Assembly: GCA_021776615.1 (NCBI GenBank)
Contig: JAJFFO010000002.1
Location: forward strand, 62,001 to 126,000
DNA: 64,000 nucleotides
From: Robiginitomaculum sp.
GTDB taxonomy: Bacteria > Pseudomonadota > Alphaproteobacteria > Caulobacterales > Maricaulaceae
Reading direction: 5' to 3'
Under the pieces are notes generated by a model. The model had not been told where the DNA came from. It was given only the letters and a program-made list of their open reading frames with translations, and searched no databases. How positions within the stretch are numbered: position 1 is the stretch's first letter; each line of letters begins with the position of its first letter. The translations under genes and the position numbers were made by a program. Positions 1-64,000 of the stretch are shown piece by piece.

Positions 1-2135
1 TTCGCCTTGCAGAAAAGGCCTCGGCGTTGGCCGATTATGCAAATTCGCTTGAGGCTATTGCGCTGGGGCATTTGGAGGATAAGCGCGATGCGATTGTAAC
101 GGCCCTGCGGGCGGCATCCCGGCTTGCCGCTAAACAGGCGGCGCAATTTGCGGGCGATCTGGACGACCCACAAGTGGTCACCAAGGCGGCTAATGGCCTG
201 ACTATGGACGACCCGGCCCGCTTGGTGAGTCTGGCACCAATAGGGCGTGAAATTGACGCCCTTATCGACCAGTCCGATGATCAGGATGCGCGGCTGGCGC
301 TTTGTGTGCTGCGGGCGCAAATGCGCAATCTGGGCCTTGGCGCGGCGCGCATTCATTTGCGGATTAATGCGGCGCAATTGATCTCGGCCCTGCGCGCAGA
401 TTTGGGGCTGGCACCGGGCCGCGAATTTTCCGATAGAACCGCCTTGGAGATGGCGGCTGAAAAAGCCAAAACCGTTACGCCGCGGCGGATTAATGTGGCG
501 TCTATCTTTTTGGAGCCAATGACCGCGCGGCGGCAACTGATGTTGTGCGCGCAATTTGCCAAGCATGTGGATGGCGATACGCCAATCCGGTTTTTAATCG
601 CCGAATGCGAAACCCCGGCCACCGTCATGGGCGCGATTTATCTGGCCCGGCTTTACGGGGTTGAGCAGATGTTGGATATCTCTCCCTTGTTTGAAACACC
701 CGACGCGATGGAGCGTGGCGGCCGCCTGATTGAGCGGCTATTGGCTGAAGATGAATATGTTGCCTATATTCGCGCGCGCGGGCGCATTTCCATACAGATC
801 GGGTTTTCGGATTCGGGGCGGTTTATGGGCCAGATTGCCGCCAATTGCGCGATTGAGCGGCTACAAATATTGCTGGCCCGGGCGCTGGCGGCCAAAGACA
901 TTCGCGATGTTGAAGTGCTTGTTTTCAACACCCACGGCGAATCCATGGGCCGCGGTGCCTATCCCGGCACGCTGAAAGAGCGTTTTGATTATCTGATGAC
1001 GCCGTGGACCCGGGCCCGTTTTGCGCATGAAGGCATAAAGCTCAATGCCGAAGCCAGCTTTCAGGGCGGCGACGGGTTTTTGCATTTCGAAACCGAACAC
1101 CTTGCCGGGGCCACCACTGCGGCGCTTTTGCAATGGGGATTTGGCCAACCAAAGGCCGACAAAGCGGATAAATACTATGCCGACATCAATTATTCATGGG
1201 ATTTTTACCGCGGCATAAAGACCTGGCAGGAAAACCTGTTCGAGAATGAGGATTACCAAATTTCGGTGGGCGCTTTCGCGCCCAATTTGCTGTTTACTAC
1301 CGGATCGCGCAAAGCCCGGCGGCAAAGCGGGGCGGCGATAACTGGACCCAAATCCCTACGTGCCATTCCCCACAACGCCATCTTGCAACAACTGGCTGCG
1401 CCGGTGAATATTTTTGGCGGTGCCGGGCACACGGCCGGGTTAGAGCCGGAGCGACTGGTCGAGCAAATCATTGGTTCGGGGCGTATGCGCGAGTTAATTG
1501 GCATGATCCGCAATGCCCGGGGACTGGCCAGCCTGCCGGTCATGCGCGCTTATGCGGTTTTGTTCGATGCCAGTTTTTGGGTAGGCAAAGCGGCCAGCGA
1601 GACCGATCCAAGCATGGTCTTTGCGTGCGAACAATTGGCCAGCCATTTGGGCACGCGGCAGACGCCAATAGCGATGAACCGTTTTGCCAACCATATTGCC
1701 GCTGATTTAGCGCGGCTTGATAAGGTTTTCGAGGCCGTGGATGGCGAGCAATATGTAGAGGAACGCCATGCTGACAGGCGGAGCATGCATGCGCTGCACG
1801 CCATACGTCAGGCAATGATCATGAAAGCCTTTATGCTGACCGCCAGCCTGCCATCTTTCTCGCAGCGCCATGATTGCACGCGAGCGACGGTGCTAGATTT
1901 GGCCTTCGCGTTGCGCTTTGGCGAGTTGGCAGATTTATTGGCCGATATTTTCCCCGCCAATGACGCTGGTTCTGCTTCCTTAAGCGGTATCGTCGAACCG
2001 AGTGATGATCCAAAAAAGGGGGTGCGCGGGTACCCGCAAATCCACGCGAATGTCATAGAACCTTTGCGCCAGATTCACCAAAGCATTCGCGAAATCGGCG
2101 TCGGTATCGGGCATCATTATGGCGCTTATGGGTAG
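1..2135 (+). CDS. ppc: Phosphoenolpyruvate carboxylase, divergent type (5' end outside window)
   Basis: PEP carboxylase adds bicarbonate to phosphoenolpyruvate to make oxaloacetate, an anaplerotic cytoplasmic reaction. The frame is open to the left edge, so about 711 C-terminal residues are visible, against roughly 880-930 for the family; the catalytic TAHPTE histidine region would lie upstream. Seen here are equivalents of three family motifs: GFSDSGRFMG (usual GYSDSNKDGG), HGESMGRGAYPG (usual HGRGGSVGRGG) and TGSRKARR followed by SLRAIP and a GAG (usual GSRPxRR...SLRAIPW...GAG). The C-terminus ends GHHYGAYG and not in the usual QNTG. These departures mark a divergent branch. The gene converges on the next one with 11 bases between stops. 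Confidence 0.75.
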   Translation, partial: RLAEKASALADYANSLEAIALGHLEDKRDAIVTALRAASRLAAKQAAQFAGDLDDPQVVTKAANGLTMDDPARLVSLAPIGREIDALIDQSDDQDARLALCVLRAQMRNLGLGAARIHLRINAAQLISALRADLGLAPGREFSDRTALEMAAEKAKTVTPRRINVASIFLEPMTARRQLMLCAQFAKHVDGDTPIRFLIAECETPATVMGAIYLARLYGVEQMLDISPLFETPDAMERGGRLIERLLAEDEYVAYIRARGRISIQIGFSDSGRFMGQIAANCAIERLQILLARALAAKDIRDVEVLVFNTHGESMGRGAYPGTLKERFDYLMTPWTRARFAHEGIKLNAEASFQGGDGFLHFETEHLAGATTAALLQWGFGQPKADKADKYYADINYSWDFYRGIKTWQENLFENEDYQISVGAFAPNLLFTTGSRKARRQSGAAITGPKSLRAIPHNAILQQLAAPVNIFGGAGHTAGLEPERLVEQIIGSGRMRELIGMIRNARGLASLPVMRAYAVLFDASFWVGKAASETDPSMVFACEQLASHLGTRQTPIAMNRFANHIAADLARLDKVFEAVDGEQYVEERHADRRSMHALHAIRQAMIMKAFMLTASLPSFSQRHDCTRATVLDLAFALRFGELADLLADIFPANDAGSASLSGIVEPSDDPKKGVRGYPQIHANVIEPLRQIHQSIREIGVGIGHHYGAYG

Positions 2136-2146
2136 GCTCCAGAGCT

Positions 2147-2836
2147 TCACAGTTTTTTTGCGGTAATATTAAGCAAATAGATCGGACTGTCCTTATTTTC
2201 AAAGATTTGGATGTGGGTCTTTTTCTGGTATTTGAGCAAGGTTGAAGACGTAGCGAGAATACGTTCATCCGCGCCGTCGACGTATTTTATGGTGATGGCG
2301 ATATGGGTTTTGTCGTCATTACTCTCTTTTGGTGTGAATTCAAAAACATAAGCTGCTGTCTCACTCATGGGATGACGAATGGTGATGGTTTTACCATATT
2401 CCGTTGTACGGCTATCTTCCAGGTCTGTCACATACACTTCGTCGGCAAAGCCTTTAATAAAGTCGGCGTTTTCGTTCTTCACCACCTCCACATTGCCAAA
2501 GAATTTAACGATCTGCCCGCTAATGGATAATTCTATGTCATCGGCGAGACTGGGACTCATAGAGGTAAAAACCAATGCGGTGACAACGGAGAATGCCGTT
2601 AGGGCACCGACAATCTTCTTACGGGAAAGACTAAAGAGTCTTTTCGTGCTGGCAAATTGCGGTGTGGCGGTACTGGCCTTGTTTAAGTATTGGTCAATCA
2701 GCGTGCGCACAATATTGCTCATCGACTGTCCGTCGCGCTCTGATCGTGCGGCCAAAGCAATCTTGGTTTCATAGGGCACGCGTACTTCTATGGTTTCGGT
2801 TTTCTTGCCGCCTTGCTGATCATCAGTATTGCTCAT
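2147..2836 (-). CDS. Ribbon-helix-helix domain protein with transmembrane anchor
   Basis: A 229-residue protein of unknown function. Residues 14-53 look like a ribbon-helix-helix (CopG/Arc-like) DNA-binding fold: strand ETIEVRVP, then two short helices ending SMSNIVRTLIDQYLNK. A basic stretch (SRKK, residues 71-74) precedes a hydrophobic segment of about 20 residues (75-95) ending SPSLADD, which could be a membrane span or an internal signal-like sequence. Residues 100-229 form a polar, beta-rich domain with no motif I recognise, expected outside the cytoplasm. It is followed on the same strand by nothing close, and its upstream neighbour, 110 bases away on the same strand, is the secreted vWA protein. 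The order DNA-binding domain, membrane, periplasmic domain suggests a one-component membrane sensor, but that is inference. Confidence 0.7.
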   Translation of the reverse strand: MSNTDDQQGGKKTETIEVRVPYETKIALAARSERDGQSMSNIVRTLIDQYLNKASTATPQFASTKRLFSLSRKKIVGALTAFSVVTALVFTSMSPSLADDIELSISGQIVKFFGNVEVVKNENADFIKGFADEVYVTDLEDSRTTEYGKTITIRHPMSETAAYVFEFTPKESNDDKTHIAITIKYVDGADERILATSSTLLKYQKKTHIQIFENKDSPIYLLNITAKKL

Positions 2837-2946
2837 TTAAATTCACCGTATTTGCTGCACCGTCCGTGGAGTAGAAGGGGCAAATACAGCGAACTCAAAT
2901 GATTTCGTGTCCGGACAGCAGGTTAATTGGTCCGGCAGATCTAAAA

Positions 2947-4104
2947 CTATGGCAATTCGCCTTCCTTCGCTCTTTCTACCATTTGTTTGCGTATGGTTGC
3001 CCGAACCTGCACATCAAAAGCGTCGTCCGGTGCCTCGGTGGCACGTTTTTCGGCGTCTTCTTTTAAAAATTCATCGCGTTTTTTTACCAAGGCGGCCATG
3101 CGTGTATTGATATCTTGGCGCTGTGCAACCAATGCATCGAGCCTTGTTTTTTGTTCGTCTTTGGAAAGCCCTTTAAATTCTTCGGGCAATTCCTCGAGTT
3201 TCAGGGCGTCCAGTGACACTTTGCCGTCTTCATAGTCCTCGACCAATTCATTGCCGCCGGTGACCACCTGGTTGAGCTTGCCTTTTTTATAGCGATAACT
3301 GGCCATATCCGAGGCTACGGGCGCAGCGGCGGCAAGGGCGACACTGCGCTTTTCGCGGATCATTTCCTGCTTTTGCGCCGAGCCATAGCTTCGCACCGTG
3401 CCATTCATGGCGTGCTGCATCTGTTCAATCTGCTCATCATAAGGCGATTGCACCTGACGCATGCCGCCATTTTGCGGAATTGCCAGATATTCGCCTTCGC
3501 CCAAATCGGCAATTTCGTGCCAGATTTTGGCGGTGTTCGGGTCGCGCCCGGCTTGCACCGTATTGACAATAATATTTCGCGCCCGCCCGTTGCGCAGGGT
3601 TATCGCATAGGGCGTGTCATCTTGATAATCCATATGCGGGGGCGCATCACCGACCAGAAACACCATGCGCAGGCTGCGTCGATCACTGCTCCAGTGCAAA
3701 TCATCAATGCTTTCCTTCAAGGCTTGATTGACGGATTCGGGCCGATCGCCACCGCCTTGTGCCTGAAATTCGAGCAAATGACCGTAAATGCCGCTCAAAT
3801 CATCGGTCAGGTCAAAGGTTTTGGTGATATAGGCATCGCCCCGGTCGCGATAACCAATGAGGGCAAAGCGGATATTACCCTGCTGGCCCTTTTGCGTTTC
3901 GGCAATGTCATTGGCGATCGACCAGATTTTTTGTTTCGCCCCCTCAATCAGGCCAGACATGGAGCCGGTGGTGTCGAGCACAAACGCAACATCGACATTT
4001 TGGGGCGGCGCGAAGGCACGACCTGCAAAACTTGGGGCGGCAGCGCTCAAAGCGGTGCTCAAAACGGTGGCGCTCAGCAAAGCCGTACGCATTAGATGTT
4101 TCAT
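2947..4104 (-). CDS. Secreted von Willebrand factor A domain protein
   Basis: This 385-residue protein starts with a signal peptide (basic start, hydrophobic core, SAAAPSFA-G cleavage near residue 27), so it is exported. A vWA domain follows; residues 44-50 read DTTGSMS, a metal-ion adhesion site motif of the DxTxS form, and the domain continues to about residue 230 (later acidic site near FLVGDAPPHMD). The C-terminal third (about 250-385) is charged and probably helical, with many Lys, Glu and Arg. vWA domains usually bind protein partners through a divalent metal; the partner here is unknown. The start is supported by the signal peptide. The gene is divergent from the secreted protein gene at 4440. 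Confidence 0.8.
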   Translation of the reverse strand: MKHLMRTALLSATVLSTALSAAAPSFAGRAFAPPQNVDVAFVLDTTGSMSGLIEGAKQKIWSIANDIAETQKGQQGNIRFALIGYRDRGDAYITKTFDLTDDLSGIYGHLLEFQAQGGGDRPESVNQALKESIDDLHWSSDRRSLRMVFLVGDAPPHMDYQDDTPYAITLRNGRARNIIVNTVQAGRDPNTAKIWHEIADLGEGEYLAIPQNGGMRQVQSPYDEQIEQMQHAMNGTVRSYGSAQKQEMIREKRSVALAAAAPVASDMASYRYKKGKLNQVVTGGNELVEDYEDGKVSLDALKLEELPEEFKGLSKDEQKTRLDALVAQRQDINTRMAALVKKRDEFLKEDAEKRATEAPDDAFDVQVRATIRKQMVERAKEGELP

Positions 4105-4234
4105 GATTAATCCTCACTGCGCCCCCGCTCCGTGTGTAATGCGCGGTGATTCTGCCCAGAATGGGGCGCTGGAAAGATCATTTATGGCGGCTCAACGCCT
4201 GCAGAGATGCGCCAGTGTAACGCGAGCTACCCGA

Positions 4235-4327
4235 TCTTATGTTTTTATTCTTGGGATGCCGCGCTTGGGAACAACATTTACCAAACAAATTCTTTCCGCG
4301 CGCTCCAAAATCGAAGGGCTGTGGGGT
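4235..4327 (+). pseudogene. Remnant of a sulfotransferase P-loop region
   Basis: This sits in the 335-base gap between divergent genes (4105-4439). One frame reads YVFILGMPRLGTT followed by KQILSAR and KIEGLWG. That closely follows the 5'-phosphosulfate-binding loop of TPR-type sulfotransferases (typically VFIVGMPRSGTTLxEQILxxHPxIxGxGE). The frame stops at 4364-4366 and has no upstream domain, so at most a fragment survives. The rest of the gap shows no other gene; a plausible Shine-Dalgarno (GGGAG, 4431-4435) for the next gene lies at its end. The match is by eye only and could be chance. Confidence 0.4.
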
Positions 4328-4439
4328 GGTCCCGGGTTGGATAAAGGTTTTATCATCTTTCGGTAACAATCCAACAAGAAGCAGGCAGTATGTTCGCGGC
4401 AATCTGTGTGAGTTTAAAAACAAAAAGGGTGGGAGTTTA

Positions 4440-5042
4440 ATGAAAAATACAAGCGTAATAACAGGTGCACTTTGTTCGATCTGTTTTGTTGTCGCGGCAA
4501 ATAGCGCGGTGGCACAAGCGGCAGATGGGCCACCCATTTTATACCAGCCAACCATAGATAGCCCTATTGGCGCGCCCAATCCGAAGGGGCCTAAAGAGTT
4601 GGAGCAATACGCGTTTCTCATTGGCGACTGGGACGCTCAAATTACCTGGATACCCGCAAATGGGGAGCCGGTAACTTACGCTGCTAAATGGCATAATGTT
4701 TGGGCTATTAACGGCATGGCAATTGTGCAGGAATGGCGGGGACCATACCTGACGGGGCAAGAGCTACGCTTTTACAATCCGCGAGCCGGGCATTGGGTTG
4801 GAAGCAACGTCTATCCCGGCAATGGGCGCATTAAAGCCGTCACCGCTGTTCGCACTGAGGACACCATGGTTGTTAAGATTGAGCCGAGCAAAAATAAGCG
4901 CGGCCCCTTCATCAATCGTGAGACCTATTTCAATATTGCGGAAAATGCCTTTGAGATGAAGTCAGAGCAATCCTATGATGATGGCAAGACGTGGGAAAAA
5001 GGCAATTATTCCATGGTGGTCAGTAGGACTTTGTCTGATTGA
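4440..5042 (+). CDS. Secreted protein of unknown function (DUF1579-like)
   Basis: A 200-residue protein. I chose the ATG at 4440 over the longer open frame (from 4239) because it follows a GGGAG ribosome site and begins with a clear signal peptide: KN at the start, a hydrophobic core, and cleavage near AVAQA-A (about residue 26). The mature part has FLIGDWDAQITW, a repeated pattern of Trp/Gly strands (MAIVQEWRGPYLTG, FYNPRAGHWVGSNVYPG) and DDGKTWEKG near the end. This is the style of DUF1579-type small beta proteins, whose function is unknown. It probably lies in the periplasm or is lipid-binding, but no catalytic residues can be named. Confidence 0.65.
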   Translation: MKNTSVITGALCSICFVVAANSAVAQAADGPPILYQPTIDSPIGAPNPKGPKELEQYAFLIGDWDAQITWIPANGEPVTYAAKWHNVWAINGMAIVQEWRGPYLTGQELRFYNPRAGHWVGSNVYPGNGRIKAVTAVRTEDTMVVKIEPSKNKRGPFINRETYFNIAENAFEMKSEQSYDDGKTWEKGNYSMVVSRTLSD

Positions 5043-5233
5043 CGCTCCCGACGGCGAGGGAAAACCCATTTCCAAACAGATTTCCGCACTGATTAGTCTC
5101 ATTCAGGCGTTGCAATAAAGTTCTTGTGGTTCTAGCTTCCGGTGGGAGCGGGGGCTTGTGCAAAGCCTGAGTCGCCGCGCCAATTTTTGTGCACAGCCTG
5201 TTTGTGCCATCTGCGTAGCTGCCGGAGCTTTCC

Positions 5234-5599
5234 ATGAGCGAATATTTGCTCGAATACCTGCCTGTTCTCATTTTTCTGGTCATTGCCGCCGTGATCGCGC
5301 TTGTGTTCATGGTGTTGCCGCTAGTGCTGGCACCGAAAAACCCCGATAGCGAGAAGGTTTCTACCTATGAGTGCGGGTTTGAGGCGTTTGATGATGCGCG
5401 GATGCAATTTGACGTAAAATTCTATCTCGTGGCAATTCTGTTTATCGTCTTTGATCTCGAAGTGGTGTTCCTGTTTCCATGGGCGGTGAATTTGTCGCAG
5501 CTTGGGCCATACGCATTTTGGACAATGATGATATTTCTGGGCGAGCTTATCATTGGCTTTGCCTATGCGTGGCGTCGCGGCGCGCTAGAGTGGGAGTAG
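5234..5599 (+). CDS. nuoA: NADH-quinone oxidoreductase subunit A
   Basis: NuoA is a small membrane subunit of respiratory complex I, at the junction of the peripheral arm and the membrane arm. The 121-residue protein has three hydrophobic spans (about 9-32, 64-84 and 90-110). The first cytoplasmic loop carries the family signature [10 protein letters not shown] with its conserved Cys. It opens a nuoA-N operon with overlapping or closely spaced genes. The 191 bases upstream hold no gene; a weak promoter-like pair (TTGCAA at 5110 and TAGCTT at 5133, 17 apart) is the best candidate I see for operon transcription, at low confidence. Confidence 0.96.
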
Positions 5600-5603
5600 G
5601 GTA

Positions 5604-6182
5604 ATGAGCGATACAAATTCTCCCATACTTGGTGTGCCGGCGATGGGTGCCGCGCGCGTGGCAACGCCGCATTATGACCCCAAAAAACACGACCCGTTTC
5701 ATGATGGCGTATCCGATGCGTTGATGGACAAGGGCTTTGTTATTGCCAGTGCCGATGAGTTGATCACCTGGGCGCGCACCGGCTCGCTCATGTGGATGAC
5801 TTTCGGGCTTGCCTGTTGTGCGGTCGAGATGATGCAGGCCAGCATGCCACGCTATGACGTTGAACGTTTTGGGTTTGCGCCGCGCGCGTCCCCGCGCCAG
5901 TCTGATGTGATGATTGTGGCGGGTACATTGACCAATAAAATGGCCCCGGCTTTGCGCAAAGTGTATGATCAAATGCCAGAGCCGCGGTACGTTATCTCTA
6001 TGGGTAGCTGCGCCAATGGTGGTGGCTATTATCACTATTCCTATTCAGTTGTGCGTGGTTGTGACCGCATTGTGCCGGTCGATATTTATGTGCCCGGTTG
6101 TCCGCCAACTGCGGAAGCATTGGTCTATGGTATTTTGCAATTACAGAAAAAAATTCGCCGCGAGGGGGATATTATTCGATGA
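5604..6182 (+). CDS. nuoB: NADH-quinone oxidoreductase subunit B
   Basis: NuoB carries iron-sulfur cluster N2, which passes electrons to ubiquinone, and sits where the peripheral arm meets the membrane. The 192-residue protein has the vicinal Cys pair in [12 protein letters not shown] and the two further cluster ligands in [22 protein letters not shown] and VPGCPPTAE, so all ligands are present. Its N-terminal 30 residues are a variable extension. It starts four bases after nuoA ends, and its stop overlaps the nuoC start in an ATGA arrangement that should couple their translation. Confidence 0.97.
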
Positions 6183-6793
6183 GCAAATCATTAGCCGAAC
6201 TTGAGCAATATCTCGTTGAAGAATTGGGTAATGGGCTTACCGGAAGTCAGATCGCCTTTGGTGAATTGACCTTGCTTGCCCATGCCGAACAAATTGCCAA
6301 AATTCTGATTTTCTTGCGCGATGACAGCCAATGTCGGTTCGATATTTTGGTGGATATTTGCGGGGTGGATTATCCCGGCCGTGCCAAGCGTTTCGATGTG
6401 GTGTACCATTTGCTTTCTATGCGCGATAACAATCGCTTGCGTGTGAAAGTTAAAGTTGCTGATGGCGCCGAAGTGCCCAGCGTTGTTGAGGTGTTTCCGG
6501 CGGCCAACTGGAATGAGCGCGAAGCCTTTGACATGTATGGCATATTATTTTCTGGCCATCCGGATCTGCGCCGTATTCTCACCGATTACGGCTTTGAGGG
6601 ACATCCGTTGCGCAAGGATTTCCCCCTAAGTGGTCATGTGCAAGTGCGCTATGACGAGGAGCAGCGCCGGGTGATTTATGAGCCGGTATCGTTGACCCAG
6701 GAGTTTCGCAATTTCGACACCCTAAGCCCGTGGGAAGGTGCGAAATATGTCGCCGAGCAGGAAAAGAACAATGAAGAGGGTGAGGCGGGTTAA
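6179..6793 (+). CDS. nuoC: NADH-quinone oxidoreductase subunit C
   Basis: NuoC is the 30 kDa subunit of the hydrophilic arm of complex I and packs against NuoD, NuoB and NuoI. The 204-residue product has the family signature near [20 protein letters not shown] and [15 protein letters not shown] (about residues 120-150). It is separate from NuoD, not fused as in E. coli. I chose the ATG at 6179, overlapping the nuoB stop by four bases, since the longer open frame runs back into nuoB. The stop and the nuoD start share one base (TAATG). Confidence 0.96.
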
Positions 6794-7983
6794 TGGCTGA
6801 CATCGAAGTCGAAACCGAAGCGCGCAATTTTACCATCAATTTTGGCCCGCAGCATCCGGCAGCGCACGGCGTGCTGCGTCTGGTGGTGGAGTTGGACGGC
6901 GAAATTGTTGAGCGGGTTGACCCGCATATCGGGCTTTTGCATCGTGGCACCGAAAAGCTGATCGAGCATAAGACCTATTTGCAAGCCATGCCGTATTTTG
7001 ACCGGCTGGACTACGTTGCACCAATGAATCAGGAGCACGCCTTTTGTCTGGCGATTGAAAAGCTTGCTGATATTGAAGTGCCGCGCCGCGCGCAATTTAT
7101 TCGGGTGCTGTATTCGGAAATCGGACGGCTATTGTCGCACCTTCTGAACGTCACCACCCAGGCCATGGATGTGGGCGCGTTGACGCCGCCATTGTGGGGC
7201 TTTGAAGAGCGCGAAAAGCTGATGGTGTTCTATGAGCGCGCTTCGGGTTCGCGCATGCACGCGGCGTATTTTCGTCCGGGTGGTGTGCATCAGGATTTAC
7301 CGCAAGATTTGATCGACGATATTGGCAAATTTTGCGAAACTTTCCCGCAGGTGCTCGATGATATCGAGACCTTGCTGACGGATAACCGTATTTTCAAGCA
7401 ACGTAATGCGGATATCGGCATTGTCAGCCAGCAAGACGCGCTGGAATGGGGTTTTTCCGGCGTTATGGTGCGTGGCTCCGGCATGGCGTGGGATTTGCGC
7501 CGTTCGCAGCCTTATGAAGTGTATTCCGAGCTGGATTTTGACATCGCCATTGGCAAACATGGTGATTGCTATGACCGCTATCTGGTGCGTATGGCGGAAA
7601 TGCGCGAAAGCGTAAAAATCATGCGCCAATGCATTGAGAAAATGCCGCAAGGACCGGTGATGGAAACCAGCGGCAAGGTCGCACCGCCAAGCCGCGCCGA
7701 GATGAAGCAGAGCATGGAAGCGCTGATTCACCACTTCAAGCTTTATACCGAAGGCTTTCATGTGCCCGAAGGCGAAGTGTATTGCGCGGTTGAAGCGCCC
7801 AAAGGTGAGTTTGGCGTGTATCTGGTGTCAGCTGGCACCAACAAGCCATATCGGTGCAAAATTAAAGCCCCGGGCTTCGCACATTTGCAAGCCATGGATT
7901 ACCTCAATAAAGGCCATATGCTGGCCGATATTTCCGCCATTATCGGCTCGCTGGACGTAGTGTTTGGGGAGATTGACCGATGA
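6793..7983 (+). CDS. nuoD: NADH-quinone oxidoreductase subunit D
   Basis: NuoD is the 49 kDa subunit that, with NuoB, forms the ubiquinone reduction site of complex I. It descends from the large subunit of NiFe hydrogenases. The 396-residue protein has the expected N-terminal [13 protein letters not shown] loop with the quinone-site His, [12 protein letters not shown], and the Tyr/Asp-containing region around PYFDRLDYV. The C-terminus ends DVVFGEIDR as is normal for the family. Length is typical for alphaproteobacteria. It overlaps nuoC by one base and nuoE by four (ATGA). Confidence 0.97.
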
Positions 7984-9014
7984 GTGCGCGCCATCTTGCT
8001 AAAGACCAGCCAGCCAGCTTTGCTTTCTCGAAAGAGGGCGAAAGCCAAGCCAAATACTGGATTGCCAAATACCCCAAAGACAAACAGCGTTCGGCGGTTA
8101 TTCCTTTGTTGTGGATTGCGCAAAAGGATAATGATGGCTGGGTTTCCGAGCCGGCCATGCGGGTTATCGGTGACCGTCTGGGCATGGCTTATATCCGCGT
8201 GCTCGAAGTTGCCACATTTTACACGATGTTCAAGCTGGAACCGGTTGGTGAGCACCTGATTCAAGTGTGCGGCACCACCCCATGCATGTTGCGCGGCTCG
8301 GGCGACCTCATCAAGGTGTGCAAAAGCAAGATTGGCGCTAAAAATACCGTATCTGCCGATGGTAAATTCACTTGGGAAGAAGTCGAGTGCCTCGGTGCCT
8401 GCGTCAATGCGCCGATGGTGCAAATCTCTAATGCATCGGGCGATGCCTATTATGAGGATTTGGACGCCGCCAGCATGGAAAAATTGCTGGATGACCTTGC
8501 CGCCGGTCGCAAAGTGAAATTGGGGCCGCAAAACAGCCGCAAAAGCTCCGAGCCATTGGGCGGCGCGCTGACATTGAGCGATAAATCCTTGTTTGATGGC
8601 TCGCGCGCTAAAAAAATAAAAATACCCAACGCGCCAAAAGGGGCTGCCAAGGCGAAAGCTGCAAAACCAACACCGAAGAAAACCACACTAATTGCCGATG
8701 GTAAAAAGGCGGTGGCGAAGGCCCCGGCTGCGAAAACCGTAGCAAAGCCTGTGCCTGCGGCGAAAACCTCAAAACCTAAATTGCTCAAAGCGGCGCGCAA
8801 AGGCGTGGCCGATGATTTGACGCGTATTTCCGGCGTCGGCCCCAAGATTGAGGGGGTTTTGCACAAATTGGGCGTTTTCCATTTTGATCAAATCGCCGTT
8901 TGGAAAAAAGCGGAAGTCGATTGGGTTGATGAGCAATTGAAATTCAAGGGCCGTATCGGCCGCGAAAAATGGATTGCGCAAGCCAAAAAACTGGCGAAGG
9001 AGGCAGGGAAATGA
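7980..9014 (+). CDS. nuoE: NADH-quinone oxidoreductase subunit E with long C-terminal extension
   Basis: NuoE is the 24 kDa subunit that holds the 2Fe-2S cluster N1a beside the NADH site of NuoF. Residues 1-180 are the normal thioredoxin-like domain with cluster ligands in CGTTPCM and [10 protein letters not shown]. At 344 residues the protein is far longer than the usual 160-220: residues about 185-275 are a Lys/Ala/Pro linker, and about 280-344 form a compact helix-hairpin-helix-like domain ([20 protein letters not shown]). Similar tails occur on some alphaproteobacterial NuoE proteins. Its role is not known to me. The start overlaps the nuoD stop. Confidence 0.95.
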
Positions 9015-9136
9015 ACACTGGGAATTTCCACGCTGAAACGCTTCGTGTCGTCCATAGGGCTTGCCCACATGTGCATTCAACTTTGGTGTGGATTCCGGCC
9101 TGCGCCGGAATGACGAATAGTGCGGGGGCGGCATAA
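9011..9136 (+). CDS. Possible 41-residue ORF containing a palindromic repeat
   Basis: An ATG at 9011 overlaps the nuoE stop (ATGA), and the frame runs 41 codons to a TAA at 9134-9136 that overlaps the ATG of the next gene (TAATG). The peptide includes VWIPACAGMT, the usual translation of a common proteobacterial palindromic repeat (see 9092-9111). The frame is therefore probably not an evolved protein but an insertion whose frame stays open. It may keep ribosomes moving from nuoE to the small membrane protein gene. No domain is visible. Confidence 0.3.
   Translation: MNTGNFHAETLRVVHRACPHVHSTLVWIPACAGMTNSAGAA
9092..9111. repeat. Palindromic intergenic repeat (ATTCCGGC-ctgc-GCCGGAAT)
   Basis: A perfect 8-bp inverted repeat with a 4-base loop, in the context GTGTGGATTCCGG...GGAATGACG. 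This matches the familiar dispersed palindromic elements of many proteobacteria that translate as WIPACAGMT on one strand and FRRRPEST on the other. Only one copy was found in this window. It lies inside the nuo operon between nuoE and the next small gene, so it would be transcribed as an RNA hairpin. Confidence 0.8.
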
Positions 9137-9378
9137 TGACCGAAACCCTAGCGAAAACACCAAAACCCCGCTCAAAATCGATGAGCGACAACCAGATACT
9201 GATTGCGCTGATCACTTTTGTGGAAATGCTCATTCTGGCTGGTTTGGCCGTAGGGTATTTTATGACCAAAGCAGCGGTGTGGATTCATGTCGGGGTGGCG
9301 GTATTGGTCATTGCCGGTGGATTGGTCATGGTTTTGAGTTGGCAGGACAGTAAAAAGAAGGGTGCAGGTAATGCTTGA
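9136..9378 (+). CDS. Small two-span membrane protein inside the nuo operon
   Basis: An 80-residue protein of unknown function. It has a basic N-terminus (TPKPRSKSM), two hydrophobic segments (about 22-45 and 49-68) joined by a short turn, and a Lys-rich end (SKKKGAGN). It has no cysteine ligands and does not match a core complex I subunit. It sits between nuoE and nuoF, its start overlaps the preceding short frame, and it overlaps nuoF by eight bases, so it is translated with the operon. It might be a complex I accessory or assembly protein; that is inferred from position only. Confidence 0.7.
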
Positions 9379-10669
9379 GGACAAGGATCGCATCTTTACC
9401 AATCTGTATGGTCTGCATGATCCGGGCCTGGCGGCCGCCAAAAAGCGCGGCGCGTGGAATGGCACCGCCGAGTTTATGGCGCTGGGCGATGAATGGATTG
9501 TTGAGCAGATAAAAGCTTCTGGCCTTCGTGGGCGCGGCGGTGCGGGTTTCCCGACAGGGCTTAAATGGTCGTTTATGCCAAAAGAAGTGGGGGAGCGCCC
9601 GCATTATCTTGTGGTCAATGCCGACGAGAGCGAGCCGGGCACCTGCAAGGACCGCGACATGATGCGTCACGATCCGCATTTGCTGATTGAAGGCTGCCTG
9701 ATTGCCTCTTTCGCTATGCGCGCCCATGCTTGTTACATTTATTTGCGCGGCGAATACATCGATGAGCGTATCGCGCTGCAAAAAGCCATTGATGAGGCCT
9801 ATGCCGCTGGTCTGGTTGGCAAAAATGCGTGCGGTTCTGGCTATGATTTTGATGTTTTTGTGCATCACGGTGCCGGGGCCTATATTTGCGGCGAGGAAAC
9901 CGCGCTTCTGGAGAGCCTTGAGGGCAAAAAGGGCCAGCCACGCCTGAAGCCGCCATTTCCCGCTAATGCCGGGCTTTATGGTTGTCCGACCACGGTGAAT
10001 AATGTCGAAAGCATCGCGGTTACGCCGACCATTTTGCGCCGCGGTGCGGGCTGGTTTTCCGGCTTTGGCCGTCCGGGCAATGCGGGCACCAAAGTGTTTT
10101 GCATATCCGGCCATGTGAATACGCCGTGCAATGTCGAAGAGGAAATGTCCATTCCTCTAAAAACCCTGATTGAGAAACACGCTGGCGGGGTTATTGGTGG
10201 TTGGGATAATTTGAAGGCTATCATACCGGGCGGCTCGTCTGTGCCATGCCTGCCCAAGGATATTTGCGACGATGTGCTGATGGATTTTGATGCCCTCAAA
10301 GAGCACAAATCCGGCCTTGGTACGGCGGCGGTGATTGTGATGGATCAAAGCACCGACATGGTGCGGGCGATTACCCGCCTTGCGTATTTCTACAAGCATG
10401 AAAGCTGCGGCCAATGCACGCCGTGCCGCGAAGGTACGGGCTGGATGTGGCGCGTGCTGACCCGCATGTGCGAAGGCAAAGCGCAAATGTCCGAAATCGA
10501 CATGCTGCTCGACGTCAGCCAGGAAATTGAAGGTCACACGATTTGCGCCCTTGGCGATGCCGCCGCATGGCCGGTGCAGGGGCTAATCCGGCATTTCAGA
10601 CACGAAATTGAAGACAAAATCACCAGCTATCGCGCGGATAAATCAATCCACGCTGTGGCAGCGGAGTAG
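9371..10669 (+). CDS. nuoF: NADH-quinone oxidoreductase subunit F
   Basis: NuoF binds NADH and FMN and starts electron flow into complex I. The 432-residue protein has the NADH-binding [16 protein letters not shown], the FMN-site region [15 protein letters not shown], and the 4Fe-4S cluster N3 ligands in [15 protein letters not shown] plus a later Cys in [11 protein letters not shown] chose the ATG at 9371 over a GTG three codons upstream; either way it overlaps the small membrane protein gene. It is followed after five bases by nuoG. Confidence 0.97.
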
Positions 10670-10674
10670 GGGCG

Positions 10675-12732
10675 ATGAGCGAGCTACGCAAAGTCAATGT
10701 TGATGGCAAGGAAATTGAAGTTCCGGGTCATTACACGCTAATGCAGGCGTGCGAGGAAGCTGGCGCGGAAATACCGCGGTTTTGCTATCATGAACGCCTG
10801 TCGGTGGCCGGTAATTGCCGCATGTGCCTGGTTGAATGGGTAGGCGCGCCAAAACCTATGGCTTCGTGCGCCATGTCGGTCAATGATTTGCGACCCAATC
10901 GCGATGGTTCACCGGCAGATATTCGTACCAGCAGTGCCGTGGTCAAAAAAGCCCGTGAAGGGGTGATGGAATTTTTGCTGATTAATCACCCGCTGGATTG
11001 CCCGATTTGCGATCAGGGCGGCGAGTGTGATTTGCAAGATCAGGCCATGGCCTATGGGCGCTCGCGCACCCGTTATGACGAGGACAAGCGCGCGGTTGAA
11101 GAAAAGAATATGGGCCCATTGGTGAAAACCAATATGACCCGCTGTATCCAGTGTACGCGCTGTGTGCGCTTTATATCCGAGGTCGCCGGTGTTGAAGAAT
11201 TAGGTTTGGTGAATCGCGGAGAAAGTGCAGAAATTACAACGTATTTGCAGCAAAACTTAAAGTCAGAACTTTCCGGCAATGTGATCGATTTGTGCCCGGT
11301 TGGCGCGCTGACCTCGCGGCCTTATGCGTTTAATGCGCGGCCTTGGGAATTGCGAAAATTCGAAAGCGTTGATGTGATGGACGCGGTTGGCTCGAACATC
11401 CGGGTTGATGTGCGCGGGCCAGAAGTTATGCGCATTTTGCCACGCGACAATGATGAAGTGAATGAAGAGTGGATTTCCGATAAAACCCGCTTCTGCTGGG
11501 ACGGGCTAAAGCGCCAACGTCTCGACACCCCCTATGTACGCAAAGCAGGCAAGCTTAGCCCGGCCAGTTGGGACGAGGCTTTAGGTGTTGTGGCCGAGCG
11601 CCTGAAAGGCGACCCGGAGCGCATTGGCGCGATTGCGGGCGATTTGTGCGACATGGAAAGCATGAAGGCATTGAAAGACCTGTTGGGATCCTTAGGCGTT
11701 TCCTCCATGGATTGCCGCCAGGACGGTGCTGCCATCGGCGAACAGGGCCGCGAAGGCTATGTGTTTAACTCCGGCATTGCTGGCATTGACGAGGCCGATG
11801 CAATTTTGCTGGTCGGCACCAATTTGCGCAAGGAAGCCCCGATTATTAACGCGCGCATTCGCGGCGCATGGCTGAATAATGGCACGCAAGTGGCGATGAT
11901 TGGCGAAGATGTGGATTTGACATATCCGGTTGAGCATCTTGGTTCAGGACCGGAGACCTTGGCCGGTCTGGCGACAAAGCGCGGCGGATTTGGCAAAGCG
12001 TTGCGCGATGCCAAACGGCCAATGGTGATTATTGGCATGGGCGCGTTGGCGCGCGCTGACGGGGCCAAGGTGTTGCGCAGTGTTGGCGAACTTGCGGCCA
12101 AGTTTAATATTGTCCGCGATGATTGGAACGGTTTTAACGTCCTGCACACCGCGGCGGCGCGGGTTGGTGGCCTCGATATTGGCTTTGTGCCGCACAATGG
12201 CGGTCGCGATACCGCAGGCCTTATCAAAGGCGCGGGCAAAGGCGAAATTGATACGGTTTACCTGCTCGGTGCTGACGAAATTGATACGCAAGCTTTGGGC
12301 GACGCCTTTGTGATTTATCAAGGCAGCCATGGCGATGCCGGGGCGCATCGCGCCGATGTGATATTGCCGGGTGCGGCCTATACCGAGAAAGAAGGGCTGT
12401 ACACCAATACCGAAGGACGAATGCAAGACGGCGTGCGCGCGGTTTTCCCCAAAGGTGAGGCCAAAGAAGACTGGGCCATTATCCGGGCGCTTTCCGAGCT
12501 TCTGGGCCGCACTTTGCCTTATGATGATTTGCCGGCACTGCGTAATACTATTCGTCGGCCCGATGCGGTGCCGTTTAATCCGGCAAAACTGGGTAAAGCC
12601 GGGGCCATGGCCAAGGGCAATTTTGTCTCGCCGATTGGCGACTATTTTCTAACCAACCCCATAGCGCGTGCCAGCATTACCATGGCGGCATGTTCCGCCA
12701 ATGTGGCCGGATTTGCGCAGGCGGCGGAGTGA
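10675..12732 (+). CDS. nuoG: NADH-quinone oxidoreductase subunit G
   Basis: NuoG is the 75 kDa subunit that carries the chain of iron-sulfur clusters between NuoF/NuoE and NuoI. The 685-residue protein begins with a 2Fe-2S ferredoxin domain (Cys in [17 protein letters not shown]), then a His/Cys-ligated 4Fe-4S site ([18 protein letters not shown]) and another with [13 protein letters not shown] and [12 protein letters not shown]. The remainder (about 220-685) is the molybdopterin-oxidoreductase-like domain, which in complex I has no active molybdenum site. Length is typical. It lies five bases after nuoF and five before nuoH. Confidence 0.97.
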
Positions 12733-12737
12733 CGGGT

Positions 12738-13796
12738 ATGGCTGATTTTTTTGCACAAGCCTTTGACACCAGCACGCCGCTGGGCTGGTCCGTGGTAACG
12801 CTTCTCAAAGTCCTGGGCTTTGTGGTGGTATTGTTGGTTTCCTTGGCGTTTATTTTGCTGGCCGACCGCAAAATCTGGGCGGCGGTGCAAATGCGCAAAG
12901 GGCCTAATGTGGTTGGTGCGTTTGGCCTGTTGCAATCTTTTGCCGACTTTTTGAAATTTGTGTTCAAGGAAATTGTTATTCCGGCGGGCGCGGACAAAAT
13001 AGTCTTCGTGCTCGCACCATTTTTATCGCTAGTGCTGGCGTTTGTCGCTTGGGCGGTGATCCCGGTGGCTCCGGGCTGGGTCATTTCGGACCTTAATGTT
13101 GGCATATTGTATTTATTGGCGATGTCTTCGCTGGGCGTTTACGGCATCATTCTTGGCGGCTGGGCCAGCAATTCCAAATATCCGTTTTTGGGTGCGCTGC
13201 GTTCTACCGCGCAAATGGTCTCCTATGAAGTCTCCATCGGCTTTGTGATCGTCACTGTGCTGATGCTGGCGGGGACAATGAATTTGTCCGAAATTGTTGA
13301 GGCGCAAGCGGGCGGATTTTGGCATTGGTATGGTATTGCCTTATCGCCGATTACGCTGGTCATGCTGCCGATGATGGTGGTGTTTTTTATATCGGCTTTG
13401 GCGGAAACCAATCGCCCGCCGTTTGATTTGCCCGAAGCGGAATCTGAATTGGTAGCCGGCTATCAGGTTGAATATTCTTCAACGCTGTATTTGCTGTACA
13501 TGATTGGCGAATATTTGAACATTGTGTTGATGTGTTCCATGGTCACCATCTTGTTTTTGGGTGGCTGGAATGCGCCGATTGAAGTGGCGCCATTTAACTG
13601 GATACCGCCATTCTTCTGGTTTGCTATCAAAGTTCTAATGGTGTTTTTCATGTTTTCCATGGTTAAGGCCATTGTGCCGCGCTATCGCTATGACCAGCTC
13701 ATGCGGCTTGGCTGGAAAGTGTTTTTACCATTGTCGATGGGCGCGGTAATTTTGGTTGCCGCTTGGGTAGTTTTCGTGCAAGGAGCGGCAGTATGA
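12738..13796 (+). CDS. nuoH: NADH-quinone oxidoreductase subunit H
   Basis: NuoH is the membrane subunit that forms the quinone channel with NuoB and NuoD and links redox chemistry to proton pumping. The 352-residue product has eight or so hydrophobic spans. Family loops are present: [18 protein letters not shown] near residue 50 and [22 protein letters not shown] near 215-240, the latter rich in the conserved acidic residues. I chose the ATG at 12738, just past the nuoG stop, over an open frame that reaches back into nuoG. It overlaps nuoI by four bases. Confidence 0.96.
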
Positions 13797-14281
13797 ACGC
13801 GATAACACGGTTCATTCGCAGCGCCTTACTGCTGGATTTTGCCAAGGCTTTTATCTTGGCGATGCGGTATTTCTTTCGCCGCAAAGCGACCTTGAATTAC
13901 CCGTTTGAAAAAGGCCCGCTTAGCCCGCGCTTTCGCGGCCAGCACGCTTTGCGCCGTTATGATAGCGGCGAAGAACGTTGCATTGCCTGTAAATTGTGCG
14001 AGGCCATTTGCCCGGCGCAGGCGATCACCATTGAGGCGGAACCGCGCCAAGATGCATCGCGCCGTACGACGCGCTATGACATTGATATGACCAAGTGTAT
14101 TTATTGCGGTTTTTGCCAGGAGGCGTGCCCGGTGGATGCAATTGTTGAGGGGCCTAATTTTGAATTTGCGACGGAAACCCGCGAAGAACTTTTTTATGAC
14201 AAGTCGAAATTGTTAGACAATGGCGACCGCTGGGAAGGTGAGATTGCGCAAAATCTCAAACTCGACGAGCCATATCGGTAA
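13793..14281 (+). CDS. nuoI: NADH-quinone oxidoreductase subunit I
   Basis: NuoI is the ferredoxin-like subunit with the two 4Fe-4S clusters N6a and N6b that hand electrons to NuoB. The 162-residue product has both CxxCxxCxxxCP motifs: [13 protein letters not shown] and [15 protein letters not shown]. The N-terminal amphipathic helix anchors it to the membrane arm. The start overlaps the nuoH stop (ATGA). A 45-base gap follows before nuoJ, the widest between core nuo genes in the second half of the operon, without a clear hairpin. Confidence 0.97.
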
Positions 14282-14326
14282 AATGATGGGCGATAGGGAA
14301 ATTAATATGGGATATAGGGGCGCATA

Positions 14327-14947
14327 ATGGATCTGGCAGTGTTTCTCTCCGGGGCGGCGTTTTACGTTTTTGCCAGCGCGGCCATCGCGTTCGCGTTTAT
14401 GGTAGTCTCGGCGCGCAATCCGGTGCGCTCGGTACTCTTTCTCATCATGACATTTTTCTCCGCTGCTGGCCTGTTTGTGCTGTTGGGTGCCGAGTTTTTG
14501 GCGATGATTTTGATCATGGTCTATGTCGGCGCGGTGGCGGTGCTGTTCTTGTTCGTGGTGATGATGCTGGACGTGGATTTTGTTGAACTTCGTCAGGGGT
14601 TTTTGGACTATTTGCCACTTGGCGGTCTGCTGGGCTTTGTTTTGGCGGTCGAGCTTATTGTGCTGGGCGCAAGTTGGCGTGTCAGCGAAAAGGCGGCGGA
14701 TTTGCGACAAGCACCAATGGATAAAGACCAGGAAAACCTGCGGGCTTTTGCCGAAGTTTTATACACCGACTATGCGTTCTTCCTCGAAGCTGCCGGGCTG
14801 GTGCTTTTGGTGGCCATGATTGGAGCCATTGTGTTGACGAACTATCACAAAAAGGGCGTTAAGCGCCAAAACATATCGGCGCAGGTGGCACGTAAAGCCG
14901 AGGATGGCGTTGAGCTTGTCGATGTGAAGCCGGGCCAAGGGCTTTAG
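14327..14947 (+). CDS. nuoJ: NADH-quinone oxidoreductase subunit J
   Basis: NuoJ is an integral membrane subunit of complex I whose third helix takes part in coupling electron flow to the proton channels. The 206-residue protein has five predicted spans and the family signature region EFLAMILIMVYVGAVAVLFLFVVMMLD (about residues 55-85). The C-terminal 45 residues are polar and cytoplasmic (HKKGVKRQN...). Length and position between nuoI and nuoK are as expected. Ten or so bases separate it from nuoK. Confidence 0.95.
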   Translation: MDLAVFLSGAAFYVFASAAIAFAFMVVSARNPVRSVLFLIMTFFSAAGLFVLLGAEFLAMILIMVYVGAVAVLFLFVVMMLDVDFVELRQGFLDYLPLGGLLGFVLAVELIVLGASWRVSEKAADLRQAPMDKDQENLRAFAEVLYTDYAFFLEAAGLVLLVAMIGAIVLTNYHKKGVKRQNISAQVARKAEDGVELVDVKPGQGL

Positions 14948-14959
14948 AGGGAATTTGAT

Positions 14960-15268
14960 ATGGAAATCGGGCTAGCGCATTATCTGGCAGTTGCCGCCAT
15001 TATTTTCACCATCGGTGTTTTTGGCATTTTTGTGAATCGCAAAAACGTCATCATCATGATGATGTCGATTGAGCTGATTTTGCTATCGGTGAATATCAAT
15101 TTTGTCGCGTTTTCCGCGGCTTTGCACGATTTGGGCGGGCAGGTTTTTACGCTTTTTGTTTTGACCGTTGCAGCGGCTGAGGCGGCTGTCGGCTTGGCCA
15201 TTCTGGTGGTTTATTTTCGTAATCGCGGCAATATCGCCGTTGAAGACATCAATCTGATGAAGGGTTGA
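14960..15268 (+). CDS. nuoK: NADH-quinone oxidoreductase subunit K
   Basis: NuoK is a small three-span subunit of the membrane arm, homologous to MnhC/MrpC of cation antiporters. The 102-residue product has the conserved Glu residues in the second and third helices ([11 protein letters not shown] and [13 protein letters not shown]) that form part of the proton path. Length is typical (about 100). It is followed after seven bases by nuoL. Confidence 0.97.
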
Positions 15269-15275
15269 GCGGACC

Positions 15276-17387
15276 ATGTATTTAATCATCGTATTTGGGC
15301 CGCTATTGGGCGCGCTGATTGCCGGGCTTTTCGGGCGCATCATTGGCGACAAACTGGCGCAGATTGTGACCACCGGCCTGTTACTGCTCTCGGCAATTTT
15401 GTCGATTTATGCCTTTAGCCAAGTCGCTTATGGCGGCCATGAACGCCTCATCCCGGTGATGAATTGGTTCTCCGTTGGCGGTTTTCACGCCGATTGGGCT
15501 TTGCGCATTGATACGCTAACCGCGGTTATGCTGGTGGTGGTGACTTTTGTGTCCGGCCTCGTGCATGTATATTCGTGGGGATATATGGCCGACGACCCGC
15601 ATAAAGCGCGGTTTTTCTCCTACCTGTCCTTCTTTACCTTTGCCATGCTGATGCTGGTAACGGCGGACAATTTCCTGCAAATGTTTTTTGGCTGGGAAGG
15701 CGTCGGGCTGGCGTCTTATTTGCTGATCGGGTTTTGGTATAAAAAGCCCGCAGCCAATGCTGCCGCGATCAAGGCTTTTGTTACCAACCGTGTTGGCGAT
15801 TTTGGCTTTGCCCTTGGTATTTTTACAATCTTTGCGGTATTTGGGTCGCTCGAATTCGATACCGTGTTTGCCGCCGTCCATGATAAAACCGAATTGGTTA
15901 TTCCGTTTTTATGGATGCAGTTTAACGCCATCGAATTGATAGCATTTCTGCTGTTCATCGGGGCGATGGGCAAGTCGGCGCAATTCTTCTTGCACGTCTG
16001 GTTGCCGGACGCCATGGAAGGCCCAACGCCGGTTTCGGCGCTTATCCATGCCGCCACCATGGTTACCGCCGGGGTGTTTTTGGTGGCCCGCGCCGCGCCG
16101 ATATTTGAACTGGCACCCGATGCCAGCCTGTTTGTCACCATCATTGGGGCGATGACCGCTTTCTTTGCGGCTACAATCGGTCTGGTGCAAAACGACATTA
16201 AACGGGTGATCGCCTATTCAACCTGTTCGCAACTTGGTTATATGTTTATGGCGGGCGGGCTGGGTATGTATGATGCCGCTATTTTCCACCTGTTCACCCA
16301 TGCTTTCTTTAAAGCGCTTTTATTCTTAGGCGCTGGTTCGGTGATTATCGGCCTGCACCATGAGCAGGATATGCGCAAAATGGGCGGCATTTACAAACGC
16401 ATGCCGCTGACCTGGATTGTCATGATTATCGGCACCATTGCGCTGACCGGTGTGGGTATTCCAGGTACTTCAATTGGCTTTGCCGGTTTCTTCTCCAAGG
16501 ACGCCATTATTGAAGGCGCGTGGGAAGCTGGTGCGGCGGGCACAGCATTTGGTTATCCGGCCTTCTGGGTTGGCATTGTCGCGGCCTTGATGACGTCGTT
16601 TTACTCGTGGCGGGTTATTTTCATGACCTTTCACGGCAAATATCGCGGCGATGATCACACATTTGATCATTCCAAAGAATCCCCGCGTTCAATGCTTATT
16701 CCCTTGGGGCTATTGTCTGCCGGGGCAATTTTTGCGGGCGTGCTGTTTGTCGGTGATTTTGTTGGCGATAAACAGGGGCAATTCTGGCGCGGTGCGACCG
16801 TGATTGAGGGCGTGCAGAGCCATGATGCGCCAATAGCCGATGCTCATGGCACAGCGGATGGCCATCAAGTGGCCGCCGCAAGTCACGACCCGTCCGCCAC
16901 TGAAATGGCAGAAGATCATAAAGCTGTCGACGGTGGGGGCCATCACGTGCCGCTTTGGGTGTTGTGGTCGCCCTTTGTCGTGACCCTGCTTGGGTTTATG
17001 ATTGCGTGGTTTATTTACATGATGCATGAGGGGCTTGGCGCGCGCATGGCGGCCCGCAGCCGCATTGTGCATCCGTTCTTGTATAATAAATGGTATTTCG
17101 ACGAGATTTACGATTTTGTGCTGGTGCGCGGCGCGCGCAAACTGGGCGATTTGTTCTGGAAAGGCGGCGACCAGCGTTTGATTGATGGTTATGGCCCCAA
17201 TGGTTTCGCTGCGGCTTCGCTCGCTTGGGCGCGGCAAATCGTCAAGCTGCAAACCGGTTTATTATATCATTATGCCTTTATCACATTGATTGGTTTGGTT
17301 GGTTTTATCACATGGGTGCTGCTCTCGGGCGCGACCGGGTCCTTGATTGGGGCCGGGATTGGGGCCGGGATTGGGGGAGGGCATTGA
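15276..17387 (+). CDS. nuoL: NADH-quinone oxidoreductase subunit L
   Basis: NuoL is the distal antiporter-like proton-pumping subunit of complex I. The 703-residue protein has the many-helix core with the key Glu in [17 protein letters not shown], the Lys in [36 protein letters not shown], and the discontinuous helix typical of the family. The C-terminus carries the long lateral helix region. A His-rich, Asp-rich loop (about residues 510-555, [17 protein letters not shown]...) is a variable insertion. The last residues are Gly/Ile repeats coded by a 12-bp tandem repeat. It overlaps nothing; nuoM starts two bases after its stop. Confidence 0.97.
17346..17381 (+). repeat. 12-bp tandem repeat at the 3' end of nuoL
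   Basis: Two perfect copies of ATTGGGGCCGGG and a third altered copy (ATTGGGGGAGGG) lie at the end of nuoL and code for GlyAlaGlyIle-type residues. Because the unit is four codons long, copy-number changes would lengthen or shorten the NuoL tail without a frameshift. Confidence 0.85.
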
Positions 17388-17388
17388 T

Positions 17389-18921
17389 ATGACAAATCTT
17401 CCCTATATTTTATCGCTGATTACGTTTTTGCCGCTGCTCGGCGCGTTATTGCTGGTGCTGTTTCGCATGGCCGCGCGCGGTGAAGATGCGGAGGTTATTG
17501 ATCGCAATGCGCCGGGCGTGGCGCTGTTTGCCAGCCTGATCACCTTCGCTTTGTCGATTTATGCGTTGTTTGCATTCGACATGAATGATTCCGGTTTTCA
17601 GTTTGTCGAAAAAGCGGAATGGTTTGGCGGTATGTCCTACCATATGGGCGTGGACGGTATCTCGCTTTCCCTGATCATACTGACCACATTTTTAATGCCG
17701 CTTTGCTTTATTGCCAGTTGGGGCGTGGTGAAAAAACGTGTTACCGAATACATGGTGGCGTTTCTCATCCTTGAATCGCTGATGGTCGGCGTGTTTTGCT
17801 CGCTCGACATTGTTTTATTCTACGTGTTTTTCGAAGCAGGCCTTATCCCCATGTTCCTGATCATCGGGGTTTGGGGCGGGCAAAATCGCGTCTACGCCGC
17901 GTATAAATTCTTCCTCTATACGCTGCTGGGGTCGGTGTTGATGCTGATTGCCATTGTGGCGATGATCCTGACCGCTGGTACCACTGATATGACGGCGTTG
18001 TTGGCGTATGACTTCCCGGTAAGCATGCAAACCTGGCTGTGGCTGGGTTTCTTTGCCTCCTTTGCGGTGAAAATGCCAATGTGGCCGGTGCACACCTGGT
18101 TGCCCGATGCGCACGTGCAGGCGCCAACGGCGGGCTCGGTTATTTTGGCCGGTGTGCTTTTGAAAATGGGCGGCTATGGCTTTATTCGTTTCTCTTTGCC
18201 GATGTTTCCCGATGCTTCGCAAACTTTCGCGCCTTTGGTTTTTACGCTTTCAGTGATTGCCATTATCTACACCTCGTTGGTGGCATTTCGGCAAACTGAC
18301 ATTAAGAAGCTGATCGCCTATTCCTCGGTGGCGCATATGGGTTTTGTCACCATTGGTATTTTCGCCATGAACACCATTGGCGTGCAAGGCGCTATGTTCC
18401 AGATGATCAGCCACGGTATTGTATCTGGCGCCTTGTTTTTGGCGGTTGGCGTCATTTATGACCGTATGCACACTCGCGAGATCGCCGCTTATGGCGGTTT
18501 GGCGCAACGCATGCCGGTTTATGCGACAGTGTTTATGCTGTTCACCATGGCCAATGTTGGCCTGCCGGGCACGTCAGGCTTCATTGGTGAATTTCTCACC
18601 ATGATGGGCGGGTATCTGGTCAATAGCTGGATCGCCTTTGGCGCCGCCTTCGGGGTGATCCTGTCGGCAGTCTATGCGCTAACGCTATATAAAAAAGTTG
18701 TCTATGGCACGATCACCAATCCAAAACTCGAAGACATTTCCGACATGGTACGCCGCGAGGTGATTGTGTTCGCTCCCTTGGTTGTTGCCACCATTGTGTT
18801 GGGGATTTGGCCTTCTCTTGTAACCGATATGACCGGCCCCGCTGTGGAGGCGCTTGTTGAAAACATAGCAAGTGCATCTGGCGATCTGGGCGATCTGGCC
18901 ACTCTGCCAACTGAACATTAG
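17389..18921 (+). CDS. nuoM: NADH-quinone oxidoreductase subunit M
   Basis: NuoM is the middle antiporter-like subunit of the membrane arm. The 510-residue product has about fourteen hydrophobic spans. The conserved Glu is in [18 protein letters not shown], and the Lys-containing stretch is [35 protein letters not shown], as in other NuoM proteins. I chose the ATG at 17389; the longer open frame runs back through the nuoL repeat. A nine-base gap leads to nuoN. Confidence 0.97.
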
Positions 18922-18930
18922 GAATTCGCG

Positions 18931-20370
18931 ATGACACCCTTTATGTCCACTCTATCGCTTATCGCACCGGAAATCGGGCTGACCCTTGGGGCTTTGGTGT
19001 TGTTGGTTGGCGGTGCCGTGCGCGGCGAACGCGCTGGCAATGTCATTACCTGGGCCAGTGTGGGTTTGTTAGTCGCGGCGGCTTTCTGGGGCTTGCGCTC
19101 GGCCGGTACTGCGCCAGCGCAGGCGTTTGGCGGCGCGCTCATTCTCGACCAGTTGGCCTTATTTGGTAAAACCGCCGTGTTGTTGGCGGCGGCTTTGGTA
19201 TTGGTGATCGGTGCCGGGTTTTTGAAGATCGAAAAAATCGTAAAATACGAATATGCCATCCTAACCTTGCTTGCCACATTGGGCATGATGGTGATGGTTT
19301 CGGCCAATGATTTACTGACGCTTTATGTCGGCCTGGAGCTGCAAAGTCTGGCACTTTATGTGCTGGCGGCGTTTAATCGCTCCTCATTGCGCGCATCGGA
19401 AGCCGGGCTGAAATATTTTGTGCTGGGCGCCTTGTCGTCCGGAATTTTGCTATACGGCATCTCCATGGTTTACGGCTTTGCTGGCACCACGCGTTTTGAA
19501 GGCATTGCGCAAGCGGCGCATTTGGATGCCTCGGTTGGTCTGGTTATTGGCGTAGTGTTTGTTTTAAGCGGCTTGGCATTTAAAATTTCGGCGGTGCCGT
19601 TTCATATGTGGACCCCCGATGTTTACCAGGGCGCGCCAACACCGGTAACCGCGTTTTTCGCCTCGGCCCCAAAATTTGCGGCGATTATTTTGATCGCGCG
19701 CCTGCTCATGGGCCCGTTTGCCGACATGATCGGGCAATGGCAGCAGGTAGTCGTGGCCTTGAGCGCTCTATCGATGACGGTGGGGTATTTTGGCGCGCTG
19801 ATGCAAACCAATATCAAACGGCTAATGGCCTATTCCTCGATCGCAAATCTGGGCTATGCGATGATTGCTGTGGCGGCGGGTAGCCAGCGTGGTTTGGAAG
19901 CCATGTTGCTGTATATGGGGCTTTATCTGATTACCACACTTGGTGTGTTTGCCTGCATTTTGGCGATGCGCCACACCGAAGGCATGGCTGAAAACCTTGA
20001 TGATTTGTCCGGCATGTCGAAAACCCGTCCGGGTTTGGCAATAAGCTTGACCGTATTACTGTTCTCCGTCGCTGGCTTGCCGCCGGTGGCCGGGTTTGCC
20101 GGTAAACTTTATATCTTTCTGGCGGCGGTCGAAGGTGGGCTTTTGTGGCTGGCCATTTATGGCGCGGTCCTTAGCGTTATTGGCGCGTTTTACTATTTGC
20201 GCATTATCAAAATTATGTGGTTTGACGAGGCGGCTCCCGCCTTTATTCCCTCCGATTTGGTATTGCCGCTTACCGCAGGCGCGGCGGCCTTTATGATGTT
20301 GCCGGGGGCTATATGGCTATTGCCTGCTTTGGAGCGTTGGACGCAAGCGGCATCGGCCAGCCTGTTCTAG
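18931..20370 (+). CDS. nuoN: NADH-quinone oxidoreductase subunit N
   Basis: NuoN is the antiporter-like subunit nearest the quinone module. The 479-residue protein has the usual span pattern, with YVGLELQSLALYVLAAFNR (conserved Glu region) and LSGLAFKISAVPFHMWTPDVYQGAPTPVTAFFASAPK (conserved Lys). This completes the 14-gene nuo set. Its stop TAG is followed directly by the GTG of birA with no gap, so the operon very likely continues. Confidence 0.97.
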   Translation: MTPFMSTLSLIAPEIGLTLGALVLLVGGAVRGERAGNVITWASVGLLVAAAFWGLRSAGTAPAQAFGGALILDQLALFGKTAVLLAAALVLVIGAGFLKIEKIVKYEYAILTLLATLGMMVMVSANDLLTLYVGLELQSLALYVLAAFNRSSLRASEAGLKYFVLGALSSGILLYGISMVYGFAGTTRFEGIAQAAHLDASVGLVIGVVFVLSGLAFKISAVPFHMWTPDVYQGAPTPVTAFFASAPKFAAIILIARLLMGPFADMIGQWQQVVVALSALSMTVGYFGALMQTNIKRLMAYSSIANLGYAMIAVAAGSQRGLEAMLLYMGLYLITTLGVFACILAMRHTEGMAENLDDLSGMSKTRPGLAISLTVLLFSVAGLPPVAGFAGKLYIFLAAVEGGLLWLAIYGAVLSVIGAFYYLRIIKIMWFDEAAPAFIPSDLVLPLTAGAAAFMMLPGAIWLLPALERWTQAASASLF

Positions 20371-21138
20371 GTGGAAACAAGCTTACCAATAAAACACTAT
20401 GCGGTTCTGGATAGTACCAATGATGAGGCCAAGCGCTTAGGGCTAAGTGGCGAGTGCGGGCCGTTATGGATCTGCGCCGCGCGGCAAACCCATGGGCGCG
20501 GCCGCCGCGCCCGCCAATGGCAAAGCCCGGCGGGTAATTTGGCGTGTACCGGGCTTTATCATGGCCATGGGGCGCTAACCCAATCAGCGCAATTGGGCTT
20601 TGCCGCGGCGCTAGCTGTCGCCGAAACCTTGGGCAAATGGGTCGATCCGGCGGAAGAACTAACCATTAAATGGCCCAATGACGTATTGCTTGGCGGCGCT
20701 AAAATTGCCGGTATTTTACTGGAGTCCGGCGCATCGCCCCGGGGCGGGCATTGGCTGGCTGTGGGTATTGGCATCAACCTCGCCAGCGCGCCGCAAGATT
20801 TGCCGTATAAAGCCACCTGCTTGGCCGAACGCTTGCCGCCAAATCGGCAATTGCCGCAATCAGAGGCTGTGTTGCCAGCGCCGCAGGCTGTGTTAGAAGC
20901 GCTAATCACCGCGTTTGAGAAATCTAGAACCTGTTTGGAACAGGAGGGATTTGCCCCTATACGCTTGGCGTGGCTGGCCCGCGCCCATGGATTAGGCAAG
21001 CCTATTAACACCAGTGGCGGCGTGCAAGGCGTATTCGAAGACCTGTCCAAGGATGGTGCAATTGTCTTGCGCCAACATCATGGGCGGTCCATTGAGATAA
21101 GTGCCGGCGAAGTTTTCTTTGTCCATGAGGAGAGCTAA
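20371..21138 (+). CDS. birA: Biotin--[acetyl-CoA-carboxylase] ligase
   Basis: BirA activates biotin with ATP and attaches it to the biotin carrier protein of acetyl-CoA carboxylase. The 255-residue protein is the short, enzyme-only form: it lacks the N-terminal DNA-binding helix-turn-helix of E. coli BirA, so it should not be a repressor. The biotin/adenylate loop appears as [17 protein letters not shown] and the conserved [19 protein letters not shown] follows. The start is a GTG touching the nuoN stop. birA next to nuoN and coaX is common in alphaproteobacteria. Confidence 0.95.
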
Positions 21139-21139
21139 C

Positions 21140-21916
21140 ATGTTATTGGCGATTGATTGCGGCAACACCAATGCGTTGTTTGCGGTGCACGATGGCAAGA
21201 AATGGCGGGCGCAATGGCGCTCATCAACCGACACTTCGCGTACCGCCGATGAATATGCCATTTGGCTGCACCAGCTTTTGGGTATGGAAAACCTGACCCT
21301 TGGCAACATTGACGCGTGTATTATTTCCTCCGTTGTGCCGCAATCGCTTTTTCACTTTCGCAATTTGTCGCGGCGCTATCTCAAATGCGAGCCCATGGTG
21401 GTTGGCGAAGGCGCGCTGGATTTGGGCGTCAATGCGGCGATTGATAATCCGGCTGAGGTCGGCGCGGACCGTTTGGTCAATGCGGTCGGCGCACGCACTT
21501 TTGTTGAGGGCGCGCTTTTGCTGGTCGATTCGGGTACGGCAACCACATTTGATTTAATCTCATCGGGCGGTGATTTTCTGGGCGGGGCGATTGCGCCGGG
21601 CATGTATTTGGCCTTGCAAGCTTTGGATGAGGCGGCGGCAAAACTGCCGCGCATTGCCATAGAGCGACCGGAAAAGGCCATTGGCACCAATACGGTTGCG
21701 GCCATGCAATCGGGTATTTTTTGGGGCTATGTCGGGCTTATTGACGGCTTGGTGCGGCGTGTTAAAGACGAATATACTGAACCATTAACGGTTATTGGGA
21801 CCGGCGGGGTTTCGCCGTTGTTTTCTGGCGCGTCAGAAACCATTGACCGCTTTGATTCCGATCTCACCATACGCGGCTTATTAGAAATTTTTGAACGTAA
21901 TCGAGGTAAAGTTTGA
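21140..21916 (+). CDS. coaX: Type III pantothenate kinase
   Basis: CoaX phosphorylates pantothenate, the first step of coenzyme A synthesis, and unlike type I kinases is not feedback-inhibited by CoA. The 258-residue product has the ASKHA-fold phosphate loop at its start ([15 protein letters not shown]), the pantothenate-site region [10 protein letters not shown], and the second phosphate motif [11 protein letters not shown] chose the ATG at 21140, one base past the birA stop. The end overlaps the TTG start of rnj by four bases. Confidence 0.96.
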
Positions 21917-23589
21917 CCACATCCAAGTCTGAAGATCGTCTGGTATTTGTCCCTCTTGGGGGCAGCGGCGAAATTGGCATGAATCTCAATCTCTATGGCT
22001 ATGGGCCACCGGGACGGGAAAAATGGATCATCGTCGATCTGGGCGTAACCTTTGGTAATGCTGATACGCCGGGGGTGGAAGTTATTATGCCCGACCCGTC
22101 ATTTATTGTGGAGCGGGCACGTGATTTGTTGGGCATTGTGCTGACCCATGCCCATGAAGACCATATGGGTGCTTTAGCGGCGTTGTGGCCACAATTGCCA
22201 GTGCCGGTTTATGCGACGCCGTTTACCGCCTATCTGGTCCGCGATCGCTTAACCGAAGCCGGATTGTTGAAACGGGTCGAGCTTCATGAGGTGCCGCTGA
22301 ACGGTAATATTAAGCTTGGCCCCTTTGACATGGAATTGGTCACGCTTACCCACTCAATCCCGGAACCCAATGGCTTGTTAATCCGCACCCCGGCGGGTGT
22401 GGTATTGCACACCGGCGATTGGAAAATTGACCCCGAACCTTTGATTGGTGCGCCCACTGATGCGGCGACGCTTACCAAAGCTGGCGAAGATGGCATTTTG
22501 GCCATGGTTTGCGATTCGACCAATGTGTTGACCGAAGGTGAAGCCGGATCGGAAGCTGGTGTGCGTGACGAGTTAATAAAGCTGGTCGGAGAACAAAATG
22601 GCCGGGTGGCAGTTGCCGCCTTTGCCTCCAACGTCGCGCGACTGCAAACCGCGGTGGAAGCGGCAGAAGCCAATGGACGCTCGGTTTGTCTTGTCGGGCG
22701 CTCTATGCACCGGATGATGGGCGCGGCCCGCCATGTTGGCCTGTTTGCTGACGCTATGCCCTTTGTTGGTGAAGAAGAGGCGGCGGCGCTGCCCAAGAAA
22801 AAAGTATTGTATTTATGCACCGGCAGTCAGGGCGAGCCACGGGCGGCTTTGTCGCGCATTGCCAGCGGCGAGCACCGTAATGTTAAGCTCAGCACCGGCG
22901 ACAGCGTTTTGTTTTCGTCGCGGGTGATACCGGGCAATGAGCGTTCGATTTTCGCTTTGCAAAATGCGTTGGCCAGCCTTGGTGTGACGGTGATTGGCGA
23001 AAAGGATCGCCATATCCACGTCTCCGGCCATCCGTGCCGGGATGAATTGCGCCAAATGTATGCCTGGGCGCGGCCACACATCGCCATTCCGGTGCACGGC
23101 GAACGGCGGCATTTGATCGAGCACGCTAAATTGGCGAGGCAATTACAAGTTCCGCACGGGTTTGCACCGCGTAATGGCGACATGATCATGCTATCGCAAA
23201 GTGGCGCGGAATTGGTTGATGAAGTGCCAGCGGGGCGGCTGCATCGCGATGGCGACATTTTGACACCAGCCGACGGTGGGGCCTTGCGCGAGCGTAAAAA
23301 GCTGGCCTTTGGCGGTGTGATCAGCATGGCTTTGGCGGTAGACGGATCGGGGCAATTGCGCTCCGGGCCGGAAGCCAACCTCTATGGTCTTGCGGAGCCT
23401 AAAGAGGGATTTGATGCGGCCATTGAGAGCCTGTGCGAGGCGGCAGACGAGGCGATAGGGCGCATGCCAAAACGGGCGCGAGGCGATGAGCGGGCGATCG
23501 AAGATTTGGTCGAACGGGCCGTGCGCCGGGTGGCTCCAAAAATATGGGGAAAACGCCCTCATGTGGAAATCATCGTATTGCCACTATAA
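21913..23589 (+). CDS. rnj: Ribonuclease J
   Basis: RNase J is a zinc-dependent metallo-beta-lactamase and beta-CASP nuclease that matures rRNA and degrades mRNA by endo- and 5'-to-3' exonuclease action. The 558-residue protein has the metal-binding motif [11 protein letters not shown], further His ligands in LHTGDWK and the C-terminal PVHGERRHL of the beta-CASP region. The start is TTG overlapping the coaX stop as TTGA, which suggests translational coupling. Length matches other alphaproteobacterial RNase J enzymes. Confidence 0.95.
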
Positions 23590-23613
23590 AGGCATGGAAA
23601 ACGGGAGAAGGCC

Positions 23614-24039
23614 ATGATTGGCAGATTGAACCATATCGGCATTGCCACGCCTGACGTGGAAGCCGCCGCCAAAACATGGTTGGACCTCTATGGTGCTACG
23701 GAGGCCCATGCGGCGTTTGACATGCCCGAACAGGGCGTGCGGGTGAAATTCATTGATCTGCTGAACAGTCAAATTGAACTCATTGAGCCATTGGGTGAAG
23801 CTTCGCCGCTGCACGGTTTTTTGGCTAATAACCCGGCGGGTGGCCAGCACCATGTTTGCTTTGAGGTTGAAGATATATTGGCGGCGCGTGATGATATGCG
23901 TGCCAAGGGCGCGCGCATATTGGGCACGGGCGAGCCGCGCATTGGTGCCCATGGCACACCGGTTATTTTCATCCACCCGAAAGACAGTGGCGGTGTGTTG
24001 GTCGAATTGATGCAAAAGCCTGATGGGGGGCATTCATGA
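23614..24039 (+). CDS. mce: Methylmalonyl-CoA epimerase
   Basis: This enzyme interconverts (R)- and (S)-methylmalonyl-CoA in propionate and branched-chain catabolism. The 141-residue protein is a single vicinal-oxygen-chelate domain pair: it begins IGRLNHIGIATPDVEAA with the first metal His, has GGQHHVCFEVEDI with the second, and ends with VLVELMQ carrying the Glu ligand. The length is normal. An AGAAGG-type ribosome site precedes the ATG. It overlaps the next gene by four bases. Confidence 0.93.
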   Translation: MIGRLNHIGIATPDVEAAAKTWLDLYGATEAHAAFDMPEQGVRVKFIDLLNSQIELIEPLGEASPLHGFLANNPAGGQHHVCFEVEDILAARDDMRAKGARILGTGEPRIGAHGTPVIFIHPKDSGGVLVELMQKPDGGHS

Positions 24040-24311
24040 GTATAACCACCGGTATTGTGACCTTCATTATGGTCTGGTGGGTGACGTTGTTCACGGTGCT
24101 GCCGTTCGGCATCAAGGGGCAGTGGGAAGACCGGGACGTTAAGGACGGCTCTGATCCTGGCGCCCCGCTAAAGCCCCAACTTATGCGCAAATTTCTGATA
24201 ACCACGGGAATCGCCGTGCTGATTTGGGCCCTAGTTTATGTGATTATTGTTACCAATGTGCTGGATTTGATCTCCTTTGACTGGCTTTTCGGTCCAGTAA
24301 AAACGCCTTGA
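24036..24311 (+). CDS. DUF1467 family membrane protein
   Basis: A 91-residue protein of the alphaproteobacterial DUF1467 family, recognised by VWWVTLFTVLPFGIKGQWE near its start and a second span (about 55-80). It has two membrane spans with a polar loop between them containing Asp and Lys residues. Its function is unknown. It is the last gene of the nuo-to-mce run; it usually lies between mce and proS in this group, so the context is normal. Confidence 0.88.
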   Translation: MSITTGIVTFIMVWWVTLFTVLPFGIKGQWEDRDVKDGSDPGAPLKPQLMRKFLITTGIAVLIWALVYVIIVTNVLDLISFDWLFGPVKTP

Positions 24312-24495
24312 GGGGATAAAATACCCAAGTTTTGCAAATATTATGATGAGTGTTGCGCGCAAATGCCGCTTATTGCATAAAATTAGAATTATTTTTGCTT
24401 CTCCGGTTGTGCGCGCAAAATTCCATGGGCATACTTCTCCGGTTGGCGACGATAGCTCGCTCGCTGATAATGCTTTGATGGCGTTTCCAAACTCG

Positions 24496-24526
24496 TCGGC
24501 CGGAGAAAATCTCCGGCCGATTTTTT
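24496..24526 (+). terminator. Strong rho-independent terminator
   Basis: A perfect 11-bp stem (TCGGCCGGAGA / TCTCCGGCCGA) with an AAA loop is followed by six T residues. It ends transcription on the plus strand upstream of proS. It lies 185 bases after the DUF1467 stop, so it closes either the nuo-birA-mce transcript or a separate short RNA made in the 299-base gap (24312-24610). The gap otherwise has two copies of CTTCTCCGGTTG (near 24399 and 24434) and no protein gene. Confidence 0.9.
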
Positions 24527-24610
24527 GTGCTTACGGCGCAGCGTAGTTGTGGACAGGGTAAGGCGGCACAGTCTATCACGGCAAGTGAAGTAGACAGACT
24601 GGATTTTTCA

Positions 24611-25942
24611 ATGCGCCTTTCCCGCTATTTTTTACCAACGTTAAAAGAGACGCCATCTGAGGCGAAAATTGCGTCACACCGTCTAATGTTGCGGGCCGGG
24701 CTGGTGCGCCAGGAATCAGCAGGGATTTATTCGTGGCTGCCGCTGGGCCTCAAACTGCTCAAAAACATTGAGCGCATTGTCCGCGAAGAACAAGACCGCG
24801 CCGGTGCAGTCGAGATGTTGATGCCGACCATCCAGTCAGCAGAGCTATGGCGCGAGAGTGGGCGTTATGACGCCTATGGCAAGGAAATGTTGCGCATTAC
24901 TGACCGCCATAATCGTGAAATGCTATACGGTCCGACCAATGAAGAAATGCTCACGGCGATCTTTCGCAGCTTTTGTAAATCCTACAAAGAATTGCCTAAA
25001 ATGCTCTACCATATTCAGTGGAAGTTTCGCGATGAGGTAAGGCCGCGTTTTGGGGTTATGCGCGGGCGCGAATTTTTGATGAAGGATAGCTATTCCTTCG
25101 ACGTGGATGAAGCCGCGGCACGGCGCTCATACAACCGCATGTTCATTACTTATCTGAACACCTTTAGCCGTATGGGCTTACAGGCGGTACCAATGCGTGC
25201 GGAAACCGGTCCCATTGGTGGGGACTTATCTCACGAATTTATAATCCTTGCCGAAACCGGCGAGTCAGCGGTTTTTTGCCATAAGGATTTGGTGGACATG
25301 CCGGCGCCTGGTCTTGATGTGGATTTTGATGGTGATTTGCAGCCTTTGGTCGACGAACGCACCGCGCTTTATGCGGCCACAGAAGATGTGCATGATGAAG
25401 CCGCTTTCATGGCGGTGCCCGAAGATAAACGCTTAAGCGCACGCGGTATTGAAGTTGGTCAGGTTTTCTATTTTGGCACCAAATATTCAGAACCCATGCG
25501 CGCCAATGTCAGCCACCCTGATGGTAAGGAACGGCCGGTGCATATGGGCTCTTACGGTGTTGGCGTGTCGCGCATTGCTGGGGCCATTATTGAAGCTAAT
25601 CATGATGATGAGGGCATTATCTGGCCGCTGGCCGTCGCGCCTTTCAAAATTGGCATTATCAATTTGCGCCAAGGCGATGAGCAGACCGACGCGGCCTGCG
25701 AAAGTGCGTGGAAAGCGCTGGAGGCCGCCGGGCTGGAGCCGCTTTATGACGACACGGCAGATCGCGCCGGTGCGAAATTCTCGCGCATGGACCTTATCGG
25801 CCTACCATGGCAATTGATCATTGGGCCGCGCGGGTTGAAAGATGGCTTGGTTGAGCTAAAAGAACGGGCGAGCGGCGAACGGCAAAACTTATCGTTGGAT
25901 GCTGCCCTTGATCTGTTGAGAACTGTATGCGCGAGTTCCTGA
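24611..25942 (+). CDS. proS: Prolyl-tRNA synthetase (short alphaproteobacterial form)
   Basis: ProS charges tRNA-Pro with proline. At 443 residues it is the short class II form that lacks the inserted editing domain present in E. coli ProS (about 570 residues). Seen are the class II core starting [12 protein letters not shown], the motif around [43 protein letters not shown], and a C-terminal anticodon-binding domain (about 345-443). The start at 24611 follows the terminator and gives the family's usual N-terminus. The longer frame upstream crosses the terminator and is not credible. Confidence 0.95.
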
Positions 25943-27262
25943 ATGCAAAATAAAGCGCCTCTTTCAAAGCGCGGCGCCGCTCCGTTTTCGGCCTTTGAGC
26001 GCTCGATTGCGTGGCGATATTTGCGGGCCAAACGGGCCGAGGGCGGTGCGTCCCTGATTACCACCATCTCATTCATCGGGATCATGCTGGCGGTGGCGGT
26101 GATGATTATTGTGATGTCGGTAATGAGCGGCTATCGCGATAAAATTTTTGACATTTTGATGGGCACGCAGGGCCATATCTATGTCTATACCTCGCAATTG
26201 GAACCAGAGCAGATTGAACCATTGCGGCAACGGCTTGCGGGCGTGCCCGGGGTGGTTTCGGCCCGTTCTATGGTTGCCGGGCAGGCGGCGGCCACGTCTA
26301 ATCAGGGCGGCGATGCCAATCTTGCTATTGTTTTGGGGTTAAAGCCGGACGCCCTGCGCAACACGCCGCTTATTGTCGAAAAACTGCAAGGCGGTAGTCT
26401 TGAGAGTTTCGGCGAAGGCCGCAATGGCGGCAATGAAATTGTCATTGGCGCGGCGATGGCGCGAAATTTTGGTGTTGATGTTGGTGATGATCTGAAATTG
26501 CTGTCGTTTAGCTCCAGCAATATTACGCCCTTTGGCTCGACGCCGCGCTCGAAGTTGTATCGCATTGGCGCCATTTTCGAAATTGGCCATGCCGAGTTTG
26601 ATGGCACCTTTGCCTATATGCCGCTTGAGCAAGCCATGGTGTTTTTTAGCCGCGACAATACACCTGACTATGTTGAGATCCGTGTTGAGGATCCGTTTGA
26701 TACCCTGCCGATGCGGCTGGACCTGGCCGAGGCGGCGGGCGTTTCCATTATGATGGATGACTGGAAAGATAAAAACCGCTCCTATGCCACAGCGCTTAAA
26801 GTCGAGCGGATGATGATGCGGATGATTTTGCTGCTGATCATCTCTATCGCGGCGATGAATATTATTTCCGGCTTGGTCATGCTGGTCAAAAATAAAGGGC
26901 GCGATATTGCTATTTTGCGCACCATGGGGGCGAGCCGATCTTCGGCCATGCGTATTTTCATTATGGCGGGGGCGGCAATTGGTGGTTTCGGCACTCTGGC
27001 CGGGCTGGTGTTGGGCATTCTCTTTGTCATCTTTATCGACCCCATTCAGGATGGCATTCAGTCGGTATTTGCGATTTTTAATCCCGGCGAGCGGCTTTTC
27101 GATGCGCAAGTGTATGATTTGGCACGCTTGCCCGCCAAATTGGAATGGGGCGAGATCGCGATCATTGCCGGCTTTGGCTTTGCAATGTCGATATTGGTAA
27201 CTTTGCCGCCGTCATGGCGGGCCTCGCGCCTCGATCCGGTGGAGGCATTGCGCTATGAATGA
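25943..27262 (+). CDS. lolC: Lipoprotein-releasing ABC transporter permease
   Basis: This is the permease of the LolCDE system, which pulls outer-membrane lipoproteins from the inner membrane and hands them to LolA. The 439-residue protein has the typical plan: a first span near residues 40-65 (ISFIGIMLAVAVMIIVMSVMSG), a periplasmic domain of about 230 residues, and three C-terminal spans (about 290-420) with the RTMGAS coupling motif. Alphaproteobacteria usually have a single LolC/E-type permease that acts as a homodimer. The ATG directly follows the proS stop and the gene overlaps lolD by eight bases. Confidence 0.93.
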   Translation: MQNKAPLSKRGAAPFSAFERSIAWRYLRAKRAEGGASLITTISFIGIMLAVAVMIIVMSVMSGYRDKIFDILMGTQGHIYVYTSQLEPEQIEPLRQRLAGVPGVVSARSMVAGQAAATSNQGGDANLAIVLGLKPDALRNTPLIVEKLQGGSLESFGEGRNGGNEIVIGAAMARNFGVDVGDDLKLLSFSSSNITPFGSTPRSKLYRIGAIFEIGHAEFDGTFAYMPLEQAMVFFSRDNTPDYVEIRVEDPFDTLPMRLDLAEAAGVSIMMDDWKDKNRSYATALKVERMMMRMILLLIISIAAMNIISGLVMLVKNKGRDIAILRTMGASRSSAMRIFIMAGAAIGGFGTLAGLVLGILFVIFIDPIQDGIQSVFAIFNPGERLFDAQVYDLARLPAKLEWGEIAIIAGFGFAMSILVTLPPSWRASRLDPVEALRYE

Positions 27263-27959
27263 GTATGGCGGGACAGACAGTTCGGCCATCGTGCGCCTTG
27301 AAAACATATCGCGCCGCTATCCGTCGGGCCGTGGATTTTTGGAAGTATTGTCCGGTGTTGATCTGGAAGTTAATGCCGGTGAATTTGTCGGCCTTTTAGG
27401 GCCATCCGGGTCGGGTAAATCCACCTTGCTGCACGCCGCCGGATTGTTGGAAAAACCCGATGGCGGGAAGGTCTGGATTGAGGGCAAGGAATGCCTGTCT
27501 TTGCCCGATGCCGAGCGTACGGCGGTGCGCCGCAATGGCATTGGCTTTGTATATCAGTTTCACCATTTATTGCCTGAATTTACGGCGCTCGATAATGTCG
27601 CAATGCCGCTGCGTATAGCCGGGGAGGGGCTTGCCTTTGCCCGGCAAGAGGCCGAGCGGTTATTGGTGATTATGGGGCTGGGCAACCGGCTGACGCATCA
27701 ACCTTCGCAGCTTTCCGGCGGTGAGCAGCAGCGGGTGGCCATTGCCCGGGCGCTGGTTAATCGACCACGTATATTGCTGGCAGATGAGCCAACCGGCAAT
27801 CTGGACCCCAATACGTCCGCGGCGGTCTTTCAAAGCTTGTTCGATTTAGTGCGTATTGAGCGTGTCGCCGCTTTGGTGGCCACCCACAATCATGATTTGC
27901 GATCCTATATGGACCGGGTATTAGTCATGCAAGATGGCAAGGTGGCCATTAGCGACTAG
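27255..27959 (+). CDS. lolD: Lipoprotein-releasing system ATP-binding protein
   Basis: LolD is the ATPase that drives lipoprotein release by LolC/E. The 234-residue protein has the Walker [10 protein letters not shown], the Q-loop [15 protein letters not shown], the ABC signature [15 protein letters not shown], Walker [13 protein letters not shown], and the H-loop ATHNHD. It overlaps the permease gene by eight bases, so they are co-translated. The 398 bases that follow hold the SOS-type promoter region and the 30-residue membrane protein gene described below. Confidence 0.95.
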
Positions 27960-28064
27960 GCTTGCGACCGGGCTTGTTACGGCAATTTCCAAATTCCACA
28001 TCAATAAACCTTGAACATTAGAGCTTGAGCCCTAATTGCGCGGTCAATACCACCATAGCCTGTT

Positions 28065-28079
28065 GTTCATAGAACGTTT
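28065..28079. promoter_or_regulatory. Near-consensus LexA box (upstream)
   Basis: The sequence is GTTC-ATAGAAC-GTTT, one base off the alphaproteobacterial LexA box GTTC-N7-GTTC. It lies about 35 bases upstream of the promoter-like TTGACG at 28101. As the least exact of the three sites here, it may be a weak accessory site or chance. Confidence 0.35.
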
Positions 28080-28100
28080 TGTTTTTTTAAAATTATTGCC

Positions 28101-28128
28101 TTGACGAAAAGAACAAAACATGAATAAT
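28101..28128 (+). promoter_or_regulatory. Sigma-70-like promoter with LexA half-site in spacer
   Basis: TTGACG (28101-28106) and AATAAT (28123-28128) are 16 bases apart, a reasonable promoter. A degenerate LexA box GAAC-AAAACAT-GAAT (28111-28125) fills the spacer and overlaps the -10. Transcription would begin near 28135, inside or next to the perfect box at 28136-28150, so LexA bound at either site should block RNA polymerase. The next gene downstream is the 30-residue ORF at 28170, and dnaE may be read from the same transcript. Confidence 0.65.
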
Positions 28129-28135
28129 GAAATTG

Positions 28136-28150
28136 GAACATAACATGAAC
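28136..28150. promoter_or_regulatory. Perfect LexA operator (GAAC-N7-GAAC)
   Basis: GAAC-ATAACAT-GAAC is an exact match to the alphaproteobacterial SOS box, read on the opposite strand as GTTC-N7-GTTC. It lies ten bases after the degenerate box and twenty bases before the ATG of the small ORF, over the expected transcription start. LexA is coded in this same window (52126-52809). Confidence 0.85.
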
Positions 28151-28169
28151 ATAAAAATGGAGAAATTCT

Positions 28170-28262
28170 ATGCGTGATATTTTAAGAGAAGCAGCTGCCC
28201 TTTCCGTGTTGGCTGGCCTTACGATTTTGATTGGTGCATGGTCTATGGTTCTCGGCGGCTAA
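28170..28262 (+). CDS. sidA: SOS-regulated 30-residue single-span membrane protein (candidate SidA-type division inhibitor)
   Basis: An ATG with a well-placed GGAG (28159-28162, seven-base spacing) opens a 30-codon frame ending TAA. The peptide starts MRDILREAAAL, is then hydrophobic (about residues 9-28) and ends SMVLGG: one membrane span with a short charged cytoplasmic start. It follows a promoter with one perfect and one degenerate LexA box. In Caulobacter crescentus the SOS protein SidA is a 29-residue inner-membrane peptide that stops division by acting on FtsW/FtsN. Size, topology, control and position beside dnaE fit that protein. I cannot align the sequences here, so the symbol is an inference. 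Confidence 0.7.
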   Translation: MRDILREAAALSVLAGLTILIGAWSMVLGG

Positions 28263-28357
28263 GGAAAACGTTAGACTTGCCGGGGAATCGCTGTTGAGCG
28301 AGGATTAAATATGCCGCCATTGGGCGTGGAGGAGCATTTTCGCATGCGTGCATTGCC

Positions 28358-31300
28358 ATGAGTGTTGTGGATCTACCCTTTGTGCATTTGCGGTGCCGTT
28401 CGGCCTATTCTCTTCTGGAGGGAGCGGTCGAGGTTGAAGGTTTGCGGGATTTGGCGCTGGGCAACCATATGCCGGCCCTTGCGTTGACCGACATTAATAA
28501 TCTCTTTGGTGCATTAGAATTTTCCGAGACGCTGTCGAAGGCCGGGGTGCAGCCATTGATCGGCGTGACTCTGGCATTGGGCGGCGGCGATGACAGCGGC
28601 GTGCCTGCGGGCGAAATTGCTGGCAATGTCGCTTTGCTTGCCGCCAGCGAAGAAGGCTATCTCAATTTGATGGCGTTAAGTTCCAAAGCGTTTTTGGAGG
28701 TTGATGCTACCGAGCTTGCGCATGTGATGTGGGACGATGTTCGTGCCCATGCCAACGGCTTGATCGCTCTGACCGGCGGGTTTGACGGGGTGGTAAATCG
28801 ACTTTTGCACAAGGACCATGCCGAATTGGCGCAAAAGCGACTTGATGATATGGCCGCCACCTTTGGCGATAATCTATTTGTTGAGATACAGCGACACGGA
28901 CGACCGGAAGAACGGTTGAGCGAGCCGGTATTGCTCGATTGGGCAGATCGTCATGGCGTCGCCATGGTTGCCAGTAATGAGCCTTATTTCGGTAAGGCAA
29001 GCATGTACTCGTCGCATGATGCGTTGATGTGCATCTCGCAAAGCACCTATCTGTCTGTGCCTGATCGGGTACGGGTAACCCCGGAACATTATTTTAAATC
29101 TGGCACGCAAATGGCCAAACAGTTTAGCGATTTTCCTGAACTGATTAGCAATACTGCTCTGGTGGCCATGCGGTGTCATTTCAGGCCACGGACGCATGAC
29201 CCGATTTTGCCGAACTTTGCCGGCGATGGCGGTAATGACGAAGAGGCGGAACTTGCCAACCAGGCACGCTTGGGGCTGAAGGCACGCCTTAAAGCAATTG
29301 AACTTTCCGCGCCTGAGGAAGAATACTGGGCGCGTCTGGAGCGTGAATTATCTATCATTAATCAGATGGGCTTCCCGGGATATTTCCTGATTGTGGCCGA
29401 CTTTATCAAATGGGCTAATCAGCAAGGTATTCCCGTTGGGCCGGGCCGTGGTTCCGGTGCTGGCTCTGTGGTGGCGTGGGCATTGACCATTACCGGTTTG
29501 GATCCTTTGCGGTTTGGACTGTTGTTTGAGCGGTTTTTGAACCCGGAGCGGGTTTCCATGCCTGACTTCGATATCGATTTTTGCCAGGAACGGCGCGGCG
29601 AAGTGATCGAATATGTGCGTGAAAAATATGGCAAGGACCGGGTCGCACAGATCATTACTTTTGGAACTTTGCAGGCGCGCGCCGTATTGCGAGATGTTGG
29701 CCGGGTTATGCAATTGCCACTCGGGCTGGTGGATCGCCTGGCCAAAATGGTACCGAGCAATCCTGCCAATCCGGTTACATTGGCAGAGGCGATTGCGTCA
29801 GAGCGTGACTTAAAAAACGCGCGTGATGAAGATGAGGATGTGGCGCAATTACTGCGTACCGCGCTCGAACTTGAAGGGTTGTATCGCAACGCCTCAACCC
29901 ACGCCGCCGGTGTGGTCATTGGTGACCGCCCTCTGGTGCAATTAACACCGCTTTATCGGGACCCGCGTTCGGATATTCCAGCCACCCAATTCAATATGAA
30001 ATGGGCAGAAAAGGGTGGCTTGGTTAAGTTTGACTTCTTGGGGCTTAAAACCCTGACTGTGATCAAGCATGCCGCAGGTTATTTGGCCAAACGCGGCATT
30101 GAAGTTGATATTGACCATTTGCCGCTGGATGATGAAGAGACCTATTCCATGCTGTCGCAAGCGGAGACGGTTGGCATTTTCCAACTGGAAAGCCCGGGCA
30201 TGCGCGATGTATTGCGCAAAGCACGGCCTGATTGCTTTGAAGACATTATCGCTATTGTTGCCCTGTATCGCCCGGGACCGATGGAGAATATTCCCAAATA
30301 TGCCGCGTGTAAGCACGGGCATGAAGCGCCCTTGTTTTTGCATGATTTGATTACCCACATAACCGAGGAAACCTATGGGGTTATCATTTATCAAGAACAG
30401 GTCATGCAAATCGCGCAAGTGCTTGCCGGGTATTCGCTTGGGGATGCTGATTTGCTCCGCCGTGCCATGGGCAAGAAAATTAAGGCTGAAATGGAGGCGC
30501 AAAGAGAGCGCTTTGTAGCCGGGGCGGTAAACAACAATGTTGATGAGGCGCAGGCAGAGCGCATTTTTGATCTTGTCGATAAGTTTGCCGGATATGGTTT
30601 TAATAAATCGCACTCCGCCGCCTATGCGTTGGTGTCCTATCAAACCGCTTGGCTAAAGGCGCATTATCCGGTTGATCTGTTGGCCGCGCTGATGAGTTTG
30701 GATATTGCCAATACTGATAAGCTGGCAATCTTTGTGCAAGATGCGCGGCGGCAGGGCATTGAGGTGGTTGGGCCGGACATTAATGCGAGCCAAGCTGACT
30801 TTGACGTCGGGGACGGCAAAGTTATCTATGCGTTGGGGGCAATTCGTAATGTTGGCCGCAGTGCCATGGAGCTTGTGGTTGAAGAGCGGGAAAAAAATGG
30901 CCCGTTTATCGACCTTTATGATTTTGCTCGGCGGGTTGATCCACGGGCCGTTAATAAGCGCGCTTTTGAAAATTTGGCCCGGGCCGGCGCCTTTGATTGC
31001 CTTGAGCCAAACCGACATAAGGTTTTTAAAGCCGCTAGCGAGCTTTTGGCGCAAGCGGCCCATGCCGCGCGCGACCGCGAATCCGCACAAGTTGGGTTGT
31101 TCGGCGATGAGGCGGCGGATGTTGGCCGTGCTGCTTTGCCGGAATTTGAGGCGTGGGACGATGCGGCGAGATTGCGTGAGGAATTGTCCGCCATCGGGTT
31201 TTATTTCTCCGGCCATCCGATTGATGCTTTCAAACAGGTTTTAAAATCCGCTGGTGTTACTTCGATTGCCAGTCTGGCCCTTAAGGCCGGTCGACGTGAT

Positions 31301-31810
31301 TCGACATTTCGGCTGGCGGTCATCGTGCGCTTGCGGCGTTTGCGGACAAATCAGCGCGGTGGACGGTTCGCTTTTCTGACCCTTTCCGATGCCAGCGGCG
31401 AGTGTGAAATCATGGCTACTGCCGAGGTGATGGGCGATGCGGGTGATTTGATTAACCCGGGCACGCCCATTTTGGCGACAATCCGTTTTGATAAGGGGCC
31501 GGGGCAGGTGGAAGGGCGGTTTCGACTGGCCAGCGTACAGGCACTGGAATCTTTCGGGGCCTCGAAAACCGGTGATTTGCGTGTGGTCATGGACGATTGC
31601 GGCCAAGCGGATGCGGTGAAAGCCTGCCTTGAGGCGTTGAGGTCACGGGATGACGTTCCATTGCGGCGTTTGACGTTGGCGTTTGTGGCTGACAATGGCT
31701 GCGAAGTTGAGATAGAGGCGGATGGCAATTGGCCAGCTGATGCGGCCGCGCGGCGCGCCGTGAAATCCCTGGCGGGGGTTCGGGATGCCCAAGAGGTCGC
31801 CGCCAGATGA
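28358..31810 (+). CDS. dnaE: DNA polymerase III subunit alpha
   Basis: DnaE is the replicative polymerase subunit. The 1150-residue protein has an N-terminal PHP domain (FVHLRCRSAYSLLEGA, residues 7-23, onward), the polymerase palm with the catalytic acidic motif PDFDIDFCQERRGEVIEYV near 405-425, fingers with GFNKSHSAAYALVSYQTAWLKAHYP near 745-770, a helix-hairpin-helix region near 860-900 and a C-terminal OB-fold (about 985-1060). Length matches replicative DnaE1, not the shorter or ImuB-linked DnaE2. The ATG at 28358 fits the usual N-terminus. The 95 bases between the SOS ORF and dnaE show no separate promoter I trust. Confidence 0.97.
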   Translation: MSVVDLPFVHLRCRSAYSLLEGAVEVEGLRDLALGNHMPALALTDINNLFGALEFSETLSKAGVQPLIGVTLALGGGDDSGVPAGEIAGNVALLAASEEGYLNLMALSSKAFLEVDATELAHVMWDDVRAHANGLIALTGGFDGVVNRLLHKDHAELAQKRLDDMAATFGDNLFVEIQRHGRPEERLSEPVLLDWADRHGVAMVASNEPYFGKASMYSSHDALMCISQSTYLSVPDRVRVTPEHYFKSGTQMAKQFSDFPELISNTALVAMRCHFRPRTHDPILPNFAGDGGNDEEAELANQARLGLKARLKAIELSAPEEEYWARLERELSIINQMGFPGYFLIVADFIKWANQQGIPVGPGRGSGAGSVVAWALTITGLDPLRFGLLFERFLNPERVSMPDFDIDFCQERRGEVIEYVREKYGKDRVAQIITFGTLQARAVLRDVGRVMQLPLGLVDRLAKMVPSNPANPVTLAEAIASERDLKNARDEDEDVAQLLRTALELEGLYRNASTHAAGVVIGDRPLVQLTPLYRDPRSDIPATQFNMKWAEKGGLVKFDFLGLKTLTVIKHAAGYLAKRGIEVDIDHLPLDDEETYSMLSQAETVGIFQLESPGMRDVLRKARPDCFEDIIAIVALYRPGPMENIPKYAACKHGHEAPLFLHDLITHITEETYGVIIYQEQVMQIAQVLAGYSLGDADLLRRAMGKKIKAEMEAQRERFVAGAVNNNVDEAQAERIFDLVDKFAGYGFNKSHSAAYALVSYQTAWLKAHYPVDLLAALMSLDIANTDKLAIFVQDARRQGIEVVGPDINASQADFDVGDGKVIYALGAIRNVGRSAMELVVEEREKNGPFIDLYDFARRVDPRAVNKRAFENLARAGAFDCLEPNRHKVFKAASELLAQAAHAARDRESAQVGLFGDEAADVGRAALPEFEAWDDAARLREELSAIGFYFSGHPIDAFKQVLKSAGVTSIASLALKAGRRDSTFRLAVIVRLRRLRTNQRGGRFAFLTLSDASGECEIMATAEVMGDAGDLINPGTPILATIRFDKGPGQVEGRFRLASVQALESFGASKTGDLRVVMDDCGQADAVKACLEALRSRDDVPLRRLTLAFVADNGCEVEIEADGNWPADAAARRAVKSLAGVRDAQEVAAR

Positions 31811-31811
31811 T

Positions 31812-31837
31812 AATACGCTGACGGCGTTGTGCGTATT
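31812..31837 (+). terminator. Possible weak terminator after dnaE
   Basis: AATACGC (31812-31818) and GCGTATT (31831-31837) can pair with a 12-base loop, followed by GGATTTTG, a poor T run. It lies directly after the dnaE stop and before the rpsB promoter, where a terminator is expected, but the signal is weak. Confidence 0.3.
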
Positions 31838-31862
31838 GGATTTTGATTGCTGAGTGTGGCGC

Positions 31863-31891
31863 TTGCCAAGCGCGAATCCCTTGCCTATAAG
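31863..31891 (+). promoter_or_regulatory. rpsB: Predicted rpsB promoter
   Basis: TTGCCA (31863-31868) and TATAAG (31886-31891) are 17 bases apart, the best promoter-like pair in the 193-base dnaE-rpsB gap. It would give an untranslated leader of about 105 bases before the rpsB ATG. In other bacteria ribosomal protein S2 represses its own mRNA through this leader; here only its presence and length can be stated. Confidence 0.6.
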
Positions 31892-32003
31892 GCGCGCACC
31901 ACGCACACAGGGGCGGGTGACGCGGACGCATTCGCGTATATCCATCCGGTGCCGCATTTCGCGGACGGTCCTTGTGGAGGCGAACCGGAAAAGGAATAAG
32001 ATT

Positions 32004-33176
32004 ATGGCTCTACCTGAAGTGAGCATGCGTCAGCTATTGGAAGCGGGCGTGCATTTTGGACACCAAAAACACCGCTGGAATCCACGTATGGAACCCTATA
32101 TTTTTGGGGTTCGTTCGAATATCCACATTTTGGACCTATCGCAAACCGTACCACTTTTGCACCAAGCTTTGGTGAAAGTGCGCGAAGTTGCGGCCAAAGG
32201 TGGGCGTATTTTGTTTGTTGGCACTAAACGCCAAGCCAGTGATGTTGTCGCGGCATCGGCCAGCCGTTGCGCACAATATTACATCAACCACCGTTGGCTC
32301 GGTGGCACGTTGACCAATTGGGTGACCATTTCGCATTCTATAAAGCGCCTTCGCGACCTTGAAGGCATGTTGGCGGAAGATGCGCAAACCGGTTTGACCA
32401 AAAAAGAGCTGATGAAGCTTACCCGCGAACAGGACAAGCTCGAACGGTCTTTGGGCGGCATTAAGGATATGGGCAGCGTACCTGATCTGATGTTTGTTAT
32501 TGATACCACCAAGGAAGTCATTGCGCTTCAAGAAGCACGCAAGCTGCACATTCCCGTCGTGGCGGTTATCGATACCAATTCGAACCCCGAAGACGCCGAT
32601 TTCCCAATTCCGGGCAATGATGATGCGACCCGCGCGATTGCGCTTTATTGCGATCTTATTGCTGATGCGGTTCTTGATGGCATGGCCGACGCACAGGCAT
32701 CGCTTGGCACCGATTTGGGCGCCTCCGAAAACCCTGTCGAGCTTGCCATGAAGACGCAAGCGCCAAAGGCCAAAGCCGCACCGAAAGCGGCCGCTGAGCC
32801 TAAAGCAAAGGCCAAAACTGAACCGAAGGCAGAAGAAAAAGCGGCGCCAAAGGCCGCCGCTGAAGAGAAAGCAGAGCCTAAAGCTGAGGCTAAACCTAAA
32901 GCAGAGCCTAAGGCAGAAGCAAAAGCGGCGCCAAAGGCCAAAGCTGAACCTAAAGCGAAGGCCGCCCCTAAAGCTGCGGCCAAACCTAAGGCAAAAGCCG
33001 AACCTAAAGAGAAAGTTGCTCCAAAAGCTAAAGCCAAGGCCGAACCTAAAGCCAAGGCCGAACCTAAAGTTGCAGTGAAAGCTGAGCCCAAGGCAAAAGC
33101 CGAGCCCAAAGCAAAAGCTGCCCCTAAGGCGGCTGCTAAGCCAAAAGCTAAGGCTGAAAGTAAAGATAAAAGCTAA
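32004..33176 (+). CDS. rpsB: 30S ribosomal protein S2 with long repetitive C-terminal tail
   Basis: S2 is a small-subunit ribosomal protein needed for S1 binding. Residues 1-250 are the normal S2 fold: [22 protein letters not shown] at the start, [28 protein letters not shown] and [19 protein letters not shown] near 190-215. Residues about 253-390 are a tail of Lys, Ala, Pro and Glu in irregular KAEPKAKA-type repeats, so the protein is 390 residues against about 240-260 in most bacteria. The start at 32004 follows AAGGA and gives the standard N-terminus; the longer open frame lacks support. tsf follows after 62 bases. Confidence 0.96.
32760..33173 (+). repeat. Lys/Ala/Pro/Glu-coding repeat tract in rpsB
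   Basis: About 414 bases built from short imperfect units such as GCCAAAGGCC and AAAGCTGAACCTAAAG, coding for [11 protein letters not shown]-like sequence. The opposite strand is also open over the region because of this bias, which creates a large antisense shadow frame. Units vary, so the tract is likely to change length by slippage or recombination. Confidence 0.85.
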
Positions 33177-33185
33177 AACACACGT

Positions 33186-33210
33186 CCTGACCGCCACGTT
33201 TGGCGGCAGG
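33186..33210 (+). promoter_or_regulatory. Intercistronic hairpin between rpsB and tsf
   Basis: CCTG-a-CCGCCA, loop CGTT, TGGCGG-CAGG forms a ten-pair stem with one bulged A. It is not followed by a T tract, so it is not a full intrinsic terminator. It may reduce read-through into tsf or mark an RNA processing point; the E. coli rpsB-tsf gap also holds a partial attenuator. Confidence 0.45.
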
Positions 33211-33238
33211 TCGGTTATGATGATCAAGGAGTTCAGCA

Positions 33239-34165
33239 ATGGCAGAAATTACAGCGGCCCTCGTACGTGAGCTTAGAGAAGCCACGAGCGTTGGTATGAT
33301 GGATTGTAAAAAAGCACTCACCGAAACCGGCGGCGATATTGCCGCTGCAACGGATTGGTTGCGCAAAAAAGGTCTGTCTAAAGCAGCGAAGAAAGCTGGT
33401 CGCGTGGCGTCGGAAGGTGTTGTAGCCGTTGCTGCAACCAATACTTCCGGGGCGATGATTGAGCTGAATTCTGAGACCGACTTTGTTGCACGCAATACCG
33501 ATTTTCAGGGTTTTGCTAAATCCCTCGCTGACCTTGCCATGCAAAATGGCGGCGATGTCGATGCCATTTTGGCCGCCAAGGCAGATACCGGCGATAGCGT
33601 TGGCGAGAAGCTAACCGGATTGATCGCCAAAATTGGTGAGAATATGGGCTTGCGCCGCGCGGTTTCGCTTTCCGTGTCTAATGGTGTGGTTGCTCGTTAT
33701 GTGCACAATGCCGTTGCAACCGATCTTGGTCGCATTGGTGTGTTGGTAGCGCTTGAGTCTGAGGGCGATGTTGCCAAGCTCGATGCTCTGGGCAAGAAAA
33801 TCGCTATGCATGTTGCTGCCACCTCTCCATTGGCGCTCAACATTGATGAATTGGATGCTGATACCGTTAATCGCGAGCGGGAGGTTTTCTCTTCGCAAGC
33901 ACGGGCGTCCGGCAAACCGGAAAACATCATTGAAAAAATGGTCGAAGGCCGCCTTCGTAAATTTTATGAAGAAGTGGTTTTGCTGCAGCAATCCTTTGTA
34001 ATGAACCCGGATATGACGGTGGCGCAATTGGTTGAGTCTGCGGCGGCAGAAATTGGTGCACCGGTTACACTCACAGGCTTTGCGCGTATGGGGCTTGGCG
34101 AAGGTATCGAGAAGAAAACCGAAGATTTTGCGGCAGAGGTTGCCGCGACTGCTGGCGGCGCTTAA
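33239..34165 (+). CDS. tsf: Elongation factor Ts
   Basis: EF-Ts is the nucleotide exchange factor that recycles EF-Tu-GDP. The 308-residue protein opens with the UBA-like domain [25 protein letters not shown], followed by the conserved EF-Tu contact ([10 protein letters not shown]-like [12 protein letters not shown] near residues 78-89) and the two core subdomains. Length is typical. A good AAGGAG precedes the ATG. It is likely transcribed with rpsB. Confidence 0.97.
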
Positions 34166-34251
34166 GAAATACCCGCTGGCGGGATTTGCCTTAGACGAAG
34201 GCAATAGATCGCGGTAGTCTGCGTTAGAATGAGTCGCGGGAGCGTGTTATT

Positions 34252-35019
34252 GTGCCTAAAGCAAAATCTGTGACCAAAGAGGCTAATGACGGGTCTGCCA
34301 AAAATGTCGGCTATTCTCGGGTTTTGCTGAAGGTTTCTGGTGAAGCCCTTATGGGCGACCAGGCCTATGGCATTAATCAGGAGGCGGTTTCACGCATAGC
34401 CGGTGAAATTGCTGATGCGGTCACTGCGGGCGTGCAACTAAGCCTGGTTATTGGTGGCGGTAACATCTTTCGTGGCCTGTCTGCGGCAGAGCAGGGCATG
34501 GACCGGGCGACCGCCGATTATATGGGTATGTTGGCCACGGTAATGAATGCGCTGGCCATGCAAAACGCGCTGGAAAACATGGGCGTAGAGACGCGAGTGC
34601 AATCCGCGATCCCGATGATGTCCGTATGCGAACCCTATATACGACGCCGGGCAATTCGCCATATGGAACGCGGGCGAACCGTTATTTTTGCTGCCGGCAC
34701 CGGCAATCCATTTTTTACCACCGATACCGGGGCGGCCTTGCGGGCTGCGGAAATGAGCTGCGATGCGCTGCTAAAAGGTACGCAGGTTGATGGCGTATAT
34801 AGCGCCGATCCAAAAAAAGACCCGACAGCGACACGCTATGACAGGCTGAGTTATCACGATGTTTTGGCGCGCGATTTGCGCGTGATGGACGCATCAGCGG
34901 TTAGCATGATGCGCGATAATGAAATCCCTGTTATTGTCTTTTCAATCCATGAAACCGGTCGGTTGCGTGAAGTGCTTGCGGGTAAAGGCATTTGCACCAT
35001 TATCGACGCACCAGAGTAA
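34252..35019 (+). CDS. pyrH: Uridylate (UMP) kinase
   Basis: PyrH phosphorylates UMP to UDP and is the bacterial hexameric enzyme of the amino-acid-kinase fold. The 255-residue product has the nucleotide motif [12 protein letters not shown], the GGGN loop (IGGGNIFRG), the UMP-site region around [21 protein letters not shown], and [17 protein letters not shown]. It begins with GTG at 34252, giving an N-terminal extension of about 20 residues relative to the usual start of the fold; no closer start codon with a better ribosome site was seen. Confidence 0.95.
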
Positions 35020-35030
35020 TAAAGGTAGAG

Positions 35031-35591
35031 ATGATGGCAGACTTTGACCTCGACGACATAAAACGGCGGATGGACGGCGCTTTTGCGGCGCTCAAGCACG
35101 AATTTGGCGGGTTGCGCACTGGACGGGCCAGCGCTGGCTTACTCGATTCCGTGCAGGTGGATGCCTATGGCGCGCTTACACCGCTTAACCAAATTGGTAC
35201 GGTGTCTGTCCCCGAGGCGCGGATGATTTCCGTGCAGATATGGGATAAATCCATGGTGCAGGCGGCTGATAAAGCCATTCGCAATGCCGGGCTAGGGGTT
35301 AACCCGGTGGTCGACGGACAAAACCTTCGCATTCCCATTCCACCATTGAACGAGGAAAGACGCGCAGAATTGGCCAAGCTTGCCGGTCGCTATGCGGAAC
35401 AAGCCCGTATTGCCGTGCGTAATGTACGCCGCGATGGCATGGAAACGTTGAAGCGCCTTGAAAAGGGCGGCGAGTTGAGCGAAGACGACCAGAAGAAAAA
35501 AAGCGGATTGGTGCAATCGGCTACAGACGCGACGATCGCTAATGTTGATCAGGCGCTTGCCGCCAAAGAAGAAGAAATCATGCAGGTATAA
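35031..35591 (+). CDS. frr: Ribosome recycling factor
   Basis: RRF splits the post-termination ribosome together with EF-G. The 186-residue protein has the family's N-terminal helix ending [10 protein letters not shown], the loop [22 protein letters not shown] and the long final helices with [21 protein letters not shown]. Two ATGs in tandem (35031 and 35034) follow GGTAGAG; either is possible and they differ by one Met. It ends five bases before the likely GTG start of uppS. Confidence 0.96.
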
Positions 35592-35595
35592 GCGG

Positions 35596-36327
35596 GTGTC
35601 AGAGGAGCCTGCGCCGACCGCTTTATTACCGCCTGAACACGTTGCCATTATTATGGATGGCAATGGCCGTTGGGCCGCTGCGCGAAAAAAACCAAGAAAA
35701 TTTGGTCACCATCAAGGGGTTGAGGCGGTGCGCCGCTGCGTAAATGCGGCCGGTGCTTTGGGCATTCGTTATCTCACGCTCTATAGCTTTTCGACTGAAA
35801 ACTGGCGTCGTCCCAAGGATGAGGTTAAAGCGCTGTTTGATTTGATGCGCGGCTTCGTGGAAAAAGATTTGGAGCAACTCCGCGCCGAAGGGGTTCGCGT
35901 GCGCATTCTTGGCTCCCGGGACAATTTGAGCGCAGATATTATAACGCTCATTGACCGCGTAGAGGGCCAAACAAGGCATAATGATAAACTGTTCCTCAAT
36001 ATCGCTTTCAATTATGGCGGGCGCAATGAAATCGCACGGGCTTGCTCGGCGCTGATGGAAAAGGTGCGCACCGGTGCTTTTAGCGCCGATACCATTACCG
36101 AAGCGGACATAACCGACCATCTCGATACCGCTTCAATCCCCGATCCGGATATGATCGTGCGCACAAGCGGGGAGCAAAGGCTGAGCAATTTTCTGTTATG
36201 GCAAAGCGCTTATGCCGAGTTTGTTGTGCTGGATGTTATGTGGCCGGATTTTGTGCAAAAACACTTTGAAGATGCTTTGGACATTTACCATTGCCGCGAA
36301 CGCAGAAAGGGGCAGGTTGGTATATGA
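35596..36327 (+). CDS. uppS: Undecaprenyl diphosphate synthase
   Basis: UppS makes the C55 isoprenoid diphosphate that carries peptidoglycan and other envelope precursors. The 243-residue product has the catalytic AIIMDGNGRWA with its Asp, GHHQGVEAVRRC, and the C-terminal RTSGEQRLSNFLLWQSAYAEF that binds isopentenyl diphosphate. I chose the GTG at 35596 because the longer frame begins inside frr, and the next ATG (35653) falls inside the active-site motif. Its stop overlaps the cdsA start. Confidence 0.94.
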   Translation: MSEEPAPTALLPPEHVAIIMDGNGRWAAARKKPRKFGHHQGVEAVRRCVNAAGALGIRYLTLYSFSTENWRRPKDEVKALFDLMRGFVEKDLEQLRAEGVRVRILGSRDNLSADIITLIDRVEGQTRHNDKLFLNIAFNYGGRNEIARACSALMEKVRTGAFSADTITEADITDHLDTASIPDPDMIVRTSGEQRLSNFLLWQSAYAEFVVLDVMWPDFVQKHFEDALDIYHCRERRKGQVGI

Positions 36328-37145
36328 GCACCCCTGGATCAAAGCAAAATAGACTAAGAACCAAAGAGTTTTGGGCGCGTTTCAGCTCCGCAGTAGTGCT
36401 GGTCAGTGTGACCTTAATCTGTACGGTTTTGGGCGGCATCTGGTTTACGCTGCTGACCGCTGGATTGACCGCCGCCATGGCCCGCGAATGGGTCAGAATG
36501 TCGGACCGCAGCGCTGCTTTTCGCGCCTATGCCGTCTCGATTGTGGGCCTGGTTTTGCCGGTTCTGCTGGCTAGCTTTGGCTATTGGCAGTGGGCATTTA
36601 TTACCTTGGTTTTGGCGGTAATAGCGGCGGGGCTTGAGCGGGTAAGTCGGGGTTATCCGTGGCGCGCAATTGGTGGCCTTTTATACATTGGGCTTGCGGT
36701 GCTGGCGGTTATATATCTGCGTTTTGGCGCAGATGGTTTGCCGCACATTCTTTATCTTTTTGCGGTGGTCTGGGCCGCCGATTCCGCCGCGTATCTGGTT
36801 GGCAGTCGCGTGCGTGGCCCCAAGCTTTGGCCGGCTATCAGTCCCAATAAAACCTGGTCTGGCTTTGCAGGCGGCATTGTTGCCGGGGTTATTGCGGGCG
36901 GTATTGCCGCTCGGCTTGGCGGCATGAATAACGATTTAAGCTTGGAAGTTTTCTCCGCAATTCTGGCGATAATCTCGGTTGGCGGCGATTTGCTAAGCTC
37001 ATGGCTGAAGCGCTGGTTCGGGGTTAAGGATACCGGTTCCTCCATTCCCGGCCATGGCGGCGTATTGGACCGTCTGGACGCCCTGTTGGCCGCCAGCATG
37101 GCTTTTGCCCTGACAATAATATGTGCCCCATGGATGGTGCTATAA
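36324..37145 (+). CDS. cdsA: Phosphatidate cytidylyltransferase
   Basis: CdsA makes CDP-diacylglycerol from phosphatidate and CTP, the branch point of phospholipid synthesis. The 273-residue membrane protein has about seven spans and the family signature at its end: SVGGDLLSSWLKRWFGVKD then PGHGGVLDRLD, containing the catalytic Asp and Lys/Arg. The start overlaps the uppS stop as ATGA. Position between uppS and dxr is the standard order. Confidence 0.95.
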   Translation: MSTPGSKQNRLRTKEFWARFSSAVVLVSVTLICTVLGGIWFTLLTAGLTAAMAREWVRMSDRSAAFRAYAVSIVGLVLPVLLASFGYWQWAFITLVLAVIAAGLERVSRGYPWRAIGGLLYIGLAVLAVIYLRFGADGLPHILYLFAVVWAADSAAYLVGSRVRGPKLWPAISPNKTWSGFAGGIVAGVIAGGIAARLGGMNNDLSLEVFSAILAIISVGGDLLSSWLKRWFGVKDTGSSIPGHGGVLDRLDALLAASMAFALTIICAPWMVL

Positions 37146-37147
37146 CC

Positions 37148-38359
37148 ATGCCCCCGCCTTGTGATGCCAAGCGTATCAGCATTCTAGGGGCTACCGGTTC
37201 GGTTGGCCGCTCCACGCTTAGTATTGTGGCCGATCAACGGGCCCGTCATGGTGACGATTGTCTGCAGGTTGTAGCGCTTACGGCGAACAGAAATGTTGCG
37301 GATTTGGCGGCGCAAGCGCGCCGATTTCGTCCGGATTTTGTGGCAATCGCTGACGAGAGTATGGGAGCGGATTTGGCCGATGCCTTGTCCGGCACCGGCA
37401 TTGTGTGTGGTGCCGGGGCCGAGGCCATTGAAGAAGCGGCGCGGCGCGAGGCCGATTGGACGATGGCAGCGATTATGGGGGCAGCGGGCTTGCGCTCGAC
37501 CCTGCAAATTGCCGAACGCGGCGGCGTCATTGCCATTGCCAATAAAGAAGCGCTGGTTTGTGCCGGTTCCTTGTTGATGCGCACCTGCGCACGCACCGGG
37601 GCGAAGCTATTGCCGGTTGATTCTGAGCATAATGCGATCTTTCAAGTGCTTGATCCAGAACGGCGCAACGCCGTGGTCCGAATCGTGCTTACCGCCTCCG
37701 GTGGGCCGTTTCGATCCTGGACAATGCAACAAATGAAAACCGCAACACCTGCACAGGCAATAAATCATCCGGTCTGGTCAATGGGTGCCAAAATTTCGGT
37801 GGATTCCGCCAGCTTGATGAACAAAGGACTGGAATTAATTGAGGCTCGCCATCTTTTTGACGCAAGTCCTGATCAACTTGAGGTTCTGATTCACCCGCAA
37901 TCAGTAGTGCACGGCTTGGTGGAATATATGGATGGTTCAATGTTAGCACAGTTAGGTCCGGCAGACATGCGGGTGCCAATCGCGTCGACATTGGCGTGGC
38001 CCGAGCGCATAGCGACGCCCTGCGAGTCTTTGGATCTGGCAAAACTTGCGCGCATGGACTTTGAAGAACCAGACAATGAACGTTTTCCTGCCTTGCAATT
38101 GGCAAGAGCGACCATGGAACAAGGCGATGTGGCGTGCACTGCACTGAACGCTGCCAATGAGATCGCTGTTGAGGCGTTTTTAAACAAACGGATAGGGTTT
38201 TTGGATATTGTTGCCTTGGTGAGTGACGTTCTTGATGCTGGCCAACCAGATGGCAGCTTATGGGATGGCGCTCCGGAAAGTTATGAGCAGGTATTTGAAT
38301 TGGATGCTCGTGCCCGCGCGCAAGCGCAGCAGATTTTGAAACAAAAATATAGCCGGTAA
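37148..38359 (+). CDS. dxr: 1-deoxy-D-xylulose 5-phosphate reductoisomerase
   Basis: Dxr makes 2-C-methyl-erythritol 4-phosphate, the second step of the non-mevalonate isoprenoid pathway that also feeds UppS. The 403-residue protein begins with the NADPH loop SILGATGSVGRSTL, has ANKEALVCAGSLL, the metal-site VDSEHNAIFQ and the flexible-loop HPVWSMGAKISVDSASLMNKGLE. I chose the ATG at 37148; two earlier in-frame ATGs (37121 and 37130) lie inside cdsA and add residues not found in the family. Confidence 0.95.
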   Translation: MPPPCDAKRISILGATGSVGRSTLSIVADQRARHGDDCLQVVALTANRNVADLAAQARRFRPDFVAIADESMGADLADALSGTGIVCGAGAEAIEEAARREADWTMAAIMGAAGLRSTLQIAERGGVIAIANKEALVCAGSLLMRTCARTGAKLLPVDSEHNAIFQVLDPERRNAVVRIVLTASGGPFRSWTMQQMKTATPAQAINHPVWSMGAKISVDSASLMNKGLELIEARHLFDASPDQLEVLIHPQSVVHGLVEYMDGSMLAQLGPADMRVPIASTLAWPERIATPCESLDLAKLARMDFEEPDNERFPALQLARATMEQGDVACTALNAANEIAVEAFLNKRIGFLDIVALVSDVLDAGQPDGSLWDGAPESYEQVFELDARARAQAQQILKQKYSR

Positions 38360-38390
38360 TCGGGTTAAATGAGGGAAAAGGTTTTTCTGT

Positions 38391-39581
38391 ATGCAGGCCA
38401 TTATTAATACACCGGGGTTCATTCTCTCGTTTGTTTTCGTGTTCTCCATGATCGTATTTGTGCACGAGATGGGACATTTTTTGGCTGCGCGGGCCTTGGG
38501 CGCAAAAGTGGACGTTTTTTCCATAGGGTTTGGACGACGCTTGTTCCGGCGAACTGATCGCTATGGCACGGTTTGGCAGGTTTCGCTTTTTCCGGTTGGT
38601 GGTTATGTGAAGTTTGCTGGCGATTCTGGCGCTGCAAGTACGCCTGACGCGCAAGCGATTAAAGAGGCAGCGCAGCAGGAGAGTGGCCATGGTGGCATTT
38701 TCCATCTGCTGCCGGTTTGGCGGCGTGCTATTATTGTTGCCGCCGGGCCGTTGATGAATTTTGCCTTCGCCATCGTCATTTTTGCAATTTTGCTGATGTC
38801 ATTTGGCTCTTATGGCATTGCCGCTCGCATTGCTAGTGTGGAGGCAGACTCGCCTGCTGCTCTGGCCGGTTTTCAACCCGATGATCTGATCATTGAAGCC
38901 GACGGGCGCAAGGTAAAGAGCTTTTCTGATGTCGTTGAAATTGTCGCGATTGCGGCGAATGAACCCATTCGTTTTGTTGTCGAACGTGCTGATCAGAACG
39001 TATCATTGGTTGCAACGCCGGGCGTTATTGAACGCATTGATCCGATCGGTAATGCTATTCGCATTGGTTATCTGGGTATTAGCACGCAAAGCGATGTGGT
39101 GGAGCGCCAGCGTTATGGACCTGTTGCCGCCATTGCTGCCGGGACCAGCCGAACCTGGAATAGCATAACCGATCAGCTAAAATTTATGGGTCGGTTGGTG
39201 CGCGGGCGTAGCTCGGTTGATATGTTGGGCGGTCCGTTACGCATTTTTGCCTATACCGGCGCGGTTGGCACTGCGCCAGCGGCAGATGTTGAGAGTACGC
39301 CTATTTCCCTTGGCATGCGGCTGGTTAATCTGATAAATCTTGCTGCACTTTTATCCGTCGCCATCGGCTTAGTGAATTTATTGCCTGTTCCTGTACTTGA
39401 TGGCGGGCATCTGATGTACTACGCATTCGAGGCAGTTATGGGGAAGCCATTGAGTGAAAGTGCGCAACTCGTTGGTTTTAAGGTTGGGCTCGCATTGATC
39501 TTAAGTTTGATGGTGTTTGCGACATTCAATGATTTGCGCTATTTCGGCCTGTTTGAGGGTGTTGGACGGCTTTTTTCCTAG
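38391..39581 (+). CDS. rseP: RseP/RasP-type site-2 zinc metalloprotease
   Basis: RseP cuts membrane-embedded anti-sigma factors and remnant signal peptides. The 396-residue protein has the zinc site FVHEMGHFLAARALG in the first span (HExxH, residues about 25-29), the third ligand region LLPVPVLDGGHLMYY in a late span, and one PDZ domain near residues 135-215. E. coli RseP has two PDZ domains, but one is common in this class. It lies between dxr and bamA, the usual envelope-stress cluster order. Confidence 0.93.
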   Translation: MQAIINTPGFILSFVFVFSMIVFVHEMGHFLAARALGAKVDVFSIGFGRRLFRRTDRYGTVWQVSLFPVGGYVKFAGDSGAASTPDAQAIKEAAQQESGHGGIFHLLPVWRRAIIVAAGPLMNFAFAIVIFAILLMSFGSYGIAARIASVEADSPAALAGFQPDDLIIEADGRKVKSFSDVVEIVAIAANEPIRFVVERADQNVSLVATPGVIERIDPIGNAIRIGYLGISTQSDVVERQRYGPVAAIAAGTSRTWNSITDQLKFMGRLVRGRSSVDMLGGPLRIFAYTGAVGTAPAADVESTPISLGMRLVNLINLAALLSVAIGLVNLLPVPVLDGGHLMYYAFEAVMGKPLSESAQLVGFKVGLALILSLMVFATFNDLRYFGLFEGVGRLFS

Positions 39582-39593
39582 TATGGATTTCCA

Positions 39594-42083
39594 ATGATGT
39601 ATCTGCCGCATATTAGCCTACGCTTTTTGGCATTGTTTTTTGCTTGGGGACTGCTCGGGGCGGCTGTGCCCGCACGGGCGCAAGAACCTGCTAATGTGCC
39701 TTCTGCTGCCGGTGCCCCGGTCACGGTGCCCGGCGCTGCTGTGCCAACACCAGCGCCAGCACCAGCGACGCAGATCCGACAGATCCGGGTGGAGGGCAAT
39801 CAACGCCTCGAAGCGGGCACAGTGCAATCATATTTGCTGTTGGGGCCCGGCGATGTATTTGATCCGGCGCGTGTTGACCTTTCAATAAAGACGCTTTTCG
39901 CCACCGGCCTTTTTGCCGATGTCACCATAAGCCAAGATGACGCGACCTTGGTGGTTGCGGTGGTGGAAAACCCGATCATTAACCGGGTGATATTTGAAAA
40001 TAATCGGGCTTTAAAAGAAGACAAATTGCGCGATGAGGTTGAAGCCCAGCCACGCGCCATCTTTACCCGTGCGCGGGTGCAGGCCGATGTGCAACGTATT
40101 GTCTCGCTTTACCGTCAAGCAGGGCGTTTTGCGGCAACGGTTTCGCCAAAAGTGGCTGAACAACCGCAAAATCGGGTGGATTTGATTTTCGAAATCTCCG
40201 AGGGACCGGTTACCGCTGTGCGCCGCATTAATTTTGTCGGCAATCTGGTCTACACTGACGCAGAGTTGCGCCGGGTTGTCGCCACCAAGGAATCGCGTTG
40301 GTTCAAATTTCTAACGTCGAACGACAATTATGACCCGGATCGCCTGGAGTTTGACCGCGAGCAATTGCGTGAATTCTATGGCGAAAAAGGCTATGCCGAC
40401 TTCAGGGTGGTTTCCTCGGTTGCCGAGTTAACCCCCGACCAAAAAGATTTTTTCATCACCTTCACCGTGGATGAAGGCATTAAATATAAATTTGGCGAGC
40501 CAACGGTTGAGTCCAAATTGGATGCCATAGACGCGGATATTCTAAAGGCATTTGTAGGTATCAAGCCTGGTTCGCTATATAAAAACCAGCGCATTGAGAA
40601 CACCGTTGACGCGCTGACCTTTGCGGCCGGCGCTTCTGGCTATGCATTTGTTGACGTAAGTGCCCAGCGCAATCGAAATCGCGAAACCCGCACGGTAGAT
40701 GTGAACTTTGTCGTCAATGAAGGGCCGCGCGTCTATGTGGAACGCGTTGACGTGATCGGCAATACCCAGACATTGGATCGGGTTATCCGGCGGGAAGTCC
40801 AAATTGTTGAAGGCGATGCGTTTAACCGGGTATTGCTCGATCGATCGCGCAATCTTATTCGCAGCTTGGGCTTCTTTAAAGACGTGGAAATCACCGAAAA
40901 ACCTGGCTCGAAACCTGACCGGGCTATTGTTGAAGTTAAAGTAGAGGAACAGCCGACCGGCGAGCTTTCCCTAGGCGTAGGCTTTTCTTCAGTGAACTCA
41001 TTTTTGTTAGATATTTCTGTTACGCAGAGGAACTTTCGGGGGCGCGGCCAGTTTTTACGCTTTGCGATTTCGGCCAGTTCCCGCCAACAGCAGATTGATG
41101 TTCGTTTTACGGAGCCAAGGTTTTTGGGCCGAAATCTATCGGCCGGTGTTGAAGCGTTTAATGTGCGCTCAGACTTTATTCGCGAGGCCGGGTTTAGAAC
41201 CAATTCACTGGGCGGTAGTGTGCGCCTTGGTTTTCCAACTACGGCCAGTTCACGGTTGTTTTTGCGCTATACGGCGCGCAGCGATAAGATTACGGCGCCT
41301 GAGGTCTTAGCCACGGACGTTTTTGGTAATATTGTGTTTGATGCTGACGGTAATGCTGTCACTACTTGTAGTGCTTCTCTTCAGATATGTAGTCAGCTTG
41401 GACGACGCTTGACATCGCTGATCGGTTTTACGCTGATCTGGGACAAACGTAATGACCCGATTGCCCCGACGCGCGGGTTTAACGTTTCATTTGATCAGGA
41501 ATTGGCTGGCCTTGGCGGTGATGTACGCTATGTGCGTTCCTCACTGTCTGGCGATGTGTATCGCGGCATTATCAAGAATTTTGTACTTAGTGCCCACGCC
41601 AATGCCGGTTATATTACCGGGTGGGGCGGCAAGGATGTACGCATTAATGATCGGTTCTTCAAAGGTGGCCTGACTTTCCGCGGCTTCGACATTGCCGGGC
41701 TTGGCCCGCGCATTGTGGCACTGCAGGATGACGGTAATGGTGGCACTATTGACGTCGGGCGAGATGCGCTTGGCGGTAAAGCGTTTGCCATTGGGTCATT
41801 GGAACTGAGCTTTCCCACTGGTTTACCCGAACAATTTGGAATTAAAGGGGCATTATACACTGAATGGGGCACGGTTGGCTTGCTGGATGCGGCGGATAAA
41901 TTTGTTGCCAATCCCGAGCAGTTGGCCGTTCGCGATAGCCTGGCGCTACGCGGCTCAGCCGGTGTTTCTTTATTCTGGGACTCGCCTTTTGGGCCGGTTC
42001 GCTTCGACTTCTCTGACATCCTCAAACGTAAAGATTATGACGATGTCTCTCATTTCCGTTTCAGCCAAGTTACAAGGTTTTAG
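39594..42083 (+). CDS. bamA: Outer membrane protein assembly factor BamA
   Basis: BamA is the central channel of the machine that inserts beta-barrel proteins into the outer membrane. The 829-residue product starts with a signal peptide (cleavage near PARAQ, about residue 30), followed by a Pro/Ala-rich stretch, five POTRA domains (about 55-425; each begins with a VxGNxxxxxx pattern) and the C-terminal barrel (about 430-829). The barrel holds the VRGF-type loop as TFRGFDIAGLGPR and ends in Phe (SQVTRF), the outer-membrane targeting signature. Two tandem ATGs (39594, 39597) are possible starts. Confidence 0.96.
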   Translation: MMYLPHISLRFLALFFAWGLLGAAVPARAQEPANVPSAAGAPVTVPGAAVPTPAPAPATQIRQIRVEGNQRLEAGTVQSYLLLGPGDVFDPARVDLSIKTLFATGLFADVTISQDDATLVVAVVENPIINRVIFENNRALKEDKLRDEVEAQPRAIFTRARVQADVQRIVSLYRQAGRFAATVSPKVAEQPQNRVDLIFEISEGPVTAVRRINFVGNLVYTDAELRRVVATKESRWFKFLTSNDNYDPDRLEFDREQLREFYGEKGYADFRVVSSVAELTPDQKDFFITFTVDEGIKYKFGEPTVESKLDAIDADILKAFVGIKPGSLYKNQRIENTVDALTFAAGASGYAFVDVSAQRNRNRETRTVDVNFVVNEGPRVYVERVDVIGNTQTLDRVIRREVQIVEGDAFNRVLLDRSRNLIRSLGFFKDVEITEKPGSKPDRAIVEVKVEEQPTGELSLGVGFSSVNSFLLDISVTQRNFRGRGQFLRFAISASSRQQQIDVRFTEPRFLGRNLSAGVEAFNVRSDFIREAGFRTNSLGGSVRLGFPTTASSRLFLRYTARSDKITAPEVLATDVFGNIVFDADGNAVTTCSASLQICSQLGRRLTSLIGFTLIWDKRNDPIAPTRGFNVSFDQELAGLGGDVRYVRSSLSGDVYRGIIKNFVLSAHANAGYITGWGGKDVRINDRFFKGGLTFRGFDIAGLGPRIVALQDDGNGGTIDVGRDALGGKAFAIGSLELSFPTGLPEQFGIKGALYTEWGTVGLLDAADKFVANPEQLAVRDSLALRGSAGVSLFWDSPFGPVRFDFSDILKRKDYDDVSHFRFSQVTRF

Positions 42084-42085
42084 TT

Positions 42086-42700
42086 ATGAAAACGATTTTC
42101 ACCACTCTCTTGCTTGCCCTCACCGGCCTATCGACCGCCCCTATGGCGCTGGCACAGACCACCACACCGGCGACAACGGCCAATGTCGCGGTCATTAGTC
42201 AGGAATTGGCTTTGGCCAAGTCAAAAGTTGGCGCTTATGTTGCCGATCAGCTTCTTGCCCTCGACAAACAAGTTGATGTCGAATTTGAGCCTGAACTTGC
42301 GCCGCTGCGCACCCAGGCGCAGCAGCTTAATGCTGAGATGTCAGCCTTGGCGCCTGAAACCTTGCGGACCCGCACCGACTTGCAACGGCGCGGTCAGGAA
42401 ATTCGTCAAAAACTGACCGAGCTTGGTGAGTGGAAACAACGCCAAATGGAAGCCACCAGAGAACAGGCCCTGACCCCCGTTTTAACAGCCTATGAAGCCT
42501 CGATAAACGCGGTGATCAAGGAGCGTAATATTCAAATCCTGCTTCCTGGCGAAGCGACGATGTTCCGCACGGCAAGTGCTGATATCACCGAGGCTGTGGT
42601 TACTAAAATCGACGCCATATTGACAACCACGCCGGTAAATCGTGTAAGGGTGCCTCGTATTGCGCCGCCAGCACAGCAAGGCCAAGCGCCCGCTAGATAA
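42086..42700 (+). CDS. skp: OmpH/Skp family periplasmic chaperone
   Basis: Skp holds unfolded outer-membrane proteins in the periplasm for delivery to BamA. The 204-residue protein has a signal peptide (cleavage near ALAQ, about residue 24), a short beta-strand start (NVAVISQELALAKSKVG) and a long charged helical hairpin (about residues 60-150). The tail is Pro/Ala-rich. It starts two bases after bamA, which it serves, and precedes lpxD as in many proteobacteria. Confidence 0.9.
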   Translation: MKTIFTTLLLALTGLSTAPMALAQTTTPATTANVAVISQELALAKSKVGAYVADQLLALDKQVDVEFEPELAPLRTQAQQLNAEMSALAPETLRTRTDLQRRGQEIRQKLTELGEWKQRQMEATREQALTPVLTAYEASINAVIKERNIQILLPGEATMFRTASADITEAVVTKIDAILTTTPVNRVRVPRIAPPAQQGQAPAR

Positions 42701-42726
42701 AGTCTTGTGCCGAGAGGTGGCTGCTA

Positions 42727-43761
42727 TTGAGTGATATTCGTTTTTACCACTTAGAAGCTCCCATTTCCGCCAATACAGCGGCCTCGGCTGGCAATGCCGT
42801 TATTGTTGTGGGCGATCCAGATTGCCTCATTGATGATGTCAGTGCCATTTATGACGCGCGAAGCACGCATATCTCCTTCGTGCGCGACGCTAATCATCTC
42901 GAAGCACTTGATAGCATTGAGGCGGGCATGTGTTTTTGCCCGCCTGAAGCCGCGTCTGCAGTGAAAGCGTTAGGCGCGCGGGTTGTTGCGGTGACAAAAC
43001 AGCCCGAATACGCCTTCGGCAAGGCGGCGGAACTTTTGATAACGCCGCGAGAATTAGACCCGCAATTATTATTAATTGCGTCCGACGCGAAACTGGCGAA
43101 GGGCGTTAAAATCAGCCCCAATGTATGTATTGGCGCCAAGGCAGTTATTGGTGAAAATACTTGCATAGGCCCCGGCGCGATTATTGGTCCCGGATGTGTC
43201 ATCGGCCAAAATTGCGTGATTGGCGCTGGGGTGGTGCTCAGTTTCGCCCTTGTCGGCGATGGCGTGGATATTCGCCCAGGAGCGGTTATTGGCGAGGCCG
43301 GGCTTGGCATCATCAATGCTGCCGACGGAAACTATTCCCGCACCCATTATGGTATCGTGCAGCTTGGCGACAATGTTCGCATTGGTGCCAATAGCACTGT
43401 TGATCGCGCGGTTTTTGGCACAACCCTCATTGGCGCTCGAACCAAAATCGATAATTTGGTGCAGATTGCGCACAATGTAAGCATTGGCACGGATTGTGTG
43501 CTGGCCTCATTGGTTGGCATTGCCGGTAGCGCAAAACTTGGCGATGGGGTTTTACTGGGTGGGCGCGCAGGTATTATAGATCATCGTACTATCGGTGATC
43601 AGGCCCGTATTGGCGCCGCCGCGGTTGTTACAAAAGACGTTGCGGCCGGAGAGACATGGGGTGGCCATCCTGCGCGGCCGCTACGGCGATATTTGCGTGA
43701 GCAAATCGCGCTGGAGACTTTGGCGAAAAGAAAAGGGGGAGCAAATGACAATGCAAAATGA
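42727..43761 (+). CDS. lpxD: UDP-3-O-acylglucosamine N-acyltransferase
   Basis: LpxD adds the second hydroxyacyl chain during lipid A synthesis. The 344-residue protein has an N-terminal uridine-binding domain and a left-handed beta helix of hexapeptide repeats (about 115-290, with IGxN/IGxG patterns) that includes the catalytic His in NLVQIAHNVSIG. The start appears to be TTG at 42727; no ATG gives the family N-terminus. It overlaps the fabZ start by 17 bases. Confidence 0.95.
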   Translation: MSDIRFYHLEAPISANTAASAGNAVIVVGDPDCLIDDVSAIYDARSTHISFVRDANHLEALDSIEAGMCFCPPEAASAVKALGARVVAVTKQPEYAFGKAAELLITPRELDPQLLLIASDAKLAKGVKISPNVCIGAKAVIGENTCIGPGAIIGPGCVIGQNCVIGAGVVLSFALVGDGVDIRPGAVIGEAGLGIINAADGNYSRTHYGIVQLGDNVRIGANSTVDRAVFGTTLIGARTKIDNLVQIAHNVSIGTDCVLASLVGIAGSAKLGDGVLLGGRAGIIDHRTIGDQARIGAAAVVTKDVAAGETWGGHPARPLRRYLREQIALETLAKRKGGANDNAK

Positions 43762-44209
43762 GTCGGCGGTGCCCGGCCAAGATATTGCCATGGCTGAAGT
43801 GCTTCATTTTTTGCCACACCGTTACCCTTTTTTGCTGATTGACCGAGCGGAAAATTTCGTGGCCGGGCAAAGCATTACCGGTGTCAAAGCGGTGACTAAT
43901 AATGAGCCATTCTTCCCCGGTCATTTTCCGGAAAACCCGGTCATGCCGGGGGTTTTGCTTATTGAAGCCATGGGACAGACGGGGGCATTGCTCTCCGCCA
44001 AAACTCTGGATTTGAAGCGCGGGGAGAAAACCATAATGTTTCTTGGCGTTGAAAAGGCACGTTTTCGAAGGCCTGTATTGCCCGGTTGCCTGTTAAATAT
44101 TCCTGTTCGGTTGTTGAAAGTTCGCCGCAATATTCATTTTTATGAAGGCGAAGTGCGCGACGGTGATAACTTATGCGCCGCCTGCAATTTCAGCGCCATG
44201 GCTGTGTAA
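43745..44209 (+). CDS. fabZ: 3-hydroxyacyl-[ACP] dehydratase FabZ
   Basis: FabZ removes water from 3-hydroxyacyl-ACP in fatty acid synthesis and competes with LpxA for the same substrate, which explains its place among the lpx genes. The 154-residue product has the hot-dog fold catalytic His in EPFFPGHFPENPVMPGVLLIEAMGQ and the conserved Glu after it. I chose the ATG at 43745 inside the lpxD end; the ATG at 43751 is also possible. Confidence 0.96.
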   Translation: MTMQNESAVPGQDIAMAEVLHFLPHRYPFLLIDRAENFVAGQSITGVKAVTNNEPFFPGHFPENPVMPGVLLIEAMGQTGALLSAKTLDLKRGEKTIMFLGVEKARFRRPVLPGCLLNIPVRLLKVRRNIHFYEGEVRDGDNLCAACNFSAMAV

Positions 44210-44216
44210 ATCAAAA

Positions 44217-45017
44217 ATGGGCGACGACGTTTTCATACACCCAAGTGCGCATGTTGAGCGCGGTGCAAAGCTGGGCACTGGTGTAAAAATTGGTGCGTTT
44301 TGCTTCATTGGCGAAAATGCGCAATTACATGACAATGTCGTGGTGCATCCGCAAGCCCATATCGCCGGGACCGTATCCATTGGAGAGGGGTCACAAATAT
44401 ACCCGTTCGCCGCCTTGGGGTTGGCCCCGCAGGATTTTAAATTCAAAGGGGAATGCACCAAACTTGTCATTGGCGAGCGGTGCATTATTCGTGAACACGT
44501 CACCATGCATCCGGGCACCGAAAGTGGTAATGGCATTACGTCAGTGGGCGATGACGGATATTTCATGGTCGGCTCCCATATCGCCCACGATTGCATTGTC
44601 GGCAATAATGTTGTGTTCGCCAATGCGGTGGCCATTGGTGGGTTTGTGCAGATTGGTGATCATGCCAATTTAAGCGGCCATGTTGGTGTGCACCAATTCA
44701 CCCGCATTGGTCACCATGCCTTTATTGGGGCGCTGGCCTATGTGTCGCGCGACGTTATTCCCTACGGCATGGCGGTGGGTAATCCGGCTGCGCTGAACGG
44801 CCTTAATGTTATTGGCATGCAACGCGCCGGTATGGCGCGTGCGCAGATCCGCCGCGCGCGCAGCGCTTATCGGGCGTTGTTTTGTAAAGGGCCGACGCTG
44901 TTTGCTGATCGGCTTTGCGACGTTGACCAGGCATTTGCCGATTGCCAGCCGGCGGTGGATTTTATTCATTTTGCCAAACAAAAATCCCTTCGCGCCTTAT
45001 GCATGCCTAATGAATAG
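44217..45017 (+). CDS. lpxA: UDP-N-acetylglucosamine acyltransferase
   Basis: LpxA adds the first hydroxyacyl chain to UDP-GlcNAc, the first step of lipid A synthesis. The 266-residue protein is mostly a left-handed beta helix of hexapeptide repeats starting at IHPSAHVERGAKLG. It has the catalytic His in GSHIAHDCIVG and the C-terminal helical domain from about residue 195. I chose the ATG at 44217 after the fabZ stop because it gives the usual short N-terminus. It overlaps lpxI by eight bases. Confidence 0.96.
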   Translation: MGDDVFIHPSAHVERGAKLGTGVKIGAFCFIGENAQLHDNVVVHPQAHIAGTVSIGEGSQIYPFAALGLAPQDFKFKGECTKLVIGERCIIREHVTMHPGTESGNGITSVGDDGYFMVGSHIAHDCIVGNNVVFANAVAIGGFVQIGDHANLSGHVGVHQFTRIGHHAFIGALAYVSRDVIPYGMAVGNPAALNGLNVIGMQRAGMARAQIRRARSAYRALFCKGPTLFADRLCDVDQAFADCQPAVDFIHFAKQKSLRALCMPNE

Positions 45018-45897
45018 TGATGTGCTAATACCAAAGTGGTCGCGCCTTGGCATTGTCGCCGGGGGTGGTGCTTTGCCAATGGTATTGGCGAAAGCCGCCA
45101 AGCAGAGCGATGTAGAGGTCCACATTGCCCGCATAAAGGGGTTTGCGGACCAGAACTGGGACGGTTTTCCCAGCAAAGCCTTTGAACGCGAAGACATTGC
45201 CGCCATTGGTGACTATTTTCGGGCGTGTGGTGTGCAGACGATTTCTTTTGCCGGGCAGGTGCAACGCCCTGACTTTACCCATTTTTCACCACGTAAAATT
45301 ACGAAATCCGCCAAAGATGATCTAAGCCATGCTGCCCGGCAAGGCGACGACTCACTGCTAAGAAGTGTCATGGCGATTTTTGAAAAAGCAGGATTTGTTG
45401 TTGTCGGCGCAGGTGAGATTGCGCCGCAATTTCTGGCACCGCAGGGCATAATTGGCACGCATGACATTGCAGATGCGATGCGATCAGATTGCCGGCACGC
45501 CTTCAACATTGCCCAAAAAATGGGCAGTTTGGACATAGGGCAGGGTGCCGTGGTGTGCGACGGCATTGTGTTGGCTGTCGAGGCTCAGGAAGGCACGGCA
45601 AGCATGTTGGAGCGCTGCGCTACCTTGCCTGAGGCCATAATTGGCACGCCAGGCCAGCGCCGCGGCGTTTTTGCGAAGTGCGCCAAGCCCATGCAGGACA
45701 AGCGGATTGATTTGCCGGTAATCGGCGTGTCTACCGTTGAGAGCGTGGCCAAAGCCGGTTTGGCTGGATTAGTGCTGGAGGCGGGCGCGGTGATTATCCT
45801 TGAGCCTGAAGCGGTTCGGGCAGCGGCGGATCGGCTTGATTTGTTTATTTACGGCGCGACAACAGGGTCGGAGCGCGAACATGACCAAGAGCAATAA
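45010..45897 (+). CDS. lpxI: UDP-2,3-diacylglucosamine diphosphatase LpxI
   Basis: LpxI hydrolyses UDP-2,3-diacylglucosamine to lipid X; it replaces LpxH in most alphaproteobacteria. The 295-residue protein shows the family's LGIVAGGGALPMVLA start, the FAGQVQRPDFTHF motif and GQGAVVCDGIVLAVEAQEGTA near residues 180-200, which bears acidic residues of the active site. It was first named DUF1009 and was characterised in Caulobacter. The start overlaps the lpxA stop; lpxB follows with a 17-base overlap. Confidence 0.95.
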   Translation: MNSDVLIPKWSRLGIVAGGGALPMVLAKAAKQSDVEVHIARIKGFADQNWDGFPSKAFEREDIAAIGDYFRACGVQTISFAGQVQRPDFTHFSPRKITKSAKDDLSHAARQGDDSLLRSVMAIFEKAGFVVVGAGEIAPQFLAPQGIIGTHDIADAMRSDCRHAFNIAQKMGSLDIGQGAVVCDGIVLAVEAQEGTASMLERCATLPEAIIGTPGQRRGVFAKCAKPMQDKRIDLPVIGVSTVESVAKAGLAGLVLEAGAVIILEPEAVRAAADRLDLFIYGATTGSEREHDQEQ

Positions 45898-47062
45898 CGC
45901 GCCGCTGCGGATATTCCTGGTCGCGGGCGAACCAAGCGGTGATGTGTTGGCGGCGGAATTGATAGAGCCTTTGCAAGCGCGCTTTGGTAAAAAAATAGAA
46001 TTTGCCGGTGTTGGCGGCCCCGCCATGGCCGGGCAGGGCATACATAGCCCCATCGCCATGTCGCAACTGTCGGTCTTGGGCTATATTGAAGGCATAATGG
46101 CGTGGTGGCGTATCACAAAATTGGCCAGAGAAACGGCACAGTATGCTGCTGCTTTTGAAGCAGATATCGTGGTGCTGGTGGATAGCTGGGGATTTAGTTT
46201 GCGGGTCGCCCAAGCTTTGAGAAAGCTTCGGCCTGAAACGCTGTTGATAAAATATGTGGCGCCGCAGGTTTGGGCATCGCGGCCCGGGCGCGCAAAGGCG
46301 TTGGCGGCAGCTGTTGACCATTTGCTGACCATTCATTCTTTCGACGCGCCGTATTTTGAAAAAGCGGGCCTGCCCGTGACCTTTGTCGGTAATGCGGTGC
46401 TTTCGCGCAGCAAAAACAAAGGTGACGGCAAGGCTTTTCGAAAATCTTTGCATATGGCGGAAAAGACGAAAGTGCTGCTGGTTCTTTTTGGCAGCCGCCA
46501 GGCCGAGTTCGAGCGCTTGCACGAGCCATTCATGCATACCGTTCAACAACTTTGCGCCGCACACCCTGATCTTTTGGTCGTGGCGCCGTTGTCAGCGGCC
46601 ATTGCCACCCGGGTTCGCGCGGCGGCGGCAGACGATCCACGGTTACAAAATGTCGTTCTTTTGGACGAGGACAGTAAGGAAAATGCTTTTGCCGCTGCGG
46701 ATGTAGCACTGGCATGTTCGGGTACGATTACAACTGAATTGGCACTGGCCGGTGTGCCGATGCTGATAGGCTATAAAATCGGGCCATTGTCTTGGTTTGT
46801 ACTGAAGAACTTCTTTTTGCGCACGCCCTATGTGTCATTGGTCAATGTGGCGGCTGACGCCATGATCGCGCCTGAGTTTTTGCAAAATGATTGCCAGCCT
46901 GCAAACCTGTTGCCGGTGCTGAACACGTTTCTCGATGATGAGAAGGCGCGCAAAGCACAGCAGATAGAGTTGGCAAAGGCGGTAAAAATAATGGGCTCGA
47001 ACGGGCCATCGGCGGCATTACGTGCCGCCGAGGCCATTCATGCGGTTTGGTCGGACCGTTAG
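45881..47062 (+). CDS. lpxB: Lipid-A-disaccharide synthase
   Basis: LpxB joins lipid X and UDP-diacylglucosamine into the lipid A disaccharide. The 393-residue glycosyltransferase (family 19, GT-B fold) has the N-terminal [15 protein letters not shown] motif, the [10 protein letters not shown] loop, [16 protein letters not shown], and the nucleotide-site region [24 protein letters not shown] chose the ATG at 45881 within the lpxI end. It finishes the lpx set of this window; its TAG shares two bases with the convergent TAA of gltA. Confidence 0.95.
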
Positions 47063-48366
47063 CGTTTATCCATCGATTGATAGTCGCGAAACGGCGAGCC
47101 GGTGTAGATTTGACGTGGCCGACCTATTTTTTGCGACGGATCGCTCAACATTTCAGACCATTGAGCAATCCATCCAACGGTGCGCGCCAAGGCAAACAAT
47201 ACCGTGAACATATCGGTAGGAAAGCCCATGGCTTTGAGAGTGATCCCTGAGTAGAAATCAATGTTTGGATACAGTTTTTTTGAAACAAAATACTCATCGC
47301 TTAGGGCAATGCGTTCCAGCTCCAGCGCGATTTTGAGAATTGGGTCATCACGCTGACCAGTGACGTCTAGGACTTCATGGCAGGTGCGTTGCATTACTTT
47401 TGCGCGCGGATCGTAGTTTTTATAGACTCGGTGTCCAAAGCCCATGAGGCGGAATGGATCGCTCTTGTCTTTTGCACGTTTGATGAATTCCGGAATTCTG
47501 TCCACGGAGCCAATTTCATAGAGCATTTTTAGGGCGGCTTCATTGGCACCGCCATGCGCGGGACCCCACAAGCAGGCAACACCAGCGGCAATGCAGGCAA
47601 ACGGATTGGCGCCCGAAGAGCCGGCCAGACGAACCGTGGAGGTGGAGGCATTTTGCTCATGATCCGCATGCAGAATGAAAATGCGGTCCATCGCCCGTGC
47701 CAGAATCGGATTTACTTCATAATCTTCGGCCGGGACGGCAAAGCACATGCGCAAAAAGTTTTCCGCATAGCCATAATCATTGCGCGGGCTAATAAATGGC
47801 TGGCCAATGGAATATTTATAGGCGCGGGCGGCAATGGTCGGAATTTTGGCGACCATGCGATGGCTGGCTATGGTACGTTGTTTGGGGTCATTAATATCGG
47901 TTGAATCATGGTAAAATGCTGAAAGCGCACCGACTGCGCCGCAAACAATGGCCATGGGATGAGCGTCGCGGCGAAAACCATTGAAAAACGTATCAAACTG
48001 CGAGTGCAACATGGTGTGATAGGTGATCGAGCGAGAAAAACTGGCCATCTCTGCCTGATCGGGCAAATGCCCGTACAGCAGCAAATATGAAACTTCGATG
48101 AAGTTTGATTGCTCGGCGAGCTGATCAATGGGATAGCCACGATACAGCAAGGTGCCTTCATTACCGTCAATATAGGTGATTTGCGATTCGCAGCTTGCTG
48201 TTGAGGTGAAGCCCGGATCATAGGTGAACATGCCCGATTGCTGGTAGAAGGACCGGATATCAATGACATCGGGCCCAACAGAGCCAGAATATACGGGCAT
48301 TTCCAAATTTGTGCCGTTTTGCAAAACTAATTTGGCATCACCTGTTTTCTTTACTTTTATTTCCAT
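47059..48366 (-). CDS. gltA: Citrate synthase
   Basis: Citrate synthase condenses oxaloacetate and acetyl-CoA at the entry of the TCA cycle. The 435-residue protein is the Gram-negative hexameric type, with a beta-rich N-terminal domain (residues 1-50). Active-site residues are seen in [13 protein letters not shown] (His), [15 protein letters not shown] (His) and VDFYSG-type NIDFYSGI (Asp). The ATG follows an AAAGG ribosome site. It ends against lpxB with a three-base overlap of stops, so the two transcripts meet with no terminator between them. Confidence 0.96.
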
Positions 48367-48426
48367 CCTTTGACCTCATCAAACATCTATGCGGTGCGCG
48401 GAGCACCGTCGATTTTGCGCCAATTA

Positions 48427-49857
48427 TCAAGGCGCTTTTGCCACAATGGCGTCTTCAATACGGGCCAGAGTTTCCTCTCGACCAAGTAATGCGCAACTGG
48501 CACCAATATCTGGCGCTGGTGCTCCCCCGGTTAAAGCCGCGCGCAGAGGTTGCCCGACTTTGCCGAAGCCGACCTCTTCCTCTTGCGCAAAGCGCTGAAT
48601 TCTCTCACCAAGCGTGTCGGCATTCCACTCAACTTCGCTTGTCAACGCTTCACAAAGACGTGCAAGTCTTTGCTGTGCATCGCCACTTAGCTGTTTTAAA
48701 GCTTTTCCCTCCAAGGGAATCGGGCGCTGCCGAACCAGAAAGTAACTCTGATCTGCCAATTCGGAAATGGTTTTTGCTCTTTTTTTGAGAATTTCCATGG
48801 CGCAACACACCCGTTCCGACACAATCGAATTCAATGGCCACTCTTTAAAGTCGCGGATATAGGCAAGGGTAAGGTCGCTAAGTCTGGTGTTTTCCGCATG
48901 GTGTAAATAGTGGGCGTTAATACTTGCCATTTTGTCAAAATCGAGCCGTGATGGAGCTTTGTTAATGCCTCCAAGATCAAAAACTGCGATCAATTCTTCA
49001 TCGGAAGCGATTTCCAAATCACCATGCGCCCAGCCAAGACGAACCAGATAATTACGCATGGCTTCGGGCAAATACCCCATATCGCGATAGGCCTCTACGC
49101 CCAAAGCTCCATGACGCTTTGACAATTTCTTTCCATCAGGGCCATGGATTAACGGAATGTGCGCATATATTGGGATGGGCCAATTCAGAGCTGCATATAT
49201 CAGGTTTTGCCGGGCGGCATTGACCAAATGATCATCGCCACGAATGACATGGCTGATATTCATATCGTGATCATCCACCACTACGGCCAGCATATAGGTC
49301 GGTGTGCCGTCAGCACGCAATAATATCAAATCATCAAGATCTGCATTGGCGAATTTTACGGCACCCTGGACTTTGTCATCGATAATTGTATGCCCGTCAT
49401 TGGGCGCTTTCAGGCGCACCGCATAAGGCTGGTTTGATGGCGCATCAGTGCCGTCATTGTCGCGCCATGGAGAGTGAAATTTCCGCCCCTCTGCGCGGGC
49501 CGCTTCCCGCTCAGTCAGGGTTTCTTCTGGCGTCATGTAACAGCGATACGCGCCGCCATCTGCCAACAATTCGTGCGCGATTTGCCCATGCCGTTCGGCG
49601 CGCTGGCTTTGGAGTATGATTTCTCCATCATGATCAAGGCCCAGCCATGCCAATCCACTATCAATCGCGGCAATGGCTTCAGGGGTTGAGCGTGCATGGT
49701 CTGTGTCTTCAATGCGCAAAAGGAATTTACCGCCGTTTGCGCGGGAAAATAGCCAATTAAATAACGCTGTCCGTGCGCCGCCAATATGCAAAAAGCCGGT
49801 CGGAGAGGGCGCAAAGCGGGTGATTATGGCGGGCATGTCTGGGCCGATACAAAACAT
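48427..49857 (-). CDS. gltX: Glutamyl-tRNA synthetase
   Basis: GltX charges tRNA-Glu. The 476-residue class I enzyme has the HIGH motif in RFAPSPTGFLHIGGARTALFNWL, RIEDTDHARS, and the KMSKS variant KKLSKRHG. The length and C-terminal anticodon domain are normal. An internal ATG at 49836 starts the more usual PAIITRFAPSP N-terminus and may be the true start; neither has a strong ribosome site. It is divergent from comEC, with 70 bases between them, and lies upstream of gltA on the same strand, 60 bases apart. Confidence 0.95.
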   Translation of the reverse strand: MFCIGPDMPAIITRFAPSPTGFLHIGGARTALFNWLFSRANGGKFLLRIEDTDHARSTPEAIAAIDSGLAWLGLDHDGEIILQSQRAERHGQIAHELLADGGAYRCYMTPEETLTEREAARAEGRKFHSPWRDNDGTDAPSNQPYAVRLKAPNDGHTIIDDKVQGAVKFANADLDDLILLRADGTPTYMLAVVVDDHDMNISHVIRGDDHLVNAARQNLIYAALNWPIPIYAHIPLIHGPDGKKLSKRHGALGVEAYRDMGYLPEAMRNYLVRLGWAHGDLEIASDEELIAVFDLGGINKAPSRLDFDKMASINAHYLHHAENTRLSDLTLAYIRDFKEWPLNSIVSERVCCAMEILKKRAKTISELADQSYFLVRQRPIPLEGKALKQLSGDAQQRLARLCEALTSEVEWNADTLGERIQRFAQEEEVGFGKVGQPLRAALTGGAPAPDIGASCALLGREETLARIEDAIVAKAP

Positions 49858-49927
49858 AGGGAGGAATCAAACTTTATGGTAACATGGCCCCCCAATATCG
49901 AACAGGAAGGATGCGCAGGCGATTGGT

Positions 49928-52060
49928 TTGATTTTTAACCCTCAATCCACCGTGCCGGACCTGCGAGAGAGTTGGCGACGGGTGCGCGACGCCGGGCCGC
50001 GTCAGGGGAGTTTTTCTCTTTGGGCGCCATGGGCTTTTTGTGGTGGTGCGGCCTTGTACTTTTACCCACTGGCCGAGCCCGTATGGTTTTTGCCACTTGG
50101 CATAATGGCGGCGTGTCTTGTCCTCGGTGCCCTAGTTTATCGCCTCTTGAATGATCGTGGGGTCTGGTTGCTGTTTGTATTGGGTCTGATCATTGCTGCC
50201 AGTGCCGGGTGGGGAGCAGCCCAATGGCGCAGCCAATCGCGCGCGGCACCGGTATTGCCCAGCAAAAGCGCGGTTTATAAGGGCGAGGGCACCGTTTTGT
50301 CTGTGGATAAAGAACGTGGTCATAGGGCGCGTTATTTGATTGAACCTCGGCGTCTAAGCCGTTTGTCGGTAATGCAATACCCCAAGCGCATTCGGATGAG
50401 CAGTTTTGCCGGGGATGCGGAGCCCGGAGATGTGGTTGCTTTCACTGCGGCTTTGCAGGCCCCGCCCTCAGCGCGGTTTCCGGGGGCGTATAATTTCGCG
50501 CGTCGCGCCTGGTTTGAGCAAATTGGCGGCACTGGATTTTCTTACGGGCATTTGAAACCTTTGCCCGCGCCGGCCGTCGCACCAGAATGGTCGCGGTTAA
50601 AGCTGACGCAATTGCGAAGGGCGCTAACCCTTCGTATTCGCGGCGGTTTGGATGGGCAAAAGGGCGCCATCGCTGCTGCTCTGGTCACCGGGGATCGCAG
50701 CACCATCAGCGACGAAACGGCGGAGAGTTTACGGATTGCCGGATTGGCGCATATGTTGGCCATATCTGGCCTGCATATGGGGCTGGTCGCAGGATTGGTG
50801 TTTGCCGGCGGCGCGGTTGTATTGGCTAGTATTCCCGCTATTGGTCGGCGCTTTGATGCGCGAAAACCGGCGGCGCTTTTGGGCCTTGCCGCGGCCATTG
50901 CATACCTTTTGCTTTCCGGAGGCAGTGCGGCGACCCAGCGCGCTTTTGTTATGGTTGTTGTTGTTTTCATTGCCATTCTTTTCAATCGCCGCGCGCTTTC
51001 GGTGCGTACAATTTCCTTGGCCGCTTTTGTGGTGGTGGTTTTGGCGCCTGAAAACGTAATTTCGCCCGGCTTTCAAATGTCATTTTCAGCGGCTCTGGCG
51101 CTGATCGCGTTTTATGAATGGGCCGGGGCACGGGTGCGTCCATTGCCGTTCGTAAACGGGATTACAATTGCAAACCTGCTGTCCAGAGCTTTTATGATCT
51201 TGCTGGCGCTGGCCCTTACCAGCCTGATCGCCGGATTTGCTACCGGACCCGCTGCCGCGTTTTATTTCAATCGGTCGGCAAGCTATGGGCTTGTCGCAAA
51301 TTTGGCGGCCATGCCGGTTTTTACCTTTATCGTTATGCCGTCTTTGCTCATTGGAACGGTATTGGAAAGTGTGGGGGGCGGCGGACCATTTTTCACCATT
51401 GCCGGATGGGGGCTGGCGGTGATTTTGCAAGTTGCGCAGGGCGTTTCGCAATTTCCAAAGGCGGTATTCTATCTGCCATCGATTTCGCCGGTAATTTACG
51501 CGCTCTTTATTGTCGGGCTTTTGTTATTGTGCCTGTTGCGCGACAAGCGGCGGATTGCTGGCGCGGCGCTTATTGCCGTTGGCATATTGTTTTGGAGCAC
51601 GGTTAAAGTGCCGGACGGGTTATTGGTGCCAGCTGGCGGGGTGTTGGCACTGGATGTTAATGGCGACAAAATGCTTCTGGGATATGGCGTCTTTTCGCGC
51701 TTTGAACTGGACCAATTTACTGCCGCATCGGGTTTGGCCCCGGACCATGGTGTGGAATTGAAAAAAGCCAAGGCTTTATTGCCGTGCGATCATAGAGGCT
51801 GTTTGGCAAAACTGGCGGATGGTCGTCGGGTCGCTATGGTTTTGAGCGCCGAGCAATTGGCGGAAGACTGCCGTTTTGCCGATATTGTTGTGTTGACCCA
51901 TAAAGTTTCAACGCGAAATCATGCGAATTGCCCAAACGGGAAAATCCTGAATAACCATGCCGATGAGGCTGGGGCATTACTGTATTTCGCCAACAAAACC
52001 CAAATTAAGAATTTGCCCAAACCGACACGTCCTTGGTCTAACAGTAAGGGCGGTAATTGA
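49928..52060 (+). CDS. comEC: ComEC/Rec2 family membrane protein
   Basis: ComEC forms the inner-membrane channel for single-stranded DNA in naturally competent bacteria. The 710-residue protein has about ten hydrophobic spans, an N-terminal OB-like DUF4131 region (about 100-190) and the competence core with LAHMLAISGLHMGLVAG (about 270-286) and SGGSAATQRAFVMV. The C-terminal soluble part (about 570-710) is short and lacks the metal-binding motif of the metallo-beta-lactamase domain seen in Bacillus ComEC, so it may be a reduced form. The start is TTG at 49928. It converges on lexA. Confidence 0.9.
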   Translation: MIFNPQSTVPDLRESWRRVRDAGPRQGSFSLWAPWAFCGGAALYFYPLAEPVWFLPLGIMAACLVLGALVYRLLNDRGVWLLFVLGLIIAASAGWGAAQWRSQSRAAPVLPSKSAVYKGEGTVLSVDKERGHRARYLIEPRRLSRLSVMQYPKRIRMSSFAGDAEPGDVVAFTAALQAPPSARFPGAYNFARRAWFEQIGGTGFSYGHLKPLPAPAVAPEWSRLKLTQLRRALTLRIRGGLDGQKGAIAAALVTGDRSTISDETAESLRIAGLAHMLAISGLHMGLVAGLVFAGGAVVLASIPAIGRRFDARKPAALLGLAAAIAYLLLSGGSAATQRAFVMVVVVFIAILFNRRALSVRTISLAAFVVVVLAPENVISPGFQMSFSAALALIAFYEWAGARVRPLPFVNGITIANLLSRAFMILLALALTSLIAGFATGPAAAFYFNRSASYGLVANLAAMPVFTFIVMPSLLIGTVLESVGGGGPFFTIAGWGLAVILQVAQGVSQFPKAVFYLPSISPVIYALFIVGLLLLCLLRDKRRIAGAALIAVGILFWSTVKVPDGLLVPAGGVLALDVNGDKMLLGYGVFSRFELDQFTAASGLAPDHGVELKKAKALLPCDHRGCLAKLADGRRVAMVLSAEQLAEDCRFADIVVLTHKVSTRNHANCPNGKILNNHADEAGALLYFANKTQIKNLPKPTRPWSNSKGGN

Positions 52061-52125
52061 TAGCTAAACCAGGCAGTTATGTAAATATTATAATGTGAAA
52101 ATGATCATAATTTCCGCCATCAAAA

Positions 52126-52809
52126 TTAATGGTAACGGCGTACCAGCCCAACCAATGTGCCCTGAACTTTAACCCGGTCGGGGCCGAATACTCGTGTTTC
52201 ATATTCAGGATTGGCAGCTTCCAACGCAATGCTGCCATCTTGTTTGCGCAAGCGCTTTAGCGTCGCTTCCTGGTCATCAACCAGCGCCACCACGATCTGC
52301 CCGGTATTGGCAGATTGCGCCCGGCGAATAATCACCGTATCGCCATCCAATATCCCGGCATTTATCATTGAATCGCCTTGCACTGAGAGTGCGAAGTGCT
52401 CGCCGCGCCCGATCATATCCGCCGGGGCGGCAATGCGTGCAGTTTCGTGCTGGATCGCCTCAATCGGCGTGCCTGCGGCAATGCGGCCCAAAAGCGGCAC
52501 GTCAATACTATTGGCAGGTTCGGGCAGTTCGCCCGCCGCCTCAGCCGTCATAACATTGGGTTTAAAGTTTGAATTAACAGGGTTTTGTTGCATATCTTCG
52601 GGCAGTTTCACCACTTCCAGCGCGCGGGCGCGATGGGCAAGGCGGCGGATAAACCCGCGTTCTTCCAAGGCGGTAATCAAGCGGTGAATGCCTGATTTTG
52701 AGGCTAGGCCCAAGGCGTCTTTCATTTCATCGAACGATGGCGAAACGCCGCTCTGCGACAAGCGCTGATTAATAAAAATAAGAAGGTCGTGTTGTTTCGT
52801 TGTTAGCAT
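52126..52809 (-). CDS. lexA: LexA repressor
   Basis: LexA represses DNA-damage genes and cuts itself when RecA is activated. The 227-residue protein has an N-terminal winged helix (residues 1-70; [23 protein letters not shown]), the cleavage bond Ala112-Gly113 in [10 protein letters not shown], and the Ser147/Lys185 dyad in QGDSM and ATLKR. An extended linker is typical of this class. Its own promoter carries LexA boxes, so it is self-regulated. It lies downstream of trpC on the same strand. Confidence 0.97.
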
Positions 52810-52819
52810 AGCATCACCA

Positions 52820-52874
52820 GAACAAAAACCGAATCTGTTGACGATGTTCTACATGTGTTCTTATTCGTGGTCAA
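52820..52874 (-). promoter_or_regulatory. lexA: lexA promoter with two LexA boxes
   Basis: On the minus strand TTGACC (52874-52869) and TAGAAC (52851-52846) are 17 bases apart. The perfect box GTTC-TACATGT-GTTC (plus strand 52846-52860) covers the -10 element. A second degenerate box, GAAC-AAAAACC-GAAT on the plus strand (52820-52834), lies between it and the lexA ATG, with an 11-base gap. This is the same perfect-plus-GAAT pattern seen at the small SOS gene near 28.1 kb. The trpC-lexA gap is otherwise empty. Confidence 0.8.
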
Positions 52875-52899
52875 GGGAGTCGGGTAATGGCCGCGCCGC

Positions 52900-53685
52900 T
52901 TACGCCAATAAGGCCCGCGTGGCTTGGGCAACGTCTTGGTGGCGCATCAGGCCTTCGCCAACGAGAATGGCGCGCGCTCCCGCCGCTTTTACCCGCGCCA
53001 CATCGGCGGCGACATGAATGCCGCTTTCCGATACCAAAAGCGCGGTTGGGGGCAGCAAAGGCGATAATTCTTCGGTGACGCCCAATGAGGTCTCAAAAGT
53101 GGAAAGATTGCGGTTATTGATACCCAACAATGTGACCGGTAAAGTCAGTGCCGCTTGCAATTCTTCGCCATTGTGCACCTCAACCAACACATCCATGCCC
53201 AAATCATGGGCCTGCGCCGCCAACTCACCCGCTTGCGCGGTCTCTAACGCCGCCATAATCAGCAAAATACAATCGGCACCCAATGCGCGCGATTGCGTGA
53301 CCTGCCATGGATCCACGATGAAATCTTTGCGCAAAACCGGTAGTTTTACGGCCTTGCGGGCTGTGACGAGGAAGGCATCATCGCCCTGAAAATACTGCCG
53401 GTCGGTCAACACCGACAAAGCGCTGGCCCCGCCATCCTCATAGGCTTTGGCCAAGCTGGCCGGGTCAAAATCCTTGCGGATAAGGCCTTTGGAGGGGCTG
53501 GCGCGTTTAATTTCGGCAATCAGGGCGATGCTGGCGCTTTTTGGCGGGGTTTGCAGGGCGCGAACGAAGCCCCGTGTCGGCGCGCCATCCAATGCTTTGG
53601 CGTGCAACTCGGCCTGCGATTGCTGGCGCTTGCCGTGGGCAATTTCCTCGCGCTTGGTGGCCAGTATTTGCGCCAGCACACTCAT
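52900..53685 (-). CDS. trpC: Indole-3-glycerol phosphate synthase
   Basis: TrpC closes the indole ring in tryptophan synthesis. The 261-residue TIM-barrel protein has the family N-terminus SVLAQILATKREEIA, the catalytic IALIAEIKRASPSKG with Glu and Lys, VLRKDFIVDPWQV, and LLVSESGIHVAADV. I chose the ATG at 53685, which overlaps the trpD stop by four bases; the longer frame runs back into trpD. It is a stand-alone enzyme, not fused to trpF. Confidence 0.96.
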   Translation of the reverse strand: MSVLAQILATKREEIAHGKRQQSQAELHAKALDGAPTRGFVRALQTPPKSASIALIAEIKRASPSKGLIRKDFDPASLAKAYEDGGASALSVLTDRQYFQGDDAFLVTARKAVKLPVLRKDFIVDPWQVTQSRALGADCILLIMAALETAQAGELAAQAHDLGMDVLVEVHNGEELQAALTLPVTLLGINNRNLSTFETSLGVTEELSPLLPPTALLVSESGIHVAADVARVKAAGARAILVGEGLMRHQDVAQATRALLA

Positions 53686-54704
53686 GATGCTTCGGCGTTG
53701 GACAATTGCACCAGGCGGGCCAGCGCTTGTGCGGCAGCGCCATCGTCCAGCTTTTGTGTGCACAAGGCGATGCCTTCGCCAACATTTGCCACACGGCCAG
53801 CCACATAAACGGCGGCGCCCGCGTTAAGAAGCGCAATATCGCGATACGCGCCGGGCTTGCCGTCCAGCAAAGCGCGTATGGCCATGGCGTTTTGGGCAGG
53901 CTCGCCGCCGACTAATTCCGCTTCCGACGTCCGCTTTATGCCAAATTCCTCCGGTGTAATTTCGAAGGTTTTAATCTGGCCATCCTCCAGTGCGCTTACC
54001 CGGGTTGGGCCGGTGGTGGTGATTTCGTCCAGCCCGTCGCTGCCATGGACTACCCAGGCGCGCTTGGCACCCAATTCGCGCAAGGCCCCGGCGATTGGCT
54101 CGGTCCACCTTGCATCAAACACCCCCAATAGCTGGTGGCGGACGCCGGCGGGGTTGGCCAGTGGACCGATGAGGTTAAACACCGAGCGTATCCCCAAGGC
54201 CCGGCGCGCCCCGGCCACGTGGCGCATGGCAATGTGCAAGGTTGGCGCAAACATGAAGCCGATATTGGCCCCGGTGAAGCAGGCTTCAATCTGCGGCGAG
54301 CTGATTTGCAGGCGCACGCCCAGGGCCTCCAACACCTCGGCCGAGCCGGATTTGGAGCTTAAGGCCTTATTGCCGTGTTTAGCCACGCAAACTCCGGTCC
54401 CGGCGACAATAAGGGCGGCGGCGGTGGAGATATTGTAGGTGCCTTTTGAATCGCCGCCAGTGCCGCAAGTATCAATGGCCCCTTCGGGCGCTTGTACCTG
54501 GGCAAGGCGTTCGCGCAAGGATAGCGCCCCGGCGGTAATGATTTCGGTGCTTTCGCCGGTAACCCGAAGGCCCATCAAAAATGCGCCGATTTGCGCATCA
54601 TCGACATGACCATCCATAATTTGCGCGAAGGCATTGCGCGCCATGACGGCACTCAGCGGCTGGCCCTTTGCCAGATGCTCGAGAATGGGGACGAATGGTT
54701 TCAT
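53682..54704 (-). CDS. trpD: Anthranilate phosphoribosyltransferase
   Basis: TrpD joins anthranilate and PRPP. The 340-residue protein has the PRPP-binding DTCGTGGDSKGTYNISTA near residue 78, the conserved KHGNKALSSKSGSAEVLEALG, and the late acidic SDGLDEITTTGPT site. Length is typical. It overlaps trpG by four bases upstream and trpC by four downstream, a tightly coupled trpGDC operon. Confidence 0.96.
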   Translation of the reverse strand: MKPFVPILEHLAKGQPLSAVMARNAFAQIMDGHVDDAQIGAFLMGLRVTGESTEIITAGALSLRERLAQVQAPEGAIDTCGTGGDSKGTYNISTAAALIVAGTGVCVAKHGNKALSSKSGSAEVLEALGVRLQISSPQIEACFTGANIGFMFAPTLHIAMRHVAGARRALGIRSVFNLIGPLANPAGVRHQLLGVFDARWTEPIAGALRELGAKRAWVVHGSDGLDEITTTGPTRVSALEDGQIKTFEITPEEFGIKRTSEAELVGGEPAQNAMAIRALLDGKPGAYRDIALLNAGAAVYVAGRVANVGEGIALCTQKLDDGAAAQALARLVQLSNAEAS

Positions 54705-55288
54705 GCTGCTTGCGCCGGTTGGTTGCAGATATCGAGAAAGTTTTGCAACAGCTCATGCCCGTGGGCCGATGCTATGGATTCGGGATGGAACAGCACCCCG
54801 TGAATAGGACGGGTTTTGTGGCTAAGCCCCATCACTTCGCCATCCTTGGTTTGTGCCGTGACGTTAAGGCAATCGGGCACACTGTCGCGGCCAATGGCCA
54901 AGCTGTGATAGCGCGCGGCTTCAAACCCATTGGGTATGTCGCTGAACACGCCGCTGCCGTCGTGCGTTATCGGGCTGGTCTTGCCGTGCATTATGGTTTT
55001 GGCAGGCACCACCTTGGCCCCATAGGCCTGACCAATGGATTGAAAACCGAGGCATACGCCAAATATCGGTAAATTTGCCGGTGCCAGCCGCAACAGTTCG
55101 AGGCAAATGCCGGCTTGGTCGGGCGTACACGGCCCGGGCGATAAAATGATGCCTTCAGGAGCCAGTGCCAATGTCTCTTGCGCGCTCATATCATCATTGC
55201 GGTGCACCAAGGTGTCAGCACCCAGCTCGCGCACATAGTGCACCAGATTATAAGTGAAACTGTCATAATTATCGATGATCAGGAGCAT
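54701..55288 (-). CDS. trpG: Anthranilate synthase glutamine amidotransferase component
   Basis: TrpG supplies ammonia from glutamine to TrpE. The 195-residue class I amidotransferase has the catalytic Cys in PIFGVCLGFQSIGQ and the His-Glu pair in GVLFHPESIAS. It starts LLIIDNYDSFTYNLV. Its partner trpE is not adjacent but 3.6 kb away on the same strand at 58919, with plus-strand genes between them. It overlaps trpD by four bases. Confidence 0.96.
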   Translation of the reverse strand: MLLIIDNYDSFTYNLVHYVRELGADTLVHRNDDMSAQETLALAPEGIILSPGPCTPDQAGICLELLRLAPANLPIFGVCLGFQSIGQAYGAKVVPAKTIMHGKTSPITHDGSGVFSDIPNGFEAARYHSLAIGRDSVPDCLNVTAQTKDGEVMGLSHKTRPIHGVLFHPESIASAHGHELLQNFLDICNQPAQAA

Positions 55289-55394
55289 GGGCTAAGCCTT
55301 CGTTTTTCGCGCAAACTAAGCCGTTGCACCGCGCGCGGCAATAGGCGTTGACGAGGATGTTACTGCCGACAGAGAAGACTCGAGCCACGCCCAG

Positions 55395-55559
55395 TTATAC
55401 GACATAGCTCCCACCATCCGCCCCATTGAGGGTGACACGGGCCCAAGACTGTTTCCCGGCGGATGAATCAAAAGGCGGATGAATCAAAAATGGTGTGGCC
55501 GAGACGCTAGGTAACAGTGCGGTCTGAGCCAGATGCTCTTCAAGCACTAATGATCGCAC
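55395..55559 (-). other. 54-codon open frame of unknown status
   Basis: In the 371-base gap before the Sel1 gene, a minus-strand frame starts with GTG and ends TAA, reading VRSLVLEEHLAQTALLP... to ...WARVTLNGADGGSYVV. It could be the 3' end of a lost gene, or it could be chance. It has no credible ribosome site and includes the 16-bp tandem repeat. I recognise no family. The rest of the gap is AT-rich and holds no other feature. Confidence 0.2.
55458..55489. repeat. Two tandem copies of a 16-bp unit
   Basis: The unit GGCGGATGAATCAAAA occurs twice in perfect tandem. It lies upstream of the insertion-like Sel1 block and may mark a recombination point, or simply be a slippage duplication. Confidence 0.85.
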
Positions 55560-55659
55560 ATTTATTCAACCTTCTACAGATTCTAAAATAACTCTGAGTA
55601 GATAAACTTGCTTACGTCCAAAATTTAATATAATTTTTCGTCAAAACAGGGGGGTAACT

Positions 55660-57249
55660 ATGGTGGTATCAGTCCGGCTCTTTATTTCTTTGAGCGTTGT
55701 TTTCACATTTTGCGTCACTTTTTTCGCCCCTCCATCCGCTATTGCTGCGTCCATTGATGACGTGCCTTTGATAGAGCTTAAAACGAAATGTGATGCAGGT
55801 GGTATCGAGTATTGCGTAGACTTAGCTGAGGGTTACAGATCTGGAATATGGCTTCCAAAAAAACCTACTAAAGCTCTTAATATGTTCGAATCCTACTGCG
55901 AACAAAATAATATGATAGCCTGTTTCAGAGCTGGTCTCGTCTATTATAGGGGCGAGATTACCAAAAAAGACGAGCAGAGAGCCCTGACTTTTATTTCCAA
56001 GGCATGCACAGGTAATAATGCGGCGGCGTGTAGAAATGTTGGTGTTTTTTACCAACGCGGTTATGGGGTGGCGGCGGACCCCGTCAAGGCTCAAGAGTTT
56101 TTCCTATCGGCATGTAATTCGGGCGATGCAAAGGCTTGTGGACTGGCCAAAATTCCGACGCCATATAACACGGACTTAAGCGTGGTACAGGTAAAATGCA
56201 AAACCGCTAAATCTTGCCTAAAGGACGGCTATAAGTCAGTTAGAGGTCCTGAAATTAAACCGACTTTGGCAAATTTCAATAAAGCCTGTGAATATAAAAG
56301 TGCTGATGGCTGTTATGAATTGGCCGAACTGCTTCACACCGGAAAAGCATATGAACTGGCCTCAAAGAGGTATGAACAAGCTTGCATATTAGGGCACTCG
56401 GATGCCTGTGTTGCCTTGGCAGTGTACTATATTGAAGGCAAAGTTACACAAAATGAACCGCGTGGTTTAACAATATTGGCCTCAAATTGCGACAAAGACC
56501 AACCCAATATGCGTGCATGTCGTAAAGCTAGCTATAGGTTTTCCAGTAAATATGGCGCTGACATTATGGGTGAAAATAAATTTAGGGATTATACCAAGGC
56601 GGCTAAATATGGGAGTATTGCGTGTTATGCAAACGTCAATCCAGACCTATACGTATGTGCTGATCTAGGAAAAGTTTATGCTACTGGCGGATATGGTTTA
56701 GAGGCGGACCCAGTAAAAGCAAGCAACGCTTATTTGCAAGGTTGCTCTCCGGCAAATTATGGATCGGGTTCAACTTGTGATGTGGCGGGGCTGCGCGTGC
56801 TTCGCGGCGAAGGTATGCCTAAGAATATTGAGAAAGCAATATCCTTGTTGGAAGCTGGCTGTAAAGTGGAGAACTATGATGCATGTTACCATCTAGCCGT
56901 GGAATATGATCGCGGCGTTAACGTGCCAAGAAATGCCCCAAAAGCCGCCGATATGTATAAACAGATTTGTGAACCAACCGATAATTCAAGTAGAACATTT
57001 AGAAGCTGTGTCGCTGCATCCGCAGCCTACGAAGAGGAATTCCAATTCAGTAAGGCAGATGAAATTAATGCTCAGATTTGCAAGAACACTTCTCATTATC
57101 CCCCTGAAGACTATACTGCACCCAAGAATAGCTGCGTTGCGGTAGTGGCTGCAAAAGCTATGCATCAATGTGAGCTGGGCGGTAAAATAGATTGTGGTAA
57201 ACAGTGGGGAAATACCATTAAGGCTCAAAAAAAACTAAAAAAACTGTAG
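55660..57249 (+). CDS. Sel1-repeat (Hcp-like cysteine-rich) secreted protein, N-terminal part
   Basis: The 529-residue frame starts with a signal peptide (hydrophobic FISLSVVFTFCVTFFA, cleavage near AIAA, about residue 30) and is then built of Sel1-like repeats of about 36-40 residues with paired cysteines (patterns such as ALTFISKACTGNNAAACRNVGVFYQRGYG). Such Hcp-type proteins are periplasmic or secreted helical solenoids stabilised by disulfides. Functions vary; no catalytic motif is seen. It ends in an A-rich stretch, KAQKKLKKL-stop, where the reading frame appears shifted and the repeats resume in the next frame. It has lower GC and more AGA/AGG/ATA codons than neighbours. The ATG follows GGGGG. 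Confidence 0.85.
   Translation: MVVSVRLFISLSVVFTFCVTFFAPPSAIAASIDDVPLIELKTKCDAGGIEYCVDLAEGYRSGIWLPKKPTKALNMFESYCEQNNMIACFRAGLVYYRGEITKKDEQRALTFISKACTGNNAAACRNVGVFYQRGYGVAADPVKAQEFFLSACNSGDAKACGLAKIPTPYNTDLSVVQVKCKTAKSCLKDGYKSVRGPEIKPTLANFNKACEYKSADGCYELAELLHTGKAYELASKRYEQACILGHSDACVALAVYYIEGKVTQNEPRGLTILASNCDKDQPNMRACRKASYRFSSKYGADIMGENKFRDYTKAAKYGSIACYANVNPDLYVCADLGKVYATGGYGLEADPVKASNAYLQGCSPANYGSGSTCDVAGLRVLRGEGMPKNIEKAISLLEAGCKVENYDACYHLAVEYDRGVNVPRNAPKAADMYKQICEPTDNSSRTFRSCVAASAAYEEEFQFSKADEINAQICKNTSHYPPEDYTAPKNSCVAVVAAKAMHQCELGGKIDCGKQWGNTIKAQKKLKKL
57227..57243 (+). promoter_or_regulatory. A8-CT-A7 slippery tract at the Sel1 frame change
   Basis: The tract reads C-AAAAAAAA-CT-AAAAAAA-CTG with the zero-frame stop TAG four bases after it. 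A one-base backward slip (on A AAA AAA in either run) joins frame one (Sel1 protein, 55660) to the frame of the 57250-57791 region, which stays open and coding. Poly-A runs of this length allow transcriptional slippage, and such heptamers allow ribosomal slipping; a plain indel mutation or sequencing error is equally possible. Confidence 0.5.
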
Positions 57250-57791
57250 CATCTAAACCAAAATCAAAACCCCTTTTTACGGCGCCGGCACCTAAATCTA
57301 CGTCGCCTCCTGTGCAAAAACCTACGCCAAAAAAGGTGCCAACAATCACTCCTAGGCTTGATAAGCCCGTGGGGACTTGCGCCGGGCTTAGCGATAAAAA
57401 ATGTTTTCAGCGTGGTATTGATTATAACGTTGGTAAAAATGGCATTTCCAGAGATATTCGCAAAGCGAGGGATGTTTTTGTGCATGCCTGCAATAATGGG
57501 CACGCGCACTCATGTGAGTTTGCAGCCGATGGGTACCGAAGCTCGGAATACGCACTAAAGTCAGATTATAATTTGATGACTGCGCGTAAATTTTTTGTCA
57601 AAGCTTGCGACCTTGGTCGGGCGTCCGGTTGCTTCTATGCGCCGGGAACTTTTCCAAATCCCGAATATGATAAGACATTGTATGACAATGAAAAATTACC
57701 GCTCCTGGAGCGCGCCTGCAAAATGGGCAGCCGGGGCGGCTGCACGGGTGTAGCCATGATCAATAAAACGGGCGATTACGCACCGCGATAA
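57250..57791 (+). pseudogene. Sel1-repeat protein, C-terminal part in shifted frame
   Basis: Read in the minus-one frame from the slippery tract, the sequence continues as a Lys/Pro-rich linker (KSKPLFTAPAPKSTSPP...) into three more Cys-paired Sel1-like repeats (GTCAGLSDKKCFQRGIDY..., DVFVHACNNGHAHSCEFAADGY..., KFFVKACDLGRASGCFYA...) and ends ...GDYAPR-stop at 57791. No credible independent start exists; the only early start is a GTG at 57312 without a ribosome site. It is best read as the end of the preceding gene, fused only if the frame slips. Confidence 0.7.
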
Positions 57792-57859
57792 AAATATGGC
57801 CATTGCTCATTAAAACCCTTCGCTAACCATTTGATAACCATAAATTGGCCTGATGGGGC

Positions 57860-58939
57860 ATGCGCTTGCACACTGATGATTCTGGGGCTCGTGAATCCGG
57901 AGCCCAATTTGATGGTTCCTCCGCTTTTGATCAAAATCATCAAGAGCGGCTGGAAAATGTTCGTGCCTTACTGTCAGTGGTTTCTATGGAGGCCCCACCG
58001 CGTCGGCGCTTTGGTCGCTTTGCTTGGATTGGGGGTTTTGCCGGTGTATTGGCGCTCTTGGCGGCATTTGCCAATTTTGCCCCGGTGCGCGCTATTGCTG
58101 GCGGACAATCGTCGAATGCCCCCGTATTGTCCGCACTCTCACCCATTGGCCAATCGCCAATGCCGTCTGCATCAGCTTCATATTTGCCGCCAATTAACGT
58201 CAATACGGCGACCATCAATACGGCCACCGCCAAAACGCCGATTATTGCTTTGATGATTGATGATGTTGGCGCGTCGCCGCAATGGTCGCAGGCGGCATTG
58301 GCATTACCGGCGAATGTAACCCTGTCGGTTTTGCCCAACACGCCCGCCGCACCGCAATGGGCGGACCGCGCCAAGCAAAATGGGCATGAGGTGTGGCTGC
58401 ACATGCCCATGGAACCATTAGGCTTGGAAAATCCGGGGGCAGGGGCTTTGCTCAATGCTCTACCGGCAAAACGAAATCAGCGGCGACTGGAACAGGCTTT
58501 GGCGCGCGTTCCGGGGGCCTTAGGCATTAATAATCATATGGGTAGCCGCTTTACTTCATGTAAAAAGTGCGTCGCGAATATTGCCGCTATGGTCGGAGAC
58601 CACGGGCTGTTGTTTTTGGATTCCATGACCAGCACATCAAGCAAAGCGGCAAATATCATGCAGCAGGCCGGGGTGCCGGTGGTGCGCCGCGATGTGTTTT
58701 TGGACGATGATAATGCGGCTCCGGCAATCGTCCGGCAGATGCGGCTTGCGGAACAGATGGCACGGGATGAGGGCGTTGTTTTTGTCATTGCCCATCCACG
58801 GCCAAATACCATGAAAGCGCTGCAAAACTGGCAAAACGAGCTTGCCGAAGCGGGCATTGAAATGGCACCGATGAGTGTTGCCATCGCCCGCAAATATGCC
58901 TTGCAACGCGAAGAAGAATTACTCTCCGCCGGACTTTGA
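57860..58939 (+). CDS. Divergent polysaccharide deacetylase family protein
   Basis: A 359-residue protein of the YibQ/DUF610-type divergent polysaccharide deacetylase family. An N-terminal cytoplasmic stretch (1-48) leads to one membrane span (about 50-75) and a low-complexity Asn/Thr/Ala linker. The NodB-like domain (about 125-340) has IIALMIDDVGASPQWSQAA, NGHEVWLHMPMEP, INNHMGSRFTS and FLDSMTSTSS. Whether it acts on peptidoglycan or another glycan is unknown. The last 21 bases overlap the convergent trpE end. Confidence 0.85.
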   Translation: MRLHTDDSGARESGAQFDGSSAFDQNHQERLENVRALLSVVSMEAPPRRRFGRFAWIGGFAGVLALLAAFANFAPVRAIAGGQSSNAPVLSALSPIGQSPMPSASASYLPPINVNTATINTATAKTPIIALMIDDVGASPQWSQAALALPANVTLSVLPNTPAAPQWADRAKQNGHEVWLHMPMEPLGLENPGAGALLNALPAKRNQRRLEQALARVPGALGINNHMGSRFTSCKKCVANIAAMVGDHGLLFLDSMTSTSSKAANIMQQAGVPVVRRDVFLDDDNAAPAIVRQMRLAEQMARDEGVVFVIAHPRPNTMKALQNWQNELAEAGIEMAPMSVAIARKYALQREEELLSAGL

Positions 58940-60505
58940 GGCTCCAGATTTGGTGCTAGAGGCAAAGCGCCAGCTTTGCGCGGCCGCCTTGAACAGGGCG
59001 GTTGATTTGTGCACGGTTTCCATGCGTTCCGCTTCCGGATCACTGTCCAGAACCACGCCGCCGCCGGCCTGCACATACATCACACGGTCTTTGACGATTG
59101 CGGTACGCAAGGCAATGCAGGTATCAAGATCGCCACCGGCCGAGAAATACCCGATGGCACCGGCATAAAGCCCGCGTTTTTCAATTTCCAACTCATCAAT
59201 AATTTCCATGGCGCGAATTTTTGGCGCACCGGAAACCGTCCCGGCGGGAAACCCTGCAAATAACGCATCTACGGCGTCCTTATCATCGTCCAGTTCGCCT
59301 TCAACATTGGAGACGATATGCATAACATGGCTGTATTTTTCGATGCCAAATTGCTCGGTGACTTTCACGGTACCGGCTTTGCAGGCGCGCCCGGCATCAT
59401 TGCGGCCCAGATCAAGCAACATAAGGTGCTCAGCGCGTTCCTTGGGGTCAGCCAGCAAATCGGCTTCCAGTGCAGCATCTTGCGCCGGGTCGGCCCCGCG
59501 TGGCCTTGTGCCGGCTATCGGGCGAATGGTCACCTTGTTATCGCGCACCCGCACTAAAATCTCCGGGCTGGAGCCAACCACCGCCATGCCTTCAAAATTC
59601 AGATAATACAGAAATGGCGATGGGTTCATGCGCCGCAAAGCGCGGTACAGCGCGAAGGGTGGCTCTTCCAGCGGCGCGCTGAACCGTTGGCTTGGCACCA
59701 TTTGGAAGATGTCACCGGCCCGAATATATTCTTTGGCACGCTCGACCATGGCGCGATAATGTTCTGGCTCGGTATTGCTTTGTGGTTGAGACTTTTGTTG
59801 TGCTATTGCTTCGCTATTTGAGCACGAGGTGTTTTGGGGCGAATTTCCCTGCAGCACCCGACCAACATCGCTCGAAGCGCTAAGGCGCTGGGCTAGATCA
59901 TCCAAACGCTGCATAGCGTCGCCATGGGCCTGCTGCGCTGTACAGTCTGGATTGGGGCGCACCGGAGTTGAGAGCACAATCTCTTGCGAAACGGAATCAA
60001 AAATGGCCACCAGGGTCGGGCGTAGCAATAGGGCGTCAGCGAGGCCCAAACTGTCAGGGTTTGGCCCGCCCAGCGCTTCAAAATGGCGGATCATGTCATA
60101 GCCAAGATAGCCAAACACCCCCGCCGTCATTGGCGGCAGGCCTGTAGGCAATTTCATTTGGGCGTCGGCAACAAATTGGCGCAAGGCTTCAATTGGTGGT
60201 GCCTTAATGGTTTGCCAGACGCCGTTCGCGGCGGATTGCTCGGCTTTGCCGTCTCGAACCCGCCATATGGCATCGGGCTGTAAACCAATCATCGAGTAGC
60301 GGCCGCGCCAGTCGCCGCCCTGAACCGATTCCATCAAGAATATGTTGGGCTCGTCCGGTCCCAACCGTAACATGGCGGCAACCGGGGTAATTAAGTCATC
60401 AATAATGGTCCGCGTTACAATTTGTGCTTTGCCTTGGGCGTAATGCGCGCAAAACGATGCATCTGGCCCTTGCGAGGCCGCTTCACCCGATGCCATGGCG
60501 TTCAA
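58919..60505 (-). CDS. trpE: Anthranilate synthase component I
   Basis: TrpE makes anthranilate from chorismate, using ammonia from TrpG. The 528-residue protein has the feedback-site region LMESVQGGDWRGRYSMIG, and the chorismate-binding core with AGTRPRGADPAQD, LLDLGRNDAGR, SHVMHIVSNVEGEL and the FPAGTVSGAPKIRAMEIIDELE signature, ending VYVQAGGGVVLDSDPEAE. The start is TTG overlapping the PpiD stop (TTGA); an ATG at 60496 is also possible. Its partner trpG lies beyond the Sel1 block, so the operon appears split. Confidence 0.95.
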   Translation of the reverse strand: MNAMASGEAASQGPDASFCAHYAQGKAQIVTRTIIDDLITPVAAMLRLGPDEPNIFLMESVQGGDWRGRYSMIGLQPDAIWRVRDGKAEQSAANGVWQTIKAPPIEALRQFVADAQMKLPTGLPPMTAGVFGYLGYDMIRHFEALGGPNPDSLGLADALLLRPTLVAIFDSVSQEIVLSTPVRPNPDCTAQQAHGDAMQRLDDLAQRLSASSDVGRVLQGNSPQNTSCSNSEAIAQQKSQPQSNTEPEHYRAMVERAKEYIRAGDIFQMVPSQRFSAPLEEPPFALYRALRRMNPSPFLYYLNFEGMAVVGSSPEILVRVRDNKVTIRPIAGTRPRGADPAQDAALEADLLADPKERAEHLMLLDLGRNDAGRACKAGTVKVTEQFGIEKYSHVMHIVSNVEGELDDDKDAVDALFAGFPAGTVSGAPKIRAMEIIDELEIEKRGLYAGAIGYFSAGGDLDTCIALRTAIVKDRVMYVQAGGGVVLDSDPEAERMETVHKSTALFKAAAQSWRFASSTKSGASKSGGE

Positions 60506-62394
60506 CCATCTATATTATCACCAAGCGCTAATGCTTTTAGCCGCGGGTCTTGCCGAACATTGTATTGGGCCAACAGGCCTTTCAAAAACTCAGCCTGCAG
60601 ATCGGCGGCTAATGTCTGGCCCATTTCGGTGCGGCGCAAATCAACAATGCCATTGGCGGTCGGTGGCGCGGGCAAAATGTTATCAACGCGGGCGACAATC
60701 AGATATTGATTGCTATCGTCCGGGGCGGCGACAACCTCACCAAGGGCGGCGGCGAACAAGCCGCCAGCATGGCGCGCGGTCAGCGGTGCGACGGCTTGTC
60801 CGCGTTGCAAAATCGCAGATTCGACACGGGCACCAGCATAGCGGCTGGCAATGGTGTTGATATCTTCACCGGCCTTTAAGGCTGCTTCCATCTCATCAAC
60901 AACGGCCTTTAGCGCCTCAGCGCGCTGGGCTGTCTGCCAAACCTGAATCACATTATCGCGAATGTCTTCCAAAGCCGGTGTCACCGGTTGCGCGATGGCG
61001 TCGGTGCGCAAGGCGTAATAGTCGTCATTGGCGGTTTGCTCGATCTCGGACTCAACCGACATCTCGGTTTCAAAAAGAGTTTTTAGAATTTCGCTTTGAC
61101 CGGCAAACGAGGAAATCAACTGCCCATCGGCACCCCGCCCATTGCGGTCAACCATCGGCAAGGTTAGCAGCAAGAGATTGGCGGTTTCGGCGGCTTCCTC
61201 CAAAGAGGCACCGCTGGCGCGGGCATCGTCAAAAATACCAACCAATTCAAACAATTGGTCTTCCGCTTCTTCCTTGATGTATTCGTCGCGCAATTGGTCG
61301 CGCACCTCCTCAAAGGTCACGGTTTTGGCGGGAGTGATCGTGCTCACCTGCCATGCGGACCAGGCCAGACGGCCTTCGCTGGCACCATTGGCCTCATTGT
61401 CGGCGGCAAACACCGCTTCGGCGATTAAATCGTCCGGTGTTTGGGTTTGGGTATTGTCTTCAAACACCAAAGGTGCAGCGAGGTTCAAAGCTGCGGCGAT
61501 ATCGCTCGCCGCTTCGCCATTGCCCAGCCGCTCGGCAATGGCCTTGGCGCTGCCTTCGTCCGGGGCACTGATCTGCACCCAGCTGCGGGTTTCCGGTTCG
61601 GAAAGAGCGTCTTTGCGGAACTCAAAAAGCTCGGTAATGGAAGCTTCCGGCACTTCCACTTCTGACACCAGGTCTTGCACGGAAATGGTTACCAGAGAGG
61701 CGATACGGCGCTCTGGCGATTTGAACCGATCTTCATTGGCCGCCAGATAAGCGCTGAGCACATCATCGGTCGGGGCAGGCGGCACCGGTATAATTGTCTC
61801 GGGGACAATAATCTGCGATACCAGCCTTTGCTCGCCCTGAAATGCAAACTCAATGCGGGCCATGGCGCGCGGGGCCACTAAACCACGCACTACCGGCGCG
61901 GTAATTTGCGCCCGTAATAAATCGCCGCGCACATCACGCTCGAACATTTTGGGTGTAAAACCGGCAGAATTAAGGGTGGTGCGATATTGTTCTTCGCCAA
62001 ATTTGCCGGTGAAAGGGTCTTGGAAAACTTCTAACTCGCGAATGCTTTTCACTACCAATTTGTCAGACATGCCAACGCCAAGCTGGGTCGCTTTGGCATC
62101 CAAGGCGGCTTCGCTGGTCATGCGCTGCAGCAATTGGTCGGCAAGACCAAATTCACGCGCCTGCTGGGCGGTTACCGTACCCTGGCTTTGCTGAACAACG
62201 CGATTGAGTTCGCGCTGCCAGGCGATTTGATAATCCTGAACCGAAACCTTGTTCGGGCCAACCACGACCACCGCATCGGCTTGCCCGCCCCGAAACACAT
62301 CACTAATGCCCCAGACTGCGAAACTGACAATCAATAGGCCAATGAGGATGACGGATACTGGCGATTTGGACATTGAACGCATTTGTTCGAGCAT
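60502..62394 (-). CDS. ppiD: Membrane-anchored SurA-N/PpiD-type chaperone
   Basis: A 630-residue protein with one N-terminal membrane span (about 11-33, VSVILIGLLIVSFAVWGI) after a short cytoplasmic tail, then a SurA/PpiD N-terminal helical domain with VGPNKVSVQDYQIAWQRELN, a central peptidyl-prolyl isomerase-like region (about 240-400) and a C-terminal helical part. PpiD-like proteins sit in the inner membrane near the Sec translocon and help secreted proteins fold. The isomerase domain looks poorly conserved, so activity is doubtful. It overlaps trpE by four bases, the common alphaproteobacterial order. Confidence 0.9.
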   Translation of the reverse strand: MLEQMRSMSKSPVSVILIGLLIVSFAVWGISDVFRGGQADAVVVVGPNKVSVQDYQIAWQRELNRVVQQSQGTVTAQQAREFGLADQLLQRMTSEAALDAKATQLGVGMSDKLVVKSIRELEVFQDPFTGKFGEEQYRTTLNSAGFTPKMFERDVRGDLLRAQITAPVVRGLVAPRAMARIEFAFQGEQRLVSQIIVPETIIPVPPAPTDDVLSAYLAANEDRFKSPERRIASLVTISVQDLVSEVEVPEASITELFEFRKDALSEPETRSWVQISAPDEGSAKAIAERLGNGEAASDIAAALNLAAPLVFEDNTQTQTPDDLIAEAVFAADNEANGASEGRLAWSAWQVSTITPAKTVTFEEVRDQLRDEYIKEEAEDQLFELVGIFDDARASGASLEEAAETANLLLLTLPMVDRNGRGADGQLISSFAGQSEILKTLFETEMSVESEIEQTANDDYYALRTDAIAQPVTPALEDIRDNVIQVWQTAQRAEALKAVVDEMEAALKAGEDINTIASRYAGARVESAILQRGQAVAPLTARHAGGLFAAALGEVVAAPDDSNQYLIVARVDNILPAPPTANGIVDLRRTEMGQTLAADLQAEFLKGLLAQYNVRQDPRLKALALGDNIDG

Positions 62395-62535
62395 GCTGAA
62401 CTCCGGATAAAACCATGGTCAAAAGATCGCCGAATGTAGGCGGGTGCGGCGGCGGCGGCAAGGCTCACAATTGCCCAATATCACCCATGCTGCTAGGAAG
62501 CGAAAGCTTCAAAGTTTTGACATAGGGAATCGGGT

Positions 62536-63288
62536 ATGGCGCGGCGACTTTTAGTAGCAGGCAATTGGAAAATGAACGGCATGCAAACCGCGCTGAGCGA
62601 GGTAAAAAGCCTGCTTGCGCTTAATCATGGACAGATGCCGCCAACTATCGACGTGTTAATTTTCCCCCCCGTCACCTTGCTTGCTGATATGGCACGGTTA
62701 AGCGAAGGCAGCGGCCTGCACTGCGGCGGGCAGGACTGTCATGCGCACGACCATGGCGCCCACACTGGCGACATATCCGCGCCAATGCTCAAAGATGTGG
62801 GTGCGACCTATGTGATTGTCGGGCATTCCGAGCGTCGCGCCGATCACCGCGAAAGCGATATGGTGGTCAAAGCCAAGGCCGAAGCAGCATTGCGTGCTGG
62901 TTTGATTGCCATTGTCTGCGTTGGCGAAACCCTCATTGAGCGCGAGAATGGCAAGGCCTTTGCGGTTGTTGGCAAACAGGTTGAAGGCTCCTTGCCCGAT
63001 GGAGCAAACGCACAAAACTGCGTCATTGCCTATGAGCCGGTATGGGCCATTGGCACCGGTAAAGTGGCGACCATTGATGATATTGACGCCATGCATGGCC
63101 ATATTAGACAGACATTGAAGGCAATGGGCAGCATCGGCCCGGACCAAGCCCGCATTTTGTATGGCGGTTCGGTCAAACCCGGCAATGCTGTTGAAATCTT
63201 TGCCCTCGACAATGTCGATGGCGGCTTGATTGGCGGCGCTAGCCTATTGGCTTCCGACTTCGGGGCGATAATTTCAGCGTGTAGTTAG
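62536..63288 (+). CDS. tpiA: Triosephosphate isomerase
   Basis: TpiA interconverts dihydroxyacetone phosphate and glyceraldehyde 3-phosphate. The 250-residue TIM barrel has the substrate-binding Lys in AGNWKMNG, the catalytic His in IVGHSERRA, and the catalytic Glu in AYEPVWAIGTGK, plus YGGSVKPGNA near the end. Length is normal. It is divergent from ppiD, with 141 bases between. A GGGAAT-type ribosome site precedes the ATG. Confidence 0.97.
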   Translation: MARRLLVAGNWKMNGMQTALSEVKSLLALNHGQMPPTIDVLIFPPVTLLADMARLSEGSGLHCGGQDCHAHDHGAHTGDISAPMLKDVGATYVIVGHSERRADHRESDMVVKAKAEAALRAGLIAIVCVGETLIERENGKAFAVVGKQVEGSLPDGANAQNCVIAYEPVWAIGTGKVATIDDIDAMHGHIRQTLKAMGSIGPDQARILYGGSVKPGNAVEIFALDNVDGGLIGGASLLASDFGAIISACS

Positions 63289-63384
63289 TTCAACTTTTTG
63301 GTAATTTGGTAAAATCTTATCAACACCTTATCGTTATAGTTTCGGCTTAGCGGCGTAAACGCTGTGCTGGGGAGATGACTGGGT

Positions 63385-64000
63385 ATGAGCCAAAACAGGA
63401 AATTTCAAGACGCTCGCGTTCTTTTGTTTGATACCGAACCGGCGAATTTGCGGGCGACCCGCGCGGCGTTGTTTGAGATCGGGTTTCGAGAAATCGAGAG
63501 CGTCCAGACCTTTAAAGACCTAACCAAACATATTTCCCACGGCGATTATGATCTGATTATCGCTGAGGTGCACAATGCCGGTGGTGGTGTTGCCGATCTG
63601 ATTAAAAAGCTTCGCACCGGCGATGTCGGCGTAAACCCGTTTGCAGTCTTGATTGCAACAAGCTGGGATAGAGAAATTGAGAATGTGCGGCAATTGGTTG
63701 ATGCCGGTATTGACGATTTACTCCTGCGGCCATATTCCACCAAGTGTATGTCTAGCCGCATTCATGCAGCGGTGACGGCGCGCAAAGGCTTTGTGGTTAC
63801 GGGCGATTATGTCGGCCCGGATCGACGGTCAGAAGCGGATCGCAAAAATAGTGCCGAACTCTTCCATCCGCCCAACACCCTAAAAAACAGCGCTGAAGGC
63901 AATCCAAACGCGCCAATATCGCACGAAAAAGACATTGAAGCTGCCCGACAAAAAATGAGCCGCGAGCGCATTCGCACATTGGCCATGCGTATTATTGTCG
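63385..64000 (+). CDS. Atypical response-regulator receiver protein (runs off right edge)
   Basis: An ATG at 63385 opens a frame still open at the window's end (205 residues seen). Residues 10-130 resemble a CheY-like receiver. However, the phospho-acceptor Asp is replaced by Glu61 (DLIIAEVH, expected DLIxxD), the conserved Lys is Arg115 (LLLRPYS), and only one of the usual two acidic residues near Asp16 remains; Thr92 is kept. After it comes FVVTGDYVGPDRRSE, a tail motif found on a family of alphaproteobacterial receivers, then a charged region. It is probably not phosphorylated in the normal way. The C-terminus is unknown. It follows tpiA after 96 bases. Confidence 0.75.
   Translation, partial: MSQNRKFQDARVLLFDTEPANLRATRAALFEIGFREIESVQTFKDLTKHISHGDYDLIIAEVHNAGGGVADLIKKLRTGDVGVNPFAVLIATSWDREIENVRQLVDAGIDDLLLRPYSTKCMSSRIHAAVTARKGFVVTGDYVGPDRRSEADRKNSAELFHPPNTLKNSAEGNPNAPISHEKDIEAARQKMSRERIRTLAMRIIV

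Follow-up and report, generated by a model that had tools for sequence, protein, structure and literature searches.

A probable sidA-type SOS peptide gene upstream of dnaE in Robiginitomaculum sp. and its alphaproteobacterial relatives

We found that a short reading frame at positions 28170–28262 of a 64,000-nucleotide stretch of Robiginitomaculum sp. DNA (hereafter the window, part of a MAG that is 71% complete) is a real gene, encoding a peptide of 30 residues. The best explanation, to which we assign as a whole a probability of about 0.86, is that it is a sidA gene, repressed by LexA and induced in the SOS response, whose product would block division by orthology with SidA of Caulobacter, with probable read-through into dnaE. 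Induction by damage, the topology of the peptide in the membrane, its target in the divisome, the arrest of division and read-through into dnaE are inferred as follows. In undamaged cells, LexA sitting on one box between the −35 and −10 elements and on a second at about +1 would block the promoter. DNA damage would activate RecA, LexA would cleave itself and the promoter would fire, giving rise to the 30-residue inner-membrane peptide. As an orthologue of Caulobacter SidA, it would enter the late divisome (FtsW/FtsI/FtsN) and septal wall synthesis would be halted until repair is done, while transcription would probably continue into dnaE.

The peptide gene and its LexA boxes

The features on which the analysis relies are the following.

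27255–27959, plus strand: lolD-like ABC ATPase gene, the upstream neighbour and a synteny marker (best match TIGR02211, 251 bits, below the curated cutoff of 308)
28101–28129, plus strand: predicted sigma-70-type promoter, with −35 TTGACG at 28101–28106 and −10-like AATAAT/ATAATG at 28123–28129
28111–28125, plus strand: predicted LexA box 1, GAACAAAACATGAAT, one mismatch, in the −35/−10 spacer, its last base overlapping the −10
28136–28150, plus strand: predicted LexA box 2, GAACATAACATGAAC, perfect, at about +1
28159–28163, plus strand: Shine–Dalgarno sequence GGAGA, 6 nt before the ATG, read directly
28170–28262 (stop included), plus strand: probable sidA-type gene for a 30-residue, predicted single-span membrane peptide, MRDILREAAALSVLAGLTILIGAWSMVLGG, ATG start and TAA stop
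28358–31810, plus strand: dnaE, DNA polymerase III alpha (NF004226, 1400 bits against a cutoff of 1002)
52126–52809, minus strand: lexA, the presumed repressor (TIGR00498, 177 bits against a cutoff of 111)

The first-pass annotation had described an unlisted 30-residue frame here with a good ribosome site, one membrane span and a promoter carrying two LexA boxes, and this description held throughout. A GGAG-like site was also found in most relatives, and MRDILREAAALSVLAGLTILIGAWSMVLGG has one hydrophobic span with a Kyte–Doolittle mean of 2.03 over its best 17 residues, pointing to a membrane peptide with a single predicted span. No family in Pfam or NCBIfam matched the window peptide and none in Pfam matched its Caulobacter counterpart, so annotation pipelines likely miss such genes.

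Relatives were examined by searching for the peptide first in 60 of them and then, as a profile, across the whole family. Within the Robiginitomaculum-like genus it was present in 17 of 18 genomes and was exactly 30 residues long in every one of the 17, each of which also carried a perfect GAAC-N7-GAAC box starting 29–51 nt before the ATG. Alignment of the 17 promoters revealed that the TTGAC of the −35 element and the GAAC half-sites of box 2 were invariant, and box 1 was found in 16. Conservation was needed as the decider because the box match is not significant by window statistics alone, 32 one-mismatch matches being observed against 35 expected. Loss of the peptide or the boxes in relatives had been named beforehand as grounds for giving up the annotation, and the 17 genomes retain the peptide with at least the perfect box. 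A candidate element at 28065–28079, a one-mismatch match on the other strand, had no support in relatives and was rejected as chance. The codons of the peptide gave a dN/dS of 0.24, with differences by codon position of 0.32/0.10/0.51, and this low ratio together with the strong third-position excess indicated a translated protein under purifying selection.

The same kind of box recurs in the genome before known SOS genes. A pattern search placed GAAC-N7-GAAC boxes 19–145 nt before lexA (a perfect box at 52846–52860, in the gene's own promoter), recA (69 nt), the divergent uvrA/ssb genes (26 and 145 nt), dinB (25 nt) and radA (19 nt), and the peptide box GAACATAACATGAAC shares its form with those of uvrA/ssb (GAACATAATATGAAC) and radA (GAACATATCATGAAC). 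Caulobacter LexA boxes are GTTC-N7-GTTC (PMC12700426), which is GAAC-N7-GAAC read on the other strand, and the GAACAAAACxxGAAT form of box 1 was seen again in Caulobacteraceae. Its promoter makes it very probable that the peptide gene is induced by DNA damage. A further one-mismatch match lies close to lexA at 52820–52834 on the plus strand. The lexA gene is about 24 kb from its proposed target within the window; in C. crescentus, lexA (CC1902) and dnaE (CC1926) are likewise close by locus number.

Relation to Caulobacter SidA

SidA of Caulobacter crescentus was reportedly described by Modell and colleagues in 2011, and to our knowledge it has been studied in that one species. It is a 29-residue inner-membrane inhibitor of division that acts in trans on FtsW (PMC4211646). 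The sidA gene is CCNA_02004 (PMC10769358), CCNA_02005 encodes an inosine-uridine nucleoside hydrolase (PMC3667746), and dnaE is CC1926 (PMC1839093), presumably CCNA_02003 by its NA1000 tag. Genus g28, in family f3 of the same order, is Caulobacter judging by the RsaA S-layer protein, whose first 249 residues in seven g28 genomes were 75–84% identical to those of C. crescentus; the closest Caulobacter genome found had 84% identity in this N-terminus. All ten g28 genomes tested encode a 29-residue peptide under LexA boxes immediately upstream of dnaE, with the consensus MIR[IV]ARES[LF]ALVSVxxFVWMMC[TS]VAxLVA, and nine of them have a divergent inosine-uridine nucleoside hydrolase gene (PF01156) on its other side. 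This position between the hydrolase gene and dnaE, combined with the published locus tags, makes it highly probable that the g28 peptide is SidA itself. An in-frame upstream ATG overlapping a box would give 40 residues in most g28 genomes; the correction of the C. crescentus sidA start by ribosome profiling (PMC4117421) is compatible with the shorter 29-residue form.

The direct alignment with the Caulobacter peptide that the first-pass annotation had proposed came back empty, BLASTP returning no match between the two, and the link to SidA was therefore drawn from profiles and synteny. When 19 peptides of the window's family were compared with 23 Caulobacteraceae peptides using hhalign, the score was 30.9, which was reached by none of 300 column shuffles (150 full and 150 segment-wise; maximum 21.0). 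An HMM trained on 41 peptides, all from the family of the window, was then run against the 889 ATG reading frames of 20–60 residues at 40 Caulobacteraceae loci, and the 45 best matches consisted only of peptides at the sidA position, some of them read from an earlier or later start. In two further families of the order (f4 and f5) and in the rest of the class, the best matches were again LexA-box peptides upstream of dnaE. Comparison of the Caulobacteraceae and f5 profiles was not significant, so that f5 is tied to the window's family and not directly to Caulobacteraceae. Homology between the window peptide and the one at the sidA locus of Caulobacter is supported by where the gene lies, how its LexA promoter is built, the length of the product and the similarity of the profiles.

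The two peptides are alike in having about 30 residues, a single predicted span, apparent LexA control and a place directly upstream of dnaE, and several LexA boxes, one of the GAACAAAAxxxGAAT form, occur at both loci. They differ in length (30 residues against 29) and are about 22% identical where the profiles align; lolD lies upstream in the window and the nucleoside hydrolase in Caulobacter. Its C-terminal part (W24, VLGG) reads W-x-x-VLGG where Caulobacter has a different tail, so contacts with the target may differ. By analogy with SidA, the window peptide would inhibit division through FtsW/FtsN. Dozens of diverged natural variants are now at hand for mapping SidA–FtsW contacts.

Another model is provided by TisB and DinQ of Escherichia coli, which act on the membrane and its energetics and are unlinked to dnaE. 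Like the window peptide they are single-span micropeptides, and they are induced in the SOS response (DinQ: PMC3567139). A toxin of this type, lowering the proton motive force and promoting dormancy instead of acting on the divisome, would account for the size class, the one hydrophobic span and the LexA boxes, but profile and synteny fit the sidA locus, and a conserved acidic residue near positions 6–7 together with W24 suggests specific contacts, leaving this reading improbable. Other damage-induced inhibitors resemble the peptide in kind. DidA of Caulobacter (CCNA_03212) is also small, spans the membrane once and inhibits division after DNA damage, which induces it, but it has 71 residues, is SOS-independent and acts on FtsN (PMC4211646); we claim no relation in sequence or locus. 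YneA, ChiZ, SosA and DivS of Gram-positive bacteria are SOS- or damage-induced membrane inhibitors of division, and YneA acts on FtsW (PMC13396833), but it is larger, with a LysM domain, and no homology is indicated.

Position next to dnaE

The stop codon of the peptide gene is separated from the dnaE start by 95 nt, and no terminator-like site was found in this gap, making a transcript shared by the two genes plausible. The lolD-like gene is adjacent in relatives too. At 32004–33176 on the plus strand lies a ribosomal-protein-S2-like reading frame (rpsB, named from sequence) with a C-terminal lysine-alanine-proline-glutamate repeat tail of well over 100 residues.

LexA boxes were also found before dnaE where the peptide is absent. 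Five f4 loci (L133, L134, L137, L138 and L139) have a GAACAAAACxxGAAT-type box 42–62 nt before the dnaE start (GAACAAAACATGTAC in L133), and a perfect box stands at −48 of dnaE in genome G019 (L387). These sites suggest that dnaE can be under a LexA-box promoter. The sidA-type locus raises the question of whether the replicative polymerase is itself SOS-induced via read-through from the sidA promoter. There is no mention of dnaE in the main text of the study on the SOS response of Caulobacter (PMC12700426).

Given its small size, its strand and its distance of 95 nt from dnaE, the frame might be read as a leader peptide or upstream reading frame that regulates dnaE translation or attenuation, its product being irrelevant. 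We regard this as very unlikely, in view of the purifying selection on the amino-acid sequence and of two genomes in which the peptide, together with its two boxes, is not next to dnaE (L014 in G013, contig C73; L016 in G008, contig C8). In both, the peptide faces an aspartate-kinase/diaminopimelate-decarboxylase-like gene (named from sequence), and the region upstream of dnaE in G013 (L399) contains neither box nor peptide, indicating that the peptide is an SOS unit in its own right, not a leader of dnaE. Furthermore, it is homologous to the peptide at the Caulobacter sidA locus, and SidA inhibits division in trans (PMC4211646).

Distribution of the arrangement

To follow the sidA-type arrangement further, regions upstream of dnaE were scanned in the family, in four other families of the order and at 124 loci of the class outside the order; from a sample, the dnaE loci with the better matches were used, and they do not form a census. 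A locus was counted when a relaxed LexA box was followed by an ATG membrane reading frame of 24–50 residues. The arrangement was found at 13 of 14 loci of the genus and at 55 of 57 loci of the family's other genera. Counts in the other families were 38/40 for Caulobacteraceae, 27/30 for f5, 12/30 for f4 and 0/30 for f2, and outside the order 23 of the 124 loci carried it. Nine control motifs matched in base composition gave 0–2 loci per group (0–1 in the genus and family groups). Among loci lacking a box, such a reading frame occurred at 0–1 per group within the order and at 6 of the 99 from the class outside it. A chance reading frame beside chance LexA-like half-sites, for which the commonness of one-mismatch boxes in the window might speak, is refuted by the retention of frame, length, box and promoter in the 17 genus genomes and at the 55 further family loci against controls of 0–1, and its probability is negligible.

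In a genome-wide search, a profile made from the first members of the family picked up none of the order's other families, which were reached by scanning upstream of dnaE. The peptides of these distant families have a charged [KR][DE] pair near residues 5–8 with A-L or A-G after it, and many have a tryptophan within the span or beyond it, as in MITDFVKDFLALSSVVGVLWAVTIWSPVLGNALA (L216) and MSEWVKDTAALFVLGAVMWSGFALTAAAQAAG (L202). Their E-values in the family-only HMM search extended from 6e-6 to above 1, so that they are likely homologous, with weak support case by case, and any one of them may have arisen independently at the same locus.

A literature search, with most subscription journals outside its reach, turned up nothing on orthologues of SidA beyond Caulobacter or on an SOS peptide next to dnaE. 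The SidA kind of inhibitor is already known; the locus rule and the wide distribution are new here. A SidA-type division brake looks far more widespread than the single studied example suggests, and the combination of a LexA box, a small membrane reading frame and dnaE allows the division inhibitor of the SOS response to be sought in many further alphaproteobacteria. More broadly, we give even odds to the idea that SidA is an old, fast-diverging alphaproteobacterial SOS checkpoint peptide in one transcription unit with dnaE, which would couple division arrest to replicase supply, and that lineages losing the peptide sometimes keep the LexA box on dnaE. In f2, without the peptide, 3 of the 30 loci (L076, L079 and L092) have a perfect GTTC-N7-GTTC in the short gap between lolD and dnaE.
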